Positions 1 to 64,000 of a DNA stretch of 64,000 bases are shown in pieces. The first letter of the stretch is position 1. Every line of letters starts with the position of its first letter. The notes below the pieces were generated by a model. That model did not search any database, was not told where the DNA came from, and was given only the letters and a program-made list of their open reading frames with translations. The stretch covers positions 62,001-126,000 of the forward strand of contig JANLFQ010000003.1 in NCBI GenBank assembly GCA_024653355.1. Reading direction: 5' to 3'. Source of the stretch: a candidate division WOR-3 bacterium (lineage in GTDB: Bacteria > Hydrothermota > Tepidihabitantia > Tepidihabitantales > Tepidihabitantaceae). Position numbers and translations under genes: made by a program.

Positions 1-200
1 CCAAAAATCTCAACGATGCGACCTTTGGGAACACCGCCAACTCCTAAAACCATATCCATCGCCAGAGAGCCGGTGGGGATAACATCGATGTCAATGACTG
101 CGCCCTCTTCGCCCAGACGCATTACCGCCCCTTTACCAAACTGCTTTTCAATCTGACCGAGCGCACTGCTCAGCGCCTTAACCTTTTCTTCTTTTGCCAT
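1..200 (-). CDS. recA: Recombinase RecA, N-terminal part (gene runs off the window)
   Basis: The 66 visible codons read [20 protein letters not shown] and continue with [13 protein letters not shown] and [24 protein letters not shown], which is the conserved RecA N-terminus just before the Walker A loop. RecA forms ATP-dependent filaments on single-stranded DNA for recombination and SOS signalling. A GGAGGC ribosome site lies a few bases before the ATG. The gene follows the ThiD2-like gene on the same strand, 53 bases away, and has its own promoter inside the end of that gene. The C-terminal four fifths lies outside the window. Confidence 0.95.
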
Positions 201-239
201 AAAGCCTCCGGTGGTTTAATTTCATCTCCTGTCCTGTCC

Positions 240-267
240 AGTATAAAAATACCCTATGGCAAGTCAA
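240..267 (-). promoter_or_regulatory. Promoter of recA
   Basis: On the minus strand TTGACT (262-267), a 16-base spacer and TATACT (240-245) form a good sigma-70-type promoter. The -35 box lies inside the last codons of the upstream gene. The predicted transcript has a leader of about 33 bases carrying GGAGGC. Confidence 0.6.
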
Positions 268-700
268 GGTTAATTTTGTTTGCCGCCCGGAGTGTTGCCT
301 TTTCCAGGTCGTAGAGGGTAAAGCGGACTTTTTTTATCCTGCGAGCGTAGCCGGGGAGGTCGATTTTCAACACCTCCTCCAGCACCCGTGCCGCCTCCTG
401 GGTGCGTTTGAAATTGGCAAACAGGACATCGTTCAGGCTCTGCCGTTTCAGGCGGTCAAACCGGTCACTCCGGCCCGGGTCCTGTTTACTGTTACGAAAT
501 TGCACGACCGCACGGCGCAATCGGGTGAACTCCTTCCCGAACCTGGTACGCAGTTGGCGGATTCGGTTTAAAAGGGCGGGTTCGTTTATTGTCAGGCGGG
601 TGATGTCTTCAATTACTTTCAGTCCTTCGCTTAGCCGGTTGAGATTGGCGTCAACAATCCTGCCAACCGCGGGCGACAGGTCATTTGCCCTTTTTGGCAT
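254..700 (-). CDS. Stand-alone ThiD2-type domain (thiamine-phosphate synthase N-terminal-like)
   Basis: The 148-residue protein contains RIVDANLNRLSEGLKVIEDITR near its start, QSLNDVLFANFKRTQEAARVLEE in the middle and a Tyr-Asp-Leu-Glu motif near the end. This is the pattern of the helical domain fused to the N-terminus of ThiE in some bacteria (ThiD2 family). No ThiE barrel follows: the frame stops and recA comes next. Its exact role, thought to be linked to thiamine phosphate metabolism, is inferred from the family. The start is the ATG 7 bases after a TATAAT box, so the mRNA is probably leaderless. Confidence 0.7.
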   Translation of the reverse strand: MPKRANDLSPAVGRIVDANLNRLSEGLKVIEDITRLTINEPALLNRIRQLRTRFGKEFTRLRRAVVQFRNSKQDPGRSDRFDRLKRQSLNDVLFANFKRTQEAARVLEEVLKIDLPGYARRIKKVRFTLYDLEKATLRAANKINLDLP

Positions 701-707
701 TTGTTAG

Positions 708-735
708 ATTATAAGGAAATGCCCGGCGCATGCAA
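708..735 (-). promoter_or_regulatory. Promoter of the ThiD2-like gene, leaderless type
   Basis: Minus strand TTGCAT (730-735), 16 bases, TATAAT (708-713), then 7 bases to the ATG at 700. No ribosome site can fit. The -35 box sits in the loop of an inverted repeat (721-743). Confidence 0.65.
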
Positions 736-743
736 CGCCGGGC
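721..743. terminator. GC-rich hairpin, possible terminator or operator
   Basis: GCCCGGCG (721-728) pairs perfectly with CGCCGGGC (736-743) around a 7-base loop. It lies 24 bases after the stop of the desulforedoxin-like gene, so it could end that transcript, although only a weak T-rich tail follows. It also surrounds the -35 box of the next gene. Confidence 0.5.
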
Positions 744-767
744 AAAATCGCAGTGGGCTGGCGCCGA

Positions 768-929
768 TTAACCGCCGCAGCAGCAGGAACGGTACGGTTT
801 GTCTTCGCCTTTTTTCTTCATCGGTTTGTCGCAGCAGAGAATAACGCAGTCGTCGCCGCAACCGCAGGGTTTGGACACGGTAACTTCCAGGCCGCATTCG
901 GTGCAGTAAAGCACATCGTCTTTTTTCAT
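768..929 (-). CDS. Desulforedoxin-like cysteine-rich miniprotein
   Basis: A 53-residue protein starting MKKDDVLYCTECGLEVTV. It has CxxC at residues 9-12, CGCGDDC at 22-28, CCDKPM at 32-37 and a terminal CCCGG. The CxxC plus CCxxPM pattern is that of desulforedoxin and the N-terminal iron site of superoxide reductases. An iron or zinc Cys4 centre is therefore likely; the additional cysteines are unusual. A strong AAAGGAGGT ribosome site precedes the ATG. It is probably cytoplasmic. Which of the cysteines bind metal cannot be told from the sequence. Confidence 0.75.
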   Translation of the reverse strand: MKKDDVLYCTECGLEVTVSKPCGCGDDCVILCCDKPMKKKGEDKPYRSCCCGG

Positions 930-987
930 AGTGACCTCCTTTATATATCAAGTTTACTTGCGCGCCGCCGGTTGTCAAATACGCCCG

Positions 988-1824
988 CTAAGGCAGCGTC
1001 GTCCAGATGTCCAGCCCAAGATAGTAGTCGGCGATACCACCACCTTTTGACATTGATTTCAAGGGCAGGCTGAACTTGGGCCGAACGGTGAGTAGGGGCA
1101 GCGGCTGGTACATAAGGAGGAAGGTTAAATTGGTTCGGCTCAATTCGCTGTTGGCAACGGGTGTACCGTTGACCCTTTTTTGGTCCTGCCAGTAGCCGGT
1201 AAGCGCTACCTGCGGGGTGAGTTTGGGGATGACCGGAAAGTCCAGACCCGCCATATATTCAAACATATTGCCCAGTTTTGTCGAGTCGTTCGTTTTGCCG
1301 TTGAGCCAGTAGGCACCGCGCAAATGGCCGACGAGAAATAAAAGTTTGGTAGTGTTGAATGCCAGCGCCGCGGCAAAGTCGGTTGAGCCGTCACCAAGTG
1401 CGGGCGCTGCGTCTTTGTCACCGGTAGGAAGCGAGGCACCAATGGACAGGGCACCTTTGACCGGCAGGAGCGGAAACTGCAAAAAGCCGTAGCGGGCAAC
1501 GACGAGCACATCGCCGATACCGCTCGAATGGAGTTCACCCTGCTTTTTGTCCATAATCGGCACAACCCCACCCAGTTCAATTTTGAAGGGCAGCCCGAGG
1601 CTGGCGAGGATGTCCGCGGACAGGACATTAAGGCTCGGGTCAAATTTGTTGAAGCGGTTGTTCGTCCAGTCGTACAACTGATTGTTCTGGTAATAGGTCA
1701 GTGTTGCCCAGGCGAGGACCTGAAAAGGCTTGTTGACCGCGCCGGTGCGAATGATAAGGGGTGTTGCCTGAACATCAGCGGTTAGAAAAAACAGGACAAG
1801 AACAGCCGGTTTTATCAGTTTCAT
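988..1824 (-). CDS. Outer-membrane beta-barrel protein
   Basis: A 278-residue protein with a clear signal peptide (MKLIKPAVLVLFFLTADVQA, cleavage near residue 20) followed by alternating amphipathic strands. Strand-like stretches include DVLVVARYGFLQFPLL and GALSIGASLPTGDKD, with a C-terminal aromatic-rich end. It resembles the MetA/phenol-degradation type of putative outer-membrane transporters, but I cannot assign a substrate. The ATG follows AAAGGAGGA and a canonical promoter (TTGACC, 17 bases, TATAGT), giving a leader of about 20 bases. It is transcribed divergently from the next outer-membrane protein. Confidence 0.65.
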   Translation of the reverse strand: MKLIKPAVLVLFFLTADVQATPLIIRTGAVNKPFQVLAWATLTYYQNNQLYDWTNNRFNKFDPSLNVLSADILASLGLPFKIELGGVVPIMDKKQGELHSSGIGDVLVVARYGFLQFPLLPVKGALSIGASLPTGDKDAAPALGDGSTDFAAALAFNTTKLLFLVGHLRGAYWLNGKTNDSTKLGNMFEYMAGLDFPVIPKLTPQVALTGYWQDQKRVNGTPVANSELSRTNLTFLLMYQPLPLLTVRPKFSLPLKSMSKGGGIADYYLGLDIWTTLP

Positions 1825-1849
1825 TTTTCCTCCTTTTGTTTACGCAAAC

Positions 1850-1878
1850 ACTATACCGTTGATTGAACAGAAGGTCAA
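1850..1878 (-). promoter_or_regulatory. Promoter of the 988-1824 gene
   Basis: Minus strand TTGACC (1873-1878), 17-base spacer, TATAGT (1850-1855), then a leader with a good Shine-Dalgarno sequence. Confidence 0.7.
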
Positions 1879-1888
1879 CCTCTGCGAT

Positions 1889-1916
1889 TTGACACCCGAC
1901 GGTTCGTGTCTATACT
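1889..1916 (+). promoter_or_regulatory. Promoter of the 1923 gene, leaderless type
   Basis: TTGACA (1889-1894), 16-base spacer, TATACT (1911-1916), then six bases to the GTG start at 1923. It is back to back with the promoter at 1850-1878. Confidence 0.7.
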
Positions 1917-1922
1917 CTTTTT

Positions 1923-2612
1923 GTGCGGCGGTTGATTGTAATCGCGGTATTCACCCTGCCGGTCTTTATCCGGGCACAGGCGCCAGAAGGGTGGCTGGTG
2001 CCGTTTGGCTGTGCTTTTCAACCGGACATCGCCGATTTCAATAACGCCTTTGTACAAAGGGGTCTGCCCGGTGCGGCGGAGCGCCATTTTGGCTGGGGAA
2101 TAGAGTTAAGGTCGGGCATCGGGGGCGGTTTTCTTGCCGGTCCGATGTTTTTCCGCACCTATAACGATGTGGAGAACGATAGGTTTCATCTGCGCACCGA
2201 GCACACCGGTATTATGGCGGAACTCGGTTATAAACTGCCGTTGTTTAAGTTCCTTACCATCGTGCCGCTCGTCGGTGTGGGTGGTGTTCAGCCGGGCTTT
2301 CACATCCGGGAAAAGACCAATGCGATTTCTTTGGACTCTTTGCTGCAGGCACCGGGCAACACCGCGGTGCTCTCACCCGGGATGAAAATCACCGGTCTTG
2401 GCGCCCTGGAACTTCATCTCCTGGTGCCGACCAATACCGGCAGTTATGGCCTTGCACTACGGGGTGGGTATCTCTACTCGCCTTTTCGTCTTGACTGGCA
2501 TCTGGCGAACGGGTCGCGGATTTTTGGTACACCGGACAGCAAAATTCAGGGGCTGTGGTTTTCGGTCGGGATAACCTTGATTCCCGCACCGGAGGTTGCG
2601 ACATTAGAATGA
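1923..2612 (+). CDS. Predicted outer-membrane protein
   Basis: A 229-residue protein with a signal peptide (hydrophobic residues 3-15, ending near AQA) and glycine- and aromatic-rich strands such as GIELRSGIGGGFLAGPMFF and GSYGLALRGGYLYSPF, typical of a beta-barrel. No family is recognised. The start is a GTG only six bases after a TATACT box, with no ribosome site, so translation is probably leaderless. Its stop overlaps the ATG of the DUF4097 gene (ATGA), so the two are co-transcribed and translationally coupled. Confidence 0.6.
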   Translation: MRRLIVIAVFTLPVFIRAQAPEGWLVPFGCAFQPDIADFNNAFVQRGLPGAAERHFGWGIELRSGIGGGFLAGPMFFRTYNDVENDRFHLRTEHTGIMAELGYKLPLFKFLTIVPLVGVGGVQPGFHIREKTNAISLDSLLQAPGNTAVLSPGMKITGLGALELHLLVPTNTGSYGLALRGGYLYSPFRLDWHLANGSRIFGTPDSKIQGLWFSVGITLIPAPEVATLE

Positions 2613-3418
2613 GAAACCGGTTGTTTTTAATTGGTGGCGGTGCGATTTTTGCCCTGACCTGTGTTCTTGCCTACCGGCTGGAACTACCCGAATTGCATAC
2701 CAAGCCAGCACAGCTGGTGTCAATGCTAAATGTTACCAGTCACAACGGTGCGGTAACGGCAAACACCACCGCGGATACCCTTGTTGCGGTGTTGGTAACC
2801 CGTTACGCCTATGGCAGAGACAGTAGCGATGCCCGCAGGCGTGTTGAGCAGGTTGTTATCACCGATACGCTGGTCGGGGATAGCTGGATGCTCAATGCAG
2901 AAATTCCCGCCGCGACCCAGCCAATCGGTGCGGTTTTTGACATTCAAGCCCCGCGCACCGTTGATTTGAACATCACGACGAGCAACGGTAAGGTTACGGT
3001 GAACGGTTTTGAAGCCGATGTTGGGGTGGTCACAACCAATAGCCCGGTAATTTTCACCGGGACAAAGGGTGATGGCACAATCATCACGACCAACGGCAAG
3101 GTCACGGTGCAGGTCCATTCCGGGGCAATGACCGTTCAGACATCAAACGGGGAAATAGATTGTGATATCGCCTATCTACCGGCAACGAAGTCGGTGCAGT
3201 TGACAACCACCAATGCCAAGGTTACGCTGCGTCTTCCCCCTGATGTTTCGGCGCTGGTTACGGCGACGACGACAAACGGTACGGTGGTGGTCACCGGTTA
3301 TCAGGTAGAGTATCTGGAACAGAGTAGAAGCCGAATCCGGGCGAAGATTGGCTCGGGTGCTTCAACAATCAACATCAACACAACAAACGGCGACATTTTA
3401 ATTCAGTCCCGTTATTAA
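2609..3418 (+). CDS. DUF4097-type beta-solenoid protein, membrane-anchored
   Basis: From the ATG overlapping the previous stop, the 269-residue protein has an N-terminal hydrophobic segment (residues 5-20) and then short repeats of the TTSNGKVTV / TTNGKVTV / QTSNGEIDCD / TTTNGTVVV / TTNGDILIQ type. These recur about every 20-25 residues over residues 120-265. That repeat is characteristic of the DUF4097 putative adhesin family, predicted to fold as a right-handed beta-solenoid in the envelope. A longer frame starts at 2555 but lies inside the previous gene and lacks a signal for translation. The function of the family is unknown. Confidence 0.75.
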   Translation: MRNRLFLIGGGAIFALTCVLAYRLELPELHTKPAQLVSMLNVTSHNGAVTANTTADTLVAVLVTRYAYGRDSSDARRRVEQVVITDTLVGDSWMLNAEIPAATQPIGAVFDIQAPRTVDLNITTSNGKVTVNGFEADVGVVTTNSPVIFTGTKGDGTIITTNGKVTVQVHSGAMTVQTSNGEIDCDIAYLPATKSVQLTTTNAKVTLRLPPDVSALVTATTTNGTVVVTGYQVEYLEQSRSRIRAKIGSGASTININTTNGDILIQSRY

Positions 3419-3433
3419 ACAAAGGAGGAAAAA

Positions 3434-3772
3434 ATGGCAGAAGAGAAAGGTCTGGTAACTCATCTGACCGATGAAAATTTTGACCGCGAAATCAATAACT
3501 CCACCGTTCCAATTCTGGTTGATTTCTGGGCACCCTGGTGCGGTCCCTGCCGGATGCTGGCACCGATTCTGGAGAAGATTGCGGCACGGTTTGAGGGTAA
3601 ATTGAAGGTGACAAAGGTCAATGTGGATGAGAGCCCCGGGGTTGCGGGCAGATTTGGCATTATGAGCATCCCGACCCTGATTTTGTTTAAAGAAGGCAAG
3701 GAGACCGAGCGGATGGTTGGAGCAATGCCCGAGGGGATTCTGGCAGAGAAACTGACGCAGTTGCTGGGTTAA
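3434..3772 (+). CDS. trxA: Thioredoxin
   Basis: A 112-residue protein with the classic active site WAPWCGPCRM, the preceding PILVDFWA strand, the cis-Pro motif SIPTLILFKEG and the C-terminal helix. It reduces protein disulfides in the cytoplasm using NADPH through thioredoxin reductase, which is not in this window. The ATG follows AAAGGAGGA at ideal spacing, 15 bases after the DUF4097 gene, so it probably belongs to the 1923-5176 operon. Confidence 0.95.
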   Translation: MAEEKGLVTHLTDENFDREINNSTVPILVDFWAPWCGPCRMLAPILEKIAARFEGKLKVTKVNVDESPGVAGRFGIMSIPTLILFKEGKETERMVGAMPEGILAEKLTQLLG

Positions 3773-3784
3773 AACATACCGATT

Positions 3785-5176
3785 ATGGTTTTGCCCCGGG
3801 TTGTTACCCGGTTGAAAGAGATTTGTGCGGCGCAGCGGGTGATAACCGACCCGGAAAAACTAGTTGACTATAGCCACGATGAGGGTCCGGAAAAACCCCA
3901 CCTGCCGGATTTGGTTGTGAAGCCGGTAACGGTTGCTGAGATTAGCGAGATAGTCAGACTGGCGCAGGAGGAGAAAATTCCGGTGACACCGCGCGGCCTG
4001 GGCACCGGTCTGGCTGGGGGCGCGGTACCAATCGAGGGTGGTATTGTACTGTCAACCGAACTGATGGACAAAGTGATTGAGGTTGACGCGGACAACCTGA
4101 TGGTCCGGACTCAACCCGGGGTGAGAACCGTGCGGCTCCAGGAAGTTTGTGCCGAGTTTAATCTTTACTATCCGGTGGACCCGGCATCGCTTGACGACTG
4201 TTCAATCGGCGGCAATGTTGCAACCAATGCCGGTGGTGCGCGGGCGTTTAAGTACGGCGTGACCGGCGATTATGTAACCGGAATACAGGCGGTGCTGGCA
4301 GACGGTTCGGTGCTTAATTACGGCGGAAAGTTGAGAAAGAATGTCACCGGCTACGACCTTAATAAACTCCTTATCGGTTCCGAGGGTACCCTGGGTATCG
4401 TCACCGAAATCACCTTCCGGCTCGTGCCCAAGCCCCGTTATCAGGTTGACCTGTTAATCCCTTTTCGGGGTCTGCATCTCGGGGTGGAACTGGTGTTGCG
4501 GCTGGTAAAAGAGAAACGGTTTGTGCCGGCGGTGATTGAGTTTATTGAGAGAAAGGGGATAGAAGCCTGTGCCCAAGTGTTTCAGGAAAATCTGCCGTTT
4601 AAAGAGGCGGCGCTACAGGTCCTGGTTGAAGTTGAGGGTAGCGAAAAGGAGGCGGTGCTGGATGATGCCCTAACGGTAGCACAGATGGCAAAGGCACTGG
4701 GTGGCGAAGAGCCGCTCATTGCCGACAATCAAGCCAGTCAGGCAAGGCTGTGGAAAACCCGGCGTTCAATTGCGAAAACATTGAAACAGGTCTATCCAGA
4801 GGTGATGGCAGAGGATATCGTGGTGCCGCTGGCGCGCCTGCCCGAGACGGTTGAGTTTATCACCAAACTGGAAAAACAGTTCCAAACCGTAATCGTGCCT
4901 TTCGGTCATATCGGCGATGGCAACATCCATGTTGACATCTGCCGGGACAGTGATGACCGGGCAAACTGGCAAAAAACCTGCGCCCGGATTGTTGACCAGT
5001 TGATTGAGTTTGTTGTGAAGGTCGGGGGGCAGATAACTGCGGAGCACGGTATCGGTTCACTCAAAAAGCATCTTTTGAAAAAAGGGCTTTCCGAGGTTGA
5101 GATTAAGGTTATGAAGGAGATGAAACGGGCGCTAGACCCGAACGGTCTCTTAAACCCGGGCAAAATATTTCCCTGA
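3785..5176 (+). CDS. glcD: FAD-linked oxidase, glycolate/lactate oxidase GlcD-type subunit
   Basis: A 463-residue protein with the FAD-binding PCMH fold in residues 1-220, including PVTPRGLGTGLAGGAVP, GGNVATNAGGARAFKYG and GSEGTLGIVTEITFRL. A C-terminal FAD-oxidase domain carries GHIGDGNIHVDI and ITAEHGIGSLKK and ends in the typical LDPNGLLNPGKIF. It oxidises a 2-hydroxy acid such as glycolate or D-lactate to the 2-oxo acid. No GlcF iron-sulfur partner is adjacent, so substrate and electron acceptor are open. It starts 12 bases after trxA and has no obvious terminator. Confidence 0.85.
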   Translation: MVLPRVVTRLKEICAAQRVITDPEKLVDYSHDEGPEKPHLPDLVVKPVTVAEISEIVRLAQEEKIPVTPRGLGTGLAGGAVPIEGGIVLSTELMDKVIEVDADNLMVRTQPGVRTVRLQEVCAEFNLYYPVDPASLDDCSIGGNVATNAGGARAFKYGVTGDYVTGIQAVLADGSVLNYGGKLRKNVTGYDLNKLLIGSEGTLGIVTEITFRLVPKPRYQVDLLIPFRGLHLGVELVLRLVKEKRFVPAVIEFIERKGIEACAQVFQENLPFKEAALQVLVEVEGSEKEAVLDDALTVAQMAKALGGEEPLIADNQASQARLWKTRRSIAKTLKQVYPEVMAEDIVVPLARLPETVEFITKLEKQFQTVIVPFGHIGDGNIHVDICRDSDDRANWQKTCARIVDQLIEFVVKVGGQITAEHGIGSLKKHLLKKGLSEVEIKVMKEMKRALDPNGLLNPGKIFP

Positions 5177-5577
5177 GATAAGAGTTAATACATTTAGACC
5201 CCGATTTGACCCGAAAGTTCACATATCATATAATCTATTGAAAACCGGTTGATTGGCTGCCGGATACAGTCCCGGATACGGTCCTCTCCCCCCTTCCGGG
5301 AATAGTAACCATCGCCATCACAACCTATGCTTTATGTGCCCGGACCATAGCCATCATACAATCATTAATAACCACCGATTTAAGGTGAATTTACCCTGAT
5401 AGTCGCAGTAACATTTTCCGTCTATCATCCCTTTATGTTGAGGGGTTAAGTTGTCGAACGGAAGTTTGTTAGGTGCTGCTGGGGCTCGTTGGGTGAACGG
5501 CAACGGCGGAAGCGAATTAGGTTGACGATAGAGAGCGGGAGATGAAATCTTTTGGCGCCACAGCGTTAAGTCAAAAG
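5177..5577. other. Gene-free interval upstream of alaS
   Basis: About 400 bases with no convincing reading frame. The antisense frame of 105 codons spanning 5354-5671 has no family resemblance and runs into alaS. I see no T-box, riboswitch, RNase P or tmRNA signature. A short tandem repeat of ccggatacagtc/ccggatacggtc lies near 5259-5282. Confidence 0.4.
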
Positions 5578-5605
5578 TTGCCTGAGATTTTTTTGTCATT
5601 ACAAT
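5578..5605 (+). promoter_or_regulatory. Promoter of alaS, leaderless type
   Basis: TTGCCT (5578-5583), 16-base spacer, TACAAT (5600-5605), nine bases to the ATG at 5615. There is no Shine-Dalgarno sequence. Confidence 0.6.
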
Positions 5606-5614
5606 AACAGCAGT

Positions 5615-8206
5615 ATGAACCATCGGGAGTTGCGTCGAACATTTCTTGAGTTTTATGCCCAGCGGGAGCACAAGATTGTGCCCAGTTCATCTCTGATTCC
5701 CAAGGACGACCCAACGCTTTTGTTTACGAGCGCGGGAATGGTGCAGTTTAAGGCGCTGTGGGCGGGTGCGGTGGAGTTACCGTACCGGCGGGCGTGCTCA
5801 ATCCAGAAGTGTCTAAGGGCATCTGATTTGGAAAAGGTTGGGAAGACACCAAGACACTGCACATTTTTTGAGATGCTGGGCAACTTTTCGTTTGGCGACT
5901 ATTTTAAGGCGGAGGCAATTCCCTGGGCATGGGAGTATTTAACACAGGTGGTGAAACTCGACCCGGCAAAACTTTATGTCTCAGTTTTTGAGGATGATGA
6001 GGAGGCTTATGAGGTGTGGCATAAGAAGGTGGGGTTGCCTGAGAAGAAGATTTATCGGCTGGGTGAGAAGGACAATTTCTGGGGTCCAGCAGGCGGAACT
6101 GGTGCCTGCGGTCCCTGTTCCGAGATTTATGTTGACCTGGGTCCGGAGTTCGGTTGCGGCAAGGACAGTTGCGGGCCCGGTTGCGATTGCGACCGATTTT
6201 CTGAGGTTTACAACATCGTGTTTCCCCAGTTTAATCAGTTGCCTGATGGCAAGCGCGAGCCGTTGAAGAACCGGGGTATTGACACCGGTATGGGGCTGGA
6301 GCGCCTGGCGATGGTTTCCCAGGGTAAGAGGACGATTTTTGACACCGACCTGTTTTTGCCGCTGGTGCGGGCAACCGAGGAGATTCTGGGCAAGGGTTTA
6401 GACGCCGAAAACCGGCAGATGTTTTATGTCGCGGTGGACCATGCCCGGGCTTTGACCTTTGCGATTACCGATGGTGCAATTCCTTCCAATGAGGGCCGGG
6501 GTTATGTGTTGCGGAATATTCTGCGCCGTGCTTTGCTGTTTGCGTTTCGTGGCGGGGTGCAGGAACCGTTTCTTTTTCGGGTGTGTGGCGCGGTGGTCGA
6601 GTTGATGCGTCAGTTTTATCCGGAGTTGACCGCAAAACGGGAGCAGGTTGCCTTGATTGTTCGTGCCGAGGAGGAGCGGTTTTTGCGGACGCTGGCGGCG
6701 GGATTGGAGCGCTGGGAAGAGACCCGGATACGATATCAGCAGGACGGAACGATTCCGGGTGAAGAGCTTTTTAAGTTGCACGACACCTACGGGTTTCACA
6801 TTGAACTGGTGGAGGAACTTGCCGCTGATGCCGGGTTGAAACTGGACCGGGCGGGTTTTGAGCGGGCGATGCAGGAGCAGAAGGAACGGAGCCGGAAGGC
6901 AACATTTATCACTACCGGGTTAGGGGGAATACCGGTTGAGGCGGGCACAAGCAGCGAGACGGAGTTTGTGGGGTATGAGAGCGATGAGACCGAGAGCGAA
7001 CTGGTGAGTTTTGTCCGGCAGGAGGATGGGAGTTATGAGCTGGTTTTGCGCCGGACACCGTTTTACGCCGAAGCAGGAGGCCAGGTGGGCGATACCGGTC
7101 GGGTTGTGGGTGAGGGTTTTGAGTTTGAGGTGCAGGACAGTTACTTTAAGCATGGGGTGCGGGTTTTGCGGGCGGTTTTGAAATCGGGTGAGCCGAAGAC
7201 CGGGGTGGTGTTTGCGGCAATTGATAAAGAGCGGCGCCGGGAGATTGAACGGGCGCACACCGCGACCCATCTTTTGCATGCGGCGCTGCGCCGGGTAGTG
7301 GGCGATTATGTAAAGCAGGAGGGTTCGCTCGTTGAGCCCGGACGATTGCGTTTTGACTTTGCCGCATTTGAACCGCTGAAGTTAGAACAGATAAACGAGG
7401 TGGAGCGGCTGGTTTATGAAGCGGTTTTGCGCGACATCAAGGTTGAGCGGCTGGTTGATGTACCTTTAGAGGAGGCAAAGCGGATGGGGGCGCTGGCGTT
7501 TTTCGGTGAGCAGTACGGCGAGCGGGTACGGGTTTTGAAGATTGGCGATTTTTCAATGGAGTTGTGCGGTGGTACCCATCTGCGCCGAACCGGAGAGGTC
7601 GGGTTGTTGCGGATAGTCGCCGAAACCGGTGTTGCCGCGGGAATCCGGCGGATTGAAGCGGTTGTGGGCCGGCAGGCGTTTGAACGGGTGAAGCGGGAAA
7701 GACAGACTCTGGACCAGATTGAGGAGCATTTGGGCGTGGGTGAGGAGGCGCTTTTCAAAAAGGTGGTGGGTTTGACCGAGGAGTTGAAGCGGGTTGAGGC
7801 AAGGGTGCGGCAGTTGTCGGCGCAACTGGCGCGCAATGCCGCCGCTGAGCTGGTAAACCGAGTTGAGACAGTTGCTGGAGTTCAAATGGTGCAGGGCGAT
7901 TTTCCTTTTTTTGAGGTAGAGGAGTTGCGCATTGTCGCCGACCGGCTGCGGGAGTTGCTGATGGGAAGTTATGCGGTTTTGTTGACCGGAGCGGTTGCCC
8001 AGGACCGGTTGCGCTTTGTGGTGATGGTGAGCCCGGATTTGCAGTCCAAACTGCCAGCAGGTAAACTGGCAAAGGTTGTGGGAAGCGCGATGGCAGGGGG
8101 TGGTGGTGGCAGGCAGGACATTGCCGAAGGAGGCGGCAGGATTGACCGGCGCGATGCGGGCCGACAGGCGCTGACACAGGCGTTGATTGATGCCCAGGCG
8201 GGATGA
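5615..8206 (+). CDS. alaS: Alanine-tRNA ligase
   Basis: An 863-residue protein, near the usual 875. The class II catalytic domain starts with LRRTFLEFYAQREHKIVPSS and has LLFTSAGMVQFKALW and HCTFFEMLGNFSFGDYFK. A cysteine-rich insert GCGKDSCGPGCDCDRF (about residues 190-205) is common in many AlaRS. The editing domain has HTATHLLHAALR and the zinc site CGGTH. The C-terminal DHHA1 domain carries the glycine-rich GGGGGRQDIAEGGG stretch. It charges tRNA-Ala and edits Ser/Gly mischarging. It converges with the LCP gene with no gap. Confidence 0.97.
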   Translation: MNHRELRRTFLEFYAQREHKIVPSSSLIPKDDPTLLFTSAGMVQFKALWAGAVELPYRRACSIQKCLRASDLEKVGKTPRHCTFFEMLGNFSFGDYFKAEAIPWAWEYLTQVVKLDPAKLYVSVFEDDEEAYEVWHKKVGLPEKKIYRLGEKDNFWGPAGGTGACGPCSEIYVDLGPEFGCGKDSCGPGCDCDRFSEVYNIVFPQFNQLPDGKREPLKNRGIDTGMGLERLAMVSQGKRTIFDTDLFLPLVRATEEILGKGLDAENRQMFYVAVDHARALTFAITDGAIPSNEGRGYVLRNILRRALLFAFRGGVQEPFLFRVCGAVVELMRQFYPELTAKREQVALIVRAEEERFLRTLAAGLERWEETRIRYQQDGTIPGEELFKLHDTYGFHIELVEELAADAGLKLDRAGFERAMQEQKERSRKATFITTGLGGIPVEAGTSSETEFVGYESDETESELVSFVRQEDGSYELVLRRTPFYAEAGGQVGDTGRVVGEGFEFEVQDSYFKHGVRVLRAVLKSGEPKTGVVFAAIDKERRREIERAHTATHLLHAALRRVVGDYVKQEGSLVEPGRLRFDFAAFEPLKLEQINEVERLVYEAVLRDIKVERLVDVPLEEAKRMGALAFFGEQYGERVRVLKIGDFSMELCGGTHLRRTGEVGLLRIVAETGVAAGIRRIEAVVGRQAFERVKRERQTLDQIEEHLGVGEEALFKKVVGLTEELKRVEARVRQLSAQLARNAAAELVNRVETVAGVQMVQGDFPFFEVEELRIVADRLRELLMGSYAVLLTGAVAQDRLRFVVMVSPDLQSKLPAGKLAKVVGSAMAGGGGGRQDIAEGGGRIDRRDAGRQALTQALIDAQAG

Positions 8207-9307
8207 TCAGTTGCTTTCGCCAGCAGGGTATTGCAGTTCTAAGATTCTCTTGACAATCTCCTCGCGTTTTAGGGTGTCGGTGCGGTAGTCGGGTAAAAGG
8301 TCGTAGTTTTTGGTCATATAATCGGGCCAAAGGTAGCGTTGCTGGGTCATGAAATCCAAAGCGGAAATTGTGTCTTGGTCGCGAAGGAAGCGGGCAATCT
8401 GTTTTTCCATTTCCGGGTAGATGGGCAAGTAGCAGGATAAGGTCATTGCGTAGCGGTCCAGAGTTACGGGTCTGCCTTCGCTGACGAGAACCGCAGTCTG
8501 GATGTGGTTTGGGGTGAACTTTTGATGGCGTAACCGGCTGATGAGTTCTTTTGTTTCGGTCAGGGTGAGGTCAGTGTCGGTACCGATGATGGCGAAGAGG
8601 CGCTTGAGCAGGAGGTCAGCGATTCGGGTGTCGGCAAGACGCCAGAGGCGGATGGCGATAGTTTTGATGAAGTTGAGGGTGTTGCGACAGCGGTCAAGGT
8701 CGTCGTAGGTTAAGCCGTTGCGCTGGCGGACAAATTTGAGCGCCTGGTCCGGGTCAGCAAGTTTTACCGTGCCCAGGGAGATGGTGCCAATGATGGAGCG
8801 GAGCAGGCGAAAGGTCATCCGGAAGGAGTCAAAGTCAAAGGCGATGAAGCGGTCGATTTTGATGCCGAGGAGGTGTTCAAGGGTACGGCGTAAAAGCGGT
8901 TCACCGCCGATTGCATAGGTGTGGGTGATTTTTTCCATTGCGTTGAAGTCGGTGCGTGATTGGGCAGATGTGATACCGGGCACGATGACCAGAAGGTCAC
9001 GGGGAACAGCGACAAGGTTGAGGCGGTTCTGGTTCAAGTTTATATGGCAGATGACGATGATGTCGGAATGGGCGGTTTTTTCCCGGGGGATGCGGGTTGT
9101 GCCGCCGCGGTCCTGGGCGGGGTTGAGGGCGCGGGCATCTTTGCCGATGATGAGGATGTTGATAACGCCTTCTGGTCCGGGTTTCAGGGTGGATTCGGTT
9201 TTGCGGTAGGGATGAGGCATAAGGAAATAGTAGATGATGCCCAGTATGATGAGGAGAACAAAAAGGGTCAAGGGCAAGAGCAGTTGCCGGGCTTTAATCG
9301 GTGACAT
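8207..9307 (-). CDS. LytR-CpsA-Psr (LCP) family protein
   Basis: From the ATG at 9307 the protein has 366 residues: one N-terminal membrane helix (residues 9-29) and then an LCP domain. Its motifs are INILIIGKDAR, RADx-type HSDIIVICHINLNQNRLNLVAVPRDLLV, FNAMEKITHTYAIGG and a QALKFVRQRNGLTYDDLDRCRN motif with the conserved Arg residues. LCP enzymes transfer undecaprenyl-phosphate-linked glycopolymers to the cell wall or to other acceptors. In a diderm the acceptor is uncertain. The start overlaps the end of der by 14 bases; an upstream ATG at 9364 is possible but would place extra residues before the membrane helix. Confidence 0.85.
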   Translation of the reverse strand: MSPIKARQLLLPLTLFVLLIILGIIYYFLMPHPYRKTESTLKPGPEGVINILIIGKDARALNPAQDRGGTTRIPREKTAHSDIIVICHINLNQNRLNLVAVPRDLLVIVPGITSAQSRTDFNAMEKITHTYAIGGEPLLRRTLEHLLGIKIDRFIAFDFDSFRMTFRLLRSIIGTISLGTVKLADPDQALKFVRQRNGLTYDDLDRCRNTLNFIKTIAIRLWRLADTRIADLLLKRLFAIIGTDTDLTLTETKELISRLRHQKFTPNHIQTAVLVSEGRPVTLDRYAMTLSCYLPIYPEMEKQIARFLRDQDTISALDFMTQQRYLWPDYMTKNYDLLPDYRTDTLKREEIVKRILELQYPAGESN

Positions 9308-10571
9308 TGAGGCGAATCGGATAGCCACTAAATTTGAACTGGGTGCGAAGGAGGTTGACGACATAACGCTGGTAGCGCCGATCGGCGGCCGCCGGATCAG
9401 AAAGGCGCAGCCGGAATGATGGCGGTCGGATGCCGGTCTGGGTTAAACTTATGAGCCGGCAGTTTGGTTTCGGCGGGGTGGATTTGAGCTGTTCAAGGAC
9501 GGTGCTGCGGAGGAACTGGGCGCTGATGCGCATCGCGCCGGAGTGGTAGACCGCTTTTGCCTGACGGATGGCGTCAAGGACACCTTTACCTTTCAGGGCA
9601 CAGGCATATATCAGGGGTGCGTAATGGACAAACTGAAGTTGACCGGTGATGTACTCATGAGTTTTTTTCTTTAGTTCTTTAGGGACGAGGTCAATTTTGT
9701 TGGCGACGATGACGAGACCTTTGTTTTTTTTCTCGACGAGGTTGATGATGCGTTTGTCCTGCGCGGTTGGTCCTTCGTGAGCGGCGATGATTATCAGTGC
9801 CACGGCGCACCGGTCAATGGCATCAAGGGCACGCCGTACCGAGTAAAACTCGACCGGTTCGTCAACGCGCGAGCGGCGGCGGATGCCGGCGGTGTCGATG
9901 ATACGGTAGGGTTCGCCCTCAAAGAGGAAAGTTTCTTCAATTGTGTCCCGGGTGGTACCGGGCTGGGGAGTTACAATTGCCCGGTCTTCTCCCAGGAGCT
10001 GGTTTAGGAAGGTTGATTTGCCGACATTGGGTCGACCCAGTATCGTCAAAGCAATTTCATCACCTGCAGGTAACGGTTGTTCCGGGGGCAGGAGGCGGAC
10101 GATTTCGTCTAAGAGTTCTGCCACGCCGGTGCCGTGCTCGGCAGAGATGGGGAAGATTTTCGTTGCGCCGAGCCGGTGGAAGTCGGTGATGTCAAAGCGG
10201 CGCTTGACATCGCATTTGTTAACGGCGAGGAGAAACTGTTTTCCCTGACGGCGCAGCCGCTGGGCAATTTCTTCGTCAAGGGGTAGTAAGCCCGCGGTAC
10301 CGTCAACGACCAGAATGACAACCGCCGCAGCGTTGAGGGCGAGTGTTACCTGGCGAGCGATCTCTTTTTCCAGCAACTCTTCGGCGTCAGGCACGAAGCC
10401 CCCGGTATCGATTACAGAAAAGCGCTGTCCCTGCCATTCGGCGCTGCGCACCAGACGGTCCCGGGTGATGCCTGGTTCTTTTAAGGTTATGGCGACTCTG
10501 CCGCCGACAATACGGTTGAAGAGGGTGGATTTGCCGACATTGGGTCGACCAACGATTGCGACGCCGGGCAT
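9294..10571 (-). CDS. der: Ribosome-assembly GTPase Der (EngA)
   Basis: A 425-residue protein with two tandem GTPase domains. The first has GRPNVGKST at residues 8-16, DTGGF and NKCD; the second has GRPNVGKST near residue 180, DTAGIRRR and NKID. A KH-like C-terminal domain follows. It acts in 50S ribosomal subunit assembly. Upstream on the minus strand, TTGACT, 16 bases, TAGTCT and nine bases to the ATG suggest a leaderless start. Confidence 0.95.
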   Translation of the reverse strand: MPGVAIVGRPNVGKSTLFNRIVGGRVAITLKEPGITRDRLVRSAEWQGQRFSVIDTGGFVPDAEELLEKEIARQVTLALNAAAVVILVVDGTAGLLPLDEEIAQRLRRQGKQFLLAVNKCDVKRRFDITDFHRLGATKIFPISAEHGTGVAELLDEIVRLLPPEQPLPAGDEIALTILGRPNVGKSTFLNQLLGEDRAIVTPQPGTTRDTIEETFLFEGEPYRIIDTAGIRRRSRVDEPVEFYSVRRALDAIDRCAVALIIIAAHEGPTAQDKRIINLVEKKNKGLVIVANKIDLVPKELKKKTHEYITGQLQFVHYAPLIYACALKGKGVLDAIRQAKAVYHSGAMRISAQFLRSTVLEQLKSTPPKPNCRLISLTQTGIRPPSFRLRLSDPAAADRRYQRYVVNLLRTQFKFSGYPIRLNVTD

Positions 10572-10580
10572 AAGAGTAAT

Positions 10581-10608
10581 AGACTATTGTTTTTCCGGAA
10601 ATAGTCAA
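10581..10608 (-). promoter_or_regulatory. Candidate promoter of der, leaderless type
   Basis: Minus strand TTGACT (10603-10608), 16-base spacer, a weak -10 TAGTCT (10581-10586), then nine bases to the ATG. Confidence 0.45.
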
Positions 10609-10627
10609 GAGGGCTTAAAGCGGTTGA

Positions 10628-10906
10628 TTAGCGGCGGAGCAGCAATATTAGAAGCAGGGCAATGGCGGCGAGGACCAGAATACCGATGATTCCTGTCAAG
10701 AGGTAACGCTGGGTGTGAACCTCTTCGTACTTTTCTTCGATTTCGGGGATTTTGAGTGGTTCCTGTTTAGGGCGGACTTCATCTTTGACCTCACCTTTAA
10801 ATACCAGATTGCAGACCGGACAGCGACGATGGGGGCGGTCCATAAGATGACCACACTCCGGGCAGAAGTAACGGTTGCCTCTTTTAACAATTGGTGCCTC
10901 AGCCAT
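10628..10906 (-). CDS. Small zinc-ribbon membrane protein
   Basis: From the ATG at 10906 the protein is 92 residues: a zinc ribbon CPECGHLMDRPHRRCPVC (residues 15-32), a charged linker and a C-terminal membrane helix (about 68-91) with the RR terminus outside the bilayer. No function is known. The start is supported by GAGGG eight bases upstream and by a TTGACA/TATCCT promoter that lies between this ATG and the more distal in-frame ATGs at 11038 and 10990. Confidence 0.6.
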   Translation of the reverse strand: MAEAPIVKRGNRYFCPECGHLMDRPHRRCPVCNLVFKGEVKDEVRPKQEPLKIPEIEEKYEEVHTQRYLLTGIIGILVLAAIALLLILLLRR

Positions 10907-10921
10907 AGTTAGACCCTCATC

Positions 10922-10950
10922 AGGATAACGGGTAATTTGTTGTTTGTCAA
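10922..10950 (-). promoter_or_regulatory. Promoter of the zinc-ribbon gene
   Basis: Minus strand TTGACA (10945-10950), 17-base spacer, TATCCT (10922-10927), followed by a short leader with GAGGG. Confidence 0.6.
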
Positions 10951-11013
10951 GCCGGGCAGCAACCGGATGGTTTTCGGTCTCCCAATTCATTGGGATGTCC
11001 CCCTTGAATCTGC

Positions 11014-11041
11014 TTGACAGAGGGCAATTTGTCATCACAAT
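11014..11041 (+). promoter_or_regulatory. Promoter of the SWIB-domain gene
   Basis: TTGACA (11014-11019), 16-base spacer, CACAAT (11036-11041). Transcription would start near 11048, at the foot of a hairpin. Confidence 0.55.
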
Positions 11042-11048
11042 AGAAGCA

Positions 11049-11101
11049 GTTACACCGGAAGGTGTAACGGGAGACGATGGTTTCTAACCGCCCTTACGGG
11101 C
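11049..11101 (+). promoter_or_regulatory. Two hairpins in the 5' leader of the SWIB gene
   Basis: GTTACACC/GGTGTAAC with a GGAA loop (11049-11068) sits at the predicted 5' end. GCCC/GGGC with a TTAC loop (11090-11101) sits just before the AAAGGAG ribosome site. A 5'-terminal stem of this kind often stabilises an mRNA. Confidence 0.5.
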
Positions 11102-11116
11102 AGAAAGGAGCAGTAA

Positions 11117-11398
11117 ATGCCACGTGGTCAAGCTCTGATGAATCGCACGGTGAAGCTTACCGATGCGATGCAACCGGTCTTCGGTCCGGGAAAGGTAATC
11201 AAGGTAAAAGATATCAACAAGAAACTGTGGGCTTATGTGAAAAAACATAAGCTGATGACCGGGACCGGTCCATTGATGAAACGGTCAATCAAACTGACCC
11301 CAGACCTGCAGGCTTTGTTTGGCAAAAAGGCTTCGGTCAAGGTCGGTGAGATGATGAAACTGCTCTGGGCGTACATCCGAAAGAACAATCTGTTCTAA
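11117..11398 (+). CDS. SWIB/MDM2-domain protein
   Basis: A 93-residue protein made of essentially one SWIB domain. It shows the domain's internal duplication: KDINKKLWAYVKKHKL in the first half and VGEMMKLLWAYIRKNNLF in the second, separated by SIKLTPDLQALFGKK. SWIB domains occur in eukaryotic chromatin-remodelling subunits and in a few bacteria, for example chlamydiae and some candidate phyla, where the role is unclear; DNA or nucleoid association is an inference. It has its own promoter, a structured leader and a terminator, and so is a single-gene unit that may be well expressed. Confidence 0.75.
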   Translation: MPRGQALMNRTVKLTDAMQPVFGPGKVIKVKDINKKLWAYVKKHKLMTGTGPLMKRSIKLTPDLQALFGKKASVKVGEMMKLLWAYIRKNNLF

Positions 11399-11422
11399 CC
11401 GGCGCTCCAGAAAAGGTTCAAT

Positions 11423-11459
11423 AAGGCGACCCCCCACAGTTGGGGGTTAGCCTTTTTTA
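11423..11459 (+). terminator. Rho-independent terminator after the SWIB gene
   Basis: AAGGC and ACCCCC pair with GGGGGT and GCCTT, followed by a T-run. Confidence 0.8.
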
Positions 11460-11547
11460 TGGGCAATATTTAACCATTCGATTTAAATTGCTATTTATCA
11501 ATCAGTTAGTAATTTAACGGTGTCATTAAAAAAGTTTTATTTTCTGC

Positions 11548-11576
11548 TTGACTAATGGTTTTGAATTTATTATTAT
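11548..11576 (+). promoter_or_regulatory. rRNA operon promoter
   Basis: TTGACT (11548-11553), 17-base spacer, TATTAT (11571-11576). It lies about 70 bases before the mature 23S 5' end, so 23S-5S is transcribed independently of any 16S gene. Confidence 0.7.
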
Positions 11577-11605
11577 TACGATAGCCAATTTGACATAGAA
11601 AAAAT

Positions 11606-11621
11606 TGCTCTTTGACAATTT
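11606..11621 (+). promoter_or_regulatory. boxA-like antitermination element
   Basis: TGCTCTTTGACAATTT differs by one base from the classical boxA of rRNA leaders (TGCTCTTTAACAATTT). It binds NusB/NusE in known systems. Confidence 0.7.
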
Positions 11622-11640
11622 GGAGAAGAGGCAGGCTGAT
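11622..11640 (+). other. 5' strand of the pre-23S processing stem
   Basis: These 19 bases (starting GGAGAAGAGG) are nearly complementary to 14663-14681 (ending CTTCTTCTCC). They would form the long stem cleaved by RNase III during 23S maturation. Confidence 0.65.
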
Positions 11641-11646
11641 ATTCAC

Positions 11647-14659
<3,013 letters not shown>

Positions 14660-14662
14660 TTC

Positions 14663-14681
14663 GTCAGTCTGCTTCTTCTCC
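14663..14681 (+). other. 3' strand of the pre-23S processing stem
   Basis: Pairs with 11622-11640 outside the mature 23S ends. Confidence 0.65.
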
Positions 14682-14709
14682 TTAATTGTTTTACAATATG
14701 GAGTAAGAT

Positions 14710-14827
14710 TCCCGGCGGTGATACCGGAGGGGAAACACCTCTTCCCATTCCGAACAGAGTCGTTAAGCCCTCCAGGGCCGATGGTACTGCGCTGGTAACG
14801 GCGTGGGAGAGTAGGTCGCTGCCGGGT
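14710..14827 (+). rRNA. 5S ribosomal RNA
   Basis: About 118 bases starting TCCCGGCGGTGATACCGGAG and ending in GCTGCCGGG; the ends pair. It contains the conserved CCCATTCCGAACAG loop and GATGGTACTGC. It lies 50 bases after 23S. Confidence 0.95.
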
Positions 14828-14840
14828 TTTTTTCTTTTAT
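14821..14840 (+). terminator. rRNA operon end
   Basis: The terminal stem of 5S runs straight into a T-rich stretch (ttttttttcttttat) and probably also serves as the terminator hairpin. Confidence 0.6.
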
Positions 14841-14850
14841 AAGAATTTTC

Positions 14851-14879
14851 TTGACAAAAGGAGATTTTTTTGGTATATT
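14851..14879 (+). promoter_or_regulatory. Strong promoter of the first prepilin gene
   Basis: TTGACA (14851-14856), an exact 17-base spacer and TATATT (14874-14879). A leader of about 120 bases ending in AAAGGAGGTG follows. Confidence 0.8.
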
Positions 14880-15006
14880 TTTTATGAGAGCAGAGAAATG
14901 CGATGCGCTCAACTACCCTTTTTTTATTCACTCAACAAAAGGTCTGGTTGGTGCATAAGCGTTTCGTCTGGTCTCACATCCCTAAAAAGAAAGGAGGTGC
15001 AGTAAA

Positions 15007-15642
15007 ATGAAGAACCGAGGCTTTACACTGATCGAGCTACTCGTGGTGATCCTGATTATCGGTATCTTGCTCGCTTTGATCATCCCGAACTTCGTGTTGT
15101 TCCAGGAGCGTGCTCGTCGTTCTTCTGTGAAGAACAATATGCACGTTATCCAGACCGCGCTCGAGGCTTTTGCTGTCGACCACTACGGTAACTATCCGAA
15201 CGAGGATGTTTCCTGGGATCCCGGTGATGAGGCTGGTATCTGTCTGTGGTTCCCGGGTGGTGACCCAGTGGGAATCGACGGAGAACCCAAGCCGGGCAAC
15301 TTCCCGGTCAATCCTTACGATGGTAAGCGCTACAACGACGAAGACAAGGACGAGATGGACCTGAACTACGAGGACTTCTTCGGCGAACTGGAGCCGGGTC
15401 AGAACGCCCAGATTCGGGGCAACGACGAGGAGTGTCCGTACCTTGATGCCGGCGGTACACCTGAATATCCAGGTGGTATCGGTATTATGACCTATGTTCC
15501 GGGCATCGGAAACGAGACTCCTCAGGAGTACGGCATCTACGGCTTTGGTCGTGATGTCGCATATCCTATGTACGACTTGGACCCGATGGCGGACGATCCG
15601 ACCGACGAAGAGTCCTGGATTTTCTTCGTCCTGCACAACTAA
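15007..15642 (+). CDS. Major prepilin/pseudopilin
   Basis: A 211-residue protein with a type III prepilin signal: MKNRG, then FTLIELLVVILIIGILLALI with the conserved Glu5, cut after Gly5 by PilD. The body is rich in Asp, Glu, Gly and Pro, and has the GspG-like helix ending in HVIQTALEAFAVDHYGNYP. Its codon choice differs from its neighbours, with many AAC, GAC, CGT and TAC codons, as in highly expressed genes. With a near-perfect promoter, a long leader and its own terminator, it is the best candidate for the main pilus or pseudopilus subunit. Confidence 0.85.
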   Translation: MKNRGFTLIELLVVILIIGILLALIIPNFVLFQERARRSSVKNNMHVIQTALEAFAVDHYGNYPNEDVSWDPGDEAGICLWFPGGDPVGIDGEPKPGNFPVNPYDGKRYNDEDKDEMDLNYEDFFGELEPGQNAQIRGNDEECPYLDAGGTPEYPGGIGIMTYVPGIGNETPQEYGIYGFGRDVAYPMYDLDPMADDPTDEESWIFFVLHN

Positions 15643-15659
15643 TACCTCCGCAGACCTTA

Positions 15660-15691
15660 CGGGGTGGGGTTAAAGCCCCACCCCGTTTTTT
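15660..15691 (+). terminator. Terminator of the major prepilin gene
   Basis: CGGGGTGGGG (15660-15669) and CCCCACCCCG (15676-15685) form a perfect 10-bp stem followed by six T. Confidence 0.9.
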
Positions 15692-15697
15692 GTTTGC

Positions 15698-15725
15698 TTG
15701 ACTGGTAGATATTTGATTTTATAAT
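15698..15725 (+). promoter_or_regulatory. Promoter of the ABC exporter operon, leaderless type
   Basis: TTGACT (15698-15703), 16-base spacer, TATAAT (15720-15725), ten bases to the ATG at 15736. The upstream in-frame ATG at 15724 overlaps this -10 box and cannot be on the transcript. Confidence 0.7.
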
Positions 15726-15735
15726 GCAGTCTATA

Positions 15736-16698
15736 ATGTCATCAGTTGTAAGAAAGCCGGTAATTGAAACGGTCCGATTGACCAAGTTTTATCGCACTGG
15801 TTTTAGGATGAAGCGGGTGCGAGCGCTGGTGGATTTAAATCTTCAAGTTGAGAAGGGGGAAATCTTCGGTTTTTTGGGACCGAATGGCGCCGGAAAGACA
15901 ACAGCGATTAAAATCATCATCGGTCTCGCAAAGCCCACCCAGGGTTTTGCTACCGTCCTGGGCAAACCACCAAGAGACCACCGGGTTAAAAAGTCGGTTG
16001 GTTTTTTACCGGAGTCGCCCTATTTTTATGAATATTTGACCGCGGCAGAGTTTCTGGAATTGACCGCACAACTTTCTGGGGTGCCAAGAGGGGAATTGAA
16101 ACCGCGTGTACGCGAGATGTTAAAGATGGTGCGGATGGAGCATGCCGCCCATATTCAGATGAAGGGTTTTTCTCGGGGGATGTTGCAACGGATTGGGATT
16201 GCCCAGGCGCTAATTCACGACCCAGAGGTGGTGGTGTTGGATGAGCCAATGGGCGGGCTTGACCCGATTGGCAGGAAAGAGTTCCGGGACATTATCCTCA
16301 GCCTTAGAGACCAGGGAAAGACCGTATTTTTCTCAACCCATATCCTCGCCGATGTGGAGATGATATGTGACCGGGTGGGTATCATTGTTGGTGGCAAGAT
16401 GGTGAAGGCGGGTAGATTGAATGAAATTCTTACTTCGGAGGTGGAGGCGATTGAAGTTACGGTGAGAGGGGCGCAGGGCAAGTTCCGTAAGGCGCTGGAG
16501 CGAGTTGCACAAAAGGCATTTGATTCCGGAGAGTTTTTGATGCTTACGGTTAAGGATGATGATGATGTGGAACGGATAATGGCAATCACCCGGGAGGCCG
16601 GGGCAAAAGTTACAGCGATTGTGCCTCGTACCAAGACGCTGGAGGATTTCTTTATGAGTCAGGTAAAGTCCCTCCTTGAGGAGCGAGAAAATGTTTAA
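15736..16698 (+). CDS. ABC transporter ATP-binding protein (ABC-2 / CcmA type)
   Basis: About 320 residues with Walker A GPNGAGKTT, a FSRGMLQR signature in place of LSGGQ, Walker B VVVLDEPMGGLDP and the switch His in FFSTHILAD. A C-terminal extension follows, as in NatA/CcmA-like exporters. It powers the ABC-2 permease encoded next, with which it overlaps by eight bases. The substrate is unknown. Its position between prepilin genes suggests, without proof, a link to surface assembly. Confidence 0.85.
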   Translation: MSSVVRKPVIETVRLTKFYRTGFRMKRVRALVDLNLQVEKGEIFGFLGPNGAGKTTAIKIIIGLAKPTQGFATVLGKPPRDHRVKKSVGFLPESPYFYEYLTAAEFLELTAQLSGVPRGELKPRVREMLKMVRMEHAAHIQMKGFSRGMLQRIGIAQALIHDPEVVVLDEPMGGLDPIGRKEFRDIILSLRDQGKTVFFSTHILADVEMICDRVGIIVGGKMVKAGRLNEILTSEVEAIEVTVRGAQGKFRKALERVAQKAFDSGEFLMLTVKDDDDVERIMAITREAGAKVTAIVPRTKTLEDFFMSQVKSLLEERENV

Positions 16699-17458
16699 CC
16701 GGGTATTCGGTGTGGCGTTAAACACCTTTCGGGAGTCTTTGCGGGACCGGGTCCTGGTGGCTTTGATTGTTACAGCGATTGTGGTGATGGCCGGTGCAAA
16801 GGTGATTCAACCGGTGGCGATGGGTGAGGCAGATAAAATCATTAAGGATTTAGGGTTATCGGCGATTACGCTTTTCTGTGTGTTGATTGCGGTTTTGGTG
16901 GGCGGGCGAATAGTTTATCGCGAGGTGGAGAAAAGAACTATTTACTTGATTCTGGCTCGGCCGGTAAGAAGGTTAGAGTTCATCCTGGGTAAGTATCTGG
17001 GTCTAATGGCGGTTTTGGTATTGAGTTTGTTGATAATGACCGCCGGGTTTTACCTAATCCTTTTGATTTCCCGGGTGTCGGTGACGCTTTATTTACTGTG
17101 GGCGGTTTTGATGACGGCGTTTGAGCTGGCGCTGCTCACCGCGGTGGCGGTTTTCTTTTCAACCTTTGTAACGCCGATTGCCAGTTCGGTATTTACCTTT
17201 ATTATATATTTCATTGGCCATAGCACCTATTTACTTAAACAGCTGGCAGCGATGAGTCCGGTACCGGCAATAAAGTTTTTGGGCGTCGTCCTTTACTACA
17301 TACTGCCCAATTTAGGAAATTTTAATATCAGGGGTGATGTTGTATACGGTGTGCCCTTAAATCCTCAGGCTTTGGTACTTTCCGCCCTGTACGGCCTGGT
17401 CTATAGTTTGACACTTCTTTTGATTGCGGTGATGATTTTCAACCGCAAGGATTTTTAA
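16691..17458 (+). CDS. ABC-2 type permease
   Basis: From the ATG at 16691 the protein has 255 residues with about six hydrophobic helices, beginning with RVLVALIVTAIVVMAGAKVI. REVEKRTIYLILARPVRR is the typical cytoplasmic ABC-2 motif. It overlaps the ATPase gene and runs directly into the next gene (TAA followed by GTG). It is an inner-membrane partner of the ATPase. Confidence 0.8.
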   Translation: MFNRVFGVALNTFRESLRDRVLVALIVTAIVVMAGAKVIQPVAMGEADKIIKDLGLSAITLFCVLIAVLVGGRIVYREVEKRTIYLILARPVRRLEFILGKYLGLMAVLVLSLLIMTAGFYLILLISRVSVTLYLLWAVLMTAFELALLTAVAVFFSTFVTPIASSVFTFIIYFIGHSTYLLKQLAAMSPVPAIKFLGVVLYYILPNLGNFNIRGDVVYGVPLNPQALVLSALYGLVYSLTLLLIAVMIFNRKDF

Positions 17459-18349
17459 GTGAAGATTACAGAGGTTACCGCCCCGGTACCAAAGGGTCCT
17501 GGGTTGTTGATTAATATCCTGCCCGTGGTTGTGGTTGTCTGGGGGTTTGTAGGTGTCTACCTGCTTCAGTTGGCGATTGATTCCACCAGTCGAAGGCAGG
17601 GTGAAAGGTTGATGCAGGAACTTGCCTATTTTCCGTCAGGTGTGGCGTTGCGCGAGGCGGTGATTGAGTATCGGGAAATTGTTGCCGATTTTATATGGCT
17701 AACGGCGATTGACTACTACGGGCGTCATCAGGAGACGGACCGCCGTTACGAGTGGCTCGGGCACATTTTTGAGATTCTCACAACGCTTGACCCCAGGTTT
17801 GTCGGTGCCTACCACTTTGGGGCAATTACCCTTGCCTGGGATGCGCATAAACCGATTGAGGCGTTGCGGTTGCTGTTGAACGGCATGAAGGCAAATCCGC
17901 TCAACTGGCAGTTACCCTTTGATGCTGGATTCATAAATTATATGTTGACAGGCGATTACAAGTCGGCAGCGCAACTGTTTCAGGTTGCGGCAGAGTTACC
18001 GGGTGCCTGGACCGTAGTTTCCCGGTGGGTGCCCTACATAACCGCCAAGGCGGGCGATTTTGAAACGGCACGGCAGATGTGGAAAGATTTGTATTACTCA
18101 ACTGAGAACAAGAAGTTGCGGGAGTTGATAATCCGCCAGCTGCAAGTGCTGAAACTTGAAGAGGGCATCGCTCGTTTACAGGAGGCGGTTGACCAATTTT
18201 ATGAAAAGGAGAAGCGACTGCCGAACAGAATTGAGGAACTGGTCAGGCAGGGGTATATCAAAGAGATTCCTGAAGAGCCCTTTGGCGGAAAGTATTTCAT
18301 AGAAAACGGCAAAGTGCGTAGTACGACTCAGCCCGGTTTAATAAAATAA
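17459..18349 (+). CDS. Membrane-anchored TPR-like protein
   Basis: A 296-residue protein from a GTG immediately after the permease stop. It has one N-terminal membrane helix (about residues 17-40) followed by helical repeats resembling TPRs, such as YHFGAITLAWDAHKPIEALRLL and YKSAAQLFQVAAELPGAW. The C-terminal segment RLPNRIEELVRQGYIKEIPEEPFGGKYFIENGKV resembles the tail of pseudopilin-type proteins. It probably works with the ABC exporter or pilus machinery; the exact role is unknown. Confidence 0.55.
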   Translation: MKITEVTAPVPKGPGLLINILPVVVVVWGFVGVYLLQLAIDSTSRRQGERLMQELAYFPSGVALREAVIEYREIVADFIWLTAIDYYGRHQETDRRYEWLGHIFEILTTLDPRFVGAYHFGAITLAWDAHKPIEALRLLLNGMKANPLNWQLPFDAGFINYMLTGDYKSAAQLFQVAAELPGAWTVVSRWVPYITAKAGDFETARQMWKDLYYSTENKKLRELIIRQLQVLKLEEGIARLQEAVDQFYEKEKRLPNRIEELVRQGYIKEIPEEPFGGKYFIENGKVRSTTQPGLIK

Positions 18350-18371
18350 GATTGGGCGATGAAGTTTTAAC

Positions 18372-18399
18372 TTGACAAATGAGGTAAATATTTGATAAT
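18372..18399 (+). promoter_or_regulatory. Promoter of the second prepilin gene
   Basis: TTGACA (18372-18377), 16-base spacer, GATAAT (18394-18399), with a leader carrying AGGAGA. Confidence 0.65.
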
Positions 18400-18421
18400 T
18401 ATTATCAGAACAGGAGACGAT

Positions 18422-18958
18422 ATGAACTTTAAAAATGATGGCTTTACTCTGGTTGAGCTCCTGGTAGTGATAATGATCTTAGGTGTGTTGATGGGGATGT
18501 CGGTACCGAGGTTTTCTGGTATCAGAGAGCAGGCGCGGGTTGGAGCGATGAAAATGAATCTCCACAATGTCCAGGTGGCGATTGAAACCTTTCATCAGGA
18601 GTTTGGATATTACGCCGAGGATTTCTACGAGGACGGCTATGGCTGTATTTTTCCCGGTGGGGAGTACGATGTGAGAATCGGTAAATTGCCCACTAATCCC
18701 TGGACCGGAAAAGAGATGGACCCGGATGAGTTTAATCCCGAGGAGTATGATGACATTACCGATATAAGTAATACCAGTGAATATGGTCCCAACGATGTTT
18801 CCGGTTACGACCCGGGCAATATCGTTTACAGTGTCTGGGACCCACCGGGTTCGGCTTATCCTTTGAATTACGGGCTTGTTGGTATTGACCATAGCGGGTC
18901 TTCAATCCGCGATTATGATGCGGACGGAGATGCAATAATATTTGTGTTACACAATTAA
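18422..18958 (+). CDS. Prepilin/pseudopilin 2
   Basis: A 178-residue protein with leader MNFKNDG and FTLVELLVVIMILGVLMGM (Glu5 present), then NLHNVQVAIETFHQEFGYY as in GspG-like pseudopilins. The C-terminus ends IIFVLHN, almost the same as the major prepilin (IFFVLHN), so the two are probably paralogues. The ATG at 18422 has AGGAGA upstream. The stop overlaps an ATG at 18958 that would give an unusually long leader for the next prepilin. Confidence 0.85.
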   Translation: MNFKNDGFTLVELLVVIMILGVLMGMSVPRFSGIREQARVGAMKMNLHNVQVAIETFHQEFGYYAEDFYEDGYGCIFPGGEYDVRIGKLPTNPWTGKEMDPDEFNPEEYDDITDISNTSEYGPNDVSGYDPGNIVYSVWDPPGSAYPLNYGLVGIDHSGSSIRDYDADGDAIIFVLHN

Positions 18959-18973
18959 TGGTGGATGATATGC

Positions 18974-19001
18974 TTGACAGCCGATTTGATAAGTCTATAA
19001 T
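18974..19001 (+). promoter_or_regulatory. Promoter of prepilin 3, leaderless type
   Basis: TTGACA (18974-18979), 16-base spacer, TATAAT (18996-19001), seven bases to an in-frame GTG at 19009. Confidence 0.65.
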
Positions 19002-19008
19002 GCGTTTA

Positions 19009-19551
19009 GTGTTTAAGAAGGTCCGCACCGCCTCGGGTTTTACCCTCATTGAACTTTTAGTCGTGATATCGGTCCTCGGTATCCTGATGGCTTTCTTTTT
19101 CCCGACGATGATTTCCCGGATTACAAACAACACCCGCCGTACCGCGACCATTCAGGAGATGAACGCGCTGCGCGAAGCGATTGTCGGCAATCCCGATGTG
19201 CGAGTTGGCGGGGAGATTGTTGGTACCGGTTTTAAGCAGGATGTGGGGAGACTGCCGCGGCACCTGATTGAACTTGTTACCCGTAATCCGTTTGACGGTA
19301 TGTATGCGCAGGTAATGTACCTTGGCAAGGAAACACTTCCGGGCTGGGACCCGTATATTCAGAAAGGGTGGAATGGTCCTTATATTCGCGAAGACGGTCA
19401 GATGGGTTATCTTTATGATGCCTGGGGAACCCCTTATCAATACTGGGTAGAAAACAACGAGACGCTTGGTTTAAAAAGCGCCGGTCCGGATGGTCTTTTT
19501 TATGGTCAGCCCGGAGCGGTCAAGGATGACGATATTAAGATGAGGTTTTAA
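19009..19551 (+). CDS. Prepilin/pseudopilin 3
   Basis: From the GTG at 19009 the protein starts (M)FKKVRTASG and continues FTLIELLVVISVLGILMAF. That gives a normal ten-residue basic leader cut after Gly. The longest frame (from 18958) would give a 27-residue leader and contains the promoter, so I prefer the GTG start. The body has NALREAIVGNPDV, GRLPRHLIELVTRNPFDG and YDAWGTPYQYWV, a GspG-like pattern. It overlaps prepilin 4 (TAATG). Confidence 0.75.
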   Translation: MFKKVRTASGFTLIELLVVISVLGILMAFFFPTMISRITNNTRRTATIQEMNALREAIVGNPDVRVGGEIVGTGFKQDVGRLPRHLIELVTRNPFDGMYAQVMYLGKETLPGWDPYIQKGWNGPYIREDGQMGYLYDAWGTPYQYWVENNETLGLKSAGPDGLFYGQPGAVKDDDIKMRF

Positions 19552-20354
19552 TGAAGAGATTGGATAAGGGCGTAACTCTCGTGGAACTTCTGGTGGTCTT
19601 GATGATTCTCAGTTTAATCTTAACGGCCGCGATTAAAACCTGGGATGTAACACTGGAAAGAGGCCGATTTGAGCAGACCCGTCAGAAACTTGACCGGCTG
19701 GCAAAAGCGATTACCGGAGACCCGGACTATGTAATTGGTGGCGTGCGCGCCGATTTCGGGTTTATTGGTGATATGGGCTGTCTACCCCGAACTCTTGCCG
19801 ACCTTGCCAATCAACCGAACTGGGTTACACCCCCGGAGAGCAGCCGTTGGCGCGGACCTTATGTCAAGGCACCATTTGCCGAGTCGCCCGAGGCTTATCG
19901 AATTGACGGCTGGGGCGATTCGATTGTTTTCAACCAGGATAGTTTGTTCCTCCGCAGTTACGGTGGTGGTGGGCTTGTAACTCCAGCCCGCTGGCTCACC
20001 CGTTCTTTGGGTTACACCCGCAATGACCTTTTGTCCAATACGGTTGATGGCTGGGTGGTTGACCAAAGAGGAGAACCACCGCCCGATAGCGTGGCGCCAA
20101 GGGTAATTGTGCAACTGGAATATCCCAGAGATGGACGGACTTTCCGGGATACAACTTCAATCAGGCCGGGAACAAACGGTGCGTTTGATTTCATCGGCAT
20201 TCCGCAGGGTGTGCATACATTGCGCGCGATGTTCTGGCATTACTATCCCCCACCACCGCGTTGTGATACGGTCGTTAAGGTGCTAACGGTTTTACCGCGG
20301 GTAGGGGCAAGAGGGATTGAGGTAAGAATGAATGTAGACTGGAGTAATCCGTGA
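19551..20354 (+). CDS. Prepilin/pseudopilin 4 with C-terminal beta domain
   Basis: A 267-residue protein. The leader MKRLDKG precedes VTLVELLVVLMILSLILTA; Val replaces the usual Phe at +1 but Glu5 is kept. The GspG-like body (LAKAITGDPDYVIGGVRADFGFIGDMGCLPRTL) is followed by a beta-rich tail (about 180-267) resembling carboxypeptidase-regulatory domains (GRTFRDTTSIRPGTNGAFDFIGIPQGVHTLRA). It is translationally coupled to prepilin 3. Confidence 0.8.
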   Translation: MKRLDKGVTLVELLVVLMILSLILTAAIKTWDVTLERGRFEQTRQKLDRLAKAITGDPDYVIGGVRADFGFIGDMGCLPRTLADLANQPNWVTPPESSRWRGPYVKAPFAESPEAYRIDGWGDSIVFNQDSLFLRSYGGGGLVTPARWLTRSLGYTRNDLLSNTVDGWVVDQRGEPPPDSVAPRVIVQLEYPRDGRTFRDTTSIRPGTNGAFDFIGIPQGVHTLRAMFWHYYPPPPRCDTVVKVLTVLPRVGARGIEVRMNVDWSNP

Positions 20355-20361
20355 GGTGTTT

Positions 20362-21501
20362 ATGAAAAAGCAGCACGGTTTTACTTTAATGGAACTGCTG
20401 GTGGTTTTGTTGATCATCGGCGTTTTAAGCACCGTTGCGGTCCGGACAATTGATGCGACAAGGGACCGTTCCCTTTTTGACCAGACAGCAAAGGAGATGA
20501 GGGAGCTGGTTTATGCGATGGTTGGCAACCCGGATATAATGGCTAATGGTCGGAGGGTAGATTTTGGATTTTACGGCGACATGATGCGCTTGCCGAACGA
20601 TTTGAAGGAACTGGTCGAGAACACGACCGGTTCGCCTTATTGGCGTGGTCCCTATCTCCGCCGGGAGTTCTTGCAGGATACGATGGGTTATCGATTGGAT
20701 GCTTGGGGAAACCCCTATACTTATGACCGGAGTACCGGTACGATTGCCACACTGGGAAATGGCAAGTATCCGATGACGATGCGCGTTGCTGAGGCGATAT
20801 CCCATTTGACTGACAACTGGGTGATGGGAAATGTTTCGGATGCCGAGAATGTTCCTCCTGGTGATAAGGCGGTAACGATTGGAATTAAGTTGTATCTCCC
20901 CAACGGCTCGTTTTATTTTACTCGACCCGACCCCGGTGGTTTTTACCAGTTTACTCCCCAGACGCACGGACCGGTGCCGATTGGCGTTCATAAAATAGTT
21001 GCCAACCGCCCCGGAGGAGATTCTATTGTGCGCTGGGTCACAGTGACGCCGCGCAGTAAAGTGATGGTGGACTTTCGGTTTACCGGTTCATTCCGCAACT
21101 ACCTGGAGATGATTGGTGAGCCGCTGCTTTTCGGTGACAGTTCTGGTTTTACCATTAAGGTTGTCAACAGCGGGTCAACTGTTGACACGGTTAAATCGAT
21201 AAAGTTACTTATTGCGCCGGATAGCGCCTATCTGGGTTTTTTGCGGATTTACAGCGTCACCCAGGGCGGAACGCCCCAAGAACAACAGTTTTCCCCCCGT
21301 AAGGGACAGGGGGACAGTTTAATTGTGTATCCTCCGTTTTCCATCCAGCCCGGCAAAGCGGAGGAGGTTCAGTTCAGTTTTTACGGGTTCTGCAAGACCC
21401 CGAGTATTGCGGATTCGACGAAGGCAAACATCTACAATAAACTTTTTCGATTGAGGTTTAATGATGGTTCGGAGTTTGCCGTCACACCGGTGCGTCCGTG
21501 A
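20362..21501 (+). CDS. Large prepilin/pseudopilin 5
   Basis: A 379-residue protein with leader MKKQHG and FTLMELLVVLLIIGVLSTVA. The N-terminal half is a paralogue of prepilin 4 (VYAMVGNPDIMANGRRVDFGFYGDMMRLPNDL). The C-terminal half has two beta domains, a carboxypeptidase-regulatory-like one near residues 175-235 and an Ig-like one near 240-379. The ATG at 20362 follows GAGGTG. A large minor pilin at the tip, or an adhesin, is an inference from size. Confidence 0.8.
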   Translation: MKKQHGFTLMELLVVLLIIGVLSTVAVRTIDATRDRSLFDQTAKEMRELVYAMVGNPDIMANGRRVDFGFYGDMMRLPNDLKELVENTTGSPYWRGPYLRREFLQDTMGYRLDAWGNPYTYDRSTGTIATLGNGKYPMTMRVAEAISHLTDNWVMGNVSDAENVPPGDKAVTIGIKLYLPNGSFYFTRPDPGGFYQFTPQTHGPVPIGVHKIVANRPGGDSIVRWVTVTPRSKVMVDFRFTGSFRNYLEMIGEPLLFGDSSGFTIKVVNSGSTVDTVKSIKLLIAPDSAYLGFLRIYSVTQGGTPQEQQFSPRKGQGDSLIVYPPFSIQPGKAEEVQFSFYGFCKTPSIADSTKANIYNKLFRLRFNDGSEFAVTPVRP

Positions 21502-21522
21502 CGGCGGAAATAAGGAGGTACA

Positions 21523-23127
21523 TTGGCAACTAAGGTCTTTGGCGGGGGTGGCAAAGGCACCCTCTGTATTGATATCGGTTCCAATTCGGTAAAGTTTGTA
21601 AAGGTAGAAGGTGGCCGGGTTGTTGACTATGGTCTGAAGGAGATCGGTGAGGCGTTTGATGTTCCCTCAATTCTCCGTGAGTTGATCAAGGATTACAAGC
21701 CGCGCGAGGTGTACACATTTGTCTCCGGTCCATCGGTCAGCGTGCGTCAGGCGCCGTTCCCCAAGATGAATCGCCGGGAATTGAAAGAGGCGATTCTTTT
21801 ACGATTGGATAAATACTCGCCCTTTACCCTTGACGAGGCGATATTCGACTTTAAGACCCTCGGACCGGTGCGCGAGGCGGGGACGATAAAAGACAACGTT
21901 ATGGTTATTGCGGCCCGCAAGGACATTGTCTCCGACCACATCTCGACCCTGCGCAAGGCGGGCCTTGAACCCACGACGATCAGCGTTGTGCCGTTTGCTT
22001 TGCAGGCGGCGGTTAAGAAGTTCGGCCGGGTCAGACCGGATGAAACGGTTTGTTTGCTTGATATCGGTGCCGAGTTTACCGATATGATATTTATGAAGGG
22101 AGAACGGCTTGATTTGGCGAGGACGGTGACGACCGCGGGCAATGCGATTACCGAAGCAATGACGGTGGCGATTACAACCGAGGAAGGGCAACTGGCACTG
22201 GACGCCTACGATGCTGAGGAGTTAAAACGCAAGTACGGAATCCCGCCGGAAGATAGTCAGGAACGGCTTCCTTCGGGCATTATGGTGAAGCGATTGTTGA
22301 CCCTGCAGCGGCCCGCGCTGGAGAGATTTGTTGCCGAGATCAACCGGTCAATTGACTATTATCGCCGGGAGTTTGGCGAACAGAAGATCGACCGTCTGCT
22401 CATCTGCGGTGGTTCGGCAGCGATGAAGGGGCTGCGGGAGTATCTACAGACCAGTTTGGGAATTCCAACGGAGATTTTTGACCCGTTCCGGGACTTTGGC
22501 CTTTATCGCAAAGCGACCGGTCCGGAAGAGGAAATCGGCTATCGTTTGGTTGCGGCGCTGGGGTTGTACTATGACCATTCCGCGGTGGACCTTTTGCCGG
22601 TTGAAATGAAGTCCGGTCGATTCATCGCACGCGATGTACGAATGATGACCCTGGGTGGAATAGTGTGGGTAGGCATTTTAATCCTTGGTTACATTCTGGT
22701 TGCGGGCTGGACCGGCATTTCCAGTGGCCAGGTTTCCAAGTTGCGCAACGAGATTAAAGCAACTGAGGAGCAAAACCGGGGCTATTTTGCGCTTGAGAAG
22801 GAGATTGCTGACCTTGAGGCGCGGGAGCGAGCGCTGAAGAGTGTTGTCGGCGAAGTTTTGCCGACGGTCCCGGTGCTGGGTGCCCTTTCGACGATTGTCC
22901 CGACGAATATTCAGTTGAGCAGTTTTACATTGAGCAACCGTTCCAATGTGAAAATCACCGGTGTGGTTAGCGGTGAACCGCACCTGCTTGATGTCGACCT
23001 CGCCCAGTTCTTGATTGACCTCGAACGCAGCCAGGTGTTTAAACAGGTACAGCTGGTTTCTAAGAACCGTAGTACCCTGCAGGGGGAAGCGGTTTTAGAG
23101 TTTGAAATCCAATGTGTCACGGAGTAA
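21523..23127 (+). CDS. PilM-PilN fusion, type IV pilus alignment subcomplex
   Basis: A 534-residue protein from a TTG start behind AAGGAGG. Residues 1-350 are PilM-like and actin-fold, with LCIDIGSNSVKFVKVEGG, CLLDIGAEFTDMIFMKGE and LLICGGSAAMKGLREYL. A membrane helix (about 378-398), a coiled coil (about 405-445) and a PilN-type domain follow. In most bacteria PilM and PilN are separate proteins, and PilM binds the cytoplasmic N-terminus of PilN. Here they are joined. The peptide starts a run of pil genes. Confidence 0.85.
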   Translation: MATKVFGGGGKGTLCIDIGSNSVKFVKVEGGRVVDYGLKEIGEAFDVPSILRELIKDYKPREVYTFVSGPSVSVRQAPFPKMNRRELKEAILLRLDKYSPFTLDEAIFDFKTLGPVREAGTIKDNVMVIAARKDIVSDHISTLRKAGLEPTTISVVPFALQAAVKKFGRVRPDETVCLLDIGAEFTDMIFMKGERLDLARTVTTAGNAITEAMTVAITTEEGQLALDAYDAEELKRKYGIPPEDSQERLPSGIMVKRLLTLQRPALERFVAEINRSIDYYRREFGEQKIDRLLICGGSAAMKGLREYLQTSLGIPTEIFDPFRDFGLYRKATGPEEEIGYRLVAALGLYYDHSAVDLLPVEMKSGRFIARDVRMMTLGGIVWVGILILGYILVAGWTGISSGQVSKLRNEIKATEEQNRGYFALEKEIADLEARERALKSVVGEVLPTVPVLGALSTIVPTNIQLSSFTLSNRSNVKITGVVSGEPHLLDVDLAQFLIDLERSQVFKQVQLVSKNRSTLQGEAVLEFEIQCVTE

Positions 23128-23130
23128 AAT

Positions 23131-23706
23131 ATGGGGATACTTGAAAGAAGGGTAGTTATCATTGGACTGGCAGTATATGTTGTTTTAGGTGTCGCAGCCT
23201 GGTTTTTGCTTTATCAACCGCGGATAAACGCCCGGAACAAGGCGGCGAAGGAAATCGCCGAACTGCGCAAGGAGTTGGACGATACCAAAGCCCGAATTGC
23301 CCAGATGCCGCGTTTGCGGCAGAAGAAGGCGCAACTGGAGCAGGAGATAGGTGATATCTGGGCACGCGTTGTACCTCGTTCCGAGATGTTAGGGCTTTTC
23401 CGGCGAATTTCCCAGGAGGCAGAACAGGAGCGGGTGCACTTCTTAGAGATTGTGCCGCCGGGACTGGATACACTTCTCCAGGAAGAGGGACCGAGCGCGC
23501 AGGTGAGGCCGGTGCCTTTTCTTGTGACGGTTCAGGGGCGTTATCTTGATATCGGCCGCTACATCCAGAACCTGAACGGTTATCAGTACTTTGTGCGCGT
23601 GCCCGATGTTGACATCAATGCCCGGGATGACATAAGACCGGAGATTGAGGCGAAACTGCTGGTGAACATCTACGTGTCCAGTCTCGCGGGTGGGGGTAAT
23701 TTGTGA
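23131..23706 (+). CDS. pilO: PilO-like inner-membrane protein
   Basis: A 191-residue protein with one membrane helix (residues 7-27), a coiled coil (about 35-75: KEIAELRKELDDTKARIAQM) and a ferredoxin-like domain ending with PVPFLVTVQGRYLDIGRYIQNL. This is the standard PilO layout; PilO pairs with PilN in the periplasm. It starts three bases after pilMN and overlaps the next gene (GTGA). Confidence 0.8.
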   Translation: MGILERRVVIIGLAVYVVLGVAAWFLLYQPRINARNKAAKEIAELRKELDDTKARIAQMPRLRQKKAQLEQEIGDIWARVVPRSEMLGLFRRISQEAEQERVHFLEIVPPGLDTLLQEEGPSAQVRPVPFLVTVQGRYLDIGRYIQNLNGYQYFVRVPDVDINARDDIRPEIEAKLLVNIYVSSLAGGGNL

Positions 23707-24281
23707 GAAGGGTTGGTATCCTGATTGTTCTGGCCGCGGTTGTTGTGGTTGGCGGGTTTTTGCTTTTGCGTAAGCCCCAGAAGTCAACAGGGAAAAGGAC
23801 GAAGAGCAAAACGGCGCAAAGTGATTCAACACAGGTTGCCGGTCAGCAAAGTGGTACGGCGGCTGTCCGCGGCGCGAAGGGAAAGACGGTTGGACGGTTG
23901 AAAGCGAAAACAAAAGAGGAGCGACTGGCAGAAAAAAAGCGGTTGCGGGAAGAAGAGAAGAAGAAGCGCCGGGAGTTGAAACGGCAAGAGCGGGAGCGGC
24001 GCCGGATGCTTAAATATGCGCGCTCAAAGCGGGGAAGCAGAAAGGCGAGCCGTAAGGGTTCCTACTATGTTGTCAAAGCGATTGTTTCGCTGGGCAGTGA
24101 AAGTTACGCTTTGATTGATAGCCGAAGGGTAAAAGTGGGCGATGTCGTGATGGGGCGCCGAATTGTTGATATTCAACCCGACAGAATTGAGATTGAGGCT
24201 TTTGGACGAAGGAGTGTAGTCCGGGTGGGTGAGAGCATCTTACCCACTTCCTATATTATAGAGAGGAAGCGAAGGATTTAA
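23703..24281 (+). CDS. PilP-like protein 1 with a basic linker
   Basis: A 192-residue protein from a GTG overlapping the pilO stop. One N-terminal membrane helix (4-22) leads into an extremely Lys/Arg/Glu-rich stretch (about residues 60-115). A small beta domain follows (VVKAIVSLGSESYALIDSRR, then VKVGDVVMGRRIVDI). That C-terminal domain resembles PilP/GspC-like homology-region domains, which bind the secretin. The link to PilP is from position and fold pattern only. Confidence 0.6.
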   Translation: MRRVGILIVLAAVVVVGGFLLLRKPQKSTGKRTKSKTAQSDSTQVAGQQSGTAAVRGAKGKTVGRLKAKTKEERLAEKKRLREEEKKKRRELKRQERERRRMLKYARSKRGSRKASRKGSYYVVKAIVSLGSESYALIDSRRVKVGDVVMGRRIVDIQPDRIEIEAFGRRSVVRVGESILPTSYIIERKRRI

Positions 24282-24297
24282 ACAGGAAAGGAGCAAC

Positions 24298-24780
24298 TTG
24301 AGCGAGAAATTTTTAGCAATTTTAGCTATCGCGGTTGTTGCCCTGGGTGGTTATACCCTGTTTTTCCGAACAAATGGTGCTGGTCCGAAGATTGCTGACG
24401 GGACGGCATACACCGAAATTTCCCATATGGCGCCGGCCGAAGTGTCGCGTTCGATGCAATCTAAAGAAAAGGTCCAAGCACCGTCATCTGCCGGGGTAAC
24501 ATCAGCCCAGGGCGCAGCGCTGGAAACTGCTACCAGTTATGAAGAAAATGTGGTATGGGGAAGTGACCCATTCGTGCGCGACTGGGTTTTGAGTACTGAG
24601 ATTGCCAATCTGAACCTTCAGGCGATTACGGTTACCCCTCACGGTGCGAGCGCCTTAATCAATGACCAGATTGTCCAAGTCGGAGATGAAATCAATCGCA
24701 AAAAAGTGGTTGATATCAAAGAGGACCAGGTAACCCTGGAGCAGGGTGGTCGAACATTTACTTTGACACTGGGGGAGTAA
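24298..24780 (+). CDS. PilP-like protein 2
   Basis: A 160-residue protein from a TTG start after AAAGGAGC. It has one N-terminal helix (residues 5-22), a flexible linker and a C-terminal domain (ALINDQIVQVGDEINRKKVVDIKEDQVTLEQGG) clearly paralogous to the end of PilP-like protein 1. It probably connects the inner-membrane PilMNO platform to the secretin encoded three bases downstream. Confidence 0.65.
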   Translation: MSEKFLAILAIAVVALGGYTLFFRTNGAGPKIADGTAYTEISHMAPAEVSRSMQSKEKVQAPSSAGVTSAQGAALETATSYEENVVWGSDPFVRDWVLSTEIANLNLQAITVTPHGASALINDQIVQVGDEINRKKVVDIKEDQVTLEQGGRTFTLTLGE

Positions 24781-24783
24781 CTT

Positions 24784-26385
24784 ATGAAAAATAAAACAAC
24801 AGTTTTGGTTGTCATGTTCCTTGCCCTTATGGGTCTGTTAGCAGCCCAGGAGCAAATTGTCGTAAAGGATGTCGCGGTTGAAAAGTTGCTCGATGGTGTT
24901 CGGGTAACGATTGCCTGTAGCCAGACACCCAACATCAGTTCCTATGTTTCTTATCAACCGCCGGCGCTGGTTGTCGATGTGATGGATGCGACTTCGAAGG
25001 TGGCGCAAGAGCGTATCACTTCCCGTTTCTACCCGGTGAGTGCGGTTACGGTTAAACCGAGCGATGCGACCAGCGGTGTTCGGGTAACTGTGTTTCTGCG
25101 CGATGTCGTGCGGCACCGGATTTACAACGAAGGCGGCGTGGTAACGATTGATTTTGGAACAACACCTTTGATGCCCGCACCCGAAATCAAGAGTCAGGAC
25201 CCGTTTGAGGGCAAGCCACCGCTAACGCTACTGGTTCAGGATGCTGACATTGCCAGCGTTTTGCGGATGATTGCCCGGCAGTTTGACCTCAACCTGCTGA
25301 TCAGTCAGGATGTAAAGTCGATGGTGAGTGTCCGGTTGAATGAGGTGCCGCTGCGCGTTGGTGTGGAGGCGCTTTTGAAGGCGGCGGGCTGTAATATGGT
25401 GGAAGATAAGAGCGGGGTGATAATTGTAAAGCCGCTGAAGAAGCAGATGTATGGCGAGATGCAAACGCGGGTTTTTCGCCTTGACTACCTTGAAGCCAAG
25501 GATGCCAAGGAGGCGATTGCCAAGGCACTTTCGGAAAATGGAACGGCCGAGATTGGTTTCAGCCGGGTCGGTACCAAGGCGGCAGGCGGTGAGGAGCGAA
25601 GCGGGATACTGGTGGTAACCGATGTGCCTGAGGCGCTTGATAACATCGCACGCATAATTTCCGAACTGGACCGGCCGATGCCCCAGATTGCGATTGAGGC
25701 AAAGTTCATTGAGACCACCTATTCAAGTGAAGACCGCTACGGCATTGACTGGACCCCAATCGCAACATTTTCTACCGAGATGCCCAAAATTAACGATGAG
25801 GTTGCAATTCCGGTGATTGTGAAAGAGATGCTTTTTGGCAAGATATCGTTTTCTCAGTTCAGTGCCTCACTGGAGCTGCTGATGTCGCGGGGTAAATCAC
25901 GGGTTCTTGCCAATCCCAGGACGGTGACGCTGGACAATCAAACGGCGTCGATAAGTATGGGGCTGGATGTGCCAGTACGAGAAGTCCACAAAGACCCGAA
26001 CACGGGAGAGATTACTTACACCTGGCGGACGCGGTCAATTCCGATCAAGATGGATGTTACCCCCCATGTTACTTCCGATGGGATGATTACGATGCGGGTG
26101 AAACCCAGCGTTGAGGCAATTACCGGTTGGGTTGGCTCGGCCGACGACCGCCAGCCGATTGTTGCCAAGCGGGAAGCCGAGACCCAGGTGAAAGTTGCTG
26201 AGGATGAGGTGGTGGTGATTGGCGGTTTGGTCAAGGACGAGGAGACGAAAAATGTTGGCAAGATTCCGCTCCTCGGTGACATTCCGATTATCGGGCATTT
26301 GTTTAAGAAGACATCGGTTCAGCGGAACAAGAGCGATTTGATGATTTTTATCATCCCCCACATACTGATGCCCGAAAACGGATAG
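24784..26385 (+). CDS. pilQ: Secretin PilQ
   Basis: A 533-residue protein with a signal peptide (residues 1-21), an AMIN domain (about 25-115), a secretin/TonB short N-terminal domain (PLTLLVQDADIASVLRMIARQFDLNLLI), an N1-type ring domain (RVFRLDYLEAKDAKEAIAKAL) and the secretin core. The core ends with VVVIGGLVKDEETKNVGKIP and LLGDIPIIGHLFKK. It forms the outer-membrane channel through which the pilus or secreted substrate passes. Confidence 0.92.
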   Translation: MKNKTTVLVVMFLALMGLLAAQEQIVVKDVAVEKLLDGVRVTIACSQTPNISSYVSYQPPALVVDVMDATSKVAQERITSRFYPVSAVTVKPSDATSGVRVTVFLRDVVRHRIYNEGGVVTIDFGTTPLMPAPEIKSQDPFEGKPPLTLLVQDADIASVLRMIARQFDLNLLISQDVKSMVSVRLNEVPLRVGVEALLKAAGCNMVEDKSGVIIVKPLKKQMYGEMQTRVFRLDYLEAKDAKEAIAKALSENGTAEIGFSRVGTKAAGGEERSGILVVTDVPEALDNIARIISELDRPMPQIAIEAKFIETTYSSEDRYGIDWTPIATFSTEMPKINDEVAIPVIVKEMLFGKISFSQFSASLELLMSRGKSRVLANPRTVTLDNQTASISMGLDVPVREVHKDPNTGEITYTWRTRSIPIKMDVTPHVTSDGMITMRVKPSVEAITGWVGSADDRQPIVAKREAETQVKVAEDEVVVIGGLVKDEETKNVGKIPLLGDIPIIGHLFKKTSVQRNKSDLMIFIIPHILMPENG

Positions 26386-26430
26386 GTTAATGAATTAGGA
26401 AAAGCAGGCGGCATTGCCTTTTGCTGATGA

Positions 26431-27567
26431 ATGAATATCGACGAACTCCTGCGCTATGCAGCAAAATACGGTGCCTCTGACCTCCATATCACTGCGGGCA
26501 ATCCGCCGATAATCAGGGTTAACGGCAGACTAAAGAAAATTCCCGGACCAGCACTGACGGCAGAAGATGCCCAGTTGCTGGTCTACTCTATTCTCTCGGA
26601 TGAACAGCGGGCGGCGGTTGAAAGAAAACGGGAGCTGGACCTTTCTTACACCTGGGGCGAGGCTTCGCACCATTTACCGCCGGAGGCGGTAACCCTTGAT
26701 TATATCAGCCCGGAGCGGGTCCGGGCAAGGGTTAATGTATTTCTTGATTTAGGTGGGGTGGGGGCGGCATTTCGCATCATACCAGCAAAAATCCGGACGC
26801 TTGATGAGTTGCCGGCGCCCGCTTCGGTGGCGGAGCTGACGCGCAGCCATTCCGGACTGGTTCTGGTTACCGGTCCGACCGGTTGTGGGAAATCGACGAC
26901 GCTGGCAAGTATGATTGACCTGATCGACCAGGAACGGGCGGTACGGATAATCACGATTGAGGACCCGATTGAGTACATCTTTCAGCCCCGGAACTGCTTG
27001 ATAAGTCAGCGGGAGATTGGCACCCATTCCCGTTCATTTGCCGCCGCGCTGCGGGCGTGTCTGCGGGAAGACCCGGATGTGATTCTGGTGGGCGAGATGC
27101 GGGATTTGGAAACTATCAGTCTCGCTTTGACCGCAGCCGAGACCGGCCATCTGGTCCTTTCTACACTCCACACGAACAATGTTGCCCAGACTGTTGACCG
27201 GGTGATTGATGTCTTTCCTGCTGACCAGCAGGAGTATGTACGGCAGATTTTTGCCAATGTGATTCGCGGTATCATATCGCAGACCTTGTTGCCCCGGAAA
27301 GATGGTAGAGGAAGGGTGGCGGCGATGGAGGTTCTGGTTGCGACACCGGCGGTCAAAAACCTTATTCGGGAGGCAAAGACCCACCAGATACCGTCACTGG
27401 TCCAGACCGGCTCTCAGTACGGGATGCAGACAATGGACCAGTGTTTAGAGTCGCTGATGGCAGAGGGGCTTATCGCTCCGGAGGTTGCCTATGCTGTCGC
27501 CAGCGACAAGAAACTTTTCACTCCTCCAGCCAGTCCGGTTTCACCGCCCGGTCCGAAAGGGCAGTGA
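26431..27567 (+). CDS. pilT: Type IV pilus ATPase PilT
   Basis: A 378-residue retraction-type ATPase with GASDLHITAGNPPIIRVNGRL, Walker A GPTGCGKST, the Asp box IITIEDPIE, Walker B DPDVILVGEMRD and the His box HLVLSTLHTNN. Residues about 72-92 (GEASHHLPPEAVTLDYISPE) replace a shorter loop of usual PilT. The Pro-rich C-terminus overlaps the start of pilD. No assembly ATPase (PilB) or platform protein (PilC) is in this window, so they must be elsewhere. Confidence 0.92.
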   Translation: MNIDELLRYAAKYGASDLHITAGNPPIIRVNGRLKKIPGPALTAEDAQLLVYSILSDEQRAAVERKRELDLSYTWGEASHHLPPEAVTLDYISPERVRARVNVFLDLGGVGAAFRIIPAKIRTLDELPAPASVAELTRSHSGLVLVTGPTGCGKSTTLASMIDLIDQERAVRIITIEDPIEYIFQPRNCLISQREIGTHSRSFAAALRACLREDPDVILVGEMRDLETISLALTAAETGHLVLSTLHTNNVAQTVDRVIDVFPADQQEYVRQIFANVIRGIISQTLLPRKDGRGRVAAMEVLVATPAVKNLIREAKTHQIPSLVQTGSQYGMQTMDQCLESLMAEGLIAPEVAYAVASDKKLFTPPASPVSPPGPKGQ

Positions 27568-28364
27568 TTTACTTATTAACGCTAATTTTGGGTCTGGTTT
27601 TTGGTAGTTTTTTTAATGTTTGTATCTGGCGCATTCCGCGCGGTGAGTCAATAAATTATCCGCCTTCGCGCTGTCCGCGCTGCGGAAAACGCATCCGGTT
27701 TTACGACAACATCCCGGTAGTCAGCTTTTTAATTCTCCGGGGCCGGTGTCGGGATTGTGGTAAACCGATCGCAATTCGTTATCCACTTGTTGAACTTTTG
27801 AGCGGGCTCCTTTTCCTGTTAACCTATATCCGCTTTGGGCTCAATCCGGCAATTCTGCGCCCGCTAACTTTTATCGGGTTTCTCGTCATTCTTGCCGGTA
27901 TTGACATTGACCACAAGATACTGCCCTTCAGACTTTCGTTATCCGGCCTGATTCTGGGGATAATTTTTTCTTTCATCCCTCTGTTTCAGTTCAACATTGA
28001 AAAGGCTTTCTGGGGTGGTGTCATCGGCGCCGTGTTTGTGCTCTTTGCCTGGGCACTCTGGCGGTTTGTGCTGGCGAAGCCGTTTCGCCGTCTCGGGGTA
28101 AAAAGGGCAGAAGGGATGGGCTGGGGCGATTTGCCCTTTGCGGCGATGATTGGTGTTTATGTGGGACCAAAAGGTATGGTGGTGGCGCTGGCGGTGGCGG
28201 TGGTTAGCGGTGTGATAGCAGGGGTTTTGGGCCGCATCTGGGGCAAGACAAAGGCGGGTACTGAGGTGCCCTTTGGTCCATTTTTAGCCCTGGGCGGGCT
28301 GGTAGGGTTGTACTGGGGTGAGATGCTGTTTGACCTTTATCTGCGGGCGATAGGTTTAGCATAA
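27564..28364 (+). CDS. pilD: Prepilin peptidase PilD
   Basis: From the GTG at 27564 (overlapping the pilT stop as GTGA) the protein is 266 residues. It has the N-terminal zinc-type CPRCG...CRDCG motif and eight-helix topology. The two aspartate motifs are IDIDHKILP and GWGDLPFAAMIG, matching the DxD and GxGD active site of aspartic prepilin peptidases. It cleaves and N-methylates the prepilins encoded upstream. A longer frame from 27441 lies inside pilT and is rejected. Confidence 0.93.
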   Translation: MIYLLTLILGLVFGSFFNVCIWRIPRGESINYPPSRCPRCGKRIRFYDNIPVVSFLILRGRCRDCGKPIAIRYPLVELLSGLLFLLTYIRFGLNPAILRPLTFIGFLVILAGIDIDHKILPFRLSLSGLILGIIFSFIPLFQFNIEKAFWGGVIGAVFVLFAWALWRFVLAKPFRRLGVKRAEGMGWGDLPFAAMIGVYVGPKGMVVALAVAVVSGVIAGVLGRIWGKTKAGTEVPFGPFLALGGLVGLYWGEMLFDLYLRAIGLA

Positions 28365-28379
28365 ATGGTAGATTAATAA

Positions 28380-28409
28380 AGCCGGGGAGGCGATTTTACC
28401 TCCCCGGCT
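28380..28409. terminator. Bidirectional terminator between pilD and the OmpA-like gene
   Basis: An 11-bp perfect stem, AGCCGGGGAGG/CCTCCCCGGCT, with an 8-base loop. T-rich sequence follows on both sides. Confidence 0.85.
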
Positions 28410-28428
28410 GTTTTATCTCAGAGCCGAT

Positions 28429-30363
28429 TTACTGGCGAATGACAAACTCGACGCGGCGGTTGAGTTGTCTGCCTTCTTCGGTGTCGTTAGAGGCGATGGG
28501 ACGCGATTCGCCGTAGCCCTTGGCGCTGAGCCGTTTCGGGTCAATGCCACCGTACTGCACCAGGAAGTTCATCACTGAGTAGGCGCGTTTCTCGGAGAGA
28601 ATCTGGTTTGCCTTTTCCGAGCCGATGTTGTCGGTATGTCCCTGAATCTCCACGATGATGTCCGGGTTGTCTTTCATAATCTGGGCGGCTTCCATCAGTG
28701 CCGGATAGGATTCGGTGCGCAGTGTCGCCTTGCCAAACTCAAAGTAGACACCTTTGAGCGTGAGCACCATACCCTTGGCAACCAGTTCAAAGGTCCGGGT
28801 GGTGGTTTCGCCTTTGGTGATTGCAAAACTGCTGGTTTGAGGCAGATAGCCCGGGACTTCAACCTTCACCTCGTAGGAGCCAACAGGCAGTTCCATCTCG
28901 AATTCGCCGGTTGTCGCATCGGTTGAAAGCGAGGGCCGTTCGCCCTGCAGGAATGAGATGGTGGCGGCTAACGGTGCGCCGCTCTGTTTATCAACAACCT
29001 TGCCTTTGAACACGCCCTTCATCTCAAGTGAGGAGAGGGCGAAGTTCAGTTTGGTCACGCCACCGTCTTCAACTTCGACCGCCCGTTCCTCCGGGAAGTA
29101 ACCTTCTTTTTCCACCCGGACCACAACCAGCCCTGCCGGCACATTGTCGGAGCGGAAAAATCCGGTTGTCGGGTTGGAGGTTACCGGTGGAATGTTGGTG
29201 GCGATAAATGAGATTGTTGCCTCAAGCGGTTTGCCGTTGTAGGCGTCAGAAACTCTGCCGGCAACCGTGCCGTAGGGCACGAGCGGCTTCAGTTTGAAGG
29301 TGTAGGTGGCATAGCCCTTATCCGGTATGACAAGGGGTACCGCTTCCGGGATATAGCCTTCGCGGGAGGCTTCAACCACGACCACACCAGCGGGCAGTTT
29401 TTCGAGGAAGAAGGTGCCGTTTTCCGGGTCGGTTTTAAGTGCTGGCAGCCGGCGCTTGATAAATCGGATTTTTGCCTCAAGTGGCATACCAGAGCGGGCG
29501 TCTTCAACTTTGCCCACCAGCCTGCCCCAAGGCTTTTCGGGCGGCTTCGGGAAAGGCGAGACGAAACTCAGCCCGAAGATACCTTCGTAGTCGGGAACCG
29601 CATCGGTTAAACCAAGTTCAACGCCGCCGTTCAGGTGCAACACGCCCATCTTAATTCGGACACCGGGTGTGATTCGGGCGCGCGGTGTATAATCCTTACC
29701 CCAGAGTGCGGAAAATCCGGCGCTGGCGTCCGCTTCTGATGTTGCTTCTACAAACAGGTCAATGGCGTTGCTTGCCATTTCGATGCCGATGCCGGCGAAG
29801 TTCTCTTTTTCGCCCGACAGGGTCTGGCCATAGTTAAACATCAAGGTGGGTAAGGTTTTGTGCAGTTCCCAGAAGCGTAATGAGAGCAGTCCCCGCCAGG
29901 AGTTTTTATCTGATGCCAATCGGTCGAGAAAGCCGTCGGTCTCCTTGAAGTTGTAGGTACTCTTGGGCATTACCCAGGTGCCGAGCGCTGCGACCTTAAC
30001 CACCGGTAGAAATGGAATTGACAGTTTTGCGCCGAGAATCTGTCCCTGCCAGTCGTAGAACAGGGCGTTGGGATTGGTGCGAAAGTCAATAACGCCAACA
30101 AGCGAGCCGAACAGTTCGCAGAACGGGTAGGGCGCATAGTTCATCTCCATTCCGTAGAGCGGTCCCCGGTACAGGGTGACATTTTCGCCCAGATTGGCAC
30201 GGAGAAACATCCAGCGGGTCGCGAACACCAGGGCACCGTCTTCTTCAACCCGGGCGTCCTGGATGCGGAAAAGACCCCGACCCCCACCGAGCGCAGGGTC
30301 GGCATACAAGCCGGTAAAGAAAACGGTTGCGAACAGGGTTAGGGAGAGGACAACTTTTTTCAT
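28429..30363 (-). CDS. OmpA-family protein with three carboxypeptidase-regulatory-like repeats
   Basis: A 644-residue protein with a signal peptide (residues 1-21), a barrel-like N-terminal region (about 25-270) and three beta repeats (about 278-360, 365-445, 450-530). Each repeat has the pattern G-V-D-SG-PLEA-I-F then LPAG---V-REGY-PE. An OmpA peptidoglycan-binding domain (about 535-644) carries VEIQGHTDNIGSEKANQILSE and NRRVEFVIRQ. It probably anchors the outer membrane to peptidoglycan. A good Shine-Dalgarno sequence and promoter precede it. Confidence 0.85.
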   Translation of the reverse strand: MKKVVLSLTLFATVFFTGLYADPALGGGRGLFRIQDARVEEDGALVFATRWMFLRANLGENVTLYRGPLYGMEMNYAPYPFCELFGSLVGVIDFRTNPNALFYDWQGQILGAKLSIPFLPVVKVAALGTWVMPKSTYNFKETDGFLDRLASDKNSWRGLLSLRFWELHKTLPTLMFNYGQTLSGEKENFAGIGIEMASNAIDLFVEATSEADASAGFSALWGKDYTPRARITPGVRIKMGVLHLNGGVELGLTDAVPDYEGIFGLSFVSPFPKPPEKPWGRLVGKVEDARSGMPLEAKIRFIKRRLPALKTDPENGTFFLEKLPAGVVVVEASREGYIPEAVPLVIPDKGYATYTFKLKPLVPYGTVAGRVSDAYNGKPLEATISFIATNIPPVTSNPTTGFFRSDNVPAGLVVVRVEKEGYFPEERAVEVEDGGVTKLNFALSSLEMKGVFKGKVVDKQSGAPLAATISFLQGERPSLSTDATTGEFEMELPVGSYEVKVEVPGYLPQTSSFAITKGETTTRTFELVAKGMVLTLKGVYFEFGKATLRTESYPALMEAAQIMKDNPDIIVEIQGHTDNIGSEKANQILSEKRAYSVMNFLVQYGGIDPKRLSAKGYGESRPIASNDTEEGRQLNRRVEFVIRQ

Positions 30364-30444
30364 ATACTTCCTCCTCTTTTTAGTGCTTATGTTTTGCGGA
30401 GGAGTTCCTTTTTACCCCTCCGTTCCGTAAGTGCCATTATTAAA

Positions 30445-30472
30445 ATAATATACAAATTCGGTCCGGTGTCAA
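30445..30472 (-). promoter_or_regulatory. Promoter of the OmpA-family gene
   Basis: Minus strand TTGACA (30467-30472), 16-base spacer, TATTAT (30445-30450). A leader of about 75 bases contains a weak hairpin and ends with GAGGAGGA. Confidence 0.7.
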
Positions 30473-30485
30473 ACTGTTCGTTTTC

Positions 30486-30513
30486 TTGACAACCAAACTT
30501 AATCTCTTATGGT
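30486..30513 (+). promoter_or_regulatory. Promoter of the VTT gene, leaderless type
   Basis: TTGACA (30486-30491), 16-base spacer, TATGGT (30508-30513), ten bases to the ATG at 30524. The upstream in-frame ATG at 30509 is part of the -10 box. Confidence 0.6.
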
Positions 30514-30523
30514 TAGTAAATTT

Positions 30524-31243
30524 ATGGAACAGCCAAGGGCACAAAAAAGGGTAATTTCAATTGTATTAAGCGGGTTTTTACTCATCGGCGTAATTGCCAT
30601 TTTTTTGTTTTTAAACAGGTATTTGGGCCGCTACTTCCGCAATCCTGAAGAGTTGCGTGTTCTGGTGAAAAACTGGGGGTTATGGGCGCCCTTGGGGATT
30701 GTGGTTTTACAACTTATTCAGATTGTGTTTGCACCCCTGCCTGGTAACTTGATGGCGTTTGCCGGTGGTTATGTCCTTGGTTTCTGGCCCACGATTGTCT
30801 GGCTGGTTATCGGGGTTTTAATCGGTGCCACAGTTGCCTTTTTTATTGCAAGGGTTTCGGGCCGGCAACTGCTGAAGATGTTTGTGCCCGAAGATACACT
30901 GGCGCGGTTTGACTCGCTGGTTGTGCGCAAGGGCGTTTTCTACATTTTTTTGTTAATCCTTGTGCCCAATCCGCTTGGCGACTGGGTTTACTATCTTGCG
31001 GGTTTGACCAAGATGCCGTTGTTCTTATTCCTTTCCCTTGTCTTTATCGCCCGGCTTCCGAGTAACATTCTGGAGTGCTGGGTTGGTGCGAGTGCGGTTA
31101 GGTTCGGGTACAGGGAGTGGGCGATTTTGGGCGTGATTGCTTTGATATTTACCGCAGTTTATCTTACAAATCAGAAACGGATTGAGAAACTTCTCCAGCG
31201 GGTGGCTGAGAAAGGGAGTAACAAAAGCGCGGCAGGAGATTGA
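30524..31243 (+). CDS. VTT-domain membrane protein (TVP38/TMEM64 family)
   Basis: A 239-residue protein with about six membrane segments and the family's core: FAPLPGNLMAFAGGYVLGFWPT, GVLIGATVAFFIARVSGRQ and LVPNPLGDWVYYLAGLTKM. Related DedA/TMEM64 proteins are thought to move lipids across membranes or contribute to membrane homeostasis. The start is chosen from the promoter position. Confidence 0.8.
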   Translation: MEQPRAQKRVISIVLSGFLLIGVIAIFLFLNRYLGRYFRNPEELRVLVKNWGLWAPLGIVVLQLIQIVFAPLPGNLMAFAGGYVLGFWPTIVWLVIGVLIGATVAFFIARVSGRQLLKMFVPEDTLARFDSLVVRKGVFYIFLLILVPNPLGDWVYYLAGLTKMPLFLFLSLVFIARLPSNILECWVGASAVRFGYREWAILGVIALIFTAVYLTNQKRIEKLLQRVAEKGSNKSAAGD

Positions 31244-31716
31244 GTTGTTTATCGGTTGAACTCGCTCACCGTTTATCGCTTCTATTCTGACAGGGATAGG
31301 AGTTAACGGAAACCACCGCTGACACTGCTGAACCATAAAAAGAGAGGTGTTAGCGTCAAAAGAGTAAGCGGATTTGCTGATGATAAAGCGGTGCCTCTTC
31401 CGATAAGTCTCAGAATTTAAAGCGGATAGGGTGGGGGAAAGCGTTCAGCAGGTGAATCGATAAGCGAATCAGGGAACGACTCCCAGAGCGGTTCCCAGAG
31501 TGGCATACCGAGACCTTATCAGGGTTATGTCAGGATATAAAGCCCGATTCAAATAAGTAATGATTTTTAATAGTGTTAGCATCACAAAGATTTGGGAAAT
31601 GGCGGGCGCCGATATTAACTCTGGTTGAGTCAGGCTTATCAGAATAAAAGTTAAGTTATTTTGGGAACGAACTGCTGTGACCGGGGTTAATTATATTTTC
31701 CAGTAATCTCATCCTG
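31244..31716. other. Gene-free interval upstream of accC
   Basis: About 470 bases with no reading frame of coding character. A tandem near-repeat, actcccagagcggt followed by tcccagagtggc, lies at about 31478-31504. Several short GC-rich stems are possible. I see no SRP, RNase P, tmRNA or 6S signature; an unassigned small RNA cannot be excluded. Confidence 0.35.
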
Positions 31717-31744
31717 TTGACAGTTGATGATAACTATTTATTCT
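31717..31744 (+). promoter_or_regulatory. Promoter of accC
   Basis: TTGACA (31717-31722), 16-base spacer, TATTCT (31739-31744), ten bases to the ATG. AGGAAG sits in those ten bases but too near the 5' end to be fully used. Confidence 0.6.
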
Positions 31745-31754
31745 ACATAGGAAG

Positions 31755-33092
31755 ATGTTGCAGAAGGTGCTGGTTGCCAATCGGGGCGAGATTGCCCTGC
31801 GGATTGTGCGGGGTTGTGCTGACCTCGGGATAAAGAGTGTGGTTGTTTATTCGGAGGCAGACCGGGAGGCGTTGCCGGTTCTGATTGCCGAGGAGAAGAT
31901 GTGCATCGGTCCGGCAGCGGCAAGCGGTTCTTATCTTAACTTCTCCCGGGTGTTATCGGTAGCCCTGGTTAAAGGTTGCGATGCGGTTCATCCCGGTTAC
32001 GGTTTTCTTTCCGAAAACGCCGACTTTGCGGAGGCGGTTATCGCTTCAGGTTTGATTTTTGTGGGACCAAAACCGGATACGATCCGGCTCCTGGGCGATA
32101 AGATGATGGCGCGGCAGCGAATGAAGGCGGCAGGTGTGCCGGTTGTACCGGGTTCGGATGGTGCACTGGCGGATTTCCGTTCCGCGATTAAACTGGCAAA
32201 GGAGATTGGTTTCCCGGTTTTGCTCAAGGCAGCGGCAGGCGGTGGTGGTAAAGGGATGCGGGTCATCAACGATGAAAGCGAGATGGAAGCGGGTTGGAAT
32301 TTGTGCCAGGGTGAGGCGCGGGCATCTTTTGGCGATGACCGGTTGTATCTGGAAAAGTACATCACCAACGCCCGGCATATTGAAGTGCAGATTCTTGCCG
32401 ATAACAAGGGGAACTGTGTGAGTCTGGGAGAACGGGACTGTTCTGCACAGCGCCGGCATCAGAAGTTACTTGAAGAGAGTCCGGCGCCAGGGATTACGGC
32501 CGAGTTGAGGCAGAAGTTGGGTGACTGGGCAAAGCGGGCAGCACAGGCGGCGGGTTATGTGAGCGCGGGCACGGTTGAGTTCATCTGTGATGAGTCCGGA
32601 AGCTGCTACTTTATGGAGATGAACGCCCGGCTTCAGGTTGAGCATCCGGTGACAGAGATGGTTACCGGTGTTGATATTGTTGGTGAGCAGTTGAAAATCG
32701 CCGGGGGCGAGAGGTTACACATCAAGGAACAGCCTGATTGGCCAAGAGGTCATGCGATTGAATGCCGGATTTATGCCGAGGACCCGGATGACGATTTTAA
32801 ACCTTCCCCGGGACTGGTCACCGACCTTGTCTTTCCCGGGGGTCCGGGGGTTAGAGTTGACAGTTATATCTATCCGGGTTATCGGGTGCCACCGTTTTAC
32901 GACCCGCTCGTTGCCAAAATCGTTGCCTGGGGTCGGGACCGGGAGGAAGCGGTGCGACGGATGGAGCGGGCGCTGGCAGAGACAACTATTGGCGGGATTG
33001 CGACGACGATTGAGTTCCACCGGCGGTTGCTGTCAAGTCCGCGATTCCGCAAAGGTAATTTGACAACAACATTGCTGGACGATGTTTGGTAA
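31755..33092 (+). CDS. accC: Biotin carboxylase
   Basis: A 445-residue protein starting MLQKVLVANRGEIALRIVRG. It has HPGYGFLSENADFAE, the ATP-grasp glycine loop KAAAGGGGKGMR, GERDCSAQRRHQKLLEE and FMEMNARLQVEHPVTEMVTG. It carboxylates biotin on a carrier protein using ATP and bicarbonate. No biotin carrier or carboxyltransferase gene is adjacent, so it may serve acetyl-CoA carboxylase or another biotin enzyme such as pyruvate carboxylase. Confidence 0.93.
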   Translation: MLQKVLVANRGEIALRIVRGCADLGIKSVVVYSEADREALPVLIAEEKMCIGPAAASGSYLNFSRVLSVALVKGCDAVHPGYGFLSENADFAEAVIASGLIFVGPKPDTIRLLGDKMMARQRMKAAGVPVVPGSDGALADFRSAIKLAKEIGFPVLLKAAAGGGGKGMRVINDESEMEAGWNLCQGEARASFGDDRLYLEKYITNARHIEVQILADNKGNCVSLGERDCSAQRRHQKLLEESPAPGITAELRQKLGDWAKRAAQAAGYVSAGTVEFICDESGSCYFMEMNARLQVEHPVTEMVTGVDIVGEQLKIAGGERLHIKEQPDWPRGHAIECRIYAEDPDDDFKPSPGLVTDLVFPGGPGVRVDSYIYPGYRVPPFYDPLVAKIVAWGRDREEAVRRMERALAETTIGGIATTIEFHRRLLSSPRFRKGNLTTTLLDDVW

Positions 33093-33186
33093 GGAAGTTG
33101 TCCGAAACCGCCGCCGGCTAATATCGTAAGATGGGGAAGGTTAATTACATCGGCTGGTAAGAACTGCCCTTCGGTGAAGATGGTTC

Positions 33187-33214
33187 TTGACCACAATTGG
33201 GCGTTTTCTATAAT
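33187..33214 (+). promoter_or_regulatory. Promoter of valS, leaderless type
   Basis: TTGACC (33187-33192), 16-base spacer, TATAAT (33209-33214), eight bases to the ATG at 33223. There is no ribosome site. Confidence 0.7.
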
Positions 33215-33222
33215 TGAGGATA

Positions 33223-35844
33223 ATGTCGGAAGAGAATCATACCAATTTCCCACCCCGCTATGACCCGAAACCGGTTGAGGAAAAGTGGTACCGGTTCTGG
33301 GAGGAGAACGGGTTTTTTACCGCAAATCCTGAATCACCGAAGCCAAAGTTTTCGATTGTAATTCCCCCGCCCAATGTGACCGGCTCATTGCATATGGGGC
33401 ACGCCCTGGACAACACTTTGCCTGATATCCTGATTCGGCGGAAAAAGATGCAGGGGTTTGAAACGCTCTGGCTACCGGGAACCGACCATGCCGGCATCGG
33501 CACGCAGGTCAAGGTTGAGCAGATGCTGGCGAAGGAGGGCAAGACCCGATTTGACCTCGGACGGGAGGAGTTTCTGCGGCGTGCCTGGGAGTGGAAGGAG
33601 AAGTACGGGAATGAGATTGTGAAACAGTTGCGGCGCTTGGGATGTTGTCTTGATTGGAGCCGGTTTCGCTTCACCCTTGATGAGGTGTGTGCCCGGGCGG
33701 TGCGCGAGGCTTTTGTCCGCTATTATGAAAAGGGGTTGATCTACCGCGGTCTGCGGATTGTTAACTGGTGTCCGCGCTGCCGGACCGCACTCTCGGATTT
33801 AGAGGTTAAGTATCAGGAGGAAAAGAGCCAGTTGTGGTATATCCGTTATCCGTATGCCGATGGCACGGGCGGTGTGACCGTCGCGACCACCCGACCGGAG
33901 ACGATGCTCGGTGATACCGCGGTGGCGGTCAATCCCGAAGACAAGCGTTATCAGGCGGTGGTGGGAAAGATGCTGCGCCTTCCCTTGACAGAACGGCTGA
34001 TTCCCATCGTGGCGGATGAAGCGGTAGAGATGGATTTTGGGACCGGGGCGGTCAAGGTAACACCAGCCCATGACCCGGTTGACTTTGAAATCGGGGAACG
34101 GCACGGGCTGGCGCGGCTCAAGGTGATTGACGATGATGGTAAGATGACAGCGCTGGTGCCGGCAAAGTATCAGGGGATGACGCGGGAAGAGTGTCGCCGG
34201 GCAGTGGTGGAAGACCTTAAAGAGCAGGGGCTGCTGGAGAAGATTGAGGATTATGAGCATGCGGTTGGGACCTGTGACCGGTGTGGCACCGCGATTGAAC
34301 CGCTGGCGAGTGAGCAGTGGTTTGTGAAAATGAAGCCGCTTGCTGAGCCGGCAATCAGGGTTGTAGAGGAGGGCAAGGTCCGTTTTTATCCGGAACGGTG
34401 GAACAAGGTTTATCTTGACTGGATGCGTAATGTTAAGGACTGGTGCATTTCCCGGCAGTTGTGGTGGGGGCATCGGATTCCGGTCTGGTACTGTGATTGC
34501 GGGAAGGTTATCGTTGCCCGCGAGGACCCGGTTGAATGTCCGGACTGTCATAGTAAGAGTTTGCGCCAGGATGAGGATGTCCTTGACACCTGGTTTTCTT
34601 CTGCCCTCTGGCCCTTTGCCACGATGGGCTGGCCCGAAGAGACGATTGATTATCGGACATTCTTTCCCACGGACTTTTTGACCACCGACCCGGACATCAT
34701 CTTTCGCTGGGAGGCGCGGATGATTTTCTCCAGTCTGGAGTTTACGGGTCGAATTCCATTTGTTGATGTTTACATTCACTCAACCGTTTTAGACAAAACC
34801 GGCGCCCGGATGAGCCGTTCCAAAGGAGTTGGTGTTGACCCGCTGGAGATTATTGAGCATTACGGGACCGATGCCTGTCGGTTTACCATCGCCTATCTGG
34901 AAAGTCAGTCCCAGAGTTATCGGTTGTGGAACGAACGGTTTGAACTGGGCAGGAATTTTGCCAATAAGGTATGGAACGCATGCCGGTTAGTGGCACCGCA
35001 TATCACCGGCATCAATAGCGTGTTTTTGGACCCGAACGAATTGACGGCACTGGACAACTGGGTGGTGATGCGGTTCAACGAAACCCTGGAGCGGGTGGAT
35101 AAGGGCATAGACAGTTACACATTTTCCACCGTGGCGCAAGCGCTTTACGACTTTTTCTGGCACGACCTGTGTGATTGGTATCTGGAGTTTGCCAAACGCC
35201 GTTTGAAAGCCCAAGACAACACGGTTAAAGCGGTGCTATATCATCTCTTTCGGGGTTCGTTGCAAATGCTGCATCCGATTATGCCCTTCATTACCGAGGA
35301 GTTGTGGCACAGATTGGAGATGGGCGGCAGGTCAATTCTTGAATCCTCCTGGCCCAAACCCCTACCGGCAAAATCGGACACGCTCTGGTTGGTGGAACGG
35401 ATGCGAGATGTTATCGGTGGTATCCGGCAGGTGCGGGCGGAGATGCGCGTGCCGGCAAAGAGCACCGTAGAGTGCATTGTGAATACCGGGAACGAAGAAC
35501 TGGCGAAATTCCTTAAAGAGCAGGAGTTGTTAATCTGTGAACTGGCAAAGGTGAGCACGGTAAAGTTCGGTTCGACGCGTCCCCGAGGTTCGGCGGTGAT
35601 TGTGTTTTCCGATTGTGAGATTTATGTGCCGCTTTCCGGTGTGGTTGATGTTGAGAAGGAACTGGAACGGTTAAGGCGGGAAGTTGGGGAACTCGAGAGG
35701 TTAATCGCTGAGATTGACCGGCGGCTTGGTAATCCCGATTTCCTGGAACGGGCAAAAAATGAGGTTATTGAGCGGGAGCAGGCGCGGCGGGAGGAGTTTG
35801 CGGCGCGGCGGGAGCGGCTGAAGAGGATTCTGGAGGTTTATTAA
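33223..35844 (+). CDS. valS: Valine-tRNA ligase
   Basis: An 873-residue class I synthetase. It has NVTGSLHMGHALDN (HIGH motif), a CP1 editing domain with TTRPETMLGDTAVAVNP, a zinc-binding segment (CDCGK...CPDC), MSRSKGVGVDP (KMSKS motif) and a C-terminal coiled coil (about 800-870). The ATG at 33223 is preferred over a TTG three codons upstream, because that codon starts on the last base of the -10 box. Confidence 0.97.
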   Translation: MSEENHTNFPPRYDPKPVEEKWYRFWEENGFFTANPESPKPKFSIVIPPPNVTGSLHMGHALDNTLPDILIRRKKMQGFETLWLPGTDHAGIGTQVKVEQMLAKEGKTRFDLGREEFLRRAWEWKEKYGNEIVKQLRRLGCCLDWSRFRFTLDEVCARAVREAFVRYYEKGLIYRGLRIVNWCPRCRTALSDLEVKYQEEKSQLWYIRYPYADGTGGVTVATTRPETMLGDTAVAVNPEDKRYQAVVGKMLRLPLTERLIPIVADEAVEMDFGTGAVKVTPAHDPVDFEIGERHGLARLKVIDDDGKMTALVPAKYQGMTREECRRAVVEDLKEQGLLEKIEDYEHAVGTCDRCGTAIEPLASEQWFVKMKPLAEPAIRVVEEGKVRFYPERWNKVYLDWMRNVKDWCISRQLWWGHRIPVWYCDCGKVIVAREDPVECPDCHSKSLRQDEDVLDTWFSSALWPFATMGWPEETIDYRTFFPTDFLTTDPDIIFRWEARMIFSSLEFTGRIPFVDVYIHSTVLDKTGARMSRSKGVGVDPLEIIEHYGTDACRFTIAYLESQSQSYRLWNERFELGRNFANKVWNACRLVAPHITGINSVFLDPNELTALDNWVVMRFNETLERVDKGIDSYTFSTVAQALYDFFWHDLCDWYLEFAKRRLKAQDNTVKAVLYHLFRGSLQMLHPIMPFITEELWHRLEMGGRSILESSWPKPLPAKSDTLWLVERMRDVIGGIRQVRAEMRVPAKSTVECIVNTGNEELAKFLKEQELLICELAKVSTVKFGSTRPRGSAVIVFSDCEIYVPLSGVVDVEKELERLRREVGELERLIAEIDRRLGNPDFLERAKNEVIEREQARREEFAARRERLKRILEVY

Positions 35845-35845
35845 G

Positions 35846-36403
35846 ATGAGGGGGGTATTGTCCAGTTTGGGCTGGATTGCTTTTTTAGCACTGGCGGTTC
35901 TGGTTTTACTTTTCTACAATGTGAGTTATCTGCCCCAGCAAGGGCGGGTCGCACGGTTGCAACAGGAAATCAGTATGTGGACGCAACAGGTAACAGAACT
36001 CACCGACAGTCTCCAGCGCCTGACCAGCGTTTCCGATACGATTTTCAATCGAACCTTCCGCTTTGATGAACTGTTTGTCAGTGCGGAGAGTTTGGTTCTG
36101 TCTCCCCAGGGTAAGTTGCTGTTGCGTGATGTCGCACCGCAGTTGAAGGCGCTGGATGTTAATTTTGTGATTATCGGGCACACCGATGGTGCAAAGCCAC
36201 CTGTTGGTTCCCCTTATCGTACGGGCTGGGAATATTCCGCCGCTGCTGCCGCGGCGGTCGCCAACGAACTAATAACCCTTGGGGTTGGCGCTGAGCGACT
36301 TCTGGTCTGTGGTGCGGGCGATACCAAACCGCTGGTGAAAAAGGGTTCGGCAGATGCGAGGTTGTTGAATCGTCGGGTGGAGATTGCGGTCCGAAGCCGA
36401 TGA
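35846..36403 (+). CDS. OmpA/MotB-like envelope protein
   Basis: A 185-residue protein with an N-terminal membrane helix (8-28), a coiled coil (35-65) and an OmpA-like peptidoglycan-binding domain (VNFVIIGHTDGAKPPVGSPYRTGWEYSAAAAAAV ... LLNRRVEIAVRSR). It resembles MotB-type or OmpA stator/anchor proteins, but the catalytic Asp typical of MotB cannot be placed with confidence. GGAGG lies in the valS end. The stop overlaps the next gene (ATGA). Confidence 0.7.
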   Translation: MRGVLSSLGWIAFLALAVLVLLFYNVSYLPQQGRVARLQQEISMWTQQVTELTDSLQRLTSVSDTIFNRTFRFDELFVSAESLVLSPQGKLLLRDVAPQLKALDVNFVIIGHTDGAKPPVGSPYRTGWEYSAAAAAAVANELITLGVGAERLLVCGAGDTKPLVKKGSADARLLNRRVEIAVRSR

Positions 36404-36840
36404 CCGCGACAGTCGCCTTAATCCTGCTTGTAGCAGCACCCGACTCTGCTTTGCCTCTGGGTCAGGATTCACTTGCAACTCATAAGGTTCTGAACAAGTC
36501 GCCGGGTCGAGCGGTACTTTACTCCTTGCTGTTGCCGGGCGGAGGGCAGATTTACACCCGAAATTACTGGAAGGCAGCGATAATCGCTCCGGCAGAGGTG
36601 GCACTCGGTTATCTTTCCTATTCAGAACATATGAAGGCAAGAGAAGGCTGGGCACGGCAGGATACAGTAGCCTATCTTCAGCACCGGGACCGGAGGAACA
36701 CCTTCTTATGGTGGACCGGTGCGGTGGTCGTATTCTCAATGGCGGATGCCTATGTTTCGGCGCAGATGTTTGGGTTTGATGAGGAGATGCGGTTGAGTCT
36801 GGGCTTGAACCGTGTCGGTATCCAACTGGCAATTCGATAA
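36400..36840 (+). CDS. DUF5683-like membrane protein
   Basis: A 146-residue protein with a signal-type N-terminus and SPGRAVLYSLLLPGGGQIYTRNYWKAAIIAPAEVALGYLSY, the hallmark of the DUF5683 family (SLLLPGxGQxYnxxyWK). Two membrane segments are predicted. Function is unknown. It overlaps genes on both sides (ATGA and TAATG), so it is translated as part of a tight valS-to-37532 operon. Confidence 0.7.
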   Translation: MTATVALILLVAAPDSALPLGQDSLATHKVLNKSPGRAVLYSLLLPGGGQIYTRNYWKAAIIAPAEVALGYLSYSEHMKAREGWARQDTVAYLQHRDRRNTFLWWTGAVVVFSMADAYVSAQMFGFDEEMRLSLGLNRVGIQLAIR

Positions 36841-37532
36841 TGGGTAACTTTTTAGCCGCGGCAGGTAGATTTGACCCTGGCTGGCTAATCTCCACGCCGT
36901 TAAGTAGTTCCGATTTGACAGGAGGCGCGGATTCTCCGGTAACCGCCTGGGGGCTTGCTTACTGCCATGGTAATCGCTTGGAGTCGATTCGTGTTCCCAG
37001 GGGTTTTGAAATGCCAAATGAGTTTGCCCGGCTGGCGGAAATCAAGACCGATATGGCGTTGTTTTATCTCCATGAGCAGTCTGAACTTGCCAGTCCGCGA
37101 CTGGTTCAACCTTTTGTGCGCCGGGAAGCAGGTTTAAACTGGGCATTCTGCCATATTGGTACGATAAGACAGCCCGAGCGCCTGTTTCGCCCGACGCGCG
37201 CTCCAGACAGTTCGGACCAGAGTGAACTCTTTTTTATGCATCTCATCGACCATTTTGTTGCTGAAGACCCGGTCGACTCAATCCAGTCGATTTTATCACA
37301 TCTTACTGATGAACCAGAACTTTCTTTTGTTATGATGTCTCCGGATATGATGGTTGTCACACACTGGGTAAAAGATGCCGCACAGGACAGTTTCAAGTTG
37401 TGGCTGGGTAAAGGCGAACTGTTACGGATATTTACCTCTTTTCCGCCTTTTGAAATTCCAGGTGTCGACTGGAGTGAGTTGGCAAATCATTCGGTTACGA
37501 TTATCTTTCGGGAGCGGCGTGCGGTCGGTTAG
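36840..37532 (+). CDS. Class II glutamine amidotransferase-like protein lacking catalytic residues
   Basis: A 230-residue protein with the fold pattern of YafJ/class II amidotransferases: WGLAYCHGNRLESIRVPRGFE (like the GWG-Y segment) and LVQPFVRREAGLNWAFCHIGTIRQPERL (like the HPF...FAHNGTI segment). Residue 2, the catalytic Cys in the family, is Gly (GGT, one base from TGT). The oxyanion Asn of HNG is Ile here. It therefore looks like a pseudoenzyme. The start is fixed by the overlap with the DUF5683 stop. Confidence 0.5.
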   Translation: MGNFLAAAGRFDPGWLISTPLSSSDLTGGADSPVTAWGLAYCHGNRLESIRVPRGFEMPNEFARLAEIKTDMALFYLHEQSELASPRLVQPFVRREAGLNWAFCHIGTIRQPERLFRPTRAPDSSDQSELFFMHLIDHFVAEDPVDSIQSILSHLTDEPELSFVMMSPDMMVVTHWVKDAAQDSFKLWLGKGELLRIFTSFPPFEIPGVDWSELANHSVTIIFRERRAVG

Positions 37533-37540
37533 TAATGAAA

Positions 37541-37590
37541 AGAGAAAACCCTCAGGCTGCCGGGGGAGGTTTCTGCCTGAGGGTTTCTCT
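37541..37590. terminator. Long hairpin after the valS operon
   Basis: AAACCCTCAGGC (37546-37557) and GCCTGAGGGTTT (37575-37586), extended by AGAGA/TCTCT, form a long stem with a 17-base loop. No T-run follows on the plus strand, so it may act as an RNA-stabilising or Rho-assisted end. Confidence 0.55.
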
Positions 37591-37804
37591 CCACCCCCCT
37601 GCCTAACTGCGCCCCTCAATTGTCCCGGTTGTAAATATACACCTTTTGTGCCGCCGGCTTTTGGTTACGGACTGAGCGTTTACTACTTTGAAATACGATG
37701 GTTAAAGAGTTAGCGTTTAAACCGTGGTTTTACAAGGCGAGTGCGACAGGATAGCAAAGTAAATAAGAGCAAAGTTTAATTTATTGGAAATTAGCGAAGT
37801 TGTG

Positions 37805-38914
37805 TTACTGGTGCCGGCGGGTCTTGGTTCCGAACTCAACCAGCTCTCTAAACCCTTTGGGGTCAAACGCTGAAGAGATGGCGGTTTCGTAGGTGACCTT
37901 GCCCGCGCGGTAAAGTTCAGCCAGATAGGCGTCAAAAGAGATACTACCTTCGGCGCTGCTGGTTTGAATGGCTGAAGGCAGGTGTTCGATTTTACGCTCC
38001 CGGATAAGGTTGCGGACCGCTGGAGTTGCCATCATCACCTCGTAACAACCGATTCGACCTTTACCCTCGGCACGGAGTAAGAGGCGCTGGGAGAAGATGG
38101 CGAGAAGGGAGATGGAGAACTGGATACGAATCTGGTCCCGGATTTCCGGTGGGAAGATGTCGATAAACCGGGTAACGGTTTCCGGTGCGTTGGTGGTGTG
38201 GAGGGTGCCAATGACAAGGTGGCCCGATTCAGCAGCCCAGATTGTTGCTTCGGCGGTGGCGAGGTCACGAATTTCGGCAACCAGAATCACATTGGGGTTG
38301 GAACGTAACCCCTTCATAATCGCTTCCCGGAAGCTGGAAACATCAACTCCAACCTCGCGCTGGGTGATAATACCCTTTTTGTGGTCGTGAACGAATTCAA
38401 TCGGGTCTTCAATTGTCAAAACATGGCGCGGGCTTTCAAGGATGTAATCAACAAAGGTCGCCTGAGTGGTTGTTTTTCCCATTCCCGTAGGACCGGTTAC
38501 GAGAATTAAACCGTGAGGACGGTCAAGGAGCGACTTGATGCGCGGTATGAGATGGGTGGGTACAAACAGTTCTTCGAATGAGAGTATGCGCCGCGGGATG
38601 AGACGAAGGGCGAGCCCGAAATACCCCTTCTGTTTATAGACTGCAACCCGGAACCGAGCCATATTCTTAAAGTTAAGAGCAAAGTCACCACCGCCACCGT
38701 TGTCAATCTGGGCGCGCAGATGGCGCAGGTCCTTGGTGGCGATGTTTTTGAAACTTTCCGTTTTCTCCGGAGTCAGGACCGGGTAACCTTCAATTGACTG
38801 CAGAAATCCATCGATACGAAATGTTGGCGGGCGCCCCACCGTGAGATGGAGGTCGGATGCGTTCCGGCGAATGCACTCCGCAAGGAGTGTCTCAAAGAAT
38901 TCTTCGTCCGACAT
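37805..38914 (-). CDS. Second PilT/PilU-like ATPase
   Basis: A 369-residue ATPase with NASDLHLTVGRPPTFRIDG, Walker A GPTGMGKTT, TIEDPIEFVHDH, Walker B NPNVILVAEIRD and HLVIGTLHTTN. It is clearly diverged from the pilT in the main pil cluster, and is of the PilT/PilU family that powers pilus retraction. It is an isolated gene with its own promoter (leaderless type), away from the pil operon. Confidence 0.88.
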   Translation of the reverse strand: MSDEEFFETLLAECIRRNASDLHLTVGRPPTFRIDGFLQSIEGYPVLTPEKTESFKNIATKDLRHLRAQIDNGGGGDFALNFKNMARFRVAVYKQKGYFGLALRLIPRRILSFEELFVPTHLIPRIKSLLDRPHGLILVTGPTGMGKTTTQATFVDYILESPRHVLTIEDPIEFVHDHKKGIITQREVGVDVSSFREAIMKGLRSNPNVILVAEIRDLATAEATIWAAESGHLVIGTLHTTNAPETVTRFIDIFPPEIRDQIRIQFSISLLAIFSQRLLLRAEGKGRIGCYEVMMATPAVRNLIRERKIEHLPSAIQTSSAEGSISFDAYLAELYRAGKVTYETAISSAFDPKGFRELVEFGTKTRRHQ

Positions 38915-38924
38915 CGCTAATCGT

Positions 38925-38952
38925 ATTATACCCCCCTGAACCCATCTGTCAA
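38925..38952 (-). promoter_or_regulatory. Promoter of the second PilT gene, leaderless type
   Basis: Minus strand TTGACA (38947-38952), 16-base spacer, TATAAT (38925-38930), ten bases to the ATG. The inverted repeat CATCTG-tcaag-CAGATG (38943-38959) covers the -35 box. Confidence 0.7.
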
Positions 38953-39043
38953 GCAGATGTCACATTCAAATATGGGGGCAATTTTAGCCGAACGGGCATC
39001 AATTCTGATTTGATTTAAGTTGGAAAGTAATGTTAATTTGTTC

Positions 39044-39072
39044 TTGACAGGCAGGGGCGATGGTTTTATATT
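39044..39072 (+). promoter_or_regulatory. Promoter of tRNA-Gly
   Basis: TTGACA (39044-39049), 17-base spacer, TATATT (39067-39072), twelve bases before the tRNA. Confidence 0.75.
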
Positions 39073-39083
39073 AAAACGGGATT

Positions 39084-39154
39084 GCGGCCATAGCTCAGGG
39101 GTAGAGCCCCGGCTTCCCAAGCCGGTTACACGGGTTCGATTCCCGTTGGCCGCT
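39084..39154 (+). tRNA. tRNA-Gly (anticodon CCC)
   Basis: GCGGCCA/TGGCCGC acceptor stem, a D-arm with AGCTCAGGGGTAGAGC, anticodon arm CCGGC-TTCCCAA-GCCGG giving CCC, and a T-arm with ACGGGTTCGATTCCCGT. CCA is not encoded, so the CCA-adding enzyme encoded at 53795-55171 is needed. No terminator is seen before the following gene. Confidence 0.93.
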
Positions 39155-39212
39155 TTGTTTATTCAAACAGGGTTAAGCGTAATGGCAGGGTAGAAAGTGA
39201 GGTAAGAAAAAA

Positions 39213-39518
39213 ATGGTGCGTATTGTTGTTTTGCTTTTAACTCTTTTGATTGTCGGTTGTGGCAGTAAGGACCCGCTTGCTAATGTAAAAAAGGGATATC
39301 CGGGGGCGAGCGAATATCTTGTCTGGAAGAATTATCTTTTGATTCGTTATCCATTTGACAGTACAGCAGGAGCACAGCGGGCTGTGATATTACAGAAGGT
39401 CGGTAACAACTGGACTCATCTGGCACAGAGCGAACAGGGGTTCAACAGCCTGCGTGAGGTCGTCACCTATATACCGGAAATCGACGAATCCGGAGTGGCG
39501 GCATTTAAGTTGAGGTAG
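39213..39518 (+). CDS. Small putative lipoprotein
   Basis: A 101-residue protein with an N-terminal hydrophobic stretch ending in the lipobox LIVGC (Cys16), followed by GSKDP and a soluble region. No family is recognised. It lies between tRNA-Gly and a membrane protein gene, with GAGGT upstream of the ATG at ordinary spacing, and is probably expressed from the tRNA promoter. Confidence 0.6.
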   Translation: MVRIVVLLLTLLIVGCGSKDPLANVKKGYPGASEYLVWKNYLLIRYPFDSTAGAQRAVILQKVGNNWTHLAQSEQGFNSLREVVTYIPEIDESGVAAFKLR

Positions 39519-39522
39519 AAAC

Positions 39523-39933
39523 ATGCCCTGGTATGGTTTTATTCATCCAATAATGGCGCTGGGGACTTTTGTATACGGGCTTTTTATCGGACAGGTTAGT
39601 ATGACAAAACTTGATGACTGGGATTTTCCCCTGCGTCGGGTGAAAAAGCGGACCCTGATTTATTTTGTTTTCACTGCAATCACCGGGATATGCGGGTTGA
39701 TGGTCAACACGATTTTCCGAAGTCAAGGTCGTGGTGTGGTAATTTTTGCTCATATGCCTCTGGGGATTGCGACCGTGTTAGCGGCTTTTCTCGCCGTAAT
39801 TGTTACGATGGGTAAGAGAAAGCCCGGAGAACTACCCCAGAGTATGAGGTGGCATCCGATACTGGTGGTGATAAGTCTGGCACTTATTTTGACAATGGGT
39901 TTCACCGCACTGTTAAAAGTTTTGAAAGTCTAA
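39523..39933 (+). CDS. Four-helix membrane protein, DUF4079/b561-like
   Basis: A 136-residue protein with four hydrophobic segments and His residues positioned as in small cytochrome b561-like proteins: FIHPIMALG, FAHMPLGIAT and MRWHPILVV. Heme binding is therefore possible but unproven. It starts four bases after the lipoprotein gene and runs close to nth. Confidence 0.45.
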   Translation: MPWYGFIHPIMALGTFVYGLFIGQVSMTKLDDWDFPLRRVKKRTLIYFVFTAITGICGLMVNTIFRSQGRGVVIFAHMPLGIATVLAAFLAVIVTMGKRKPGELPQSMRWHPILVVISLALILTMGFTALLKVLKV

Positions 39934-39939
39934 CAGTTT

Positions 39940-40674
39940 TTGAATCCAATCCGAAACCAGAAAAAAATCGCCCCAATCTTTTGGATTTTAAAAAAGGCGT
40001 ATTCAGGGTTGAATGCGCCGGTTAAAAGGATGCCGGATAAGAGTCCCTGGTGGGTGCTTATCAGTGCGGTTCTTTCTACCCGGACCCGGGATAATGTAAC
40101 TTTAGAAGCGGTGGAGCGGTTGCGCGTGCGGGCGCCGGATGCTCATACGCTTGGCCGATTAAGTCCGGCTGAGGTCGCCAGAGTAATCTATCCAGTGGGA
40201 TTTTACCGAACGAAGGCAAAGAAACTGGTGAAACTGGCACAGAAGATTGAAGATGAACACCAGGGTCAAGTCCCCAATTCGTTTGAGGAGCTGGTAAAGT
40301 TGCCCGCTGTCGGACCCAAGGTGGCGAATATCGTACTGGCTCAGGGGTTTGGGATTCCAGCGATAGCGGTTGATACCCATGTGCACCGCATTGCAAACCG
40401 ACTCGGACTGGTTCGGACAAAAAAGCCGGCGGAGACCGAAAAGCGACTGTGTGAAATAGTGCCGGTCAGGTTCTGGCGAGAATGGAACCGGTTGTTTGTC
40501 GCGCTGGGACAAACGGTCTGTTTGCCGCGTAAGCCACTTTGCCAACAATGCCCGCTGAATTCTATCTGTCTTAAGCGGGGGACCAGAGCCGGGAAAGGAC
40601 AACGCGGTAGGCGGGGTGGTAATTTTCTACATAAGTTGTCGAGTGCCGAGGCGGATGCTGGGGCTGGGCGATAA
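39940..40674 (+). CDS. nth: Endonuclease III
   Basis: A DNA glycosylase/AP-lyase of base excision repair. It has the helix-hairpin-helix LPAVGPKVANIVLAQ with the catalytic Lys, AVDTHVHR with the catalytic Asp, and a 4Fe-4S cluster site C-x6-C-x2-C-x5-C (CLPRKPLCQQCPLNSIC). The start is a TTG at 39940; an ATG at 40030 would lose the first helices. A 30-residue basic tail overlaps the convergent gene by 104 bases. Confidence 0.9.
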   Translation: MNPIRNQKKIAPIFWILKKAYSGLNAPVKRMPDKSPWWVLISAVLSTRTRDNVTLEAVERLRVRAPDAHTLGRLSPAEVARVIYPVGFYRTKAKKLVKLAQKIEDEHQGQVPNSFEELVKLPAVGPKVANIVLAQGFGIPAIAVDTHVHRIANRLGLVRTKKPAETEKRLCEIVPVRFWREWNRLFVALGQTVCLPRKPLCQQCPLNSICLKRGTRAGKGQRGRRGGNFLHKLSSAEADAGAGR

Positions 40675-41071
40675 TCGTTTGGAACCGCTTCGCCTCCTGG
40701 GGTAGGGCGCTCTGGCACCATTTTAAAGCGGTATGGAGTCGGGAAGTTAGCAGTTCAGGTTGTGGTGTAAAATTTTGGGCGGTATAAACCAGTGCCTGGA
40801 AAAGGCGTTCGGTTTTGGTTACTGAGCCGACAATTGAGGCAAGGTTAACCCGCACGAGCAGCCCATCAGGGTCGACCGGTTCCACTTCAGCGCCGATTTT
40901 TGCCGATACTGCAAGAGCGACTTCGCGGTAAAGGTTCTCCTGTTCTTTCTTTTTGTCGATTAAAAGGTGGCCCGGTCCAAAAACACCCTGAAAGATGAGT
41001 TTGTAGATGTCTTCGGCTTTAAGTAATGGGTAGTGGCCCAGATGCCAGTTGAGGATATCAATCAGGTGCAT
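40571..41071 (-). CDS. Conserved unknown protein with GPGH motif
   Basis: A 166-residue protein of unknown function. The notable stretch is AEDIYKLIFQGVFGPGHLLIDKKK near residues 20-42, with conserved-looking Gln, Gly-Pro-Gly-His and acidic residues. The end (YVENYHPAYRVVLSRL) contains a HPAYR motif. Both suggest a real, perhaps enzymatic, fold. It overlaps the 3' end of nth on the opposite strand, and its start is three bases from the next gene. Confidence 0.55.
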   Translation of the reverse strand: MHLIDILNWHLGHYPLLKAEDIYKLIFQGVFGPGHLLIDKKKEQENLYREVALAVSAKIGAEVEPVDPDGLLVRVNLASIVGSVTKTERLFQALVYTAQNFTPQPELLTSRLHTALKWCQSALPQEAKRFQTIIAQPQHPPRHSTTYVENYHPAYRVVLSRLWSPA

Positions 41072-41073
41072 TA

Positions 41074-41640
41074 TTACGCCGGCAGGTCAAACGAACTTTT
41101 TTCAACTCTGTTCGGGAAGATAAGTTCGATGATTTCAATTAGAATGCCAAACAGGGCACCAAATAGCGCACCGATAGTAAATTGGTAGGTAAGCAGGTTA
41201 CGGTGAAACTCCTGACCGGTGTGGAACTGAAAAAGCAGGACAACGGTTAGATGAGCCAAACCCACGACGAGTGCCATAATGAGAAATTTGCCGAGCCGGA
41301 TGCGGTGAAGGAGTTTGAACAGGTAGCCGGCGATGATGAACGATAAACCTACCGGTGTTGCCCAGAGTGCGGCACGAATCGCCGCTGCGGTGCGTAATGG
41401 TGGTGTCAGGGCGAGTTGAACGAAAAATAGTAATACGACCATCAGTAGCGCATAACTCAGACCCCGTAGTTGGACCGCGGCGTAAATTAAACCACCTGCC
41501 AAGCCCAGGATGATTAATGGAAGCATCGGGAAATTGGTAATCCGGCGGGCAGCGAGAAACATCCGACAGAGCACGCTCGCGCCGAGTCCGGCAATAATAT
41601 AGGCAAAGGTCCAGAGCGTCTCCCGGGTTGCTTTTGTCAT
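41074..41640 (-). CDS. Hypothetical five- or six-helix membrane protein
   Basis: A 188-residue protein made largely of hydrophobic helices, with no motif that I recognise. It is followed by the GPGH protein on the same strand with a gap of two bases, so the two form a unit. A TTGACA lies 27 bases upstream of the ATG, giving a candidate promoter that shares the 41641-41720 interval with the divergent serpin promoter. Confidence 0.5.
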   Translation of the reverse strand: MTKATRETLWTFAYIIAGLGASVLCRMFLAARRITNFPMLPLIILGLAGGLIYAAVQLRGLSYALLMVVLLFFVQLALTPPLRTAAAIRAALWATPVGLSFIIAGYLFKLLHRIRLGKFLIMALVVGLAHLTVVLLFQFHTGQEFHRNLLTYQFTIGALFGALFGILIEIIELIFPNRVEKSSFDLPA

Positions 41641-41684
41641 AAAATATCATCGGGTATTAAGCGCTGATGTCAAGAATACCGCGG

Positions 41685-41712
41685 TTGACAAATAGATGGG
41701 ATTGGTCATTAT
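41685..41712 (+). promoter_or_regulatory. Promoter of the serpin gene, leaderless type
   Basis: TTGACA (41685-41690), 16-base spacer, CATTAT (41707-41712), eight bases to the ATG at 41721. Confidence 0.6.
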
Positions 41713-41720
41713 ATTCAGGT

Positions 41721-42917
41721 ATGAACACCATCATTTTGATTGTCAGTCTTTTCTTATCCGCTTCGCGAGGAGCGGAAACCGGGGTAATTGATGCAGAGCT
41801 GGTTTCAGCAAAGAACGAGTTTGGGTTCAAGGTTCTTTCAGCACTTGTCAGTACAGCGCCGCAGGAAAATGTGTTTATCTCGCCTTACAGTATTGCCACT
41901 GCTTTGACAATGACCTATAATGGTGCTGCCGGTTCCACCCGTACCGCAATGGGGGCAACGCTTGGTGTTGGTGGTTTAGAGGTTCAGCGGCTTAACACCG
42001 GAGAAAAATTTCTTGCTGCAAGATTGCAGAGTGCTAAACCGGGTCTGGAACTGTTGATTGCTAACTCGCTCTGGGCGAGGAAAGGGGTGGCGTTTAATTC
42101 CGCTTTTTTGAACACTAACAAGGAGTTTTATCAGGCGGTGGTGGCGACGATTGATTTCAATAGCCCGGATGCAGCGAAAAAGATTAACCAATGGGTAAAG
42201 GATAAGACAAAAGGGAAAATCGACAAGGTCGTTGACCGGATTAAACCTGAGGCGGTGCTCTTTTTAATCAATGCGGTTTTCTTTAAGGGCAGATGGCAGG
42301 AGAAGTTCGACCCCAGGAACAGTCAGGATGATAAATTTTATCCGGATGATGCCCAACCGGTGCTTGTGAAGATGATGATGCGTTCGGGTAAATTCCGCTA
42401 TCTGGAAACCGCGGAGTTTCAGGCGGTGGAGTTGCCTTACGATGAGGGCAAGGTTAGTATGCTGATATTTTTACCGGCCCGCGGTAAACTGGACAGTTTG
42501 ATTTCCCATCTGTCATCTTCCACCTGGCAGGAGTGGTGGAGCAGATTTCGGTCACGGGAGGGAACGGTTTGGTTGCCACGCTTCAAAATGGAGTATGAGA
42601 AGAGTTTAAAAGAGGTTTTAACAGAATTGGGGATGGGCGTGGCGTTTGACCTGAATCAGGCCGATTTTTCTTTAATGGGTAAAGGCGGTCCGGGTTTTGC
42701 CATCGGTGATGTGAAGCATAAGAGTTTTGTTGAAGTCAATGAAGAGGGCACGGAGGCGGCTGCGGTGACATCGGTGGAAATGGTTCTTGCGTCGGTACCT
42801 CCGCAACCTCGTTTTGAGATGGTTATCAATCGACCTTTCCTCTTCGCAATCCAGGATAATGAAACCGGCACAATTTTATTTCTCGGTGCAATGCGAAACC
42901 CCGCAGCGCATAATTAA
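41721..42917 (+). CDS. Serpin-family protease inhibitor
   Basis: A 398-residue protein with a signal peptide (residues 1-16) and a full serpin fold. It has NVFISPYSIATALTMTYNGAAGSTRTAM, NAVFFKGRWQEKFDP, the breach/hinge EVNEEGTEAAAVTS and the signature FEMVINRPFLFAIQDNETGTILFLG. The small-residue hinge (GTEAAAV) predicts an inhibitory serpin; the scissile bond probably lies near LAS. Export implies that it protects the envelope from extracellular proteases. An extension to 41667 is rejected because the promoter lies inside it. Confidence 0.93.
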   Translation: MNTIILIVSLFLSASRGAETGVIDAELVSAKNEFGFKVLSALVSTAPQENVFISPYSIATALTMTYNGAAGSTRTAMGATLGVGGLEVQRLNTGEKFLAARLQSAKPGLELLIANSLWARKGVAFNSAFLNTNKEFYQAVVATIDFNSPDAAKKINQWVKDKTKGKIDKVVDRIKPEAVLFLINAVFFKGRWQEKFDPRNSQDDKFYPDDAQPVLVKMMMRSGKFRYLETAEFQAVELPYDEGKVSMLIFLPARGKLDSLISHLSSSTWQEWWSRFRSREGTVWLPRFKMEYEKSLKEVLTELGMGVAFDLNQADFSLMGKGGPGFAIGDVKHKSFVEVNEEGTEAAAVTSVEMVLASVPPQPRFEMVINRPFLFAIQDNETGTILFLGAMRNPAAHN

Positions 42918-43699
42918 AGGTACATCTCAGGACGGCGGTCTAAAATAATATCGTTGCGGGCAGTGACATTTTTGTTGAGAGCCTGACCGGGGTTTATTTC
43001 GACTATTTTTAAAGCTTCCTTATCGGCACTGGCACGGTATAACAGGGTGCCGTCGGGTGCGACAATCTGACTTTGACCCGTAAATTGCATCTTTTTGGCG
43101 CCGAGTTGTTCTACACCGATTCGGTTGGCAAGGAGCCAGAACATCCGATTTTCTTGAGCGCGAGTTACGGTCATTGTCTGGGCGTAGTTGAGGATAAGAT
43201 TTGCCGGATGACACACAATCTGGGCACCGCGCAGGGCAAGGGTGCGGGCGCTTTCCGGAAAGAAGTAGTCAAAACAGACCAGCATACCGATTCGCACACT
43301 ACCAAGATTGAACACCGGGAAAGGAAGGTCACCAGGGTCAAAGAGGTCTTTCTCGTCCGCAAAGAGGTGAACCTTACGATATATGTGGACATTGCCGCTC
43401 TCGGTAACAAGCAGTGCTGAGTTGTAGATTTTGCTACCCGCGGCTTCAGCAATTCCCAGGACGATGTTGATGCTGTGTTGCAAACAGAAGTTGATGATTT
43501 TGTTACAGGAGGGGCCATTCGGTACTGGTTCGGCAAACCGGGCGAGCTGCTCGCGGCTGGAAAAGAGATAGCCAGTTAGACAAAGTTCGGGCAGCACAAT
43601 GAGGTCTGCCTTGATGCGGCTGAGACGGTGGAAAATTCGTGCCAAATTCGTTTCGACCAACAAATGCTCAGGGGAAAATTGGTAGATTCCAACGCGCAT
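42914..43699 (-). CDS. Carbon-nitrogen hydrolase (nitrilase superfamily)
   Basis: A 261-residue protein with the three catalytic residues in context: Glu in IVLPELCLTGY, Lys in YRKVHLF and Cys in IGMLVCFDYFFPE. It hydrolyses an amide or nitrile C-N bond; the substrate is unknown. The gene overlaps the serpin end by four bases in convergent orientation. A TTGACA lies upstream near 43745. Confidence 0.85.
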   Translation of the reverse strand: MRVGIYQFSPEHLLVETNLARIFHRLSRIKADLIVLPELCLTGYLFSSREQLARFAEPVPNGPSCNKIINFCLQHSINIVLGIAEAAGSKIYNSALLVTESGNVHIYRKVHLFADEKDLFDPGDLPFPVFNLGSVRIGMLVCFDYFFPESARTLALRGAQIVCHPANLILNYAQTMTVTRAQENRMFWLLANRIGVEQLGAKKMQFTGQSQIVAPDGTLLYRASADKEALKIVEINPGQALNKNVTARNDIILDRRPEMYL

Positions 43700-43830
43700 C
43701 AGATTATTTAGTGCTACAATAAGAGAGTACTTTTTTCCTTTGCCCTGTCAAGAAACCCTTGCCCTGGTAGTAGTTTTATAAAATAATCCAATCAATTTAT
43801 AACTGTTAATATTACAGAAAGATAGGCAAC

Positions 43831-43857
43831 TGTCGCAGTGAATAAAGGGTTGTCGCA
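43831..43857 (+). promoter_or_regulatory. Two TGTCGCA direct repeats upstream of the giant regulator
   Basis: TGTCGCA at 43831-43837 and again at 43851-43857, exactly 20 bp (two helical turns) apart, the second ending just before the -35 box. A third copy, inverted, lies downstream of the gene (49209-49215). They are candidate binding sites for the regulator's C-terminal helix-turn-helix. Confidence 0.55.
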
Positions 43858-43860
43858 CAT

Positions 43861-43889
43861 TTGACTGATATTACTATTTTTGCTATAAT
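43861..43889 (+). promoter_or_regulatory. Promoter of the giant regulator, leaderless type
   Basis: TTGACT (43861-43866), 17-base spacer, perfect TATAAT (43884-43889), seven bases to the ATG. Transcription and translation begin at the same place. Confidence 0.8.
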
Positions 43890-43896
43890 TCACACA

Positions 43897-46800
43897 ATGA
43901 CGCAGCGGGGAAGTGGTGAAAATTTACAATTTTCTCAACCCGTTGGTGACCGGTATTACATTGAAGAAATCCTTGGTGGAGGAGAAACTACTGAGGTTTA
44001 TCGGGTTCGCGACATTGTTACGGGCCGGTACCTCGCGCTGAAAACGGTACGTAGCGGGTGTCCTGAAGAAGAAAATGTAAGATTAAGCCGGGAATTTTTT
44101 TACCTTTCCCAAATTTCTCATCCCGGTGTGGTGGCGGTTCACGACTATGGCAGAATTACGGATGGTCGAGCCTATTTCACAATGGAGTATATCCCCGGAG
44201 TGCCGATAACCCGCTATTTTGGTGGTGGTTACGACCCGCGCTTAAACGATGTCATTGTGCAGATTCTTTTGGCACTGGATGCAATCCACGCCCAGGGAAT
44301 GATACACTGCGATTTAAAACCCGAGCATATTCTGGTTGTTGAGGACGAGGGGAAATTCAGCGTCAAACTGCTCGATTTTGGGTTTGCCGAGGATTTTTGT
44401 ATCGTAGGTCCGAAAAATGGAAAAGGCACACCTGGTTATGTAGCACCCGAGATACTGAAAGGGGTTGATTCTGATGTGCGGGCTGACCTTTACGCATTAG
44501 GGATGGTTATTTACGAGACATTAACGGGTATTGGTCCAGGAAGAGGGGCGGACCTTCTTGATTGGCTGAGGAAACAGCAACAAGGTGATTTTGCACCCCC
44601 TCGTTCCTTCAATTCTGATATCCCGGATAAACTGGACCGACTGGTGATGAAACTGATTAGCCCGCGTCCGGAGCAGCGACCGGCATCGGCACAAGCGGCC
44701 ATTGAGGAGTTGATTGGCGAGAACTTGTCTAATGTTGCATTGCCGGCGTTGCGGCGGGACATAATGGCTTCCGGGTTTGTTGCCCGGGAAGAGATTCTTC
44801 AAAAGTTAAAAGAGATTTTGCGATTTGTTGCTGATGGTCAGTCGAGTGTGGTTTGTATTTCCGGTGACCGGGGTGTGGGTAAGAGCCGGCTGCTTGCTGA
44901 GTTCAAATTTTATGCAGAAATGGAGGGAGCATCGGTATTCTCTTTCGAGCCCGTGTCGCTCAACGCCCGTTCTCAGTCGCTTATCGAGGCGCTGGTTGGG
45001 CTCTTGCGTAGCTACGGCCATACCGGAGCACCATTAATTTCGGTGGATGCGGGCAGGGAGAGTAACTACCGTTTGTTTGAGTGGGTAACTCAACGATTGA
45101 AACTGGTGGCAAACTCCCATCGGATAAAACACAGTTTGGTAATTATTGTGGATGACTTTGAACTTTTTGACCCGACAAGTCTGGATTTACTCCGTTACCT
45201 GGCGTTGGGGGTTGATACGGAACGGGTGATGCTCGTGGTGACCGGGCTGAAAGAAAAACGCTTTCTGGATACGATTGATGGGATTAAGCACCGTGCTAAT
45301 TTTCAACACATCGTTATTCCACCTTTTAAACGGGATGAGGTTAAAGAACTGGTGCTTTCCATATTAGGAAAGGTGCAGGATGTTGAACCTTTGATAGACT
45401 GGCTGTTTGAATTTACCGGCGGTAACCCGCTCTGGGTGGTGGAAACAATTTATGAGTTGATTGAAGATAAAATTTTGGTTAGAGAAATGTCGGGATGGAA
45501 TCTGGCTAAAGACCGGCTGGCGGCTTTCCGCCCGCCACCATCAATTAGTGATACAATCCGCCAGCGCGTTGAATCGTTAACCCCGGAGGAAAAATCGGTC
45601 CTGGAGATTGCGGCAGCGGCTGCAGGGCCTTTTACTCTTAAGTTGGTGCGGGCGGCGCTTAACCTTGAAGAGAAGGTTTTATTTAAGGCGATTAACCGAC
45701 TCAAGGGGCTTGGTTTTCTCAGGGCGTTCCGTGCCGCATGCCCGGAAGACAAATTCAGTTTTTCTCCGGGCTGGGTTCTCTCAAGTAAGATTCTCGAAAG
45801 CGTAATAGTTGAACGGCTGTCGGTTGAGGAACGGCGTGAGAACCATCGTAAAGTGGCGCTGGCTCTGGAGTTGCTTTATCCAGAACGAGTACCGGAGATG
45901 GTTTTTGACCTGGCACACCACTGGACACTTGCTGGTGTGCGGGACCGGGCTTATGACTACTCACTTCGCGCCGGGGCAAGAGCTAGGGAGTGGTTGCTCT
46001 TCGAGCAGGCGCTGGCGTTTTATGAAAACGCACTCAGCCTTTCAGCCGGTTTGATTACGGCGCGGGAGCGTGTTGGTTTGTTGGAGAAGGTTGGTGAACT
46101 GCGGGAACTGACCGGCAGATTTGCTGAGGCGATTGACATATATCGTCAGGGTATGGGGCTGGCGGTTGCTGAATCGGAACTTGCCCGGGATAAAAAGTTT
46201 CTTGCCCGATTTCTGCGTCGGCTCGGGCTGGTGTATCAAAAACAGGGGCTGGTAGCGGATGCGATAAACCTTTTGAATCAATCGCTTCATTTATTATCGG
46301 AAGACAGTTTGGAGCGGGCACGGCTTCTTGCCGACCTTGGTTGGTCCTATTGCGGGTCAGGAGATTTTAGCCATGCGGAGGAGGTTTTGACCACTGCTCT
46401 GCAACTGGCAGAAAAATTGAAGTCAACTGTGACCGTTGAAGCCAATCGGCTGGTGGGTTTGATACTTTACTACTTTGCGGTTCTTGCCTGGGCAAAATAC
46501 GATTTTGTGCTGGCATTGCAGCTGGCGGAGCGAGCGCTGGATGTTTTTGAGCGTTTAGAAGAAGAGATAATGAAAGCAACGGTGAGTCAGTTTATAGCAA
46601 CGCTTTACACTCGCCGGGGAGAAGCGGAAAAGGCAAAGGAGTTTTATCAGCGGGCTGTTGCGTGCCAGCGCCGGGCGGGTGCGGTTTATTATCTGCTTAC
46701 ATCGTTACAGGGGTTAGGTTTACTGTCTCTTGATGAGGGCGAGTGGAACCAGGCAGAGCAGTATTTCAAAGAGGCGCTGAAGATCGCGGAGCAAGTAGGC

Positions 46801-49146
46801 AACCTATCCGACCAAGTTAATCTCTATACGATGCTGGGTGGAGTATATGATGTCAAAGGTTTATGGTCTTTAGCACACGATTTTTATGGACGAGCCCGGA
46901 CAATTGTTGAACAAGATGAAGGTAAGATTGGCTTTCGCACCCGATTTGCTCTTCTGTGCAATATCGCTTTGCTACGGGCTAAACAGGGTGAACTTGGAGC
47001 GGCAGAAGAGTATATCGCCCAGGCAGCAAAGGTAATTGAAGGGGTTGACGATTCGTATTTACAATTTAATCTGTTGGTAAACCAGGCTGAGGTTGCTTTA
47101 CGGGCAGAGCGGTTGGAACGGGCAAAGGGATTCCTTGTCAGAGCATTCTGGATTGTGGCCAGGGAGCCGGACTGGCGCAAACTGGCAAAACTGTACATCC
47201 TTTCAAGCCGGCTCCGTCTTGCTGCCGGTGACAGTCATCGGGCGCACTATGCGGCAAGCAGGGCGCTAACCTTGCTTCGGGACTATCCATCTTCACTGGA
47301 GTTCGCCATCGCCCTACGGTGTTCGGGATTGGCAAAGTGCAAACTTGACCAGATGGAAAAGGGGCAGGCGGAGTTGAGACGCAGTATTGAAATCCTTCGG
47401 CAGTTAGGTGTTAAGTATGAACTGGCGCTTTCGCTGAGTGCGCCGGCTAAGAGTTTGACTGGGGAAAGCCGCGTCTCGGGTTTGAAGGTGCCGATTACCA
47501 GTCGGCAGGTTTCCCGGGAGGAGTTCAACGAGATAAAGTTGAATTTGAAGGAGGCGATTGGGTATTTTCAGGAGTTGGGAGCGAAGCCAGAGGCACAGGA
47601 GTGCGAACAACTTCTGGATACGCTGGATCAGGCGTTTGGCGTTTTGCAGTTAAAGGCGCAGGAGCGGAGTGAGTACCTGAAGGTCTTTTACCAGTTGAGT
47701 GAACTTTTAAATCTGGGATTGAGTCGTGAAGACTTCCTTGACCGGGTACTTGATTTAGTGCTTTCAGTTACCAAGGCAGAGAGGGGATTAATATTTTTTA
47801 TCCATGGTAACCGGCTAATCCCGGTTGCAGCCCGGGATATTGACCATCGGACCCTTGAGGATGCAACCGCGGTTTCGCAAACGGTTTTACGCAAGGTCAA
47901 GCGGCGGGGTGAACCTTTAATCAGTGCCGATGCGCTTGCTGACCCGAGACTCAACAGTTTTAACAGCGTTCTATTAAACAAAATTCGCTCGCTTCTGTGT
48001 GTGCCGCTTATCGTAGAAGGTAAGGTGATTGGTACAATCTACCTTGACTCCCGAATTACATCCCATCTATTTTTAGAAGAGGACCGAAGTTTGCTGCTGG
48101 CGGTGGCGAATCTCCTGGCTGCAACGATTGACCGCTCAACAACCTTCCGGGAACTGCAGGAACAGATTTCAGATATTCGTGAAGGCATTTTAGTTGACGC
48201 GGCAACCGGTTTATTTCTGGGTAGGTCTAAAGCAATGCGACAGGTTTATCAGGTTATTGACCGGATTGCACCGACAGATTGCACGGTGTTACTGACCGGT
48301 GAGACTGGCACCGGCAAGGGTGTTCTGGCACGGCTGATTCATCAACGGAGCGGGCGTAAAGACAACAAGTTTGTTGCGGTGAACTGCGGAACTTTGCCCG
48401 AGACTTTGTTTGAATCTGAACTGTTCGGTCATGCCCGGGGTAGTTTTACCGGTGCGGTCAAGGATAAGGTCGGTATTTTTGAAACCGCACATGGGGGAAC
48501 GATTTTCCTCGACGAGATTACCAACACCACCCTGACAATCCAGGCGAAACTTCTGCAGGTGCTGGAGGAAAAGGTGATTCGGCGGGTAGGCGAAACCGAA
48601 CCCCGAATGGTTGATGTCCGTCTGATTTGTGCTACAAATAAAAACCTTGCCGAAGAGGTAAAAGCGGGTAGATTTCGAGAAGACCTCTACTATCGGATGA
48701 ATGTTGTGGCGATAGAGGTGCCGCCGCTCAGGGAAAGGGTCGGCGACATACCTCACCTTGCCGACTATTTTCTGCACAGTTATGCGACACAGTTGAATAA
48801 ACCTATACTGGGGTTTGAAGATGATGTGATTGCCGCCTTTACTCAGTACCACTGGCCCGGTAATGTCCGGGAACTTCAAAATACGATTGAAAGGGCGGTG
48901 ATAATGACCCAGAACCGCCGAATTTCGCTTGCCGATGTGGGCAAACCATTCACCGATATGCAGATTACCCCAGAGTTTCCCGGAAATAAGAAACGGACAA
49001 TTGACAAGGAGCAGGTGGTCAACGCATTAAAAGAAACAAACGGGAACATCACTCGAGCCGCGGAACGCCTTTCAACCCACAGGCGCCAACTCCAAAGGCT
49101 TATAAAACGATACAAAATAGACCTTGACAGCCTGCGGCAGGCGTAG
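43897..49146 (+). CDS. Giant kinase - AAA - TPR - GAF - sigma-54 activator - HTH regulator
   Basis: A 1749-residue fusion. Residues 11-275: Ser/Thr kinase-like domain with the Lys of YLALKTV, MIHCDLKPEHILV (His in place of the usual Asn of DLKPEN), LLDFGFAED and APE. About 300-640: AAA_16/STAND ATPase with GDRGVGKSR and LVIIVDD. About 670-1240: TPR repeats. About 1265-1415: GAF. About 1440-1675: sigma-54 AAA+ domain with GETGTGKG, GSFTGA (for GAFTGA) and GTIFLDE. 1698-1745: Fis-type HTH. By family knowledge this is an enhancer-binding protein that remodels RNA polymerase-sigma-54; its signal may enter through the ATPase, TPR or GAF parts. The gene stands alone, with an autoregulatory-looking upstream site. 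Confidence 0.88.
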   Translation: MTQRGSGENLQFSQPVGDRYYIEEILGGGETTEVYRVRDIVTGRYLALKTVRSGCPEEENVRLSREFFYLSQISHPGVVAVHDYGRITDGRAYFTMEYIPGVPITRYFGGGYDPRLNDVIVQILLALDAIHAQGMIHCDLKPEHILVVEDEGKFSVKLLDFGFAEDFCIVGPKNGKGTPGYVAPEILKGVDSDVRADLYALGMVIYETLTGIGPGRGADLLDWLRKQQQGDFAPPRSFNSDIPDKLDRLVMKLISPRPEQRPASAQAAIEELIGENLSNVALPALRRDIMASGFVAREEILQKLKEILRFVADGQSSVVCISGDRGVGKSRLLAEFKFYAEMEGASVFSFEPVSLNARSQSLIEALVGLLRSYGHTGAPLISVDAGRESNYRLFEWVTQRLKLVANSHRIKHSLVIIVDDFELFDPTSLDLLRYLALGVDTERVMLVVTGLKEKRFLDTIDGIKHRANFQHIVIPPFKRDEVKELVLSILGKVQDVEPLIDWLFEFTGGNPLWVVETIYELIEDKILVREMSGWNLAKDRLAAFRPPPSISDTIRQRVESLTPEEKSVLEIAAAAAGPFTLKLVRAALNLEEKVLFKAINRLKGLGFLRAFRAACPEDKFSFSPGWVLSSKILESVIVERLSVEERRENHRKVALALELLYPERVPEMVFDLAHHWTLAGVRDRAYDYSLRAGARAREWLLFEQALAFYENALSLSAGLITARERVGLLEKVGELRELTGRFAEAIDIYRQGMGLAVAESELARDKKFLARFLRRLGLVYQKQGLVADAINLLNQSLHLLSEDSLERARLLADLGWSYCGSGDFSHAEEVLTTALQLAEKLKSTVTVEANRLVGLILYYFAVLAWAKYDFVLALQLAERALDVFERLEEEIMKATVSQFIATLYTRRGEAEKAKEFYQRAVACQRRAGAVYYLLTSLQGLGLLSLDEGEWNQAEQYFKEALKIAEQVGNLSDQVNLYTMLGGVYDVKGLWSLAHDFYGRARTIVEQDEGKIGFRTRFALLCNIALLRAKQGELGAAEEYIAQAAKVIEGVDDSYLQFNLLVNQAEVALRAERLERAKGFLVRAFWIVAREPDWRKLAKLYILSSRLRLAAGDSHRAHYAASRALTLLRDYPSSLEFAIALRCSGLAKCKLDQMEKGQAELRRSIEILRQLGVKYELALSLSAPAKSLTGESRVSGLKVPITSRQVSREEFNEIKLNLKEAIGYFQELGAKPEAQECEQLLDTLDQAFGVLQLKAQERSEYLKVFYQLSELLNLGLSREDFLDRVLDLVLSVTKAERGLIFFIHGNRLIPVAARDIDHRTLEDATAVSQTVLRKVKRRGEPLISADALADPRLNSFNSVLLNKIRSLLCVPLIVEGKVIGTIYLDSRITSHLFLEEDRSLLLAVANLLAATIDRSTTFRELQEQISDIREGILVDAATGLFLGRSKAMRQVYQVIDRIAPTDCTVLLTGETGTGKGVLARLIHQRSGRKDNKFVAVNCGTLPETLFESELFGHARGSFTGAVKDKVGIFETAHGGTIFLDEITNTTLTIQAKLLQVLEEKVIRRVGETEPRMVDVRLICATNKNLAEEVKAGRFREDLYYRMNVVAIEVPPLRERVGDIPHLADYFLHSYATQLNKPILGFEDDVIAAFTQYHWPGNVRELQNTIERAVIMTQNRRISLADVGKPFTDMQITPEFPGNKKRTIDKEQVVNALKETNGNITRAAERLSTHRRQLQRLIKRYKIDLDSLRQA

Positions 49147-49208
49147 CCGTCTTACCCCAATTTCTAAGTTATTATTTTTTGAATAGTTGTAGGGTTGAAT
49201 TCAAAAGG

Positions 49209-49215
49209 TGCGACA
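49209..49215 (-). promoter_or_regulatory. TGTCGCA motif upstream of the sigma-54 promoter
   Basis: TGCGACA on the plus strand is the reverse complement of the motif repeated before the regulator gene. It lies about 90 bp before the -24 box, a usual enhancer distance. TGCGATA at 49274-49280 is a near match. Confidence 0.5.
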
Positions 49216-49301
49216 ATTTTGTTTTGTCATTGTTGTGAATAAAAAGCTGGGTGGATATTATAAGTTACAATTCTGCGATAGTTATAATAAGCATAAAAAT
49301 G

Positions 49302-49317
49302 TGGCATTGTTATTGCA
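49302..49317 (+). promoter_or_regulatory. Sigma-54 (-24/-12) promoter
   Basis: TGGCAT, five bases, TTGCA matches the TGGCAC-N5-TTGCA consensus with the essential GG and GC at correct spacing. Transcription would start near 49328. It is the only such match I noticed in an intergenic region of the window. Confidence 0.75.
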
Positions 49318-49376
49318 ATTATAAAAGTTAGTTTGGATTAATTAGGTCAGGTTCTTTATATAAAAAGGAGGAAGCA

Positions 49377-49433
49377 ATGGACGGCATCGTTCCGATTCTC
49401 CCACCCCCGCGGCCTGCGCCACCGGTGAAGTAG
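49377..49433 (+). CDS. 18-residue proline-rich micropeptide
   Basis: The sequence is MDGIVPILPPPRPAPPVK, preceded at ideal spacing by AAAAAGGAGGAAGCA. Seven of 18 residues are proline and the last residue is Lys; there is no signal peptide. It lies about 50 bases inside the predicted sigma-54 transcript, and a strong terminator follows 20 bases after the stop. No plus-strand gene follows until about 55279, so it is not an attenuator leader for a downstream gene. It could be a secreted or internal signal, a ribosome-stalling peptide (PPP and PP motifs) or a coding-capable small RNA. Function unknown. Confidence 0.6.
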   Translation: MDGIVPILPPPRPAPPVK

Positions 49434-49452
49434 GTGCACAGGCGTTAAATTG

Positions 49453-49487
49453 TCCTCAGCCCGCAATGCGGGCTGAGGATTTTATTT
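49453..49487 (+). terminator. Terminator of the micropeptide transcript
   Basis: A 12-bp perfect stem TCCTCAGCCCGC/GCGGGCTGAGGA with a 3-base loop, then TTTTATTT. It ends next to the convergent radical SAM gene. Confidence 0.9.
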
Positions 49488-50412
49488 ATCGGGATTCGTA
49501 AAATGTTTTTCCCCAGAAGGCGACCTTTTTTATCAAACCTTCTTTGACCATTTTTTCGAGTACCGGCTTTATCTCACGGGCAGGAATTCCGAGGGAACGG
49601 CAGAGGTCTTCTTCGGTTACAGGTCTATTCTGCACTACGGCAAGGACCGCTTTCTGGCTGTTGCCGTGGAATTTTCTCTGTCTCTTTTTAATCGGTGAGA
49701 AGGCGATTTCGGCTTCAGGTCCAAAGAGCAGTTTCACCTGGTTCAGGTCGTCCATTGTTAGGGGCAGGGCGTCTTTTTCTGCTGGCGGCCGCACCACAGT
49801 GTTCAGGTGGACCCGGTCCGGCTTTATTTCATAGGCAAGCCGGCGAAGTTTCATCAGATGTTCAGGAGAGTCGTTAACTCCTTTTACCAGCATAATTTCC
49901 AGCCACAACTTTCCTTTATAGTAACGACGAAATGTCTTGAGCCCCTGAACAATTTTTTCAACCTTTAAGTCTGGATGACACCGGTTAACGCGATGAAATG
50001 TTTTCTGGTCTGCGGCATCAAGGCTGGGAACGACCAAGTCCGCCGGGTACAGGTCGTGGCGGACCTTCGGGTCCAACAAAAGGGTTGAATTGGTGATGAC
50101 CGCTACCGGGATTTTGAACTCGGCTTTGAGAAGGCGGATGAGTTTTCCAATGTCTTTGTTTAGGGTGGGTTCGCCTTCGCCGGAAAAGGTGAGATAGTCA
50201 ATCCGATGTTGAGCAACTGCGGTGCGCACTTCCTTGAGAATTTCATCTATCGGGTAGAATGAGCGGCGTGCTAAGGTGAGTTTAGTTGTTCTGCCACACT
50301 GGCAGTAGATGCAGTTCAGGGTGCAGGTTTTCTTCGGGATAATGTTTAATCCCAAAGAAAGCCCGAGACGTCGGGAAGGTACCGGGCCATAAACATAATT
50401 TTTGATTATCAT
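49486..50412 (-). CDS. Radical SAM protein with C-terminal winged helix (COG0731-like)
   Basis: A 308-residue protein starting MIIKNYVYGPVPSRRLGLSL, with the cluster motif CTLNCIYCQC, the glycine-rich SGEGEPTLN (SAM-binding), ITNSTLL and a C-terminal region (about 250-308) that looks like a winged helix (VTEEDLCRSLGIPAREIKPVLEKMVKEGLIKK). The family is widespread and its reaction is not established. It starts as ATGA on the stop of the C25 peptidase gene and is the last gene of that minus-strand operon. Confidence 0.85.
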   Translation of the reverse strand: MIIKNYVYGPVPSRRLGLSLGLNIIPKKTCTLNCIYCQCGRTTKLTLARRSFYPIDEILKEVRTAVAQHRIDYLTFSGEGEPTLNKDIGKLIRLLKAEFKIPVAVITNSTLLLDPKVRHDLYPADLVVPSLDAADQKTFHRVNRCHPDLKVEKIVQGLKTFRRYYKGKLWLEIMLVKGVNDSPEHLMKLRRLAYEIKPDRVHLNTVVRPPAEKDALPLTMDDLNQVKLLFGPEAEIAFSPIKKRQRKFHGNSQKAVLAVVQNRPVTEEDLCRSLGIPAREIKPVLEKMVKEGLIKKVAFWGKTFYESR

Positions 50413-53400
50413 CTTTTGACCAGTTTACAGGTATTTTTTGTCCTGGGCAAGTGGGGTGCGGCACCGGTCGTAAGATGAATGAAGTAGATGCCAGGAGGCA
50501 AGGTATTGCCCTGTGTGTCGGTCCCGTCCCAAGTACAGGCATACCAGCCGGCGGGTTGCTTTTCTTGCACGATTGTTTTAATCTTCCTGCCACTGACATC
50601 AAAAAGAGTTAAAGAGACATCGGAATTTTGAGCAATGGAGTAGAAAATGGTGGTGCGGTTCCGGCAGGGGTTTGGGAAAACGCGAAGCAGATGTGCCGAA
50701 TCCGGAGCAGGATGGGTGAGTGATTCAACGGTTGTGACCTGGATGTCATCAAGGTAAAAACCCTCGCCGGTTTTGCCGTCACCGTCGGAGACAAAGAGAA
50801 ATTTAATCTGAACCGATTCGCCGGCAGGATATGAGGAAAGGTCGAAACTTTCTTTAAGCCAGGTTGAGGTCAAACCCATTTTTTCTTCAGATAGGGCACC
50901 ACCAGTTCCGATAAAGTAAAGGGTGTCTTCCCGGTTAGGGGTAATTAATATGACATACAAACCATCCACACCGTAAATCGGCAATGAGAACCATCGGTAG
51001 AATGTCAAAGCGGCAAATGGGGGCAAAGCAAAGCGGGGTGAGAGTAACCAGTACGAGGCGCGGTCAGGATAAGTGCCGGTTTCATTACCTGCATAGCAGG
51101 CAAAAGATGGGCTGTGGAATCTCCGGGTTGAGAGTGACCAGGACCCGTTCTCACCACCGGTTGTCCAGGTGCCGAAACCGGAATCAAAATCGGTATAGAT
51201 GCCAAGGGTATTGGAGGCGATTGTCAATGTGTCACTGGTAAGGTGCCGATTTGCGGTGATGTTTACACCAAGTTGAAACCGACCGGTGCCGACAAACCGG
51301 GCCGGGGTTAAAGACCAGACAGTTTCTCCGGGCGCGATATCGGGAAAGATTAAACCCGGGGTTATTATTTGGGGCAACAGGGTTTCGGGTCGAGGCAGAA
51401 AAATGGTTCCAGATGGCTGGGTTGCAGATGCCAAACCCGAGTTGGTAAGTTTAATAAACAGGTTAACGGTGTCCGGATAGGAGATGGTTGTTAAGTAGCT
51501 GACAAGTCGCAGTACAGGTGTACCGATTTGCAGGGTGAGCGGCAGGGAAAGGCGGAAACCGATGGGTTCGGTAAATGTCAGGATGCAGGGAACAGTTTGA
51601 CCGTTGCGGCTAAGGGTGCTACAGCGGAAGCTGAATGAGGTTAAGACCGTTTCGCTTTGCGGTTGCAGGGCAGGGATAGAAACGGCTTTGTTTGTAAAGA
51701 TAACAAAGGGTGAGGTTGTTGAAATTGAACAGCGGACCGGATTGGTTTGCAGAGTGCCGGTGTTGGCGATGGTCAGATGAAGGCGATAGGTTTGACCCGG
51801 TGAAAGGAATTGGGTGGTTTCGGCTTCAGGAGTGATAAGTCGGTAACCGGTAACCGAAAGGGTAGGTTGGCTAAATACCGGAATGGAATCTTCAAGCGGC
51901 AGGTGATTGGATGCGGTGATGATAATGCGGACAGTTGAGGTGCTGGAGAGTGTAATTGGCAGACAAAGGGTGCCTGCGGTTGAAGTTCTGCCCCGGGCAA
52001 GGAGCGTAGAGTTCTGGATAACTGTGACCCGGGCACCGGTAACCGGTCCCGCAGGGTCTTGAACTGCAAGCCAGACAGAGTTTTCACCCACGGTCAGATG
52101 GGAAGGTTTGCTTACAGTCAGCGGAATCGGGGTGGCGGTGAAGATGAGCATTGCCGGGTCACCTAAGAGGTTAAGGCAGTACTGATGCCAGCGATAAACA
52201 TTGGGTTCAAAACTGTAAGGAGCAAAGAAAAGTTTGGTGCGGGCAAGAATTTCACCGATACGAGGCTCGGCGTGGCCGAACAGCTCCTTAAAGAATCGGA
52301 AATCAAACCGGTCCGAGTAACCGAATCCCGGGTTACCAGGCGAACCCCAACCATACGAGGAGTTACCGATGAACGCTACCGCACCGCCCTGCGGATTACG
52401 GATAAAATGTTCTGCGATGGCGTCAAGGTCAAAGGCGTTGGTCCAGCACCCGATTGAGTAGCCGATGCCGGCACGGCTGAAGTTGATGAGCCCATCAACA
52501 TCCTGGTTGCGCAGGGTGGCACCGCGGGCAAGGCTCAGGGCGTTGAACCAGCCGTGACCGCAGTGGTTGAAGAAGTTAAAACCACTGTTGAGCAGGGCAC
52601 AGGCGGTATCAACGGTAACCGTCATCCGGGACTCGTACAGTTTGTGAATCGGTCCGTATCCAACGGGAAGTGCCTGAGCAGCGATTCGTTCTTTGGCAAT
52701 GGCTTCGTCGGTATAAGGCTCATCCCAGAGGATTGCAGCGGAGAAAAGCGTGCGGGTTTGATAGTCGTATGTCCTGCCCAACTCATAGGCGATTAGTTTG
52801 TCCACATAGGCGCGTGCCTGCTCCGGGGTGTTTACCGGCACCCTGCCAACATAGATATCAGGATAAAGGTCAACGCTGTCTTCGGTTTCACCGAACACGC
52901 CGTCGCCATCCGCGTCCCAGTTGCCATCAAGGCAGGAGTAGTAAAAGTCACAGGGCAACGAGTCTTCGCGGGGATGAAGCCCGGCTGAGCAAGCCAGCGC
53001 AAACGCCTTGCGTACCGGGACAATGTCAACATCTCCGCCCAGCAAGAGGTATTTTAAGCCGGAGTCCTGGGCGCACTGTTGCAAATAGTTCCTTAATTTT
53101 TCTGCCGGGTCCTGGCCCTGATAAACTGAGGTTATCCATTCAATTGCTCGACAGCCGGTGTTGAAGCCTGTTTGCTGACGCCAGCGGGCAAGAGGCGCAA
53201 AAACGGTGTCCATTGTTTGGGAGGTGACGATGAGGTACTCCAGGGGTCCGGTTTCTGCCCATTCCGCAGTCGATTGGAACTTGTGTTCAAAGGCGAGATT
53301 CACCTTTTTGATGAGCCGGACCCGGTTTTGTTCGGGTAACAGTTGCAAAGGGAAGATAAGGAGCGAGGCAACTGGTTTACCCCGCATATACCCCTGATTC

Positions 53401-53789
53401 GTAATAACGCAGACCGATTCCGGATAGGGGTTTGAAAAATCGATAAGGGGCGGTTTCCCACTTAATTTTTGTGCCGGTAGAGAAAGGATGTTCGGGGGTG
53501 GAACATAAGCAAGATTAAAACTACCGGGCAAAGTTTCGTATTCAACACTAACCGTTTTAATACCGGCGAGACGGGTGTTAGGAGGCAGCAAAATGTTAAT
53601 TGGCTTTACGGGCAGGGCAGGGTTATTGGGTGGAGTCGCAATCTCAGCATCGGGCAGGTTGAACAAAGTTCCGTTCTCGGTGATGGACAATTGCAAATCG
53701 GCATGGGAAAAAGTGAAGGTGTGGACAACGGTTTGTGCGGTTGTGTCAATGAAGAGGCAAAAAAGAAGAAGGAGAAGGTGAGCCGCCAT
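50409..53789 (-). CDS. Gingipain-like C25 peptidase with C-terminal sorting-type domain
   Basis: An 1126-residue exported protein. Signal peptide: residues 1-18. A propeptide-like region (20-190) precedes the C25 catalytic domain (about 195-560), which has YLLLGGDVDIVPVRKA, PDIYVGRVPV, catalytic-type His in FNHCGHGW and Cys in GYSIGCWTNAFD. Ig-like and adhesion-like beta domains follow. The last ~80 residues (RVFPNPCRNRTTIFYSI ... SLTLFDVSGRKIKTI ... LPPGIYFIHLT) are a T9SS/FlgD-type C-terminal domain. It is predicted to be secreted and surface-attached. Confidence 0.85.
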   Translation of the reverse strand: MAAHLLLLLFCLFIDTTAQTVVHTFTFSHADLQLSITENGTLFNLPDAEIATPPNNPALPVKPINILLPPNTRLAGIKTVSVEYETLPGSFNLAYVPPPNILSLPAQKLSGKPPLIDFSNPYPESVCVITNQGYMRGKPVASLLIFPLQLLPEQNRVRLIKKVNLAFEHKFQSTAEWAETGPLEYLIVTSQTMDTVFAPLARWRQQTGFNTGCRAIEWITSVYQGQDPAEKLRNYLQQCAQDSGLKYLLLGGDVDIVPVRKAFALACSAGLHPREDSLPCDFYYSCLDGNWDADGDGVFGETEDSVDLYPDIYVGRVPVNTPEQARAYVDKLIAYELGRTYDYQTRTLFSAAILWDEPYTDEAIAKERIAAQALPVGYGPIHKLYESRMTVTVDTACALLNSGFNFFNHCGHGWFNALSLARGATLRNQDVDGLINFSRAGIGYSIGCWTNAFDLDAIAEHFIRNPQGGAVAFIGNSSYGWGSPGNPGFGYSDRFDFRFFKELFGHAEPRIGEILARTKLFFAPYSFEPNVYRWHQYCLNLLGDPAMLIFTATPIPLTVSKPSHLTVGENSVWLAVQDPAGPVTGARVTVIQNSTLLARGRTSTAGTLCLPITLSSTSTVRIIITASNHLPLEDSIPVFSQPTLSVTGYRLITPEAETTQFLSPGQTYRLHLTIANTGTLQTNPVRCSISTTSPFVIFTNKAVSIPALQPQSETVLTSFSFRCSTLSRNGQTVPCILTFTEPIGFRLSLPLTLQIGTPVLRLVSYLTTISYPDTVNLFIKLTNSGLASATQPSGTIFLPRPETLLPQIITPGLIFPDIAPGETVWSLTPARFVGTGRFQLGVNITANRHLTSDTLTIASNTLGIYTDFDSGFGTWTTGGENGSWSLSTRRFHSPSFACYAGNETGTYPDRASYWLLSPRFALPPFAALTFYRWFSLPIYGVDGLYVILITPNREDTLYFIGTGGALSEEKMGLTSTWLKESFDLSSYPAGESVQIKFLFVSDGDGKTGEGFYLDDIQVTTVESLTHPAPDSAHLLRVFPNPCRNRTTIFYSIAQNSDVSLTLFDVSGRKIKTIVQEKQPAGWYACTWDGTDTQGNTLPPGIYFIHLTTGAAPHLPRTKNTCKLVKR

Positions 53790-53794
53790 AACCG

Positions 53795-55171
53795 TTAATT
53801 CTCTGCCTGTTGTTTCAGATAGGTCTTGAGGTACTCCAAGCCCTCTTCTTTCGTTTTGATTTTGCCTTCAACCTGCAGGTCTTCAAGTTCCTGTAAGATG
53901 ACCTTAAACACCGGACCGGGCTTTAACCCGAGAGCAATCAGGTCGTCACCGGTGACCAGCCGCTTGATTTTCGCTTTGGCTTCTTCGGCGCGCTTCTGGG
54001 CAATCATTCGGGTGATGGTTGCTTCAAGATGGTTTGTCCTGCCCGCGGTTGCCCAGCCATCGGCATAACAGAGAACCATTAAGCCCAATGCTTCTTCTCC
54101 CAGGTCGCGGAAAAAACGCCGGATTGCCCGTTCCGAAAGGTCGGGTGCGGTGGCAAGAAGGTGCAGGCGCATATGCTCCTTAACCAGGGTGCGGACGATT
54201 TTGGTTTGAGCGCGGGCAAGACGCAGCCGCTCGTGACAGATTTTGACGGTCAGTTTTGCGCCCAGACTGTCGTGGCCATAAAAGTGCATCTCACCAGACT
54301 CGTTGACAAAGCGGGTGTGGGGTTTGGCGATGTCGTGGAGCAGTCCGCCCAGTTTCAGCAGTGCGGCATGAAAAGGCAGCGCGAAATATTGCTGCCACTC
54401 GGGCAGGAAACGGGAGAAGAACCCGGGCTGGGAAATCAACTCTTCGATTTTTTCCACGGTGCGGAAGGTGTGCGACTTCAACTCTTCATCTTGCAAGAGG
54501 GGCGAAAGTTCGGGCATAATCTCCTCAAGGCGGTGCAGTTCGGCAAGTTTTATCAGATAAGAAACCGAACGGTTGGCTTCCAGGATACGGAGAAACTCCA
54601 TGCCGATTCTCTCCGGCGCGGTATTTTTTAATGTGATGTCCTGTGCCTGTTCATAAACAGAGGGATGAACTGTGCAGTTGAGTTCCAGCGCCAGCCGCAG
54701 GGCGCGCAGCAAGCGCAGCGGGTCAAGGGCGAGCGATTGGTTCGATACGGGCCGAATCAATTTCTGCTTGAGGTCCGCTCTGCCGCCGAAGGGGTCAATA
54801 AGGGTATTTCCCTCGGGCAGTTCACAGGCGATAGCGTTCAGGGTGAAGTCGCGGCGTTTGAGGTCGTCAATGATAGTCAAGTTGCCAATGCCGTTGAAGT
54901 CAAGAGTGATTTTCTTGCGGTAAACAACCCGGGCTTCATCGTCCTTCTCTGATAAAACGACCAGTTTCCCTCGAACGGCGCGGGCAAACTCCCGGGCAAA
55001 CTCGACCCCGGAACCGGAAACGGCAAAGTCAAAGTCGGCGGGTTCTCGCCCGAGCAGCAAATCCCGAATTGCGCCACCCACCAGAAACAGCCGGCGCGCG
55101 CCTTTAACCTTCAGGAGTCGGAGATAAATACTGCCTAAATTGTGTAGCGCCGGTTTGATATCGATATCCAC
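53795..55171 (-). CDS. CCA tRNA nucleotidyltransferase / poly(A) polymerase with HD domain
   Basis: A 458-residue protein with the class II nucleotidyltransferase core (FLVGGAIRDLLLGREPADFDFAV), RRDFTLNAIA, DPLRLLRALRLALEL and an HD domain (LGGLLHDIAKP...HFYGHDSLGAK). It adds or repairs the tRNA 3' CCA, consistent with a tRNA-Gly gene that lacks encoded CCA. The GTG start at 55171 is six bases after the -10 box. It leads the minus-strand operon with the C25 peptidase and the radical SAM gene, with a 5-base gap. Confidence 0.88.
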   Translation of the reverse strand: MDIDIKPALHNLGSIYLRLLKVKGARRLFLVGGAIRDLLLGREPADFDFAVSGSGVEFAREFARAVRGKLVVLSEKDDEARVVYRKKITLDFNGIGNLTIIDDLKRRDFTLNAIACELPEGNTLIDPFGGRADLKQKLIRPVSNQSLALDPLRLLRALRLALELNCTVHPSVYEQAQDITLKNTAPERIGMEFLRILEANRSVSYLIKLAELHRLEEIMPELSPLLQDEELKSHTFRTVEKIEELISQPGFFSRFLPEWQQYFALPFHAALLKLGGLLHDIAKPHTRFVNESGEMHFYGHDSLGAKLTVKICHERLRLARAQTKIVRTLVKEHMRLHLLATAPDLSERAIRRFFRDLGEEALGLMVLCYADGWATAGRTNHLEATITRMIAQKRAEEAKAKIKRLVTGDDLIALGLKPGPVFKVILQELEDLQVEGKIKTKEEGLEYLKTYLKQQAEN

Positions 55172-55177
55172 TATTTC

Positions 55178-55205
55178 AGCATAACAGGAGAGAATGCAGG
55201 GTCAA
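55178..55205 (-). promoter_or_regulatory. Promoter of the CCA enzyme gene, leaderless type
   Basis: Minus strand TTGACC (55200-55205), 16-base spacer, TATGCT (55178-55183), six bases to the GTG. Confidence 0.6.
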
Positions 55206-55224
55206 GTTTGCTAATCGGAATTGC

Positions 55225-55252
55225 TTGACTTGCGACCGGGCAGGGTTAATTT
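55225..55252 (+). promoter_or_regulatory. Promoter of the thioredoxin-fold gene
   Basis: TTGACT (55225-55230), 16-base spacer, TAATTT (55247-55252), leader with AAAGGAGG. Confidence 0.5.
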
Positions 55253-55278
55253 TTAATCTGTTCCCGAAAGGAGGCGTT

Positions 55279-55569
55279 ATGGTATTTCAAATTTTTGCCC
55301 GCGAGGGTTGTGTGACCTGTGCTAAAGCCCAGCAGGTCCTGGCACGGTTTGGTGTTCCCGTAGAGGTGCGCTATGTTGATGGGCCAAGCGCGACACCGGA
55401 AAACCTTGCCGATTTAGCCTATTTTGACTGGACCGACACACCGCCGCTGGTGGTTGTTACCGAAGGGGATAAGGTTTTACAGCGCTGGGACGGTAACGAC
55501 ATCGCCGATACGAGCCGTTCCTGGCACCAGACCGTTGAACGCTGGCTTGAATCCCAGCGTCAAAAGTAA
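55279..55569 (+). CDS. Glutaredoxin/thioredoxin-fold small protein
   Basis: From the ATG at 55279, which has AAAGGAGG upstream, the protein is 96 residues. It has the redox motif CVTC (residues 11-14), the strand VPVEVRYVDG and TPPLVVVTEGDKVLQRWDG with the cis-Pro. It is a cytoplasmic thiol-disulfide protein of unknown partner. The frame could extend upstream to 55225, but that part contains the promoter. Confidence 0.7.
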   Translation: MVFQIFAREGCVTCAKAQQVLARFGVPVEVRYVDGPSATPENLADLAYFDWTDTPPLVVVTEGDKVLQRWDGNDIADTSRSWHQTVERWLESQRQK

Positions 55570-55619
55570 CGGCTGCGGGTCAAAGACCTGCCAGTCCGGG
55601 CTATTTACCTCTCCGCCCG

Positions 55620-56012
55620 CTAACGGTTCAGCGAATCAAACAGCGTGGGCAGGCTGATGATGCCGAGCACGGCGAGGACGCTGATTACAATCAGCGATAG
55701 GGCAACCGCAACCAGCGAGACAATCATCATAATCCCGCTGATGATGAAGTAGAGTTTCAGTTTGCCGGTAAATTCGGCGAGCGCCTGCGGGTCGCCTTTT
55801 TCGGCATACTCCTGCGCCTTATTGCCCGCACCGTTCAGGATAACCCCCATCCAGATGGGCAGCCAAGCCCAGATGATACCGAACAGGGTTAACGCCTGCA
55901 GGATGCCGGCAACAATCTGGACAATGCCCAGAAGTTTGAGCCAGCCCTTCATTCCGCGGACATTTTGCTGTACGGTGTTGTTCGGAACTGCAGTTGTTAC
56001 GCTACTTTCCAA
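55620..56012 (-). CDS. DUF5362-like membrane protein
   Basis: From the TTG at 56012, directly after AGGAGG, the protein has 130 residues. There are two or three membrane helices (KLLGIVQIVAGILQALTLFGIIWAWLP, YFIISGIMMIVSLVAVALSLIV and VLAVLGIISL). NVRGMKGWLKLLGI resembles the DUF5362 family start. No function is known. The upstream frame to 56045 lacks its own ribosome site. Confidence 0.55.
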   Translation of the reverse strand: MESSVTTAVPNNTVQQNVRGMKGWLKLLGIVQIVAGILQALTLFGIIWAWLPIWMGVILNGAGNKAQEYAEKGDPQALAEFTGKLKLYFIISGIMMIVSLVAVALSLIVISVLAVLGIISLPTLFDSLNR

Positions 56013-56033
56013 GTTTCCTCCTGTTTTTACGAT

Positions 56034-56061
56034 AAGATAAGACAAAATTGTAAAGGGTCAA
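56034..56061 (-). promoter_or_regulatory. Promoter of the DUF5362-like gene
   Basis: Minus strand TTGACC (56056-56061), 16-base spacer, TATCTT (56034-56039), leader with AGGAGG before a TTG. Confidence 0.55.
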
Positions 56062-56069
56062 GCCCGACT

Positions 56070-57731
56070 TTATTTAAATCGGAACCGGCTCTTAAAATGG
56101 CGCAGGGTTAAATCCCGACCATACACCACTTCCACCGGCGGTATTGAATCGCGGTGCTGATAGAGCAGTTTTATCGCCTCGGCAGCGGCAAACAAATCCT
56201 GGTCCTCATAGGCAAGCCGGGGCACGGCAGCACGGACGAAGTTGTTGCGCGGTGCCGGGCTGTTTTCCAGTCCAAAGGCGTAAACGCCCAGTTCACACAA
56301 CCGGTGGCCCGCGACCAGAAGCAGGGCAACAAAGCCGATGCCCGGATAATCTTCGTCCCGGGCATCAGGGAAAAAGCGGTCGATATCGATATAGACCGCA
56401 TGACCGCCGGCGGGCTTGAGTACCGGCACGCCATCAGCGCTCAACCGTTCGGCAAAGCGCTGTACCTGTCCAATCCGGCTTGCAAGATAGTCCGGGTTGA
56501 CAACGGTGCGCAAACCTTCGGCAACCGCTTTGAGGTCTCTGCCTGCCAGTCCACCATAGGTTGGGTGTCCTTCAACAAGAATCTGATAATCGGTGAGTTT
56601 TTCGAGGAGTTCGGGATAGCGGCGCACAAATAGACCATCAGGCCGAATCAGCAGGGCACCACCGATATTCACCAGCCCATCCTTTTTCAGGCTGATGTGA
56701 AACCCGTCAACATATTGAAACATCTCCTGGACGATTTCGGCGATGGTTTTGCGCTCATAGCCCGGTTCACGGTTGTGAATAAAATAGGCGTTTTCGGCAA
56801 ATCGGCAGGCATCGAAGAAAAACGGGATGTTGTGTTCGGCGGTCAGGGCGCGAACGGCGCGGATGTTTGCCATTGAAACCGGTTGGCCACCGCCCGTGTT
56901 GTTGGTAATTGTCAGATAGACCAGAGGGATACGTTCGGGCATTGTATCAAGGAGCAGTTTTAACTCTTCAAGGTTGATGTTGCCCCGAAAAGGAAAACTC
57001 TCGTCGTTGTTGCGGTGCTCATCACAATTAAGGTTCAGGGGGACAAAGTTACTGTCCGCAATGTTCGCCTCGGTCGTGTCAAAATGGCCATTACTGGGGA
57101 TGAGGTAACAGGGCGCGGCATTGTGCCGGCGCTCGATTCGGCTCAGGGCAACTTTGATGCGGGCAAAAAGCCCGTTTTGGTCCGGCAGACTATTCAGCAC
57201 GGTAGCGAGAGGGGTGTGGTTTTCCGAAGAAAGACGACGGGCAAGGTTGGAAAAAAGTGCGTGCTCGGCGGCTCTGCCCTGGTGAAATATGAAGAGCGTC
57301 TGAATGGGCCGATTTAAATCCTGGCGCCAGACATCACCAAAGGTTTTGGCCAGTTGCTCATTCAACTGATAATAGCCCTCGTTTGAGCCGTAAGCCTCAT
57401 CGCCCAGTAGCAGTTGTGCCCACTGCTCCATCGTCATCGTGGTTGTGCCCGAATCGGAAAGCAAATCACAGCCCGGTAACAGGTGCGCCGGATAGAGAAA
57501 CGGGTTCAACCCGATATTAGTTACCAGTTCAGCGCGGGCTTTGACCGAGTGGAGCGGACAGGCAGAAGTGCCAAACTGGGCTTTTGCCTCAGCACAGTGG
57601 TGGCTGGTGTTGGAGCGAAAACGGACCGCGGCGTTGCGATAGGCGCGGGGTGTAAAGTATCGGCCGGGTTGGGCTCTTTTTTTCTCGAGTTCCTCAAACA
57701 ACCGGACAAAGAAAAAGAGTTTATCGGTCAT
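56070..57731 (-). CDS. Tryptophanase / tyrosine phenol-lyase family enzyme
   Basis: A 553-residue PLP enzyme. GLNPFLYPA, LLSDSGTTTMT, GDEAYGSNEGYYQL and THQGRAAE-like FHQGRAAEHAL match the beta-eliminating lyases, and the PLP Lys lies in SLKKDGLVNIGG. It cleaves an aromatic amino acid such as tryptophan to indole, pyruvate and ammonia; the exact substrate cannot be read. It is about 80 residues longer than typical TnaA, with an N-terminal extension. A TTGACT / 16 / TAATTT promoter nine bases before the ATG suggests a leaderless mRNA. Confidence 0.82.
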   Translation of the reverse strand: MTDKLFFFVRLFEELEKKRAQPGRYFTPRAYRNAAVRFRSNTSHHCAEAKAQFGTSACPLHSVKARAELVTNIGLNPFLYPAHLLPGCDLLSDSGTTTMTMEQWAQLLLGDEAYGSNEGYYQLNEQLAKTFGDVWRQDLNRPIQTLFIFHQGRAAEHALFSNLARRLSSENHTPLATVLNSLPDQNGLFARIKVALSRIERRHNAAPCYLIPSNGHFDTTEANIADSNFVPLNLNCDEHRNNDESFPFRGNINLEELKLLLDTMPERIPLVYLTITNNTGGGQPVSMANIRAVRALTAEHNIPFFFDACRFAENAYFIHNREPGYERKTIAEIVQEMFQYVDGFHISLKKDGLVNIGGALLIRPDGLFVRRYPELLEKLTDYQILVEGHPTYGGLAGRDLKAVAEGLRTVVNPDYLASRIGQVQRFAERLSADGVPVLKPAGGHAVYIDIDRFFPDARDEDYPGIGFVALLLVAGHRLCELGVYAFGLENSPAPRNNFVRAAVPRLAYEDQDLFAAAEAIKLLYQHRDSIPPVEVVYGRDLTLRHFKSRFRFK

Positions 57732-57740
57732 TGAAGAACT

Positions 57741-57768
57741 AAATTACCCCACATCAGGCTAAAGTCAA
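57741..57768 (-). promoter_or_regulatory. Promoter of the lyase gene, leaderless type
   Basis: Minus strand TTGACT (57763-57768), 16-base spacer, TAATTT (57741-57746), nine bases to the ATG. Confidence 0.5.
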
Positions 57769-57786
57769 GGAGAAAAGAGGTGCGGT

Positions 57787-60099
57787 TTAGCGGGTGATGA
57801 GCACCTTAACCGTCGCTTTGCCGGGCACCTCTTTCATTGGCTGGATAAAGTAGACCCCAGGTGCAAGATGCCGGATGTCATTAACACCGGGCTGGAGATT
57901 GAGCACCTTCCGGCCGGAGATGTCAAAGAGAACACCGGTCTCATTCCCGGGTAAAGACAGAGTGTAACGCACGACGGTTGGAATTAACCGGTCCTTAGAA
58001 TTGCCCGCAATCTCGGGTGCGAGTCCAACAACGGTTGTGTCACGGATGAAACAAACAACCGAACTGTTCGGTACCGCAACATAAACCCGGCGCTGGCTCG
58101 GGCTATGGACAATTGTTGCGGGATAATGGGGCAAATCGATAACGGTAACGACCGAATCGGCACGGCAGTCAAACACCTTGACACTCTTACCATAGCGAAA
58201 TGTGCCGTAAAGATAACCGGTGAGCGAATCGTAAACGATTTGACTCAGTCTCGAGCCAATCGGGACCGAGTCTTCAATGCGGGGCCCGCTCGGGTTAATC
58301 ACATAGAACTGGCTACCGGCTCCGCAGTAAAGCCGGTTGCGAAATTGATTGTAGAACATCAAATCCGGTCCATACGGGAGCGGCAGAAAAGAGCGGATGG
58401 TGTGGGTGGAACAGTCAACAAAAAACAGTCCGTTGAGGTTCTCAACAGCACAGGCAAGGGCATTATCTTCCGGCAGATGGCAGACCGATAACGGTTTGCC
58501 ACCCAATCCAATATGGGCGATTACCCGTCGGGTAACGACATCAAGCGCCACCAGTGAATACTGGTCAAAGATGGCGGATAGGTAAAGCCGGTGCAAAATC
58601 GGGAGATAACTGAGTATGCAGGGGTCCGCGCCGGCATATACCCAATCGATGACTGAATCCCAGGCACAGTTGATTATCGCAATGTCCTCAGACAGTGCGC
58701 AAAATAGGTGGTTCAGGTCTGGCGCATAAATTGCGCTGTTCGGTGTATCGTACAACGGTATTGTCTTACGCACCGTTTCGGCAGGACAGTCAATTGACAC
58801 GATGGCGGTTTCTGATGGGATGAGGGCATAGAGGCGATTGCTTTCGGTAATGGGGATGATTTCTGAAGGGGCAGCGGGCAGTTTTATCGGGTTGTGGATG
58901 GTGCCGGTTGCGGCGTTTACGGGCATAATTTCATTTTGTTCGGTGCTGGCACAATAAACCCGTTCGGTACCCGAAAGATAGGCAAGGAGGTTTACCGGGA
59001 ATATGGTGGGAACCTCCTTTACCACCTCACTGGTGCGGGCGTTGTATATCACCACCTGATGGCTATTGAGTTCCGCAGCATAGATTAAGTTGGCACGCGG
59101 GTTATAGCCCAGCCCCGCAGGATAGGAGCCGGGCGTCGGAATAATCCGCACCACCTCATTGGTGACACCGTCAACAACGGCGATGTTATCAGTGGAACTC
59201 AAGGCGATGTAAACGAGGTTGTCAAGGGAGTCAAAAGTTAGCCCCCGCTGGTTTGTATTGAGGTAAATCCAGCGGATTAAAGTGTCGGCAAGGGCGTCGT
59301 AAACGCCAAACCAGTTACCATCCCAGTCGGCACAGTAAAACTTATTACTGACGGTGTTCAGGCACATCAACCTCGGTCCATAACCAGCAAGAAGCCAGCG
59401 AATCACGGTATCCCGGTCGCAGTCAACAACGGTGATGTCCTCATCGTAATCCTCCGCGATGTAAAGCCGGTTGGTGAGATGGTTGTAAAGCACGCCATAA
59501 GGTCCGGCACCGGAATAAAAGGTTTTAATCACACTGTCGGTTGAACAGTCAATTACCGCCACATCATCATTCTCCATCACGCAGTAAACCTTATTCACCC
59601 GATAGGCGCAGGTGATGTTATCACTATAGTATGGGAGGGCAATCGTTCGGATTACAACTTCGCTGTCGCAATCCACGACCCAGACCGTTCGATAACCAAC
59701 ACAGTATATCCGGTTGAGGTTGGGGTTGTAGGTCAGGTCATAGCCGTAACCAGGCAGTTGAACAGTTCGGAGAACACGGTTGGCAGCGGCGTCAATTACA
59801 ACCAACTGATTACCGCTCAGGATGTAAAGTTTATTATCCACTGGGTTGTAGGAAAAATTTCCAGCGTTGTCCGGCAGTTGAATTGAAGCGATTTTCCGGT
59901 TGGTGGTGCCATCAAGGACGCAGATAAGTGGGCTATTACTGCCGAAGATGAATACGGTGTTGTTGTTCGGGTTGTAAAAGATTCGGTTGGGATTTGCGGG
60001 AGCGGCAAACGAATCGGGCAGATAAACGGTCTTCTCCAGCCACTGGGCGGAAACCGGTGTCGCCATCAGGGCGATGAGACAAAAAAACCACCGGCGCAT
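57787..60099 (-). CDS. Surface beta-propeller (YVTN-type) protein with C-terminal sorting-type domain
   Basis: A 770-residue exported protein (signal peptide ending SAQ at residue 18) with more than a dozen blades of the form N-RIYC--Y----VVDC-S--VIRTI-LP-----ITYNP-, i.e. YVTN/NHL-like repeats. It ends in a T9SS-type C-terminal domain (VVRYTLSLPGNETGVLFDISGRKVLNL ... LAPGVYFIQP). It is probably surface-attached; the binding partner is unknown. Good Shine-Dalgarno sequence AAAGGAGGT. Confidence 0.85.
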   Translation of the reverse strand: MRRWFFCLIALMATPVSAQWLEKTVYLPDSFAAPANPNRIFYNPNNNTVFIFGSNSPLICVLDGTTNRKIASIQLPDNAGNFSYNPVDNKLYILSGNQLVVIDAAANRVLRTVQLPGYGYDLTYNPNLNRIYCVGYRTVWVVDCDSEVVIRTIALPYYSDNITCAYRVNKVYCVMENDDVAVIDCSTDSVIKTFYSGAGPYGVLYNHLTNRLYIAEDYDEDITVVDCDRDTVIRWLLAGYGPRLMCLNTVSNKFYCADWDGNWFGVYDALADTLIRWIYLNTNQRGLTFDSLDNLVYIALSSTDNIAVVDGVTNEVVRIIPTPGSYPAGLGYNPRANLIYAAELNSHQVVIYNARTSEVVKEVPTIFPVNLLAYLSGTERVYCASTEQNEIMPVNAATGTIHNPIKLPAAPSEIIPITESNRLYALIPSETAIVSIDCPAETVRKTIPLYDTPNSAIYAPDLNHLFCALSEDIAIINCAWDSVIDWVYAGADPCILSYLPILHRLYLSAIFDQYSLVALDVVTRRVIAHIGLGGKPLSVCHLPEDNALACAVENLNGLFFVDCSTHTIRSFLPLPYGPDLMFYNQFRNRLYCGAGSQFYVINPSGPRIEDSVPIGSRLSQIVYDSLTGYLYGTFRYGKSVKVFDCRADSVVTVIDLPHYPATIVHSPSQRRVYVAVPNSSVVCFIRDTTVVGLAPEIAGNSKDRLIPTVVRYTLSLPGNETGVLFDISGRKVLNLQPGVNDIRHLAPGVYFIQPMKEVPGKATVKVLITR

Positions 60100-60121
60100 A
60101 ACACCTCCTTTTTACGACCAG

Positions 60122-60150
60122 ATTGTAAGGCGAATTCAGTTAATTGTCAA
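60122..60150 (-). promoter_or_regulatory. Promoter of the YVTN gene, in an inverted repeat
   Basis: Minus strand TTGACA (60145-60150), 17-base spacer, TACAAT (60122-60127). GGCGAATT (60129-60136) and AATTCGCC (60149-60156) form an 8-bp inverted repeat around the spacer and -35 box. Confidence 0.65.
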
Positions 60151-60233
60151 TTCGCCAGGCGCGGTTCAGGAGGCATAAACAAGTTCGGCATGGGTCAGGA
60201 TATCCGGGGCAATTTTGTCCTCATAATGTCCTG

Positions 60234-60443
60234 TGTGTAGCAAGGGATAAGGTTGTAATAAACTATGTCCTTGATAAAACGGCACCGGTTTTAATAGAAG
60301 CCTTTGATGTGGTAGGGCGGTGTGTTTGGCGGCAACGGGCAAAAGAACAGCAGCCGGGCTGTTATACAATCAGGGTGCCGGGCACCTGTTTTGACGGTCC
60401 TGGACTGTTTTTGTCCGGTTCACTGCGGGTAAGACCACCCTGA
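60234..60443 (+). pseudogene. Orphan fragment of a C-terminal sorting/FlgD-like domain
   Basis: Translation reads ARDKVVINYVLDKTAPVLIE, then AFDVVGRCVWRQRAKEQQPG, then CYTIRVPG, and ends GLFLSGSLRV. This is the shape of the C-terminal domain of the C25 and YVTN proteins (NYTL ... VYDVxGRxV ... GxYxxR ... GVYFxxL). No signal peptide, start codon or N-terminal body exists in front of it; a promoter for the opposite gene occupies that place. It looks like the remnant of a decayed surface-protein gene. Confidence 0.4.
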
Positions 60444-60981
60444 GCCGCAGGTTTTTGCGGGTGAAGTGAAAAGATATTTTTGCGGAGCGAAATTTGGGCT
60501 GATTTTCAACTTAGTTTATATTCCTACTTCGGCCAAATAGCAATTTTTATGTTATTAAATTTCTTACAAATATCCTTTTCATTTGCAAAACCACCTTTAG
60601 CAGTAGCAGAACCGATTTCAAAGGTTGTCATTTTTCGTCACATCGGCGGAAAGCGCGTGAGTGTTTAAGAAATATATGTCTTTCATGGTATTCTATAAAC
60701 TCCTCGTATACTCATCTTTTATCAGATACTTTGTTCCTTTGTAGCGATATAAGACACCATCACAATCCTAAAACAGTTGTCTGATTTTTTGAGGTCTATA
60801 AGTAGACAATACACACATAAGACTATTTCTTTCATACTAAATTAATACTTGTAAAAAGTCAAGATTTTTCTGACAATTGCCTGTTTTATTCTCAACGCCG
60901 GTAGTTTTGCCCGATAGCAAAAGGTGCCGGGTTGTTGGGAAGAGCATCGAAAGGTGAGGTATTGGGGTCTAATAGTGTAGT
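60444..60981. other. AT-rich gene-free interval upstream of clpB
   Basis: Clearly more AT-rich than the rest of the window, with no convincing frame; a 62-codon frame from 60480 has no recognisable features. It holds the perfect inverted repeat GTCTA-taag-TAGAC (60794-60807). A -10-like TCTAAT (60968-60973) lies eight bases before the clpB ATG, but without a clear -35. I see no CIRCE element. Confidence 0.4.
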
Positions 60982-63531
60982 ATGAATATTGAAAGGTTTA
61001 CAGAAAAGGCGCAACAGGCGCTATATGAGGCACAATCTCAGGCACAGCGCCGGAATCATCCGGAGCTTGATGCCGAACATATCCTTTTGGCTCTTTTAGA
61101 GCAGGATGAGGGGTTGGTGCCGGAAATTCTTTCCCGGGTTGGCGCGAATCCGGCGCACATCCGGCAGCATATCGATGTGGCACTCGCGGAGAAGCCGCGG
61201 GTCTCTGCAGGCGGTCAGGTTTACATCTCGGCGCGGGCGCAAAAGGTGCTGGCAAAGGCGGAGGAGGAGGCGCGGCGGTTTAAGGATGAGTTTATTTCCA
61301 CCGAGCATCTGCTTTTAGGGCTGCTTGATTTGCCGGATGGCGCGGTCGCAAGGGTCTTTAAGACTTTTGGCGTTGAGCGGGCGCGGGTGCTGGAGGTTTT
61401 GAAGAAGATGCGCGGTACGCAGCGGGTTACCGACCAGGCAGCAGAGGACCGTTACCAACCGCTGGAGAAGTTTGGCCGGGATTTGACCGCACTGGCACGG
61501 GAGGGAAAACTTGACCCGGTGATTGGCAGGGATGAGGAGATTCGCCGGGTGATGCAGGTTCTGTCAAGGAGGACGAAGAACAATCCGGTTTTGATTGGTG
61601 AGGCCGGGGTTGGTAAGACGGCGATTGTTGAGGGTCTGGCACAACGGATTGTGAAGGGTGATGTACCGGAGAGTTTGAAGGAGCGCCGGATTGTGGCGCT
61701 GGATATGGGCGCTTTGATTGCCGGGGCGAAGTATCGGGGCGAGTTTGAGAGCCGGTTGAAGGCGGTCTTGAAGGAGGTCGCCGCTTCAGAGGGCAAGGTG
61801 ATTCTTTTTATTGATGAGTTGCATCTCGTGGTGGGTGCGGGTAAGGCAGAGGGTGCGATTGATGCCGGTAATCTGTTGAAGCCGATGCTGGCAAGGGGTG
61901 AGTTGCGCTGTATTGGCGCGACCACGCTGGATGAGTATCGGGAGTACATTGAGAAGGACAAGGCGCTGGAACGAAGGTTTCAGCCGGTTTATGTTGACCA
62001 GCCCGATGTTGAGGAGACGATTTCGATTCTGCGCGGCTTGAAGGAGCGGTATGAGACCCATCACGGGGTGCGGATTGCCGATGCGGCGCTGGTTGCGGCG
62101 GCGGTGCTTTCGCACCGATACATTTCGGACCGGTTTTTGCCCGACAAGGCGATTGACCTGGTGGATGAGGCGGCGGCAAAGTTGAAGATGGAGATTACTT
62201 CCAAGCCGGTAGAACTGGACGAGGTGGAGCGGAAGATTTTGCAACTGGAGATGGAGCGGCTGTCTTTGAAGCGGGAGCAGGATGAGGCGTCACGGGCAAG
62301 GCTTGCCGAGATTGAGGAGGAGATTGCCAATTTGAAGGAGCGCCAGGCAACACTGAATGCGCAGTGGGAGGCGGAACGCAAGGAACTGGAGAAGCGGACG
62401 CGGTTGAAGGAGGAGATTGAGCGGGTGCAGCATGAGATTGAGGTGGCGAAGCGCAAGTACGATTTGAATCGGGCGGCAGAACTGGAGTACGGCGAACTGC
62501 TGCGCCTGAAAAAGGAGTTGAGCGAACTGGAAAAGGCGCAGCGGGGTCGCCGGCTGTTGCGCGAGGAGGTGACCGAAGAGGACATCGCCGAGGTGGTTTC
62601 GCGCTGGACCGGCATCCCGGTGAAGAATCTCCTGGAGTCGGAGCGGGAGAAGTTGTTGCGTTTGGAGGATGAGATTCACAAGCGGCTTGTGGACCAGGAG
62701 GAGGCGGTGAATGCGGTGGCGAATGCGATTCGCCGGGCACGCGCCGGCATCGCGGAGCGGAAGAAGCCGATTGGCTCGTTTATCTTCCTTGGACCGACCG
62801 GTGTCGGCAAGACCGAACTGGCAAAGAGTTTGGCGCAGGTGCTGTTTGACTCTGAAGAGGCGATGGTGCGGCTTGATATGTCGGAGTATATGGAGAAGCA
62901 CACCGTGTCCCGGTTGATTGGTGCGCCCCCGGGCTATGTTGGTTTTGAAGAGGGGGGACAGTTGACCGAGGCGGTGCGGCGCCGGCCTTATCGGGTGGTT
63001 TTGCTGGACGAGATTGAGAAGGCGCACCCGGATGTGTTTAACATCCTGTTGCAGATTCTGGACGACGGCAGATTGACCGATGGCCATGGCAGGGTGGTGG
63101 ACTTCAAGAATACGGTGGTGATTATGACATCAAATCTGGGTACCGAGATGGCGCAGGAAGGCAGGTTTGACCGTGATGAGTTGATGCGGCTTTTGCGCCG
63201 GAGTTTCCGGCCTGAGTTTTTGAACCGGGTGGACGAGATTGTGGTTTTCAAACCGCTGGGCAGAGCGGAAATAAGACAGATTGTGGATTTACAACTCGCC
63301 CGGTTAAAAAACCAGTTGACAGAACAGGGAATTGATGTTATAATTAGTCCGGGCGTAGAGGATGTACTCGCGAAGGAAGGCTACGACCCGGAATTTGGGG
63401 CAAGGCCGTTAAAACGAGTAATCCAGAATCGCATTGAGAACCAACTGGCTAAGTTGGTTCTGGAAAAAAGACCGGAAAAGGTCGTAATAAAGGTTGTTGA
63501 CGGCGCAATTGTGGTTGCGCCTGAAACCTAA
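60982..63531 (+). CDS. clpB: Chaperone ATPase ClpB
   Basis: An 849-residue protein. Clp N-terminal repeats (residues 1-145) are followed by AAA domain 1 with [18 protein letters not shown] and [10 protein letters not shown] long coiled-coil middle domain (about 410-525) identifies ClpB rather than ClpA/C without one. AAA domain 2 has [16 protein letters not shown] and [16 protein letters not shown], and ends in the [12 protein letters not shown] sensor 2 motif. It disaggregates proteins together with the DnaK system. No strong promoter is obvious, but the ATG may be leaderless. Confidence 0.93.
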
Positions 63532-63553
63532 AAATTGGTGTTTTAAAAGTTTT

Positions 63554-63625
63554 TGTCGGGAGCAGGTATCCCTCCTTCCCAACCCACCAAAAACCCCCTT
63601 GTTTCCCTGCTCCCGACACCATTTT
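63554..63625 (+). terminator. Hairpin after clpB
   Basis: TGTCGGGAGCAGG (63554-63566) and CCTGCTCCCGACA (63606-63618) form a 13-bp stem with a 39-base loop, followed by a short T-run. Confidence 0.55.
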
Positions 63626-63706
63626 TATCCGTGGAAAACCGATAAGCGGGCTTGCGGTCTGATTTCTAAATATCTAATTTTCAACAAGTTGGCGAAGATT
63701 AACCTG

Positions 63707-64000
63707 CTATGGCTCGCCGATGTTGAAAACCTGATACCGGATTGCGGTTAGAATGTCCGGGTTAAGGCCACGGGCGGTCCATTTGTCCAGCAGGACCTTT
63801 GCTGCCATTGCCAGGCTTCTGCCTGATATCTCCTGCTGGTTGGAAAGTTTCCACAGTTGCCGGGCAAAGTTCAGATAGGGCACATACAGTATTGAAGACA
63901 CGCCGTTTTCGTTCAAAACCGCTTTGACCTCGGACTCCATCGTGGATATCTTCTCCATTACTATCTCATAGCGGCTCCTCATATCATCAATCTGCGCCTC
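63707..64000 (-). CDS. Unknown protein, C-terminal part (may continue beyond the window)
   Basis: The frame is open to the window edge. The visible part reads EAQIDDMRSRYEIVMEKIST and continues to a helical, soluble C-terminus (FARQLWKLSNQQEISGRSLAMAAKVLLDKWTARGLNP). No family is recognised. An ATG at 63982 could start it, but the six codons before it are also open, so it is probably the end of a longer coiled-coil-containing protein. Confidence 0.45.
   Translation of the reverse strand, partial: EAQIDDMRSRYEIVMEKISTMESEVKAVLNENGVSSILYVPYLNFARQLWKLSNQQEISGRSLAMAAKVLLDKWTARGLNPDILTAIRYQVFNIGEP

Follow-up and report, generated by a model that had tools for sequence, protein, structure and literature searches.

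A giant sigma-54 activator paired with a proline-rich micropeptide gene in candidate division WOR-3: a possible peptide-receptor cassette

Most known cases in which a TPR receptor inside the cell reads a gene-encoded peptide signal come from Firmicutes and their phages. In the RRNPP/RRNPPA systems (Rap-Phr, NprR-NprX, PlcR-PapR, Rgg-SHP and AimR-AimP), the receptor is compact, being either an N-terminal HTH with TPRs or a Rap protein, with no other catalytic domains, and the peptide follows an Opp export and re-import route. The Phr of phage Phi3T is present in tandem copies (PMC11343458). The leaderless communication peptides (LCPs) are intercellular signals of Firmicutes, in which their re-import has been studied (PMC10518010); in LCP-RopB, a very short leaderless signal gene is paired with a TPR regulator. 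RRNPP_detector deals with Firmicutes and viral receptors that are 250-500 aa long (PMC10075063), limits of size and taxon by which the WOR-3 system described here would be missed.

The locus compared here with these systems lies in a 64,000-nt stretch of DNA (the window) from a candidate division WOR-3 bacterium, whose genome (1.88 Mb in six contigs) is 98% complete. The gene at 43897-49146 on the plus strand encodes a protein of 1749 aa from the ATG at 43897; a TTG at 43861 is a possible start further upstream. A proline-rich micropeptide unit, from promoter to terminator, follows 156 nt behind this gene on the same strand. The proposed activator (UAS) half-site TGCGACA is at 49209-49215, 93 nt upstream of the -24 box. 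The sigma-54 -24/-12 promoter TGGCATTGTTATTGCA (TGGCAT-N5-TTGCA) spans 49302-49317, from which transcription is predicted to start at about 49328. The Shine-Dalgarno sequence AAGGAGG (49365-49371) lies five bases before the ATG of the micropeptide gene (49377-49433, 18 codons and a stop), which encodes MDGIVPILPPPRPAPPVK. An intrinsic terminator (49452-49487) with a 13-pair stem at 49452-49480, a 3-nt loop and the T-rich tail TTTATTT closes the unit. Promoter and terminator together predict a transcript of about 160 nt, the only product of which is the short proline-rich peptide.

A preliminary description of this DNA had placed the promoter, the Shine-Dalgarno sequence and the 18-codon frame at these same positions, and had noted the absence of a following plus-strand gene, which the list of open reading frames bore out as far as about 55.2 kb. 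Its terminator stem and T-run were also present, with 13 pairs in the stem instead of the 12 counted.

A convergent radical SAM gene is found at 49486-50412. It would be the maturase if the micropeptide were a RiPP precursor, and such a gene is also present in four related loci. However, it is on the opposite strand, is not beside the peptide gene in most other loci, and resembles what we take to be a widespread housekeeping-type radical SAM family. It was rejected as a partner because its position is not conserved, and we regard a RiPP precursor as highly improbable. Elsewhere in the window are a full bacterial serpin (PF00079, E 2.8e-117) at 41667-42917, two genes upstream of the regulator, a C25 peptidase (gingipain family) on the opposite strand at 50409-53789, and 23S and 5S rRNA genes at 11646-14827.

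The upstream gene had been taken for a sigma-54 activator, and Pfam searches agreed. The product contained, in this order, a Ser/Thr kinase, a MalT-like AAA_16/STAND NTPase, a TPR superhelix (45529-47661, TPR_12 and TPR_MalT), a GAF domain, a sigma-54 AAA+ domain (PF00158, Sigma54_activat, E 6e-72) and a Fis HTH (HTH_8). The Walker motif GETGTGKG, the GAFTGA-type loop GSFTGA and the HTH are those of an enhancer-binding protein. RpoN is encoded in the genome (PF04552, E 2.4e-53), and at the DNA level the target has a -24/-12 promoter with upstream activator sites. The GSFTGA AAA+ domain, the Fis HTH, the upstream sites and the adjacent -24/-12 promoter are shared with activators of the NtrC, NorR and RtcR type. 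On the other hand, the regulatory part here is kinase-STAND-TPR-GAF and the target is a micropeptide. The matches of the regulator in PADLOC were only a generic kinase and an RtcR-type activator, so no link to defence is claimed.

Residues 285-1255 were modelled by AlphaFold2 with 23 orthologues (pLDDT 86.7). The first Foldseek match of the model was 6mfv, a STAND protein with a TPR sensor. In VIA-align, the N-terminal part of the model matched the NTPase region of MalT (8bob, Z 23.9) and Apaf-1 (Z 23), and the TPR part matched MalT DIII (Z 26.9, rmsd 4.0, 348 residues aligned). The succession of STAND NTPase and TPR superhelix (AAA_16, TPR_MalT and these Z scores) is that of the MalT-like STAND proteins, and both modules are like those of the MalT/STAND activators and of the PknK-type kinases with a MalT-like part. 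MalT itself senses maltotriose; it lacks the kinase, GAF and sigma-54 domains and is not known to have a peptide gene.

The TPR part also matched Rap-CSF (competence and sporulation factor; Z 25.5, rmsd 4.2, 349 aligned), phage Rap with pheromones (Z 24-25) and NprR-NprX (Z 21.3), all by VIA-align; its sequence similarity to Rgg_C and AimR was below cut-off only. TPR superhelices are versatile and bind many ligands, a sugar in the case of MalT DIII, so that these fold matches permit, and do not prove, peptide sensing. The MalT-DIII/Rap-like C-terminal half of the TPR part (TPR-C) was the fastest-diverging segment of the regulator in most comparisons, with identities of 21-39% in L012, L016 and L018 against 59-77% in the sigma-54 domain; this fast divergence was absent in the closest pair. 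The GAF domain was better conserved than the kinase, NTPase or TPR.

The genus, family and order to which the window belongs yielded full-length orthologues of the regulator. Seventeen order-level orthologues were intact with readable downstream DNA; L009 and L017 ended at contig edges. All 17 encoded a proline-rich product in the downstream slot. At 15 of them this was a leaderless peptide of about 16-21 residues: MDGIVPILPPPRPAPPVK (window), MDAPIVPILPPPRPAPPVK, MDGWARPLPPPAPAPPQV, MDGYPIPPKPGPLPDPPSQG, MDGPIIPILPPPLPAPPMN, MDGPIIPILPPPRPAPPMD, MDGPFAPIYPPPIPAPPTA, MGPFAPIPIPPMPGPVTPPPY, MMGTPFPIPPMPLPITPPPY, MEAIAPFPIPPMPGPWTPPPF, MYGIPIPPRPGPLNPPY, MFGVFVPPPPLPCPPK, MFVRFVPPPPLPVPPK and MFGVFVPPSPLPVPPK, with two copies in adjacent genes at L134 (MNDSFPILPQPGPIAPPLGI and MNDSFPILPQPGPIAPPLY). 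In the remaining two (L010 and L016), the place of the short frame was taken by a protein with a signal peptide and four repeats, EDGGTFPPTPGPNGDGM and DGIPHPPKPVPPTQP, respectively.

The layout was also maintained. Nearly all order loci had the regulator stop, a TGCGAC site, the -24/-12 box, a Shine-Dalgarno sequence and the short frame in this order, and a terminator followed the frame where checked. The promoter was conserved in alignment A3, and GGAGG was at the same position in the aligned loci. The box was about 145-175 nt after the regulator stop (201 in L016, 378 in L023) and farther from the start codon in L013 and L015; the strict pattern did not detect it in L178. The recurrence of frame and box beside homologous regulators spoke strongly for the unit claimed in the preliminary description.

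A fixed rule (a proline-rich frame with a Shine-Dalgarno sequence) detected 16 of the 17 orthologues, compared with 0.20 expected from dinucleotide shuffles. L010 fell below the cut-off because its proline-rich repeats are spaced by Gly-rich linkers. Behind other sigma-54 activators of the same groups, no such frame was found (0/20). A sequence model of promoter and peptide gave a single strong match in each genome that has the regulator, next to the regulator gene (the tandem locus gave two), and no strong match in genomes without the regulator. No extra copy elsewhere in the order was convincing. L117 (a second copy in G013, a 947-aa open frame) had no peptide, nor had L030, L033 and L133 by the criteria used. 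L137 and L141 were set aside as matches inside coding sequence.

Between the window locus and its nearest relative, L006, the peptide gene differed by seven synonymous changes, one non-synonymous change and one codon insertion (P = 0.0009). The synonymous bias held in four independent pairs combined (P = 0.003), and in alignment A3 the amino-acid pattern was kept while the nucleotides diverged. These comparisons indicate that the peptide gene is real and conserved in the order, and that the peptide itself is under selection.

The same data bear on whether the transcript acts as a regulatory small RNA in which the frame is incidental. The transcript is short with a strong terminator, and its fold z-score is -2.2, mostly due to the terminator stem. 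In addition, L135 (G022:C32:673-781, minus strand) has a TGCGACA site, a -24/-12 box and, soon after, a terminator-like hairpin, without a proline-rich frame. Against this stand the synonymous bias, the divergence of nucleotides under a kept amino-acid pattern, and the larger precursors with a motif of this kind that take the place of the gene in relatives (see below). Rfam matched only rRNA and tRNA in the window, hence no known RNA family at the micropeptide locus. The small-RNA reading has very little probability in our judgement. L135 in its own right may be a small-RNA gene that this regulator targets.

In the gap between regulator and promoter, TGCGAC/GTCGCA was present in 15 of the 17 order loci (1.0 expected), and in most of these its distance upstream of the -24 box was about 90 nt. 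In the rest of the class, palindromes were found between the regulator stop and the promoter, and their sequence differed from clade to clade: the full palindrome TGCGACA-N3-TGTCGCA in L031 and L128, TGTGTCATTTTGACACA in L027 and L028, and TGTCACAATATTGTGACA in L120 and L121. The regulon of the window genome was viewed by pattern searches. TGGCAYN5TTGCW had seven occurrences in the 1.88 Mb, of which only that of the window locus was outside a long open frame with TGCGACA upstream. The UAS-plus-promoter pattern occurred once in this genome, at the peptide gene, and no second target with the same site was found by these searches. Degenerate or distal sites may exist, so that the regulator need not serve this transcript alone.

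At the level of sequence conservation, control of the peptide gene by the adjacent regulator, including the firing of the peptide promoter, is well supported; the sequence also supports the sigma-54 promoter itself and translation of the peptide. This agrees with the earlier proposal that the peptide gene depends on sigma-54 and is controlled by its neighbour, as opposed to being an attenuator. Other activators in these genomes were also followed directly by a sigma-54 promoter and a secreted protein: one of 66 aa with TTGAGACA/TGTCTCA sites in L149 (G006:C8:388114), and a long one in L162 and L153.

In the rest of the class, copies of the regulator were about 32-35% identical. In roughly 20 of 29 of these, the slot encoded a small protein with a proline-rich tail, and a Sec-type signal and a -24/-12-like box were nearly always present. 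Examples are ...SPAVAYA|DTDTVFVPRPPPPPPID (L027) and ...TPAVAFA|DSDTVKAPAPPPPPPPIN (L116), with cleavage sites predicted by eye. These tails, following the likely signal-peptidase site, resemble the leaderless 18-mers. Many class-level tails end in PPPPPID-like sequences, and their length is that of the leaderless peptides. The class-level precursors matched no NCBIfam family.

Elsewhere in the phylum, the slot mostly contained a Sec signal and a short, usually proline-rich tail, often repeated, such as DDPLPPPPII twice in L205 and a PRPPGV type three times in L190. L214 had GGPNDGGGFIDELK twice, which is not proline-rich. Tandem copies thus occurred in separate lineages (four in L010 and in L016, two in L205, three in L190, two in L042/L204 and two in L214). 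Together with the two adjacent genes of L134, they indicate that the repeat unit is the functional entity. A protein of about 62 residues that looks Sm-like (LYEVKMxDGxxYxGEIxYRDxKM...) and has no NCBIfam match was encoded after the peptide gene in many relatives from the class and the phylum (L024-L028, L116, L123, L128, L206, L209, L211 and L214), and not in the window's order.

The peptides might alternatively be proline-rich arrest peptides, with a Sec leader in the relatives, whose stalling is the regulatory event. PPP and PAPP motifs are present in several members, and in class-level members a signal sequence is combined with a poly-proline tail at the C-terminus, an arrangement like that of Sec-monitoring arrest peptides. 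However, a conserved motif was lacking, PPP being absent from the L008, L020, L134 and L178 peptides, and nothing follows on the window transcript. The tandem repeats would have no obvious role, and an activator-dependent promoter of its own would be unnecessary. We consider an arrest peptide quite improbable. The arrest-peptide, small-RNA and RiPP readings all fit worse than a ligand. Among the roles offered in the preliminary description, a peptide signal is favoured, and a small RNA, a toxin-like peptide and a stalling peptide are disfavoured because of the codon-level conservation, the repeated peptide units, the low net charge and the non-conserved PPP.

Departures from the usual arrangement were found in some lineages. 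In the Hydrothermota locus L042/L204, the sigma-54 loop is DAFPGA in place of GAFTGA. Its promoter looked sigma-70-like by eye (TTGACA-N17-GTAAAAT), and RpoN is nevertheless present. The slot still encodes MKVGTRNGIPIDMPGSPRPPWVADGIPIDMPGSPRPPW, so that the peptide was kept despite the lost GAFTGA. This lineage apparently switched its promoter type from sigma-54 to sigma-70. In family f9, the paralogues L031, L125 and L127 are second giant regulators with an HD-GYP-type protein in the same slot, which suggests that the peptide is the usual, and not the only, target; perfect TGCGACAATTTGTCGCA dyads were seen at this slot in L031. At two Latescibacterota loci, L054 and L060, a related giant activator is followed by a -24/-12-like box and a short frame. 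These frames share a conserved acidic tail (PLLPFPDNDPDWDDFDQ and PPLPFPNDDDDWDDFDQ) and may be a separate peptide family.

Oligopeptide-binding proteins (PF00496) were absent from all 28 genomes of the window's order, as was SbmA from the order. Of the 33 other genomes in the class, 24 had PF00496, with f6, f7 and f9 represented; it was absent from f8, whose peptides carry a leader. Leadered peptides coincided with Opp in f6 and f9, while f8, G003 and G018 had leaders without Opp. In the window genome, without Opp-type or SbmA importers, classical pheromone export and re-import is unlikely. Since the peptides of the order are mostly leaderless and Opp/Dpp-type and SbmA importers are missing, intracellular action or an unknown transporter is most likely.

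We propose that the locus is an autoregulated two-gene cassette, in which the peptide is the ligand of the MalT/Rap-like TPR-STAND sensor of the regulator; we put the chances of this at about even. The regulator would bind the TGCGACA-type sites that directly follow its gene and, together with the RpoN holoenzyme, fire the -24/-12 promoter of the peptide mRNA. The peptide would be sensed by the TPR-STAND part, so that the switch responds to how much of its own product is present, and the outcome could be positive feedback or feedback inhibition. The kinase and GAF domains probably add further inputs. In the window's order, the peptide would most likely act inside the producing cell, or via an unknown transporter; in several other WOR-3 lineages it would be made from a signal-peptide precursor, often in tandem copies, as expected of a released signal. 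The proposal draws on the tight pairing (17/17 in the order, roughly 20/29 in the class, further classes, and 0/20 controls), the UAS sites, the synonymous bias, the repeats, the tails like the 18-mers, the peptide kept after GAFTGA loss and the sensor fold. Counting against a ligand role are the non-ligand targets that activators often adjoin (L149, L153 and L162), the missing PF00496 and SbmA in the order, and the HD-GYP-type slot in L031, L125 and L127.

The absence of another same-site target in the genome fits equally well with the peptide being the output, which is the strongest rival of the ligand model. The regulator would then sense something else through its GAF, kinase or TPR, and the peptide would be a short proline-rich effector with some other partner in the cell, or with a role outside it where leadered. 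Adjacent non-ligand targets are common in these genomes, as seen above, the UAS-plus-promoter pattern is confined to the peptide gene in the window genome, GAF is the better conserved input domain, and HD-GYP-type proteins are driven instead in some paralogues. On the other hand, the pairing with one receptor architecture, the repeats and the Rap-like sensor fold suit a ligand better. With a net charge close to zero or below it, the peptides differ from cationic proline-rich antimicrobial peptides: the window peptide has one D, one R and one K, and strong positive charge and Pro-Arg motifs were lacking, L012 and the class-level tails being neutral to negative. We consider an output role somewhat unlikely.

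The ligand model resembles the RRNPP/RRNPPA systems in the similar fold of its proposed TPR sensor, in the small peptide gene directly beside the receptor at all 17 order loci, and in the WOR-3 relatives with a Sec leader and a short C-terminal peptide, some in tandem. It differs in the receptor, a kinase-STAND-TPR-GAF-sigma-54-HTH protein of 1749 aa, in the lack of a leader in the window peptide and of PF00496 in the order, and in being a sigma-54-driven WOR-3 system with proline-rich 16-21-mers. With LCP-RopB it has in common the pairing of a very short leaderless gene with a TPR regulator, and it differs from it by the lack of a PF00496 importer, the receptor class and the sigma-54 control. 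We infer a system that works like the RRNPP and leaderless-peptide systems (PMC10075063, PMC10518010, PMC11343458), and is not an RRNPP member, as neither the receptor architecture nor the Opp route was found. No description of such a regulator-micropeptide pair was found in the papers searched, which were open-licence PMC text.

Across the phylum, giant kinase-STAND-TPR-GAF-sigma-54 receptors may each have their own short, usually proline-rich autoinducing peptide, ranging from leaderless intracellular 18-mers to secreted multi-copy precursors, with one lineage apparently rewired from sigma-54 to sigma-70 while the kind of peptide was kept. We hold this wider view tentatively, at slightly less than an even chance. 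If true, the conservation of such a pair in a candidate phylum without cultured members would carry the peptide-receptor principle over to sigma-54 control and STAND NTPases. The natural variants, with or without leader, with or without Opp, in one to four copies, and under sigma-54 or apparently sigma-70, bear on the origin of such systems. The micropeptide gene was overlooked by gene finders because it is very short, and strongly conserved genes of 16-20 codons are thus present in DNA left blank by annotation.
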